22,919 bases of DNA from a virus: IMG/VR virus record IMGVR_UViG_3300031368_000016, positions 1 to 22,919 of that record, one strand, 5' to 3'. Of this stretch, positions 1 to 22,919 are shown piece after piece; positions within the stretch are counted from its first letter, which is position 1, and every line of letters begins with the position of its first letter. Made by a program: the position numbers and the translations under genes. The notes beneath the pieces were generated by a model. The model saw nothing but the letters and a program-made list of their open reading frames with translations. It was not told the DNA's origin and made no database searches.

Positions 1-952
1 TGACCTGGAAAGCGATCTTATCGAACCGACGTCGCAGGTCATCTTGATTCTTAAACCGGACCACTTGTTTCTGGTGGAACCCGCCCATTTCAGCGTACTG
101 CGCCCGGAACGATGTGAACGATGTTCCATAGATGCCTTTATCCAGCGCACGGAATTGACCGTACACATCAAGCGGCGAGTGAGGCATTGGCGTCCCGGTG
201 AGTCCGATCCTCTGCCTGGCGCGATCAGCGAGGCGTGAACAGAACCGGCTTGCCACGCCACCAGGGGCTTTCAGCTTGTGGACTTCGTCAAATACTATCA
301 AATCCCATTCGCTTTCAAGGCACCACTTCGCGAACGGCTGCCGCCATACAGCTTCATAATTGATAACTAAAACCGAACGCTTCTTCCGTACATCATTGAC
401 TTTTATATATGATTGTGCAGTTTCTAACCGCTTTGAAATCTTGTCATAATAAAGGATAAGTGGTTTAATATCGCTTATAGAATGTTTCCGGAACTCCCGA
501 TCCCAGACATTCAGGACAGAAACCGGACAGATAATCAGAACCTTCTGTATTGAAATATCATTATCGATCAGGTCTACAATCACTTTCGATTTACCTGTTC
601 CCATATCCATCGCGAGCATCGTTGCTGTTTGATCTTTGGCAAACCAATAAGCACGGAGTTGATGTTCCCATGGCTTGATCTTCGATTTGATTTCTTTGAG
701 ATTGGATGTCTCTCTCATTTCTTTGCGCTGTATGGCAAGCAGAGCCATTTCATAGATTTCATTATCAATTAGTTCGGTAAACGGCTCAAACTTTTCTATG
801 ACGGTCTGAGCGGCAGTAGGTGTAAGCGGAAATTCCCATCGACGGCGCGCTTTATTCCACCGGCGCCCGGGGATGGATCGACAGATTTCCTTCAGGTTGA
901 ATGGTGTCTTGGCAACGATAACACCGCTATCGACATAGACTTTAGTCAGCAT
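1..952 (-). CDS. HARP/SNF2-type DNA helicase, N-terminal part (runs off the left edge)
   Basis: The frame is open from ATG at 950-952 to the window edge, giving 317 visible residues. A basic N-terminal stretch (about residues 1-60, with GRRWNKARRRWEF) resembles HARP-like domains that precede SNF2 motors. The ATPase core follows: Walker A GTGKS at 118-122, a DEVH motif II box at 222-225, and motif III LTGTP at 251-255. The second RecA-like lobe lies outside the window. In the SNF2 superfamily these motifs bind and hydrolyse ATP to translocate on duplex DNA; in phages such proteins sit in replication or recombination modules. AGGAAG precedes the ATG, which overlaps the upstream gene by 11 bases, so translation is probably coupled. 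Family assignment is firm; the exact role in phage DNA metabolism is inferred. Confidence 0.9.
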   Translation of the reverse strand, partial: MLTKVYVDSGVIVAKTPFNLKEICRSIPGRRWNKARRRWEFPLTPTAAQTVIEKFEPFTELIDNEIYEMALLAIQRKEMRETSNLKEIKSKIKPWEHQLRAYWFAKDQTATMLAMDMGTGKSKVIVDLIDNDISIQKVLIICPVSVLNVWDREFRKHSISDIKPLILYYDKISKRLETAQSYIKVNDVRKKRSVLVINYEAVWRQPFAKWCLESEWDLIVFDEVHKLKAPGGVASRFCSRLADRARQRIGLTGTPMPHSPLDVYGQFRALDKGIYGTSFTSFRAQYAEMGGFHQKQVVRFKNQDDLRRRFDKIAFQV

Positions 953-1400
953 TAGCTTCTTCCTGAAATTCAGGACAGTCAACCTTGACAAGCTCATAAA
1001 CTTTCTTGGTAACTTCCTTGTATTCAACCTTGCAACCTTTTGGATCATATCCTATAAGGTGAATATAATATGGATGATTCCAAATTGCGTGTAAAAAATA
1101 AAGCTTTCCAGTATCTTCGTCTAAACAAGAATCATATTTAGGATGATAATCTAATACATCCCCAATCAGTTGGAGCATCTCAAAAAAATCATCTTTTGTG
1201 GAATCCTGCTTAAATACGTGGATTTTATTATTCCACAGATGATTCACCGCAATAAGTATTTGAATAAACCAACCACGTTTTTCAATCTCCTCACCAATTC
1301 GCCGATAAAAATCCAGTAAATCAATTTTGAATTGATGTAAAGATTCTATCCTACGATCAATCTCTTCAGCCCATTCAGGCTTTAGTTCTACCTTACCCAT
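942..1400 (-). CDS. Hypothetical early protein, 152 residues
   Basis: I do not recognise a family. The protein begins with a charged helical segment (GKVELKPEWAEEIDRRIESL), continues with an amphipathic helical region to about residue 60, and has an aromatic C-terminal half rich in Trp, Tyr and His (residues 95-125, including HAIWNHPYYIHL). No signal peptide or membrane segment is evident. A strong AGGAGAGG site lies just upstream of the ATG, and the start overlaps the end of the preceding gene by 8 bases. It sits directly before the helicase in the early operon, so a role in early takeover or DNA metabolism is possible but only by position. Confidence 0.75.
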   Translation of the reverse strand: MGKVELKPEWAEEIDRRIESLHQFKIDLLDFYRRIGEEIEKRGWFIQILIAVNHLWNNKIHVFKQDSTKDDFFEMLQLIGDVLDYHPKYDSCLDEDTGKLYFLHAIWNHPYYIHLIGYDPKGCKVEYKEVTKKVYELVKVDCPEFQEEANAD

Positions 1401-1593
1401 TATACCTCTCCTTCATATCGGGTTTCAGTACTCCAATCCGAACCACGCGGGGCTCCCCGGCGTGCGTACAGCGGACACTTAATTGCGGAAGAATTACATT
1501 GGCATAATCCCGTAACTCTTCGCGCGGGATCGGCTTATCGTAATCTTCAACCTCAATTGAAACCTGTATCCGGTATTCATAACTCGTCATCAT
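1393..1593 (-). CDS. Hypothetical early protein, 66 residues
   Basis: Small soluble protein with no family I recognise. It starts ATG-ATG, so the second Met at 1590 is an equally possible start; GAGG lies about 11 bases before the first. The composition alternates beta-prone segments (YRIQVSIEVEDYD, VVRIGVLKP), and two Cys/His residues occur near RCTHAG. It overlaps the next gene by 8 bases and follows the HTH gene by only a few bases, so it belongs to the same polycistronic message. Confidence 0.65.
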   Translation of the reverse strand: MMTSYEYRIQVSIEVEDYDKPIPREELRDYANVILPQLSVRCTHAGEPRVVRIGVLKPDMKERYNG

Positions 1594-1597
1594 GAGA

Positions 1598-1969
1598 TTA
1601 TTTCCTCACCAAGATTTGCGCGACACGTTTGATCTCGCGCGGTATTCGATAAACCCCGGGCGTTCCGGCAATCACAATCGCCATCCCCCGGATGTCGTAA
1701 TCGGTCAAGTGTACCCAGTTGTCATGAAAATAGTTCACCATGTTTTCAATATGTGCTTCCAGCATTGATGCATATCGGCTTGAGCGTTCGGGGTCGCGTG
1801 ATTTACAAGTTGTGATGTCTACACTGGATTTTGAGACCCCGATGATTTCCGCTATAATCCTGTTACTCAAGCCATACTTATTACGGACATCACGTAATTC
1901 CAGCTTCTCATCCGGTGTTACATCACCAGGCAAGCCGATAAAATGTGTGTCGATAAAGTGTTTATCCAT
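1598..1969 (-). CDS. Putative helix-turn-helix DNA-binding protein, 123 residues
   Basis: The open frame extends upstream to 2059, but the ATG at 1969 has AAGGA about 7 bases upstream and hardly overlaps the previous gene, so I choose it; ATG at 1984 is the alternative. Residues around RNKYGLSNRIIAEIIGVSKSSV form a plausible helix-turn-helix, with the turn at IIGVS and recognition helix at KSSVD. The C-terminal part (IRGMAIVIAGTPGVYRIP) is beta-rich and unassigned. In the early operon such a protein could act as a transcriptional regulator, but no operator was identified, so this is inference from one motif. Confidence 0.65.
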   Translation of the reverse strand: MDKHFIDTHFIGLPGDVTPDEKLELRDVRNKYGLSNRIIAEIIGVSKSSVDITTCKSRDPERSSRYASMLEAHIENMVNYFHDNWVHLTDYDIRGMAIVIAGTPGVYRIPREIKRVAQILVRK

Positions 1970-1973
1970 TGCG

Positions 1974-2306
1974 TTATCCTTCATTTTTGGATGCTTGCCA
2001 GAATCTCCAGCGGTTATCTTTGAATTCAAGCAGTGCAATATCACCGTTTGGATATTCAACCCAAACTTTCTCTTTAGATGCTTTCAGAACTTTCGCCTCA
2101 TTTCCAGCTATACAGGCTAAACAATCTGATTGCTGAATTTTATGAGAGCATGCAGGAACGATCCGCCCAGGACGTACTACCATCTCATTTATAATAACCA
2201 CAACTTCATCGGCACGCCGATCTGAGGCACGCCGATCTGAGGTACGCCAATCTGAGGTACGCCGATCTGAGGTACGCCAATCTGAGGCACGCCGATCTGA
2301 ACTCAT
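1974..2306 (-). CDS. Early protein with N-terminal pentapeptide repeats and a Cys/His cluster
   Basis: 110 residues. The ATG at 2306 overlaps the upstream stop as ATGA, which supports this start even though the first 32 residues are low complexity: repeats of SDRRA, SDRRT and SDWRT encoded by a 15-bp tandem repeat. The remaining part has CSHK...CLAC (C-x-H-x6-C-x2-C), a possible small zinc site, then a beta-rich C-terminus (VWVEYPNGDIALLEFKDNRW). I know no family with this arrangement. The alternative is a start at the internal Met in INEMVVRPG, which would leave the repeat untranslated; the ATGA coupling argues against that. The basic and acidic repeat could make a flexible arm. Confidence 0.65.
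   Translation of the reverse strand: MSSDRRASDWRTSDRRTSDWRTSDRRASDRRADEVVVIINEMVVRPGRIVPACSHKIQQSDCLACIAGNEAKVLKASKEKVWVEYPNGDIALLEFKDNRWRFWQASKNEG
2206..2300. repeat. 15-bp tandem repeat (coding, pentapeptide unit)
   Basis: Five complete units of TCTGAGGYACGCCRA run from 2221 to 2295, flanked by a degenerate unit at 2206-2220 and a partial one at 2296-2300. The variable bases alternate C/T and G/A. Because 15 is a multiple of three, changes in copy number keep the frame of the minus-strand gene and would add or remove SD[RW]R[AT] units at its N-terminus. Confidence 0.9.
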
Positions 2307-2581
2307 GATTGCTGCCGGATTGTTATACCTGGATGCAGATTATCCGGATCAAAAGGTTTGAACCTGTTCGAATCCAATTTAATTTGTCGCGTGAGTTCCT
2401 CACGCTCACCCCGCGCAAGGCGCTTACATTCTGATTTTGAGATTGGTTCACTAATCTCATCAGGTAAACGATATTTTAACAGACCGCCGACTAAAAGCTT
2501 ATATCCGCTTCGACCATCCTGATAGGTGATATGGTATGTCCACTCACCATCAGGCTTTTGGAAAACTTCAGTATTCAGCAT
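2303..2581 (-). CDS. Hypothetical early protein, 92 residues
   Basis: No family recognised. AGGAG lies 8 bases before the ATG, and the stop overlaps the next start as ATGA. The N-terminal half looks like a short beta-hairpin protein (EVFQKPDGEWTYHITYQDGR, then GYKLLVGGLLKYRLPDEI), and the C-terminal half is a charged helix (KSECKRLARGEREELTRQI) ending in a proline-rich tail. Soluble and probably cytoplasmic; it belongs to the early minus-strand operon. Confidence 0.7.
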   Translation of the reverse strand: MLNTEVFQKPDGEWTYHITYQDGRSGYKLLVGGLLKYRLPDEISEPISKSECKRLARGEREELTRQIKLDSNRFKPFDPDNLHPGITIRQQS

Positions 2582-2601
2582 TGTCCGATTCTCCTATTTG
2601 T

Positions 2602-2814
2602 TTAAGGTGTTATTGCCTCTTGTACAACTGATCTGAATACCATCGAAAACGGCATCAGACAGTTGAGAATGTCCAGAATATACTCAGCCCGAAAGTAAAA
2701 CCATTTCTGACCGGTCTTGACCGGTTGACCGCCCGCCTTAATAACCTCGTCCTTCATTTCAACCGGACAGCAGAAAACATCCGGTTTGCTGGTCCCATAA
2801 ATCTCGCGCTTCAC
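2602..2814 (-). CDS. Hypothetical early protein, 70 residues
   Basis: GTG start at 2812-2814 with a GGGGG tract 4 bases upstream. The sequence KPDVFCCPVEMKDEVIKAGGQPVKTGQKWFYF suggests a small alpha/beta protein; no known motif is present. It lies 38 bases after the upstream gene and 20 bases before the next. Because the start is non-ATG and the protein is short, I am moderately sure that it is real. Confidence 0.6.
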   Translation of the reverse strand: MKREIYGTSKPDVFCCPVEMKDEVIKAGGQPVKTGQKWFYFRAEYILDILNCLMPFSMVFRSVVQEAITP

Positions 2815-2848
2815 TTGACCCCCTTGTTTTGTTTACGACCTGATACCT

Positions 2849-2881
2849 TATATCATTGGACTGAGAAAAGGTGCAAACCTT
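2849..2881 (+). repeat. 33-bp perfect inverted repeat, copy 1
   Basis: This stretch is identical to the reverse complement of 3947-3979. It spans the stop codon and the last codons of the early coiled-coil gene. In the other copy the same bases encode YIIGLRKGANL in frame within a membrane protein, so that copy is more likely the source and this one the recipient. Confidence 0.95.
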
Positions 2882-3041
2882 CAATTTTCCTGATGCGTTT
2901 CTCTTGATCTTCAATTATATCGGCAAGGTATTCTATCATACTTTCAATAGATTCGCCATGCTGATATTCACTGGTATCGGAAAGATAATTTAATCCTTTA
3001 TGACAAGATTCCCGAATCCATTTTAATTGTTCTGCTTCCAT
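2853..3041 (-). CDS. Small coiled-coil early protein, first gene of the operon
   Basis: The frame opens at 3083, but the ATG at 3041 is preceded by AGGGAG and is the better start, giving 62 residues. The protein is almost wholly helical and charged, with a heptad-like C-terminal half (MIEYLADIIEDQEKRIRKIEGL). It is the first gene after the promoter at 3096-3125. Its last codons and stop lie inside a 33-bp inverted repeat shared with the 3' end of the gene at 3938-4249, so the ending GLHLFSVQ may have been created by that copy event. Function unknown. Confidence 0.65.
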   Translation of the reverse strand: MEAEQLKWIRESCHKGLNYLSDTSEYQHGESIESMIEYLADIIEDQEKRIRKIEGLHLFSVQ

Positions 3042-3095
3042 TGGAACTCCCTGATGGTGTATACTTTTGTGAACTGTGAACACTTATTACATATC

Positions 3096-3125
3096 AATAT
3101 AATATCGATCACAAGATAATGTCAA
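3096..3125 (-). promoter_or_regulatory. Sigma-70-like promoter for the early minus-strand operon
   Basis: Read on the minus strand, TTGACA occupies 3125-3120 and TATATT 3101-3096 with an 18-base spacer; TTATAT at 3102-3097 gives 17. The start point would be about 3089, some 48 bases before the ATG at 3041. Just inside the transcript is a direct repeat TGTGAAC-TGTGAAC (plus strand 3068-3081), a candidate operator. Confidence 0.75.
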
Positions 3126-3149
3126 GAGATTTTATAACTTTTTTACAAA

Positions 3150-3191
3150 GAAATTAAAATAATCAGGGCAACCAATCTCTCGGTTGCCCTG
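3150..3191 (-). terminator. Rho-independent-like terminator after the lysis genes
   Basis: A perfect 10-bp stem (CAGGGCAACC at 3164-3173 pairing with 3182-3191, 8-base loop) is followed on the minus strand by an AT-rich run, ATTATTTTAATTTC. It stands about 150 bases downstream of the endolysin stop and just before the early promoter, which is where a late-transcript terminator would be expected. The U run is interrupted, so efficiency may be moderate. The rest of the interval 3192-3347 shows no gene. Confidence 0.65.
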
Positions 3192-3347
3192 AAACGGGAG
3201 TGACAATGCCTTCGCATCTGTGATTAAGGCTATGCCCTCAACCACACCCGTCGAATTTAGCGCATAAACCGCCCTTCCTGACGATTCTAAGCCCTATCCT
3301 ATGTCCCGATATACCCTTACGTCAATAACCCCTTTAATTTATAATAC

Positions 3348-3902
3348 TTACGTAAAAGTCAGTCTTTTAGAAAGCCCTGTACGGCGATTATCGCTGGAAA
3401 CCCCTTGCTGTATTGACTTCGCAACCTGCTTCCTGAATACATCCATGTCGATATTCGGACAAGTCTTCGACCACAAGCCTTTCTGCAAGAGTTCATAGTG
3501 CCCTCTAATACATTCCACACCGGTCAATAGTGGAAAGTCCGGACTCTTGAAATATATTTCAGCAATCCGTACAAACGCATCGAACTGCTTCCGTGTGAAC
3601 TGTCGGCGCCCGATCATGCAAGTTCCAATGGACTCATGATTATGTCCTTTGCAGTGCGCACCCTGATACAATAGATCGCGACCACTGAAGCTCGCTCCAT
3701 CGAAATGGAAATCGGGTCGCTTATTTATCCATGCTTCATAGTCCCGGTAGCCGTTTGTGATAACATGGTGATAGCCGATGGTATCATAATTCCGGTCCGG
3801 GGCGGTATGCCACTCGGTTATCAATTTGACATTCCCATAGTAGGACGCCGAACAATGCAGGATCAGGTAACGAACATTTTGAAAATTTAGTGGAAGCATC
3901 AT
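3348..3902 (-). CDS. Endolysin, N-acetylmuramoyl-L-alanine amidase (Amidase_2 type)
   Basis: 184 residues. This family cleaves the amide bond between N-acetylmuramic acid and L-alanine in peptidoglycan, using a zinc ion. Visible hallmarks are LILHCSAS with ligand H16, IGYHHVI at 42-48, GAHCKGHNHESIGTCMIG at 81-98 (the family's GaH..N..siGi.liG block), H135 in GHYEL, and C148 in KTCPNID. The single catalytic domain fills the protein. There is no wall-binding domain and no signal peptide, so export would depend on a holin, for which the two upstream membrane proteins are candidates. AAGGTGGT precedes the ATG. This is the best-defined lysis gene here. Confidence 0.95.
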   Translation of the reverse strand: MMLPLNFQNVRYLILHCSASYYGNVKLITEWHTAPDRNYDTIGYHHVITNGYRDYEAWINKRPDFHFDGASFSGRDLLYQGAHCKGHNHESIGTCMIGRRQFTRKQFDAFVRIAEIYFKSPDFPLLTGVECIRGHYELLQKGLWSKTCPNIDMDVFRKQVAKSIQQGVSSDNRRTGLSKRLTFT

Positions 3903-3937
3903 ACCACCTTAATTTCTTATTTACCTCATTCAGAATT

Positions 3938-4249
3938 TTAGTCGTCAAGGTTTGCACCTTTTCTCAGTCCAATGATATAGTGATGCAGATGAATAAGGAT
4001 TTCATCTTCACCTGCTTCCCAAATACCTTTTCCCAGCGCTTTGCACATATACTTTGAACCGGCTTCACCATGCTTGACACCAAGTGCTTCAGCCGCAGGT
4101 CTGGTGCGTTTCCCCTTCGCCAATTTGATGATTTCCTTCACTATTCCAATTATAGTGACGGGTCCAATCTTCTTGCCTCCGAAGATGCCAATGAGAATAC
4201 CAAAGGCACCAGAAATAACTGGCAGGAAATCTCCGAGAAAATCAAACAT
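3938..4249 (-). CDS. Lysis-cassette membrane protein, possible holin
   Basis: 103 residues with AGGAG 7 bases before the ATG. The first 23 residues form a glycine-rich hydrophobic segment (FLPVISGAFGILIGIFGG), followed by another moderately hydrophobic stretch (GPVTIIGIVKEIIKL) and a basic, soluble C-terminal domain (KGKRTRPAAEALGVKHGEAG). It sits between the XhlA-like protein and the amidase, so a holin or a regulator of lysis is plausible, but I recognise no family. The 3' end contains one copy of the 33-bp inverted repeat. Confidence 0.7.
   Translation of the reverse strand: MFDFLGDFLPVISGAFGILIGIFGGKKIGPVTIIGIVKEIIKLAKGKRTRPAAEALGVKHGEAGSKYMCKALGKGIWEAGEDEILIHLHHYIIGLRKGANLDD
3947..3979 (-). 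repeat. 33-bp perfect inverted repeat, copy 2
   Basis: Reverse complement of 2849-2881 with no mismatch over 33 bases. It lies within the 3' part of the 103-residue membrane protein gene, read there as YIIGLRKGANL. The two copies bracket the endolysin gene and the early promoter, about 1.07 kb apart. Confidence 0.95.
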
Positions 4250-4250
4250 T

Positions 4251-4508
4251 TTAAACTCCTGTTAATAGTTTTACTCCAAGCAGAATGAGTGCAACCGTGA
4301 GTGACAATCCCCAACCCACTATAGCCCACATTCCTTTTGTCATACCGTTACGAAACGATGTATTTTCCTGAACGTCCGTTACAAGATTGTTCTTATAATC
4401 ACCGTTGCCGAAGAGAGCCGTGTGCATATCGTCAACCTTTAAGATAATGTTATCGAGCTTGTTCTCCAGTGCAACCATCTCCACCCGGCATTCTGTTTGA
4501 TCGGTCAT
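4251..4508 (-). CDS. XhlA-like coiled-coil membrane protein (putative holin accessory)
   Basis: 85 residues. The first 55 form a charged helix with coiled-coil character (RVEMVALENKLDNIILKVDDMHTAL), followed by one transmembrane segment at about 62-82 (MWAIVGWGLSLTVALILLGV) and a short tail. This layout matches XhlA-type phage proteins, small membrane-anchored coiled coils next to holin and endolysin genes. Ribosome site AAGGGA is 8 bases before the ATG. The gap to the next gene is a single base. Assignment rests on architecture and context, not on a catalytic motif. Confidence 0.7.
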   Translation of the reverse strand: MTDQTECRVEMVALENKLDNIILKVDDMHTALFGNGDYKNNLVTDVQENTSFRNGMTKGMWAIVGWGLSLTVALILLGVKLLTGV

Positions 4509-4513
4509 TGTGT

Positions 4514-4675
4514 TTATCCCTTTCTCCCAGTACCTTTGCCTTTACCGCCGCCAGAACCGTGACCGGGTCCACCTTTAGTGCAACCGCCTTTATTCTGATT
4601 TAGGCGGTTACCACCCGCAGCCAACAGCCTGAATACCGGCTTATCCGATCCCCAAAGCGTATATCCTGTTATCAT
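4514..4675 (-). CDS. Glycine-rich small ORF, 53 residues
   Basis: An ATG at 4673-4675 opens a 53-residue frame ending at TAA 4514-4516, five bases before the XhlA-like gene. It begins MITGYTLWGSDKPVFRLLAAGG and ends in a Gly/Lys-rich tail (GGPGHGSGGGKGKGTGRKG). The ribosome site is weak (only AAAG). Without it, the stretch 4509-4677 would be a long gap in a packed operon, which is the main argument for a gene. No homologue recognised; the basic tail could bind nucleic acid, but this is speculation. Confidence 0.45.
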   Translation of the reverse strand: MITGYTLWGSDKPVFRLLAAGGNRLNQNKGGCTKGGPGHGSGGGKGKGTGRKG

Positions 4676-4791
4676 CTTTGGTTTTCTTTAATTATTTTCA
4701 ATTTTACTGCATTTTTATTGAAAAACACTTGCGTATTACTTGCATATATATTACATTTACCCTTGAAATCAATCACGAAAGGAATTTAATA

Positions 4792-5067
4792 ATGCGTTTA
4801 TCCCCTTGGAAACACCCCGAAACCGGCAAAATAAGAATATACATTAACGACTTTGACACCGCCGGTCTGAAAATCTGGATTGCAAAGTCCGATAATTTCG
4901 AAGATCGCGACTGGGACTTCTACCATTCTGGCTATCCAGAATTTATCCATTCATTGAATCATCCGGAAATGACATCCTGGGACGGAGTTGCCGAAGATGT
5001 CGTTAAAGAATTCAAACTCGAAGGTAAATCCTTCGATGATATAATCAAATTAGCAAAAGGAGCTTAA
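4792..5067 (+). CDS. Plus-strand accessory gene 1, hypothetical 91-residue protein
   Basis: One of only three convincing plus-strand genes in the window. The ATG at 4792 is preceded by AAGGAA; the open frame extends further upstream but without a ribosome site. The protein opens with RLSPWKHPETGKIRIYINDFD and is aromatic and acidic in the middle (DNFEDRDWDFYHSGYPEF), with a helical C-terminus (VAEDVVKEFKLEGKSFDDIIKLAKG). No family recognised. AT-rich upstream DNA with TTGAAA at 4718 and TATATT at 4747 could be a weak promoter, although the spacing is not ideal. It forms a pair with the HTH gene one base downstream, so a toxin-antitoxin, immunity or regulatory role is possible. Confidence 0.7.
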   Translation: MRLSPWKHPETGKIRIYINDFDTAGLKIWIAKSDNFEDRDWDFYHSGYPEFIHSLNHPEMTSWDGVAEDVVKEFKLEGKSFDDIIKLAKGA

Positions 5068-5068
5068 A

Positions 5069-5467
5069 GTGAAAGCTCACCTCAAAAAACGTGGTTCACA
5101 AATCGTCAGAATCACTCACAATGGCGCTGAACAACATCTAATTAAACCTTCCACTCGTGATATTGCCCGCGAAATTTGCGCAAAATTCAACGCGTTGCCG
5201 CCACAAGAACGCTATAATATCAAGGATGGGATTGAAAGGTTAAAACAAATTCGCGACGAAGTTGAAGCCAATCCGTCACCTTGGATCTCAAAAATCCAGT
5301 CGATTTCAAAGAGACTGGCGCTAAGTCTTGGAATCCCAAAATGCTCTCCAGACCTGCTTGCCAAGCATTTCGGAGTCGATCAAAGTACAATATGGCGCTG
5401 GCTCGAAGGTCAAACGCCTACCATTAACCACCAGCTTCTCATTGTCGAAATAGATAAAAAATTATAA
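5069..5467 (+). CDS. Plus-strand accessory gene 2, HTH protein
   Basis: 132 residues from a GTG at 5069, with AAAGGAG about 6 bases upstream and one base after the stop of gene 1. The C-terminal part has a clear helix-turn-helix: LLAKHFGVDQSTIWRWLEGQ at about residues 96-115, followed by TPTINHQ. The N-terminal third is beta-rich (RGSQIVRITHNGAEQHL), and the middle is a long charged helix with KDGIERLKQIRDEVEANP. Opposite orientation to the phage operons and its own start region mark it as a moron-like cassette. It could repress its own pair or phage genes; the target is unknown. Confidence 0.7.
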   Translation: MKAHLKKRGSQIVRITHNGAEQHLIKPSTRDIAREICAKFNALPPQERYNIKDGIERLKQIRDEVEANPSPWISKIQSISKRLALSLGIPKCSPDLLAKHFGVDQSTIWRWLEGQTPTINHQLLIVEIDKKL

Positions 5468-5475
5468 CCTGAAAA

Positions 5476-5805
5476 CTACTTGAATCCCCTCAAGATTACC
5501 TTTATACTAAGACCTACAGTGTTACTGAAAATATCAGTAGTATCCCAACCTCTTGGATCAAAAAGACTATGTTCTTTGAACACTTCATCAGCAACTTCCC
5601 AGAGAATCCCGAGAGCAAAAGTAATTCCGATTGACCAAAAGAAAGGAACTCCAAACTGTTCCCAAACATCAGCAAGCATATAACTGCCGCTCATGTGTAA
5701 TAATGAATACTGATCGAACTGGTTAAATAGTCTATCACAATGTCCAATGCTACTTGTAATAAGGAGAAGAAAGATAATAAGAAGACATTTTGTCAAGAAA
5801 CTCAT
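5476..5805 (-). CDS. Small membrane protein, YfiM/DUF2279-like
   Basis: Starting at the ATG at 5805 gives 109 residues with a hydrophobic N-terminal signal or anchor (FLTKCLLIIFLLLITSSIG) at the very start; the open frame begins at 5850 but would put a charged stretch before it. After it come HMSGSYMLADVWEQFG, a second hydrophobic segment (FFWSIGITFALGILWEV) and DEVFKEHSLFDPRGWDTTDIFSNTVG. The spaced H...E...D...D..N..G pattern resembles YfiM/DUF2279-type envelope proteins, whose activity is not established. It ends convergently with the plus-strand cassette 9 bases away. Likely envelope located; a lysis or exclusion role is only a guess. Confidence 0.6.
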   Translation of the reverse strand: MSFLTKCLLIIFLLLITSSIGHCDRLFNQFDQYSLLHMSGSYMLADVWEQFGVPFFWSIGITFALGILWEVADEVFKEHSLFDPRGWDTTDIFSNTVGLSIKVILRGFK

Positions 5806-5818
5806 GGAACCATACGTC

Positions 5819-5929
5819 CTATCTCTTCCTCGATGCAGCATTAGCACCAAGAGTAAACCACATTATTGTGAAGGTCAGTAGGATACTCAAAAGTGCTGTT
5901 ACGAAAATTTTCAGTATCCCGTTTTTCAT
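5819..5929 (-). CDS. Single-pass membrane micro-protein, 36 residues
   Basis: An ATG at 5927-5929 opens 36 codons ending at TAG 5819-5821. The sequence is MKNGILKIFVTALLSILLTF followed by TIMWFTLGANAASRKR: a basic N-terminus, one transmembrane helix and a basic tail. The start overlaps the stop of the preceding micro-gene as ATGA, and the next gene starts 13 bases downstream, the same coupling used elsewhere in this genome. A holin-like or other small membrane function is possible. Too short for confident calling. Confidence 0.5.
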   Translation of the reverse strand: MKNGILKIFVTALLSILLTFTIMWFTLGANAASRKR

Positions 5930-5967
5930 TTGCCTAACTTTTCTGAAAACAACATTTGGATTTCCTT

Positions 5968-5997
5968 GATTTTCGACGTTTCTGGCACAGTATTTGA
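5968..5997 (+). repeat. 30-bp direct repeat, copy A
   Basis: Matches 6035-6064 at about 25 of 30 positions, sharing the core GTTTCTGGCA and AGTATTTGA. On the minus strand it encodes SNTVPETSKI, part of the internally duplicated micro-gene. It could instead be an operator pair. Confidence 0.75.
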
Positions 5998-6034
5998 AAC
6001 GCCAACTTTATGTAATTTAGTTAATTCCAGTATT

Positions 6035-6064
6035 GATTTTTAGTGTTTCTGGCATAGTATTTGA
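6035..6064 (+). repeat. 30-bp direct repeat, copy B
   Basis: Second copy of the repeat at 5968-5997, offset by 67 bp. On the minus strand it encodes SNTMPETLK. The offset is not a multiple of three, which agrees with the one-base frameshift proposed between the copies. Confidence 0.75.
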
Positions 6065-6156
6065 CATTTCGATTCTGCTGAATACCCTGTATATAACGTC
6101 AAATAATTCGATGTTCGGATTTAATTCTTTATTTATCAATCTGTTATAAGTTTGTG

Positions 6157-6188
6157 AAAATTTTAGCAATCGCCTTAGAAGCGATTGC
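6157..6188 (-). terminator. Probable terminator of the tail-gene operon
   Basis: A perfect 8-bp stem, GCAATCGC at 6166-6173 with GCGATTGC at 6181-6188 and a 7-base loop, is followed on the minus strand by TAAAATTTTC. It lies 78 bases after the stop of the last tail gene. The U tract is interrupted, so it may be leaky. The rest of 6068-6265 has no gene that I can support. Confidence 0.6.
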
Positions 6189-6265
6189 ACGAGATTCAGT
6201 ACTCCCTGATGCAGTGGTTTTCAAGGTAAAAGTAGAGATTGTAGAAAGTAGCCTCCGGAAGATTC

Positions 6266-6481
6266 TCACTTCGGTGCCAAATCTATCTCTGGCAACCACT
6301 CCTTTGCTAGCGTAACTTTGCGAGCCTTTTCTTGAACGGTTAGATATTTCTCAATCCGCTCCTTTACCGGAAAGGCTATTTGCTGTGCATTTTTTGCATC
6401 CACAATCGGCTCTGCCCAGCGTTCTGCATTATAGCGTGGAACATCATGCTGCAACGCCCTATGAATTCGCAGGTTTAGCAC
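6266..6481 (-). CDS. Small tail-end protein, at least 71 residues
   Basis: GTG at 6481 with GGAG 6 bases upstream is the best supported start. The frame stays open and protein-like back to about 6550 (IIIPEERKIERKVIVCVSQAEFDVL in outline), so a longer form starting at a rare codon close to the end of the previous gene is possible. The sequence is soluble and helical with YNAERWAEPIVDAKN and a basic C-terminal helix (KERIEKYLTVQEKARKV). No family recognised. As the last gene before the terminator it may be a small tail or fibre-assembly protein; this rests on position only. Confidence 0.6.
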   Translation of the reverse strand: MLNLRIHRALQHDVPRYNAERWAEPIVDAKNAQQIAFPVKERIEKYLTVQEKARKVTLAKEWLPEIDLAPK

Positions 6482-6549
6482 ATCAAACTCCGCTTGGCTT
6501 ACACAGACAATTACTTTTCGTTCTATTTTACGCTCTTCTGGTATGATGA

Positions 6550-7356
6550 TTACATCCCATATTCTGAAGCAAAATATGCTTCGACCGCTTGCCTTCTGGC
6601 ATCTGATAAATCCTTATGACATAATGCAAATTCAACTATACTCCCTTCATAAAATAACTCATAACCATTTTGATAACGTGCTGCAATAGTACAAGTATTA
6701 AAATCAAGTCTCATCTCCATATCAAAAGCATCTATTATTGATGTTCCATCCAACCATAACTGTCCTGTTGTACCTGTAAATATATGAGATAAATAATGCG
6801 GGTTTGTATCGGGCACTTCTGTAGAAGCATCGTTTTTATTCGATACCTCACTATTTCGTCTACCAATCTTATATACTGGATCATCTGTTGTAGCTAAAAA
6901 ATGCCATATCCCGTTTCCTCCGTCTAAAAAGAAACCAAAATGATAAGCACTATTATCGGATTTCTGTATTACAGCAAAAATCGTAAATGGTTCATCACCG
7001 CTCAACAATGTTGCTAACGCATCGCAGGTAACAAACTCATCCGTTGTGAACTTAATAACCTCGTGTCCACCAATGAGATCACCGGCATCCTCTGACCATA
7101 ACGGCTGATTATTGCCTACCGCTTGTATCCAATCATTATCCTCACCGGACTGGTCAAGTATGACGCTGACTCTCTTATCACCGTCTTTTGTGACATAATC
7201 TGTGATTGGATCGCCCCAAGTCCGCCAGTGAGTCACCAGATCATCTTTGGCATGCGTGAGGGGAAAGCCACCACCTGCACTCATTCCATATGGCGGACTC
7301 CCGTATAGCGGTCTCGTAAATCCGAATTTACCGTATGGCTTAATTAAGCTCATCAT
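6550..7356 (-). CDS. ConA/LamG-like lectin-fold tail protein
   Basis: 268 residues; the start overlaps the previous stop as ATGA. The N-terminus is short and glycine-rich (YGKFGFTRPLYGSPPYGMSA). Residues about 60-265 fit a concanavalin A/laminin G-type beta-sandwich: alternating hydrophobic strands (FTIFAVIQKSDNSAYHFGFF, GQLWLDGTSIIDAF) and the closing signature SIVEFALCHKDLSDARRQAV followed by EAYFASEYG, common at the end of such domains. In phages these domains occur in tail fibres and bind sugars or surface polymers. Together with the upstream fibre gene this suggests host recognition. No enzymatic residues are obvious. Confidence 0.8.
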   Translation of the reverse strand: MMSLIKPYGKFGFTRPLYGSPPYGMSAGGGFPLTHAKDDLVTHWRTWGDPITDYVTKDGDKRVSVILDQSGEDNDWIQAVGNNQPLWSEDAGDLIGGHEVIKFTTDEFVTCDALATLLSGDEPFTIFAVIQKSDNSAYHFGFFLDGGNGIWHFLATTDDPVYKIGRRNSEVSNKNDASTEVPDTNPHYLSHIFTGTTGQLWLDGTSIIDAFDMEMRLDFNTCTIAARYQNGYELFYEGSIVEFALCHKDLSDARRQAVEAYFASEYGM

Positions 7357-7799
7357 GTTACCAGAATAGTTGCCTTGACCGTTCCGTCATCAGCCCCATC
7401 ATCACCGGTCAGGATAACCTCGAACCCATCGCCGCCGATAAAATCATTCTCATCGCCGCTGTCGGAAAACAACTGATTCAGATACCAAACCGACACCTGG
7501 TTGATGGTTGCGTGATTGTACGGATCCAATACTGTAACGCCGGCACAATTCTCAGTTTCAACCAGCGTTCCCGCCGCATTGCGCCCCAGCGGCTTGATTG
7601 AAACAACCGTACCATCACACCCAGCGGCGAACGTTATCCCCTCCAGCTTCAGCCAGAATTGACCGTCCGGGCGCATATCACGCAAGTCAACCACCATGAT
7701 GTCCGGCGTTGTACCCGCGACCGTTAAGACCTCTGTGATTTCAATCTTTCGCCGGATTAAAAAGTGATCGCCTTCTATTGCTGTTTTTACTGCTGCCAT
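7353..7799 (-). CDS. Tail-associated structural protein, 148 residues
   Basis: Beta-rich acidic protein (MAAVKTAIEGDHFLIRRKIE; C-terminal VTVLDPYNHATINQVSVWYL and a final strand VKATILVT). AAGGAGTT lies just upstream. No motif assigns a known family. It stands between the fibre and the lectin-fold protein and is coupled to the latter by ATGA, so it is probably a component or connector of the adhesion apparatus. Codon use is like that of the head genes. Confidence 0.7.
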   Translation of the reverse strand: MAAVKTAIEGDHFLIRRKIEITEVLTVAGTTPDIMVVDLRDMRPDGQFWLKLEGITFAAGCDGTVVSIKPLGRNAAGTLVETENCAGVTVLDPYNHATINQVSVWYLNQLFSDSGDENDFIGGDGFEVILTGDDGADDGTVKATILVT

Positions 7800-7821
7800 C
7801 TTGAACTCCTTGAGTTACTAA

Positions 7822-9360
7822 TTAACCGTAAATCCGGACTTCCGATTTCGGTTCGATAATGATGTCGCTTCGCAAAAATGCTTCCGCGCCAGTATCTGCC
7901 CCTGCAGTTAAAACCACACGAAGCTCATAGACTGTGTTGATCGATAATTCTGAAACATCTATACTGAATGTTAGCGGAGTTGTCGGCATACCGACACCTA
8001 TATCAAGCACTGCCGCCATTGAAGTTATCTTGGCTAACGCCTCATCATAAATCTGAATGTCAATCTGTCCTGTTGCAACGGTGGAATAACCAAAACAAGT
8101 GACTACCAATCGCTTGATCGAGGCATTATGATAGTATTTACGACGCTGTTTGATTGCGGTTACAGTAGCAAGATTTTTCCAAATAAGATGAGTGCCTACT
8201 TCATTATCGTCTGCTACACTTGCGCTGACTTGCGCGCCAAAAACATTACCGGAATTGGCTTCCAGAATACCACCGGAACCATCTCGCCCAAGTTGCATAT
8301 CACCGTCGCCGATTTCAGGAACCATCGTGGCTTCAGTCGTATTATAAGTGACGCCATCAGCATCAAAAGCCACTACTGTCACATATATTCGGTGCCGAAC
8401 ATTAAGGTGTGCGGTGTTTCCTTCACCGGTACGAACCATTATTTTGCTACTGTTCGACCTTATAAGAGCCAACTCATCAGCGTCACACGCACCAGCAGCA
8501 ACCGCGCCCAATCCTGAATAATTCCAGTAAATCTCATACCGGGACACCTCATCACGATTGTCGGCGGCGACCATATTGAAATGAACACTAATCAAACGAT
8601 GATGAGTATTCAGCTGCATACTAACCACAGGCGCGCCCGACCACGACCCGCCGGCTACAAGTGCTGTAATGCGTGCATCTAATTCATCAGTGATTGATTT
8701 TGGAACCGCACCGTCAGCATCGGAGGGCGCCGCAACGCCAGTAATCTTGACCGCCGCAGCGCCGTCATCGAATAGTTCTAAATCTCTACAAAGGATTTTT
8801 AGAGTCTTGTCCAATGTACCAGCATCATCGGCTACCTTGAGTGTCATATCATCATCAGTTGCATCTCTGATATGAAGATAAACATCCTTTCCAACGTTCG
8901 GTCGCATTTTAACCGGATTTACCTTGGTATCTACCTTCAGCGCGGTTCCCGCGATATTCTGAAGTACGTTCAGATCATCATCAATCGTTTTGTTTTTCAA
9001 TTCCTGCGTGGTATCTGTTCCAACAACCGAATTTCCAACACCAACTCCATGGATATTCGCACTCGCCGCTTCATGAGTTTCGCGCCCGATTGCTTCTTTC
9101 ATCGACCCGATCTCGATCTTGCTGACCACTTCGTCTGTATTATCCCAGATCGAATATGGCTCCGTCGGATCGTATTTCGATAATTCCGGATGACCTAAAA
9201 CAAAAGCAGTATCGTCAAACTCGAAATAATATGCTGCTGCTTCCGCATCCCATATACCAATAACGTTGTAGGTATCAGGTGATCCGTGACTTGAGATACC
9301 CATTTCGACGTCATACAAGGATTGTGAAGCGCGTGCCCACCATTTTCTTACAGTTGCCAT
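7822..9360 (-). CDS. Tail fibre or receptor-binding protein with fibre repeat motif
   Basis: 512 residues. The N-terminal 100 residues probably attach it to the tail (RKWWARASQSLYDVEMGISS). Residues about 95-135 hold a motif frequent in phage tail fibres: HEAASANIHGVGVGNSVVG then TDTTQELKNKTIDDDL. The central part is beta-rich. Around 245-350 a region with SRYEIYWNYSG and HRIYVTVVAFDADGV resembles a fibronectin type III-like domain, and the C-terminal 120 residues form another beta domain (SFKxx-free, ending IIIEPKSEVRIYG). A receptor-binding role is inferred from the motif and from its place after the hub genes. Domain borders are approximate. Confidence 0.8.
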   Translation of the reverse strand: MATVRKWWARASQSLYDVEMGISSHGSPDTYNVIGIWDAEAAAYYFEFDDTAFVLGHPELSKYDPTEPYSIWDNTDEVVSKIEIGSMKEAIGRETHEAASANIHGVGVGNSVVGTDTTQELKNKTIDDDLNVLQNIAGTALKVDTKVNPVKMRPNVGKDVYLHIRDATDDDMTLKVADDAGTLDKTLKILCRDLELFDDGAAAVKITGVAAPSDADGAVPKSITDELDARITALVAGGSWSGAPVVSMQLNTHHRLISVHFNMVAADNRDEVSRYEIYWNYSGLGAVAAGACDADELALIRSNSSKIMVRTGEGNTAHLNVRHRIYVTVVAFDADGVTYNTTEATMVPEIGDGDMQLGRDGSGGILEANSGNVFGAQVSASVADDNEVGTHLIWKNLATVTAIKQRRKYYHNASIKRLVVTCFGYSTVATGQIDIQIYDEALAKITSMAAVLDIGVGMPTTPLTFSIDVSELSINTVYELRVVLTAGADTGAEAFLRSDIIIEPKSEVRIYG

Positions 9361-9373
9361 TTATGAAACCTCT

Positions 9374-10096
9374 CTAAAATATCAGCGGACTAAATTCACC
9401 GGCTGCTGATGCCTTCGGGATCGATGACAGTAATTCCTCGCCAACGAACCTGACAGTCGCATCATGTGCCAGAAACAAATTGCCAGTATACCCTGACCGG
9501 AGCGCATCCGGACAGGTCATTATGAATTTCATTGCAACATCATCATGCGGTTGTACTTCAACTCTCCCAATGATAGTATGATTCAAGATAGTCAATAAAT
9601 CAAGCAAGTCCGTGCGACTCAGCGCCGTCCAGACAAAAGTAACTACCGGGCGGTATCCTTCAACACGTTGCCTGAAAGTGCCGTCAGACAGCGTTAATGA
9701 CACGGTTCCGCCGTCCTGTCGCTCGGGTATGAACTCCAGGTGTGTATCAACACAATCCGGCAACGAAATTATCCGACCATCATTCTGGTCAATGTTTCGC
9801 CATATCTCTCCACCAGGATCGGATGCTTCCAGAAAATTGCTCGTCAAAACAACCAGGTTCGCAGCAACAGATAGAACCGTATAACACTTATTGCCCCCCT
9901 CTGCATTAGAGATCTGCTGATCGGCAGCGAGGCAGGATGTCAGGTCCGCGGATGTTACAACATTACTATCGGCAAGAGTCCAATTAGCAGTTCCCGGTAA
10001 CTGGACTTTCTGCCATTTGAAGTCCGCATCCAAGCCCTGTAATAATGAGAACTTCGGCGCCCCCGTACCCCAGATTAATGTCTCAGGATAACTCAT
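9374..10096 (-). CDS. Tail tip protein, 240 residues, unassigned
   Basis: Soluble beta-rich protein starting MSYPETLIWGTGAPKFSLLQ. Middle and C-terminal parts (RIISLPDCVDTHLEFIPERQ; RPVVTFVWTALSRTDLLDLL; RVEVQPHDDVAMKFIM) look like a distal-tail or tube-like beta-sandwich with a helix, but I cannot name the family. It lies 4 bases after the hub-like gene and 13 bases before the fibre gene, so a tail-tip adaptor joining hub and fibre is the most likely role. Confidence 0.7.
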   Translation of the reverse strand: MSYPETLIWGTGAPKFSLLQGLDADFKWQKVQLPGTANWTLADSNVVTSADLTSCLAADQQISNAEGGNKCYTVLSVAANLVVLTSNFLEASDPGGEIWRNIDQNDGRIISLPDCVDTHLEFIPERQDGGTVSLTLSDGTFRQRVEGYRPVVTFVWTALSRTDLLDLLTILNHTIIGRVEVQPHDDVAMKFIMTCPDALRSGYTGNLFLAHDATVRFVGEELLSSIPKASAAGEFSPLIF

Positions 10097-10100
10097 TTTA

Positions 10101-11984
10101 TCACAAACCGCTACCTTTCACTTTCCACATAACAACTTCAGCAACATCTATATTGATATTGATTTTCTCAATAAGATAATTGTCATTTCTAAAGGTAACT
10201 TGCTCTTGAGGATTCAAGTCCAGCACATCTTCCATCATAACTTGCAATCTTAAACCTATCTCCTGTTCTGAAAAGAGCTTAAAATAATAATCCTTCAAGA
10301 GAGTTTTATAATGCTCATTCTTAACAAGATTCTGACTATATGTAGGGAACGAATCCTCCGATCTGAATCTTGATATATATTGTGCACCTTTATTAATAAT
10401 TCGTGGATTCCATACACCCCTGTTTTCTAAAGCAGTAAGACGAGGAATAATTGAAATAGCTTGATTTTTCTCTATAATAACAGAATCTGTAATTATACAT
10501 ATCTCTTTCAAAAGATCACCAGCAGATTTGTCTTCTACTTCAAAAAATACTTTATTAAGTGCCCCTTTAATCCATATTCTGTTATCAGAAAAATTATAAT
10601 AAGTACCTTCCTCATCAAATTCATTGTGTGATTGTGGAATAATACCTATAGTTGTATGAATAGAATAATCCTCTGGTAAACTGCCATCTACCCCTACCGA
10701 GTCTGGATCAAAAGGTATATTCCTTTGTATATGGCGACCGCCTTCTATTCTTAAATAACCAAATTCAATTAAAAGCTGTTTATGAACAACTTCTCCTTCC
10801 CAGTCTTCGCTGTCGGAAGTAACATGAGCTATGCTGTGTGTTTCTTTATCAAAAACACATAATTCATATGAAAGACCCCAAACAGCATTATAATAACTAA
10901 TTCTTCCATTTAACACTCTCTTATTTTTCCATCCAGTACAATGATATAAATTTACTCCCACTACCCTATCTCTACCATTAAAGAAATACATATGATGAGT
11001 AGTCTTACGAAGATAAACATCTCTAACAATACCTTCCCATATTGCACCATAATTAAAAGTATAATCAACACTAAATGTTTTATTAAAACCAAGCAGACCA
11101 TTAAATTGAATCCTTTGAACTTCTCCCTCCACAACAAATTTGGGGTATCCTATAAATAAAACCTCTCCACTTAATATTGAATCTACAAAACCACCACCTG
11201 TAAATAATTGTTCAAGAATTAAAATTCTCGGAAATGGTATCAAAGTACCTACATCTATAGTACCAATATCTATAATACTATAATCATCATTAACTTGCAT
11301 TAATATATTTATTATAACATCATCAATATTAATTCCTTTCAAAAAACCTCCTCGCGACGAATCTTCATCAAATCTACGATAATAGCCTGGTTTTTCTTCA
11401 TGCCATAAAGCGGGGATATGATTTTCAGATACTGCCCAAGCCAAATTATCAATATGAACTCTGGATGAATATATAAACTTCTTTTCTAATCCAATCTTTT
11501 CAATATCTGATAAATTATCATAAACAGAAGGAAAAACATGTTCAATATAATCAGCAAGTTCGGTTAATTCATCATAATCTGCTAAATTCTTTTCATCTAC
11601 CCACCTTGCTCGCTCATTTATTACTCTTCTACTTTCATCACCACCATAAACAGTATCTTCCTTTATTCCTAATTTTACTTTATTTAAGACACCACCCCAA
11701 GAGATTGCTGAAAAAATTGTTATATCATCACTATAAGCAACTTCAATATCTATATAACCATCAAAAAGAAGAGTAGTATTGTAATAAATAAAAATTCTTA
11801 AATTACTTTCTATTAACCTTTCAGGGTCATAAACCGCCAAATCTGCATAAGGAACAACAAATTCATGCCACTGCTCCCTCGTAAATTCTTTATCAATCGT
11901 TGGTGGATTATCTATGGGATAATAAAATTGTTTATTGATAAAACCAGCTTCATTATCTGGAATAAGTATGAATATTTTTATCAT
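10101..11984 (-). CDS. AT-rich tail hub-like protein, 627 residues
   Basis: The start overlaps the tape measure stop as ATGA. The N-terminal 120 residues form a beta domain (VPYADLAVYDPERLIESNLR, LLFDGYIDIEVAYSDDITIF) like the first domain of tail hub or Tal proteins. C-terminal to it are many strands (SFPTYSQNLVKNEHYKTLLK near the end). No peptidase or lysozyme motif is visible. Position right after the tape measure is where distal-tail and hub genes lie. The gene is clearly AT-richer than its neighbours, with A/T-ending codons throughout, and uses many Ile, Asn, Tyr and Lys residues, which suggests separate acquisition. Confidence 0.75.
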   Translation of the reverse strand: MIKIFILIPDNEAGFINKQFYYPIDNPPTIDKEFTREQWHEFVVPYADLAVYDPERLIESNLRIFIYYNTTLLFDGYIDIEVAYSDDITIFSAISWGGVLNKVKLGIKEDTVYGGDESRRVINERARWVDEKNLADYDELTELADYIEHVFPSVYDNLSDIEKIGLEKKFIYSSRVHIDNLAWAVSENHIPALWHEEKPGYYRRFDEDSSRGGFLKGINIDDVIINILMQVNDDYSIIDIGTIDVGTLIPFPRILILEQLFTGGGFVDSILSGEVLFIGYPKFVVEGEVQRIQFNGLLGFNKTFSVDYTFNYGAIWEGIVRDVYLRKTTHHMYFFNGRDRVVGVNLYHCTGWKNKRVLNGRISYYNAVWGLSYELCVFDKETHSIAHVTSDSEDWEGEVVHKQLLIEFGYLRIEGGRHIQRNIPFDPDSVGVDGSLPEDYSIHTTIGIIPQSHNEFDEEGTYYNFSDNRIWIKGALNKVFFEVEDKSAGDLLKEICIITDSVIIEKNQAISIIPRLTALENRGVWNPRIINKGAQYISRFRSEDSFPTYSQNLVKNEHYKTLLKDYYFKLFSEQEIGLRLQVMMEDVLDLNPQEQVTFRNDNYLIEKININIDVAEVVMWKVKGSGL

Positions 11985-13939
11985 TCTATTGATCTACGTT
12001 TATCAAATAAATTTCTTTCCCTAACTATACTTGAAACTTGACGATTCCCTATATAAACTTTGATGTCCGAACTACCAACCGGATCCTGCGTGCCGCCGGA
12101 CGCTGATGCACCCATAGGTAAAATTCCACCTAAAAATCCTCCAAGACCACCTACTCCACCAAATATCGCAAATAGTATCTTCAAAGCCATCATCTCAGCA
12201 ACCATCCGCCGGAGTATGTTTATAAACGATTCTAACATTCCCTGCAAGCCCTTTTCAAACGGATCAAAAAGAAAATCAGCAAACGCGGTCTGGATGTTCC
12301 GTGCAGCTTGAATCGCGAACTGATTTATTTTTTTTGTAGCCTTATCTACTTTTTCTGCCGTTTCACCAAATTCTTCCTGTAATCGTTTCCATTCACGATT
12401 GTACAATTCAGTCGACATGTGACCTTCCGACATTACTTCATTCAAGTGAGCTATCCCAAAAGCCAACTTTTCAGAATCAGTAAGATTTTGACGATATATC
12501 TCACCCCATCGTTCTAACCAAGATGTATCAATCGGAATTTCTTCCCATGTAAGCAAATCCTCGATGTTAGGTAATAATCCTCCAGTTCCCCTGATTGATT
12601 CTGCAACGTTTCCTTTTCGCCATTCCTCAAACCAACGTTTCATTACAGATATATTAATAGTTGCCGCAGATGATAAACCCTCTACCGTATATGTTGCTTT
12701 TTCAGTATTATCAGCAGTTATTCCCATCGCTTTATTGAATTCTGTCATCCCTTTATCAAAGTATGACAGTTCTTTGTTAGCCTCCTTCTCAGCCTTCGCC
12801 ATGTCCTTAAATGTTTTATTGATAAATACCAGGAATAAACTGTATTCTGATGCTTTAGCAATATCATCCATTATTCCAAGCTGTTTGAATAATTCTTCAT
12901 TTACTAACTCAATCGATGACTTTGTATCCTTAAATATCTTATTTAATAATTCAAATGCACCTTGTAAAACATTGACTGCTGGAGTAAGAAAATCCGAGAG
13001 GATTCTTCCGATTTTTTCAAGTACATCACCAAACTCATTCGCTAATGCTTGAATACTACCACCGAATGTATCTCGTGCTGCCTCAGCCGCTCCACCCATC
13101 TGTTTCTCAAATTCCTGCAGTATCATTTGCTGAGCTTTAACCGTCTGTCCAGTTTCAACTAACTCCTTTATCATCTCCTTCTGTTCAACCGTAAATTGAA
13201 TCCCCGCACGTGAAAGAGCAGTAATTCCTAATATCGGATCATTGAGAGCCTTTCCAAGCATAAGCGCCGACGACTTCAAATCCTGACCAAGTGCAGTACT
13301 CATATTAAGTGTAGCCATAACAGCATCAGGCATTACATCACGCCCTATGTTGGTAAATGTCAGCAGAAGTCCTTGCATTTCGATAATAGCTTCATCACCA
13401 TAAGTAGTTACCTTCTGGAGAGAGGAAGCCATATCTTTTAATTCACCAACCGTCATTCCTGCAGCATAACCCGTTGATTTAATACGTTGTGCAAGCTGAC
13501 GTTCTGCTAATTCCTGCTGGTTGTATGCACTAACCGCCCCCTTTACGAAGCGCGTAACAGCATAAAAAGTAGCCGCTAATGCAAACTTGAAAAGCAAGGT
13601 TGCATTACGAATACGCGCAATAGCCATTCGCATTTTCTCAAGCCCCCCAGTTATGCCACTCGCAGATACCCGTATTTTGCTATGCGATTTCTTAAACTCG
13701 TCTCCGATCTCTTTGGTGGATTTACGAGTCTTGCGCGTTACTTTTTCTAAATTTATTTCATACTTATCGAATGCAGAACCAAGATATTTCGCCGAACTAC
13801 CTAACTTTTCAACATCATTTCCCATGATGTTAGTAGCCGCACGAGTTTTCTCTTGCGCTGTTTTCAAGCCACGCACTAATTGCGCCATATTCGCAGTTAT
13901 ATCAACCTTCACTGATCCCAATGGTGGAAGATCAGCCAT
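11981..13939 (-). CDS. Tail tape measure protein
   Basis: 652 residues. In siphoviruses this protein sets tail length and is ejected with DNA. At about 0.15 nm per residue it would suit a tail near 100 nm. The sequence starts LPPLGSVKVDITANMAQLVR and is long and helical (KTAQEKTRAATNIMG, KYLGSAFDKYEINLEKVTRK), with a hydrophobic segment at about 113-135 (TLLFKFALAATFYAVTRFVK). The block MADLxx..NMSTALGQDLKS..LGKALNDPILGI..LSRAGIQFT is the usual signature of TP901-type tape measures. A second glycine-rich hydrophobic stretch lies near 595-620. Start overlaps the chaperone frame; stop overlaps the next start. Confidence 0.95.
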   Translation of the reverse strand: MADLPPLGSVKVDITANMAQLVRGLKTAQEKTRAATNIMGNDVEKLGSSAKYLGSAFDKYEINLEKVTRKTRKSTKEIGDEFKKSHSKIRVSASGITGGLEKMRMAIARIRNATLLFKFALAATFYAVTRFVKGAVSAYNQQELAERQLAQRIKSTGYAAGMTVGELKDMASSLQKVTTYGDEAIIEMQGLLLTFTNIGRDVMPDAVMATLNMSTALGQDLKSSALMLGKALNDPILGITALSRAGIQFTVEQKEMIKELVETGQTVKAQQMILQEFEKQMGGAAEAARDTFGGSIQALANEFGDVLEKIGRILSDFLTPAVNVLQGAFELLNKIFKDTKSSIELVNEELFKQLGIMDDIAKASEYSLFLVFINKTFKDMAKAEKEANKELSYFDKGMTEFNKAMGITADNTEKATYTVEGLSSAATINISVMKRWFEEWRKGNVAESIRGTGGLLPNIEDLLTWEEIPIDTSWLERWGEIYRQNLTDSEKLAFGIAHLNEVMSEGHMSTELYNREWKRLQEEFGETAEKVDKATKKINQFAIQAARNIQTAFADFLFDPFEKGLQGMLESFINILRRMVAEMMALKILFAIFGGVGGLGGFLGGILPMGASASGGTQDPVGSSDIKVYIGNRQVSSIVRERNLFDKRRSIE

Positions 13940-14548
13940 CTAACCTCCTGCATATTTCATTATGTTGTCGTTGTCGATCAATCAAACTGATCTCCTTTAT
14001 TGGTTTCTGCTTCGGGAGTAACCGATGCAAAGGTGGAATGGTCTTTGCCCGCGATAGTACAGCCGTGAGCCACGCCTGCTGAATTGATACCTGTATTTGC
14101 AGCTCCACCCGACCGGTATATGCTGCCGCCATTAAGGTAAATTCCAACGGTGTCATCATCCAGAAATCGCACGGCTGCACTCCTGCTTGGATTGCTAATT
14201 TGTACGCCTCGCGCCAGTCGAAGCCCGACGCTGCTTCGGCTTTATCGCTGGATGTTCGACCGGCGCTTTCGATTCCCCCAGCGACTTGCCGAATGCCTCC
14301 GCGACCTGTTCGGCAAACATTGCCGGATTTGTCTCCCAATCCAGAACCTCATCAAACGATAAATCGTGATCGTCCGGCAAGAGCCCAGCCCAAAGCAAAC
14401 CGGTCAAGTGCAGCATATTGGATGGATCAAGGTTCGATAAATCAGGCTTCAATCCAATCTGCTTGGCTTCAGATTGCAACCCAGCATAGGATCGCATCGT
14501 AAACCGGATGACCCGCTCACGACCTCCGATCTCAAGTTTTACGCTCAT
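13932..14548 (-). CDS. Tail assembly chaperone, -1 frameshift fusion (gpGT-like)
   Basis: If ribosomes slip back one base at the G5 run near 14277, the first 91 residues of the zero-frame protein join a 114-residue extension, making about 205 residues. The extension carries SGFDWREAYKLAIQAGVQPC and FWMMTPLEFTLMAAAY, the W..a..la...gi.P.efW.mTP.Ef pattern seen in frameshifted tail chaperones. It has no good start of its own. The stop overlaps the tape measure start by 8 bases. The fusion is inferred; the frame relation (-1) and the conserved motif support it. Confidence 0.75.
14195..14548 (-). CDS. Tail assembly chaperone (gpG-like, zero-frame product)
   Basis: The ATG at 14548 overlaps the tail tube stop as ATGA, giving 117 residues; the longer frame to 14560 starts at a TTG without support. 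Start MSVKLEIGGRERVIRFTMRS, with helical body (GLLWAGLLPDDHDLSFDEVL) and a C-terminal tail EHPAIKPKQRRASTGARRTN. Position between tail tube and tape measure, and the overlapping second frame, match the lambda gpG/gpT arrangement, in which the pair binds the tape measure during tail assembly. Sequence identity to known chaperones is not evident, so the call rests on size, place and frameshift. Confidence 0.8.
   Translation of the reverse strand: MSVKLEIGGRERVIRFTMRSYAGLQSEAKQIGLKPDLSNLDPSNMLHLTGLLWAGLLPDDHDLSFDEVLDWETNPAMFAEQVAEAFGKSLGESKAPVEHPAIKPKQRRASTGARRTN
14273..14281 (-). other. Candidate -1 programmed frameshift site
   Basis: Minus strand reads CTG-GGG-GAA in the chaperone frame and GGG-GGA in the extension frame. 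A glycine tRNA on GGG can slip one base back onto an identical GGG. It is not a full X-XXY-YYZ heptamer, so slippage would rely mainly on the P site. Confidence 0.5.
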
Positions 14549-14949
14549 ACTGCCGCCCAATCACCTGAAACCTCAAGTGTCACACTACCAGTTGCTGGAG
14601 CTTGATCCGGAAAAGTATCCTTTTTATCAGCAACAAGACAATCTGCTTCTTCGATGTCTGTTCCAGAATATTGCCGGCGAATCTTCATCACCGTACCGCC
14701 ACGTATTGCTGCCTTTAATGCTGCTAAATCTGCCGCGTCCGGAATATAGAGATAGCTCAATGTCACCGATGCCGAATAGCGACCATAGAGCAACTTTCGC
14801 GATCTACTGTTTTTCGATGATACATCAATCATATCTGAAGTCTCACCGAAGTCGACATCTTGTTGTGATCCGACCGTTGTCCAAACAGGCACGGCGTATG
14901 TGCCCGTATTTACGCGGAGCAATACATCCGCGCCGTTTATCTCTGCCAT
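14545..14949 (-). CDS. Major tail tube protein
   Basis: 134 residues, matching the compact tail tube proteins of TP901-1-like siphoviruses. MAEINGADVLLRVNTGTYAV starts the protein; residues 17-45 give the family pattern VPVWTTVGSQQDVDFGETSD followed by MIDVSSKNSRSRKLLYGRYS, where a strand and loop precede the tube-forming sheet. The C-terminus ends with a strand (GSVTLEVSGDWAAV). These subunits stack as hexameric rings around the tape measure to form the tail tube. Placed between the beta-rich protein and the chaperones, the usual order. Its stop overlaps the next start as ATGA. Confidence 0.9.
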   Translation of the reverse strand: MAEINGADVLLRVNTGTYAVPVWTTVGSQQDVDFGETSDMIDVSSKNSRSRKLLYGRYSASVTLSYLYIPDAADLAALKAAIRGGTVMKIRRQYSGTDIEEADCLVADKKDTFPDQAPATGSVTLEVSGDWAAV

Positions 14950-14958
14950 GTTTACCTC

Positions 14959-15339
14959 CTAACCTACGTTTGCGAGTTTGAATGCACAGACCTTCAGGTC
15001 TGTTTCACTGGAGTATGTAATCTGAACCTTGCCATCACCATCATTATAACCGGCTGTAGGTACAACGACCCACGCCTCGTCTTGATTATCGGCTGCATCA
15101 ATCACCAACGAGATATTACTGATTGTAATATCCTGTCCAAATCCAGCAACCCGGATCGAGGTTTTCTGTGCGGTGATCGTAACTGTTCGACTCGCTGATC
15201 CAGTATTCTTTACGACAAGGACTGTTGGGAAATTATTGATATACTCATCACCAGCAGTTGCTGCCGCAACGAATATATCGCTATCAGTATCCCGAATAAT
15301 ACCATCCTCATCAAGTTCCTGAACCGCTAAAGTAGCCAT
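14959..15339 (-). CDS. Virion structural protein, small beta-sandwich, 126 residues
   Basis: Starts MATLAVQELDEDGIIRDTDS; the body has VVKNTGSASRTVTITAQKTS and ends VQITYSSETDLKVCAFKL. This layout of a conserved NTGSASRTVTI strand and a terminal ITYS...L...AF strand is one I associate with small structural proteins found between the neck and tail tube genes of some siphoviruses, possibly decoration or tail-tube-associated. The exact place in the virion is not known to me. It sits one base from the tail terminator gene and nine from the tube gene. Confidence 0.7.
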   Translation of the reverse strand: MATLAVQELDEDGIIRDTDSDIFVAAATAGDEYINNFPTVLVVKNTGSASRTVTITAQKTSIRVAGFGQDITISNISLVIDAADNQDEAWVVVPTAGYNDGDGKVQITYSSETDLKVCAFKLANVG

Positions 15340-15340
15340 C

Positions 15341-15769
15341 TCAACTCTCCATTGCTATAAGCCTGACCGTTACCACTCGTCCGGCGATCTTCTCGCCAGG
15401 CGCGCCCTCAAGCGGCATTGTAATTGCGCCAGACGCTGACGCTATAACTGTTGTGTTATTGTCGATCGCAAGCGTGTGCCGATGAAATAATGTTCGTACC
15501 CGCTCTGCAATAATTTCAATTGCCTTTGAACTCCCCTCATCCTGAACATAACATCGAATATCACGAATCTGTTCGCGCCCACGTGTCGTCTTGGTATCAA
15601 ACGGCTCATCACCAACCGGCGACGATATAACGATATAAGGCAGCTCAGCATCATCCGGCACCAGATCACCACTGAAAATTGCCGGATTGCCGCCGTAAGT
15701 CTGAAGTAATGCTATTAGTGTTGCATCACTTGACAATCGCGTATAGAACGCTTTTGTGAAATCACTCAT
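15341..15769 (-). CDS. Tail terminator / tail completion protein (DUF3168-like)
   Basis: 142 residues. The N-terminus MSDFTKAFYTRLSSDATLIA and the central LPYIVISSPVGDEPFDTKTT, followed by a strand (DIRCYVQDEGSS) and the helix KAIEIIAERVRTLFH, fit the DUF3168/gp17-like fold. These proteins cap the tail tube and mediate joining to the head. The gene overlaps the previous one by 4 bases (ATGA) and is followed by the structural beta-sandwich gene, as in many siphophages. Confidence 0.85.
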   Translation of the reverse strand: MSDFTKAFYTRLSSDATLIALLQTYGGNPAIFSGDLVPDDAELPYIVISSPVGDEPFDTKTTRGREQIRDIRCYVQDEGSSKAIEIIAERVRTLFHRHTLAIDNNTTVIASASGAITMPLEGAPGEKIAGRVVTVRLIAMES

Positions 15770-16206
15770 CCGCTTACAATTAGTTTGCCAAGCCGATGCC
15801 GATACGTAATAACCGTTCGACGCAAATATGGACGTTCCGCCATTTTAACTCCGCCAGATTTATTTGATGTCCCAAGCTCAAGATAAAGCCCATAATCTTC
15901 AGCAGGACCTTTACGCACTCCTAAATATCCAATGATCTTTTTTGTATGCGCATAGCCGCCACGTCTAACTACCTCATGCCCAATAGCTGTGCGAAGTGTA
16001 TCTGTTACAACTTTAGGCGGCGTTCCTGGTCGGGAAGGATCAAGTCCTCTCACTCCTCGAGGCGTAACTCGCCGTGGTTGTCCACGACTAACTAGCTGCT
16101 TACATTTTCGCTCAGCAAAGATAACTGCCTTAAACATCCCACGTTCAAGTATATTGCTCGCTTCCTGAATAACTTTATCAGCATTCCATGTAACCCGAAT
16201 ACCCAA
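15766..16206 (-). CDS. HK97 gp10-like neck / tail completion protein
   Basis: 146 residues from a TTG at 16204-16206, one base after the previous stop, with AGAGGT about 8 bases upstream. The frame is open back to 16281, but that would overlap the head closure gene by 74 bases. Features of gp10-like proteins are the N-terminal helix with NADKVIQEASNILERGMFK, the basic middle (RGQPRRVTPRGVRG), and YGLYLELGTSNKSGG followed by MAERPYLRRT, the family's typical Y..y.E.GT....RP.lrp closing. These proteins link tail and neck. The family is firm; the TTG start is a choice from spacing. Confidence 0.85.
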   Translation of the reverse strand: MGIRVTWNADKVIQEASNILERGMFKAVIFAERKCKQLVSRGQPRRVTPRGVRGLDPSRPGTPPKVVTDTLRTAIGHEVVRRGGYAHTKKIIGYLGVRKGPAEDYGLYLELGTSNKSGGVKMAERPYLRRTVITYRHRLGKLIVSG

Positions 16207-16207
16207 C

Positions 16208-16528
16208 TTACTGCACCTCTGTACAGTTAACTTCAAGATGTCGATCACCATCACCAGGATGTCTGACCGCCAGAACCTCAACCACTAATCCATCGGATCC
16301 GCGCACAAGCCGACAGTCGCTTGTTACATCCGCCCGATGTCGGAAATACGCAATGTGACTCACGCTCCCCTGTTCTTTGTCGCCTGCAATTTGTTCACCG
16401 GCGCTGGCTGGTCGGATCCGCCCCCGTTCCGTTGAGATCGTTGCCCAGCTCTCAGTAAAACCACCTTGACCATCCGATACCCGCGCTTTGCGTTGGACTT
16501 CGATCTTCGATTTCATTAACCCGATCAA
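16208..16528 (-). CDS. Head closure / head-tail joining protein
   Basis: 106 residues. The pattern KIEVQRKARVSDGQGGFTES, then a strand (WATISTERGRIRPASAGEQ) and AYFRHRADVTSDCRLVRGSD is that of Phage_H_T_join/SPP1 gp16-like closure proteins, which seal the portal after packaging and dock the tail. Length is normal for the family. Its ATG overlaps the connector stop by 4 bases. A second Met at residue 5 is an alternative start. Confidence 0.9.
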   Translation of the reverse strand: MIGLMKSKIEVQRKARVSDGQGGFTESWATISTERGRIRPASAGEQIAGDKEQGSVSHIAYFRHRADVTSDCRLVRGSDGLVVEVLAVRHPGDGDRHLEVNCTEVQ

Positions 16529-17064
16529 ATCGTTATCCGTGTGTATTTCGACAGAATAACCTTCACGTCTGCAGGGAAATCATCAAACCGAATATATGAA
16601 TAATCACCAAGATGCTCAGACTTCAAACCTGAATCTCTTCGGCTGTAATCCCCGGCGATAAGCTTGAACGTTGCCAGCTTCACGTCGCTCGGCGCGCCAT
16701 CATGCCCGGCTACATAAATCACTTTCCACCGGCGGCGCCCCCTCGTCCAAATTCCTGAATTACTCGTCAGATAAATCAATCCAGCATTCGGATCAAAATC
16801 ATAATCATCTGCATCGGCAAGCGCATCGTCATCCTCGGTATCAGCAATCGACGTGATACTTGCAACCGGCAATTTCCCGACAATCAAATCCCGTTGACTG
16901 CCATCAAGATATTCAGTCTGTGATGCTTGAGTAAAATCATGATCGCAATACTCCTCAATGACTGCCGTATAATAATCAATCAAGCCATCAAGCAAAGTAT
17001 CATCGTCAGAATGATCGATGTTTAGAAATACCTTGACTTCCGCAAGTATAACTAAATCAGCCAT
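16525..17064 (-). CDS. Head-tail connector (HK97 gp6-like)
   Basis: 179 residues. The N-terminal MADLVILAEVKVFLNIDHSD then DDTLLDGLIDYYTAVIEEYC is the hallmark of gp6-like adaptors: a helix LxxxKxxLxI followed by D..D..L..lI..A. C-terminal residues KLATFKLIAGDYSRRDSGLK fit the family's helix. These proteins form a ring under the portal. The ATG directly follows the stop of the previous gene. The order connector, closure, gp10, terminator supports the call. Confidence 0.9.
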   Translation of the reverse strand: MADLVILAEVKVFLNIDHSDDDTLLDGLIDYYTAVIEEYCDHDFTQASQTEYLDGSQRDLIVGKLPVASITSIADTEDDDALADADDYDFDPNAGLIYLTSNSGIWTRGRRRWKVIYVAGHDGAPSDVKLATFKLIAGDYSRRDSGLKSEHLGDYSYIRFDDFPADVKVILSKYTRITI

Positions 17065-17583
17065 TTAGTACTCGTCAGCGTTCGGCGTTTCCGGATGGTA
17101 TTTCGTTCCAATCGCGCCGCATGGAATACCATTCGCATGATTTCCAACCTGAACAAAGCTGAGACGAGTATAACGCTTGGCATTCGGATGCGATTGCTTA
17201 TATTCAGCATTGACAACCACCTGATCTTCAGCAGGTACGTTAATCAGCGCGAGCCGCCCGGATGCAGCGTCATCAAAGGTTTCCTCAAGCAATTCCTGAT
17301 CTGTTACCGCCGCGAAATCACCATCGGTTTCAGTATCGGAATGCTGTAAAACGATTGATAAATAAAGACCGGCGGCTAACATATTACCAGAATTGCCGAC
17401 GAGTGCCTGGTGTTTGACCCGCGCCCAACCCAGCCCATCAACGTGAGCCGATTCATTATGGTCTCCATTCTCAGCAAGCACAACCGGCGCAAGCATCTGA
17501 AAACAATATTCAGAAAAGTTAGGCAAATGAAAAATGGAACTCAGTGTAACGTGAGTAATCGAATTTAATGTCCTGAATGCCAT
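17065..17583 (-). CDS. Decoration-like structural protein, paralogue 2
   Basis: 172 residues with AAAGGG upstream of the ATG. The core has LYLSIVLQHSDTETDGDFAA followed by VTDQELLEE, and a late AEYKQSHPNAKRYTRLSFVQ then a terminal strand. The same layout (strand, acidic D-rich loop, VTD, then AEYK..k.YsRl...V) occurs in the protein at 18333-18812, so both are probably from one head-decoration or virion-surface family. Not named with certainty. It stands between the unassigned basic gene and the connector. Confidence 0.7.
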   Translation of the reverse strand: MAFRTLNSITHVTLSSIFHLPNFSEYCFQMLAPVVLAENGDHNESAHVDGLGWARVKHQALVGNSGNMLAAGLYLSIVLQHSDTETDGDFAAVTDQELLEETFDDAASGRLALINVPAEDQVVVNAEYKQSHPNAKRYTRLSFVQVGNHANGIPCGAIGTKYHPETPNADEY

Positions 17584-17819
17584 GTTCTACCCTTTGATTT
17601 TGTTGATCTCTTTGTTGATTTTGGCTTCACCGACTTATCTTCGGGCGGTGCTGTCGGTTTCTTAACCACCTTTGTAGATAATTTCGGTGCTTCAAATAAC
17701 ACCAAACCACGACCGACCAGTTCCTTGCGCACTCGGACACCCACGTCGCTCTCAGTGAGTACCTCGCCACGCTTGAAGAGTACATCACTACCGAACGCAA
17801 CATTCCTCTTGAATTTCAT
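17565..17819 (-). CDS. Small basic protein with Lys/Ser/Thr-rich tail
   Basis: 84 residues from ATG 17819 (GAGGG just upstream); ATG 17828 and TTG 17834 are alternatives. The first half (MKFKRNVAFGSDVLFKRGEV, TESDVGVRVRKELVGRGLVL) looks like a compact beta/alpha unit; the rest is a low-complexity basic tail (KLSTKVVKKPTAPPEDKSVK) ending KSTKRSTKSKGRTWHSGH. It overlaps the following gene by 19 bases and the preceding one by about 30. Such short basic proteins occur in phage head modules, but I cannot assign a family. Confidence 0.6.
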   Translation of the reverse strand: MKFKRNVAFGSDVLFKRGEVLTESDVGVRVRKELVGRGLVLFEAPKLSTKVVKKPTAPPEDKSVKPKSTKRSTKSKGRTWHSGH

Positions 17820-18300
17820 TGCCCTCATGGTCAACCCAATGTTTAATTAACCCAGCCCGGTAGTAACTAATTGAGCCACCAGACAGATATTTAACGATCC
17901 CACCATTCATATAAACGATACGACCATTGATAATTCGTAATATATTTGCACCTGCTGTTATTATCCAACATCCACCTAATAAAATCCGTCGATGATCTGA
18001 TACAATCATCCGACTAATTTGATATCGACACTTCTTTTTAATAGTCTGACGTATATCGTCAATCCAGAATACCTCTTCCTCTTGATGGATAATTAACCGG
18101 TACTTATCGACGTCGACCAGATCGTCAATGTTATCCGGCATAAAATCCGCCCGAACGAAATTAGTTAACCGATCTATGTCGCGCAATCCACGTGCATCGA
18201 TTAAGTCCTCGTGCATATCCGTATTCTGTGGATCGTAATATATATCACCATTCCTGAATGCAATAAGCCGTAAAAACGATAGCTGCAAAGGAGGGGACAA
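17788..18300 (-). CDS. Unassigned head-region protein, about 170 residues
   Basis: The frame is open from 18381, but the first part reads through the previous gene out of frame and has an unlikely Cys-rich sequence. TTG at 18300 follows GGGGAGGGGA; TTG 18288 and ATG 18216 are alternatives. The clear part begins LRLIAFRNGDIYYDPQNTDM and ends in Gly-rich repeats (GGCWIITAGANILRIINGRI, YMNGGIVKYLSGGSISYYRA) with a tail HWVDHEGNEIQEECCVR. The repeated GG..xY pattern suggests a small beta structure. No family recognised. Probably a minor virion component. Confidence 0.55.
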   Translation of the reverse strand: MSPPLQLSFLRLIAFRNGDIYYDPQNTDMHEDLIDARGLRDIDRLTNFVRADFMPDNIDDLVDVDKYRLIIHQEEEVFWIDDIRQTIKKKCRYQISRMIVSDHRRILLGGCWIITAGANILRIINGRIVYMNGGIVKYLSGGSISYYRAGLIKHWVDHEGNEIQEECCVR

Positions 18301-18314
18301 TCCCCTCCCCGCAG
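18283..18314 (-). promoter_or_regulatory. Strong hairpin after the decoration gene
   Basis: GGAGGGGA (18290-18297) pairs with TCCCCTCC (18301-18308) across a 3-base loop, extended by CTGC/GCAG after an internal loop. It starts 19 bases after the decoration stop. The minus-strand run after it (CTATCGTTTTTACGG) has only five Ts, separated from the stem. It may limit readthrough from the highly expressed capsid genes or hide the next ribosome site, which lies in the stem. Confidence 0.6.
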
Positions 18315-18332
18315 ATTTGTTTAAGTCAATGG

Positions 18333-18812
18333 TCAGTTCGCACCAAGTACGCCGGATGCGGCATTCCTTGCACGCGTCCATTGAATCGCATGACCGCTGA
18401 AATCACCAACGGTTCGAGTTCCGACAAATTCGAGCAGAATTCGGGAATACTGTTTCTGTCCTTTGTACTCTGCTGTATAGACCTTGTTGTCATCACCGGC
18501 AGCATCCAGTGCCTTCAGAAGTCCGGTGGTTGCATCCTCCATCGCGGTTACAACACCATTGATTGCGAATTCAACCATATTCGCATCGGTAACGTCAACA
18601 TAAGTTGAATCATCGTCGCATTCCTGAATAACCAAACGCGTGTGATGATTTGCTGAATGTTGGGCGGTATCACCGACTCCCACGATATGCAGAACACTCT
18701 CGCAATTTGCACCATCAACACCGGTTAATGTAACATCACCACTAACAGTGTATGCATCGGGATCCATCGTCTGGATAATCCCGATATTGTTCGTTAAGTC
18801 TGAATGACTCAT
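18333..18812 (-). CDS. Decoration-like structural protein, paralogue 1
   Basis: 159 residues, AGAGGAG 5 bases before the ATG. Directly downstream of the major capsid gene, the usual place of head decoration or stabilising proteins. Beta-rich sequence with a central TRLVIQECDDDSTYVDVTDA and late VYTAEYKGQKQYSRILLEFV, ending NAASGVLGAN. It shares its core layout with the protein at 17065-17583. Its exact role (decoration, stabiliser) is inferred from position; a hairpin follows the gene. Confidence 0.75.
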   Translation of the reverse strand: MSHSDLTNNIGIIQTMDPDAYTVSGDVTLTGVDGANCESVLHIVGVGDTAQHSANHHTRLVIQECDDDSTYVDVTDANMVEFAINGVVTAMEDATTGLLKALDAAGDDNKVYTAEYKGQKQYSRILLEFVGTRTVGDFSGHAIQWTRARNAASGVLGAN

Positions 18813-18822
18813 ATTGTCTCCT

Positions 18823-20067
18823 CTATGTGCGGTTAAGACGAATGATCGCGTTCACATCCGACAGCTTCCCGTCAAAACGTGCGCGTACTTTGAAACCGAC
18901 ATAGTCGTTTGCAGCATACAACTCAACCAGTCGCTGGATCGTGAAACCAACCCGATCACAGATTATATATGCGCTCAGATCACCGAACGCTAACAGCGGA
19001 TGTCCGTCGGCAGTCAATGCAGCCCAGTTCGCATCCGGGACTTCAATGAAGCCAAAGCCCGCAAGCGTCGGCGGCGTTCCTGCCTGCCACGATGGCTGCC
19101 AGAGGAAATTCCCCGTGTCCGCGCCATCGGCATTCGACCTCAGCAAGATCAACTGCAACATCGTTACGTTCGGGATAATCCACCGACATGACGGTGTCCG
19201 ATATTGCGCTGCAAGCCGGTACGGGAACGCCTGAACATCCTTCGGTACGATAACACCCGATGTTGCCGTTGAGATGTCGTGTCCCGTAATACCTGCAACG
19301 AGGAAACCCTCCGGCTGGCTTACGCCAGTTCCCTTGATCCACTTTTGCTCCTGCAGAAGTCCCAGCTTGTAACCGAACCGCTCAGCAATCTTGGTTTCAA
19401 GATTGAAGTCCTGATCTTCAAGCAACTCCTGTGATACTTTCAGAACACGACCCGCCTTATGCGGCGTCAAGGTCAATTCACCGGCAACGGTGTCATCCGT
19501 CTCTTCGGTGAATGCCTCCGTCTCACCCATCATGTTCATATCCCAGTCATCATCCCACGCCGGATAAATCACTTTATCCTTCGATGTGGTGATAACCTCG
19601 CAAAGCGGACGAATGAAAGTTGCCTGGTCCCGCTTGACGATAATCTTGCTCTGAATGTCCGGCGGACATAAATACCCGCCCGCGGGATCGGTCAGACGCG
19701 TCAACGCCTTCTTCTCTTCGGGCGGCGCTTCTTTACCCCGTCGAAGCCAGTTATCGAACGCCTTCCTTTCGATAACCATATCCGGCGTCGGTTCGGTAAC
19801 CTTATCCTTCGTTTCACCATCCCCGACCGGATGCTTATGAACCGGATCATTGAAATAGCCGTCAAGCTCATTGCTCATTCCGTCAAGTTTCTGCATCTCA
19901 TCGGCTTGATGCTTGAGACTCAACGACTCTTCCCAAAGATCCTTGACCTTCGCGTGCTCCTCGCCGGTCAGTTTGCGCTTCTCTTCGACAGCGACGTCAC
20001 CAATTGCCTTGCCTTCATTGTACTTCGCCTCCGCCTTTTCAAGCAGAGCCTTAATTTCTGGATTCAT
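18823..20067 (-). CDS. Major capsid protein, HK97 fold
   Basis: 414 residues. The N-terminal 75 residues are a charged helical scaffolding delta domain (NPEIKALLEKAEAKYNEGKA), probably removed by the protease just upstream. The linker holds KKALTRLTDPAGGYLCPPDI, and the mature capsid core runs to the end, with YRLAAQYRTPSCRWIIPNVT, TLAGFGFIEVPDANWAAL and the closing LVELYAANDYVGFKVRARFD that marks the HK97 E-loop/A-domain end. GGAG precedes the ATG by 10 bases. Portal, protease, capsid is the classical gene order. Confidence 0.95.
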   Translation of the reverse strand: MNPEIKALLEKAEAKYNEGKAIGDVAVEEKRKLTGEEHAKVKDLWEESLSLKHQADEMQKLDGMSNELDGYFNDPVHKHPVGDGETKDKVTEPTPDMVIERKAFDNWLRRGKEAPPEEKKALTRLTDPAGGYLCPPDIQSKIIVKRDQATFIRPLCEVITTSKDKVIYPAWDDDWDMNMMGETEAFTEETDDTVAGELTLTPHKAGRVLKVSQELLEDQDFNLETKIAERFGYKLGLLQEQKWIKGTGVSQPEGFLVAGITGHDISTATSGVIVPKDVQAFPYRLAAQYRTPSCRWIIPNVTMLQLILLRSNADGADTGNFLWQPSWQAGTPPTLAGFGFIEVPDANWAALTADGHPLLAFGDLSAYIICDRVGFTIQRLVELYAANDYVGFKVRARFDGKLSDVNAIIRLNRT

Positions 20068-20069
20068 TA

Positions 20070-20807
20070 TTAAATTACTCCATGATACTTCAACTGCGTT
20101 TCAAGTTGCATCCGTTCAAACGAATGCACATCATCGTCATCCTCTCCTGTGGGTGGTGGCAATTCAAGCTCCGTCCCGGCAATTAAGGATTTCAATATAT
20201 CAATTCGCTCATCACTGACTAAATTTAATAGCCGATCACAAGCAACTTTGATTTCGTTTTCGTCGATCTTGCCCGCCATTGCCAGATCGAACAACGCGCC
20301 AGCCTTGACGCTCGTAATGATAGCTTCTTCGTTCGCCGCGAATGGTACGGCAGACACTTCATACCATTTCACTTCCTCGACATAGCGAATCGTTCGCTCG
20401 CTATTGTTCTGCGGCGTCAAGGTCAATTCATCGGAATGTCCGTATCGATCTCTAATCGTTTGAAATCCAAACGATAACCGATTAATGTGTCCTTCCAACA
20501 TCTTGATCCGTATTTCCTGCGCCGATGGCGCCGCAGACAATTGTGCCTTAAACAAAAGCCCATAATCGTCTTCTTTGGCTTCAATTACGGTACCCAGAAC
20601 GCTCTCAGCATCCCACCGATGCGATGATAGGAACTTGACCAGACCGGCGGGTACTCGCTCCTTCACCGTCTTCTTAAACGCCCCCCGCACTATTACGTCT
20701 TCATCAGTATCGACAACATCGAATACTGACGCATAACCTTCAACTACATTCAGCTCATTGTCAGCCGTCTTGAATGTGACCGGACGGATTAGTATTTCTG
20801 GTTTCAT
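20070..20807 (-). CDS. Prohead protease (HK97 U35 family)
   Basis: 245 residues. Early residues VVEGYASVFDVVDTDEDVIV and RGAFKKTV fit the family start. Candidate catalytic residues: H63 in FLSSHRWD, S112 in NRLSFGFQT, and E150 in KWYEVSAVPF. This serine protease cleaves scaffold delta domains and itself during head maturation. The C-terminal 70 residues (EIKVACDRLLNLVSDERIDI, and an acidic tail with GEDDDDVHSFERM) would serve for incorporation. The ATG overlaps the upstream small gene by 4 bases (ATGA). Confidence 0.95.
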   Translation of the reverse strand: MKPEILIRPVTFKTADNELNVVEGYASVFDVVDTDEDVIVRGAFKKTVKERVPAGLVKFLSSHRWDAESVLGTVIEAKEDDYGLLFKAQLSAAPSAQEIRIKMLEGHINRLSFGFQTIRDRYGHSDELTLTPQNNSERTIRYVEEVKWYEVSAVPFAANEEAIITSVKAGALFDLAMAGKIDENEIKVACDRLLNLVSDERIDILKSLIAGTELELPPPTGEDDDDVHSFERMQLETQLKYHGVI

Positions 20808-20965
20808 ATTGTGATTATCCTTCTTTTAGGTCTTGCTGCTGCAGGCGGCGCTGGACGCGGTGACTTCGGAGCTGTATTTATGCCACCCTTATGCACCGGA
20901 TAATATTCACACGCCTCCCGCCATCGGTAACCGATCGACTTGAAGACTGCTAATAGAAATCTCAT
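20804..20965 (-). CDS. Small basic head-module protein, 53 residues
   Basis: An ATG at 20963-20965 with AGGAG 7 bases upstream opens 53 codons ending in a TGA that overlaps the protease ATG (ATGA). The product starts MRFLLAVFKSIGYRWREACE and continues YYPVHKGG, then a proline/alanine/arginine-rich tail (PKSPRPAPPAAARPKRRI). It fills the only gap between portal-MuF and protease. The short hydrophobic N-terminus could touch membranes or the portal. Not recognised; the ribosome site and ATGA coupling suggest that it is real. Confidence 0.6.
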   Translation of the reverse strand: MRFLLAVFKSIGYRWREACEYYPVHKGGINTAPKSPRPAPPAAARPKRRIITI

Positions 20966-20977
20966 TACATAACTCCT

Positions 20978-22919
20978 TTATACAACCGGAAGTAAAACAC
21001 ACCGGCAATTGCTTGACAATAGCCCATTGGCAGTGTATATTGTAGATAAAGTTTGGAGATCATAAACATGACCATTAAATTTACGAACACTCACGTCGAC
21101 AACATCTGCCAACGTTATCTCGCTGGCGAATCGGAACTGGCACTCTCGAAGGCTTTCGGTGTTGATCGCGGAGTTATTCGCCGAATCCTTACTGAAGAGC
21201 GAATCACTCCCAGAACCGGAAGCCAAGCTAATATCATCAGGATGCAACGACTCACGCCCGCTGAACGCTCTACTCTCACTGCGGCTGCCCATGATGCTGT
21301 CCGCGGCGTTACTCAAAGTGAAGAGCATCGATGTAAAATCGCGGCAACCATTGAAACCAATCCTGTCAATATCAGCCCGATTGAAATTCGCCTCTGTAAT
21401 GCTCTCAAGCGGCGTGGGATTAACTTTACCCATCAAAAAGCCATCGGGCGCTACAATATCGATGTCTCCATTAACGAATCGCGCATCGCCGTGGAGATAT
21501 TCGGCGGACATTGGCACGCGTCTGGTAGACACGCCAGGCGTTTCCGTAAACGCATTAATTACATCCTTGATCACGGTTGGATACCCGTTATTATTTGGGT
21601 TACCCCCGACTATCCGCTTGGACGTGGCGCTATCAAGTATCTGATCACCCTTATGCAAATGCTTCGCGGCGATAAATCCATTCAACGTCAAGAACATGTG
21701 ATTAGGGGAGACGGTAAGCCGTCTGCCATCGGCAATACCAATATCAACTACAATGCCGTTATAGGTGGCGATAAATGCGGCAAACTGATCAGGGGCAAAG
21801 ATGGGCGTTTCACCCACTAAGCAGTTCGGGTGAAGTGGTGGTGCCTGTATCGCTTCGTAATTGAAAACCATCGGCTTTATCGGCGGATCCTCCGGGTCCT
21901 CCGGGTCCTTAGGAAGCGGTGTCAACGAATCACCCTGCTCATAAAAATTCGCGCCTATATCTGCCGTTTTACCTTGCATTGCAACACAATAATCGCAAGC
22001 ATCACTTGCTATCTGCCACTCTTTCTCTTTGACGCCCGCCATCCGCCATATCTCTTCAGCTCCCCGATTGCCAGCCCGGATCGTTTCAGTCCGTGCAACC
22101 ATCAATGCGCGCTTCGATGTCCAATTTTTGAATTGATCGGTAAACGCATCGACCATTTCAGTATAACTCAATCCTTCGGTTTGCGCCCGAAGTATGATTG
22201 CTTGTACATCCTGAATCGAAGTGTGTGATATTCCCTCAGCAAACTTGAAACCATAGTCCTTAATGAATGCCTGTACAGCCTCGTTGCCCAATTCAAACGT
22301 AACACCAATCAGGGCTGCCTCAGCGATACCAATATCAATCAAAATTATCATTAATATCTCGGCGCCATCCTCGCCAATCCGCTTTGTCCAAAGCTCCTTT
22401 AAGTCGAAAAGCTCTTGTTGAAGCAGATCCTTTGTCGTTATACCCTTCGGTGCATATTTCCGGATAACCTTCATTACTTCCTTTGCTTCCAGTTGAAATT
22501 CCTTAACAGCCCAAGTCTTGATCTTTGGAATATAAGCCTCTGCCCGCGCCCGGCGACCGATGGCGCTCCGAAGTAATCCCGCGCCGGATTCTCCAGGTGT
22601 TGCTTTGATTAAAGAGACTCCCTTAGCACGAGCAGTGACAATCGGCGTCGCCTCCGTCCCCGTTATCGCAAGTCCACGAAGGAACTCGTCGCCGTTCTGT
22701 ACCTGTGGTAACCCTACTTCAACACGCGCCTCATTGACCGTCATCCAACCACCGACGACACCTTCTTTCGCATTGTTCCACTTTTTCTGTCGAATATCAG
22801 CCAGTGCAGTTACTCGCGATATGTCAAACCGACAGGTAACACCTCCGCCGAAGTCCGATACAAGCCCCCGATTAATGCTGTCGTCAACCCGATTCTGGAG
22901 CGGTTGAATCGTATCCTGA
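20978..22919 (-). CDS. Portal protein fused to MuF head-morphogenesis domain, interrupted by an intein (partial)
   Basis: The frame is open to the right edge, so the N-terminal portal part is missing; numbering here is from the internal Met at 22744. The portal C-terminus shows WMTVNEARVEVGLPQV, the usual T.NE.R..lGLp motif. A helical linker follows, then a MuF domain from about 170: ALMVARTETIRAGN, SDACDYCVAMQGK and the closing PPLHPN...CRCVLLPV. Portals form the DNA-packaging ring, and MuF proteins act in head assembly. The conserved HPNCRC is split after N307 by a 272-residue intein (308-579); C580 is the +1 residue. A 9-bp repeat encodes PEDPEDP before the intein. Fusion of both domains is seen directly. 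Confidence 0.93.
   Translation of the reverse strand, partial: QDTIQPLQNRVDDSINRGLVSDFGGGVTCRFDISRVTALADIRQKKWNNAKEGVVGGWMTVNEARVEVGLPQVQNGDEFLRGLAITGTEATPIVTARAKGVSLIKATPGESGAGLLRSAIGRRARAEAYIPKIKTWAVKEFQLEAKEVMKVIRKYAPKGITTKDLLQQELFDLKELWTKRIGEDGAEILMIILIDIGIAEAALIGVTFELGNEAVQAFIKDYGFKFAEGISHTSIQDVQAIILRAQTEGLSYTEMVDAFTDQFKNWTSKRALMVARTETIRAGNRGAEEIWRMAGVKEKEWQIASDACDYCVAMQGKTADIGANFYEQGDSLTPLPKDPEDPEDPPIKPMVFNYEAIQAPPLHPNCLVGETPIFAPDQFAAFIATYNGIVVDIGIADGRRLTVSPNHMFLTLNGFIAAKHLHKGDQILDSATSKRIVGGNPNNNGYPTVIKDVINAFTETPGVSTRRVPMSAEYLHGDARFVNGDIDIVAPDGFLMGKVNPTPLESITEANFNRADIDRIGFNGCRDFTSMLFTLSNAADSIMGSRSESRAFSGRESLHPDDISLASGSGSDSLFSKDSANNSAINTESLRECQFRFASEITLADVVDVSVRKFNGHVYDLQTLSTIYTANGLLSSNCRCVLLPVV
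21013..21041 (+). promoter_or_regulatory. Near-consensus promoter for the nested endonuclease
   Basis: TTGACA at 21013-21018, a 17-base spacer, and TATATT at 21036-21041. The start would be about 21048, leaving a leader of some 20 bases before ATG 21068. The promoter lies on the antisense strand of the codons for the intein's final residues, starting 5 bp inside its edge. Confidence 0.85.
21055..21058 (+). promoter_or_regulatory. Ribosome binding site GGAG deciding the endonuclease start
   Basis: GGAG stands 9 bases before ATG 21068. It lies inside the longer open frame that starts at TTG 21053, so the ATG, not the TTG, is the probable start. Confidence 0.75.
21068..21820 (+). CDS. Antisense homing endonuclease inside the intein (Vsr/EDxHD-like)
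   Basis: 250 residues from ATG 21068, GGAG 9 bases before it; TTG 21053 has no ribosome site. The N-terminus has a helix-turn-helix (ELALSKAFGVDRGVIRRIL, about 23-41), fitting target binding. The nuclease core is at 103-180: SPIEIRLCNALKRRGI with E106, QKAIGRYNIDV with D132, IAVEIFGGHWH with E143, H148 and H150, then RFRKRINYILDHGWIPVII. This is the Vsr/DUF559 fold, to which EDxHD homing endonucleases belong. The last 50 residues lie opposite intein blocks A and B and have no clear fold. The gene stops 3 bp inside the intein. Expected role: cut intein-free MuF genes at HPN/CRC and drive copying of the intein. Confidence 0.9.
   Translation: MTIKFTNTHVDNICQRYLAGESELALSKAFGVDRGVIRRILTEERITPRTGSQANIIRMQRLTPAERSTLTAAAHDAVRGVTQSEEHRCKIAATIETNPVNISPIEIRLCNALKRRGINFTHQKAIGRYNIDVSINESRIAVEIFGGHWHASGRHARRFRKRINYILDHGWIPVIIWVTPDYPLGRGAIKYLITLMQMLRGDKSIQRQEHVIRGDGKPSAIGNTNINYNAVIGGDKCGKLIRGKDGRFTH

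Follow-up and report, generated by a model that had tools for sequence, protein, structure and literature searches.

In the textbook view, a homing intein has its nuclease translated as part of the host protein. The known EDxHD/Vsr-like homing endonucleases are encoded in introns or by free-standing genes, some of these next to split inteins, and we know of none that is encoded antisense to a coding frame. An antisense endonuclease gene has been described in the nuclear group I intron L2066 of Didymium squamulosum, where it is expressed from the antisense strand and its product cuts the empty site (PMC9548176). In the collaborative homing of cyanophages, the free-standing endonuclease F-CphI adjoins an intron-containing psbA gene (PMC6083498). 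An intein in the capsid morphogenesis protein of Jerseyvirus and Kagunavirus (UPWr_S phages) has been reported as an intein only (PMC8425127). In the literature that we searched, which covers subscription journals poorly, antisense endonucleases turned up only in group I introns and not in any intein; such absence is no proof. The locus described here combines an intein on one strand with a predicted nuclease gene on the other.

The window, i.e. the whole stretch of DNA analysed, has 22,919 nt and corresponds to positions 1 to 22,919 of the IMG/VR virus record IMGVR_UViG_3300031368_000016; relative loci carry L-numbers, and the features are listed in Table 1. On the minus strand, a stop-free intein of 816 bp (272 codons) was recognized from the ORF and its translation, with the junctions HPN/CLVGETP...LLSSN/CRC. 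It matched PF14890 (Intein_splicing) with an E value of 4e-8 and 33.6 bits, slightly below the cut-off of 35.8, and the host protein matched Phage_Mu_F (E 1.5e-5). The host ORF also matched the portal-protein PHROG phrog_2662 at positions 394-701, the C-terminal part of the portal family, runs open at the window edge (20978-22919, minus strand) and reaches 964 aa in the near-identical contig L002; therefore, judging from these matches, the host gene probably encodes a portal-MuF fusion that is truncated where the window ends. The claim of the initial annotation that an intein splits HPN/CRC of the MuF domain was thus borne out by ORFs, translations and Pfam, with this correction to the host. 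In relatives, the splicing residues were kept almost without exception (C1 in 152/154, terminal Asn in 154/154, +1 Cys in 115/115), while the penultimate residue of the window intein is Ser and not His, which counts against its being a homing intein. Elsewhere in the window, an ORF contains six copies of a 15-bp tandem repeat (2211-2300) that encodes a peptide repeat (S-D-R/W-R-A/T).

Table 1. Features of the window and of selected relative loci (coordinates of relatives refer to their own loci).
Feature	Position	Strand	Remarks
Host gene, MuF/head-morphogenesis protein	20978..22744	-	588 codons inside window; ORFs, translation, Pfam, PHROG
N-extein of host gene	21824-22744	-	
C-extein of host gene	20981-21007	-	CRCVLLPVV, then stop
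Intein, 272 aa	21008..21823	-	C1, T39-x-x-H42, block F GHVYDLQ, terminal N272, +1 Cys
Antisense nuclease gene, 250 aa	21068..21820	+	helix-turn-helix N-terminal half and Vsr/EDxHD-type catalytic domain (YNIDVSI...IAVEIFGGHWH)
Sigma-70-type promoter, TTGACA-17-TATATT	21013..21041	+	inside last codons of intein; 11/12 consensus matches
Shine-Dalgarno GGAG	21055..21058	+	antisense to intein block-F codons L256-Q257
Doubly conserved patch	21482..21502	.	nuclease residues 139-145 (catalytic strand) opposite intein motif 108-114
Intein linker, residues about 132-242	21098..21430	-	mostly predicted disordered; reverse complement of nuclease helix-turn-helix half
P1068 (L171), free-standing nuclease and intein-free MuF	2282-3217 and 3211-3987	+ and -	convergent
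Second L004 intein, 389 aa	4895-6061	-	site DDDAL/CDYC
Antisense nuclease in second L004 intein	4988-5857	+	zinc-finger-like repeats and DUF559, register 0
L218, free-standing zinc-finger-DUF559 nuclease and intein-free MuF	2905-3729 and 3715-4761	+ and -	convergent

The nuclease ORF lies wholly within the intein DNA, running from ATG at 21068 through 250 codons to TAA at 21818-21820. Upstream, the -35 (TTGACA, 21013-21018) and -10 (TATATT, 21036-21041) elements are separated by a 17-bp spacer, and 5 bases on the promoter side and 3 on the stop side remain to spare inside the intein edges. The frames keep exact codon register: reverse-complementing any nuclease codon yields an intein codon. 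The product matched PF18741 (REase_MTES_1575, E 5e-7), Vsr (0.007) and a phage homing-endonuclease PHROG; PF18741 was found in 35 of 40 members of the nuclease family, which also matched DUF559 and Vsr families. Although a phmmer search of the single sequence against the PDB returned nothing useful, the family profile matched 3hrl, 3r3p and 1cw0, so that Vsr and I-Bth0305I were reached only by profile and fold search. The initial annotation had placed the promoter, GGAG, ATG, 250-codon nuclease and stop all inside the intein, and every coordinate proved right; its reading of the gene as complete, EDxHD-type, antisense and equipped with its own promoter and ribosome-binding site held in the window and in relatives alike.

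Scanning IMG/VR with the nuclease gave 52 loci of 100 to 31% identity, all of which had intein blocks opposite, at the same MuF site and in the same register. An alignment-based IMG/VR scan gave 490 relatives, 80 of which were kept, and GTDB genomes gave 26; the set of 162 loci comprises the IMG/VR scans, GTDB genomes, five phage records and one plasmid. A search for opposite-strand nucleases in other MuF inteins had been proposed as a check, and the layout recurred in 162/162 loci, always in codon register 0, with nuclease identity down to about 25-31%. Complete N- and C-blocks lay in one host ORF in 156 of these loci, 5 were cut by contig ends and one (L033) was broken; with the host ORF continuous in 156/162, the element does not qualify as a split intein or fractured gene. 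Hosts in ten divergent loci were head-morphogenesis/MuF proteins or matched only the intein-bearing head-protein family, that of L155 being MuF-like by its insertion motif only. A search from the intein side (with the L151 intein) found an antisense nuclease match in 35/35 loci, although some of the search patterns lay in nuclease-shared DNA. Among cultured phages, 124 records have the element, including Salmonella Jerseyvirus, E. coli Snoke, Gordonia Vivi2 and Malisha, P. aeruginosa phages, Mycobacterium Sejanus, Aaphi23 and REQ3. The dual-strand layout is old, diverse and widespread (hundreds of phages), and the nuclease is almost never annotated in cultured-phage records, most of which annotate the head protein alone. 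PV360690, LC507823 and PV446483 are among the few with one or two hypothetical proteins beneath the nuclease match besides the head protein; those of PV360690 are antisense to the head protein and cover the unrecognized nuclease.

In this register, TTA, CTA and TCA codons of one frame are stops in the other. Over 115 distinct inteins, these codons were absent from the 3,706 Leu/Ser codons of the nuclease frame (about 680 expected) and from the 4,808 of the intein frame (about 880 expected), the expectations being derived from extein codon use of the same genes. The zero counts are partly owed to the requirement for intact frames, yet only 1/162 loci had been set aside as broken. Given the nuclease residues and host codon use, the chance that the intein frame stays open in one locus is about 10^-2.2, and the window alone is therefore weak evidence; the log probabilities over the 115 inteins sum to -343, but are not independent by descent.

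Codon-position rates divide the element into parts. In 25 independent pairs, the nuclease third/first position change ratio was 1.15-2.45 across 21098-21637, where the nuclease dominates, and 0.5-1.1 in 21008-21097 and 21638-21823, where the intein dominates or both do. Recent divergence within Guernseyvirinae followed the same course in the middle region (25, 7 and 49 changes at codon positions 1, 2 and 3). In the doubly conserved patch, nuclease third-position entropy was only 0.2-0.5 bit at residues 139-142, compared with mostly 1.5-2.0 elsewhere; third positions at the catalytic strand IAVE are nearly fixed because a conserved intein motif is encoded opposite (EYLHGDA in the window, ED-FHGDG in relatives), a linker motif with no function assigned. 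These rates, together with stop avoidance and the signal codons described below, meet what is demanded of an antisense overlap, namely selection on both frames in the same DNA, and the alignments demonstrate purifying selection on both, with the codon register the same throughout.

The expression signals were evaluated in the same way. In intein block F (HVYDLQ), Leu256 was CTC in 66/83 loci (17.9 expected), which gives the GAG of the Shine-Dalgarno sequence, and His252 was CAT in 60/72 (34.4 expected), which gives the nuclease ATG; control sites had no such bias towards CTC/CAT, except for a weaker preference at Leu56. Of 103 loci, 42 have at least 10/12 consensus bases at the fixed promoter position and 21 have a perfect TTGACA-17-TATAAT (12/12), compared with 1.6 and 0.02, respectively, expected from synonymous recoding of the same intein peptide in these loci. 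As judged by these codon counts, the codon choice of the intein is bent to spell promoter, Shine-Dalgarno and ATG. A recognizable sigma-70 promoter was absent from this place in more than half of the 103 loci, and expression may therefore differ between hosts.

The predicted structures agree with two proteins of different fold. The nuclease model (pLDDT 86) is confident at residues 1-220 and disordered at 222-250, and its nearest solved folds are Vsr (1cw0) and the homing endonuclease I-Bth0305I (3r3p). In the intein model, the Hint parts (1-70 and 236-272) have a pLDDT of about 90, a small subdomain (83-130) is fair, and 131-235 is mostly disordered without confident structure. A search of this model against the PDB found RecA, VMA and DnaB inteins with a probability of up to 1.00, as required of a Hint fold. 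There is no in-frame sense endonuclease domain between blocks B and F: the sense linker is mostly disordered in the model and the nuclease is on the other strand. Predicted order faces disorder at both ends, nuclease tail against Hint N-part and intein linker against helix-turn-helix half, while about 100 codons are predicted to encode ordered structure on both strands.

Mobility is apparent from insertion polymorphism. The Jersey MuF gene matched 406 phage records, 58 of which cover at least 80% of it (intein present); many of the remaining matches listed have both exteins with exactly 816 bp missing. Empty sites (HPN/CRS) were checked in three phages, 5sent1, Ent3 and HBW_1 (1044 vs 1860 nt), so that Salmonella Jerseyviruses are polymorphic for precisely 816 bp at MuF HPN/C. 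Between Jersey and Snoke, which belong to different genera, the intein is 95.7% identical, the N-extein 67.5% and the C-extein 82%; the values between Jersey and LSPA1 are 96.6, 68.3 and 91.4%, respectively. Since the intein stayed near-identical while the N-exteins diverged, the unit has, on the evidence of these identities, recently been transferred horizontally between phage genera to an allelic site. Presence or absence at one conserved site and horizontal mobility, both demanded of a homing intein, are thereby met. Identity of the sequences flanking the Jerseyvirus site, however, did not form a clear co-conversion gradient, which counts against the homing reading.

Decayed copies also exist. 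In L151 (2938-3519) and L184 (2501-3049) the N-terminal half of the nuclease is deleted in frame with the intein intact, and the EIFGGHWH motif is partly lost in Jersey/Snoke, Vivi2, Klebsiella RCIP0061 and Sedona; therefore not every copy need be active. The initial annotation would have taken a broken nuclease frame with a retained intein as refutation; such copies were indeed seen (the two deletions and the altered active-site motifs), but they do not refute the homing reading, as the homing cycle predicts such decay. The inteins of L151 and L184, of 194 and 183 aa, are natural steps towards a mini-intein. Early-ending tblastn matches (residue 144-183) were rejected as broken nucleases; the fetched frames were open and the ends were due to divergence.

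In Acinetobacter phages P1068, BUCT629 and IME285, a related nuclease is a free-standing gene, and in P1068 and BUCT629 (L224) it converges with an intein-free MuF gene, the 3' ends overlapping by 7 bp. The free-standing gene has 13 stop-making codons among 41 Leu/Ser and its antisense frame is full of stops, indicating that the stop constraint no longer applies without the intein. Phylogenetically, the gene falls within the embedded nucleases, in a group of seven with 0.98 support. In contig L004, a single MuF gene is interrupted by two inteins, of which the second also has an antisense nuclease, whose DUF559 match (2.6e-13) is above the Pfam cut-off; the free-standing nuclease of L218 is a 50% relative. 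Relatives of this zinc-finger-DUF559 nuclease were mostly free-standing or unrelated zinc-finger proteins, leaving a single embedded case, which suggests, as far as one example can, that the architecture is recurrent. Since both nuclease types occur embedded in a MuF intein and free-standing, convergent with an intein-free MuF gene, they would pass between the two states. A broader proposal goes further: antisense-nuclease inteins recur, both the HTH-EDxHD and zinc-finger-DUF559 types pass between embedded and free-standing states, the MuF overlap protects the nuclease from loss, and the stretch of about 100 codons is a living case of the sense/antisense coding proposed for ancient proteins. 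We advance it tentatively, giving it slightly less than an even chance.

We consider it very likely that the element is a homing intein whose endonuclease is encoded antisense rather than as an in-frame domain, with splicing, cleavage and transcription inferred. That the plus-strand ORF is merely a shadow of the intein, the sole real gene, has in its favour that the codon-on-codon antisense register is the easiest for chance long ORFs and that most annotators of cultured phages called the head protein alone. However, the plus-strand product matches PF18741, DUF559 and Vsr and its model folds like Vsr and I-Bth0305I, the codons for promoter, Shine-Dalgarno and ATG are under selection, and a free-standing homologue exists; the position test refutes it, as the synonymous freedom in 21098-21637 belongs to the nuclease frame and not to the intein frame. 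It was rejected on these grounds as hardly conceivable. The converse, an intein frame that is dead or merely kept open, with MuF disrupted or the nuclease gene left in a decayed insert, could appeal to linker residues 131-235, mostly without confident predicted structure, but the invariant +1 Cys (115/115) and terminal Asn (154/154), Hint blocks conserved at intein codon positions and the single broken host ORF among 162 loci, when about 680 intein-frame stops were expected from the nuclease Leu/Ser codons, led us to reject this as highly improbable.

Harder to dismiss, though still unlikely, is that both genes are real and homing is not the main role of the nuclease, which might interfere with competing phages or act elsewhere in the genome. 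Vsr-type folds include repair enzymes, free-standing relatives exist, and homing endonucleases can serve competition between phages, as phage intron endonucleases do. Nevertheless, every embedded case of the HTH-EDxHD family is inside an intein at one MuF site, the precise presence/absence polymorphism and cross-genus transfer fit homing, and the same cleavage would bring about interference as a side effect.

For an antisense-encoded homing intein we propose the following cycle. The late structural gene on the minus strand is, as its sequence shows, read through the intein, in which all splicing residues are kept, while the internal promoter would let host RNA polymerase express the nuclease, probably at an early stage and without dependence on late transcription. 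The initial annotation suggested that nuclease synthesis could be timed apart from the late message and that antisense transcription could dampen one or the other gene; both ideas are inferences only. When phages co-infect, the nuclease would cut those MuF alleles that have no intein, at or close to HPN/C, repair would then copy intein and nuclease together, the insertion would destroy the cleavage site, and splicing would restore MuF. We further propose that overlap with an indispensable capsid gene may make the nuclease hard to lose, because MuF would not survive a frameshift or a random deletion; the in-frame deletions and missense changes seen to date are compatible with this. The anatomy, the selection acting on the two frames as well as on the expression signals, the polymorphism and the transfer are demonstrated at the level of DNA, from which the cycle is inferred.

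Promoter, ribosome-binding site and nuclease on the complementary strand of a splicing domain mean that two proteins of different fold and expression share nearly all of their DNA, so that dual-strand coding can be studied in an evolved system. More than 100 GenBank phage records contain one gene missed by gene finders, and the overlap with an essential frame possibly explains how a selfish nuclease avoids decay. As the element is present in cultured phages of E. coli, Salmonella, Gordonia and Mycobacterium, it is directly testable.

Compared with known systems, the element is like the LAGLIDADG/HNH homing inteins (VMA, RecA) in its Hint fold, conserved site, nuclease gene inside the intein and mobility as a unit; however, the nuclease of those inteins is encoded in sense, as an in-frame domain of the intein's own polypeptide, whereas that of the MuF intein is a separate opposite-strand protein with its own promoter and ribosome-binding site. 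The nuclease of the element belongs to the same sequence family as the EDxHD/Vsr-like I-Bth0305I (PDB 3r3p) and has the same catalytic fold, preceded by a helix-turn-helix part for DNA binding. The Snoke annotation and the UPWr_S intein are members of the present family in which the antisense nuclease went unrecognized. Collaborative homing of F-CphI and psbA resembles the Acinetobacter P1068 state, P1068 being without the intein, whereas the nuclease of the MuF element is inside the element. An antisense endonuclease within a self-splicing element is common to L2066 and the MuF intein, but L2066 is an RNA intron, whose opposite strand is for that reason not protein-coding, while the MuF element is a protein intein through which the coding frame runs uninterrupted, thus antisense without being a group I case, and both strands code protein over about 85% of it. 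We conclude that these dual-strand-coded inteins work like homing inteins, as far as splicing and cleavage can be inferred, but fail the usual layout, and represent a widespread new variant.
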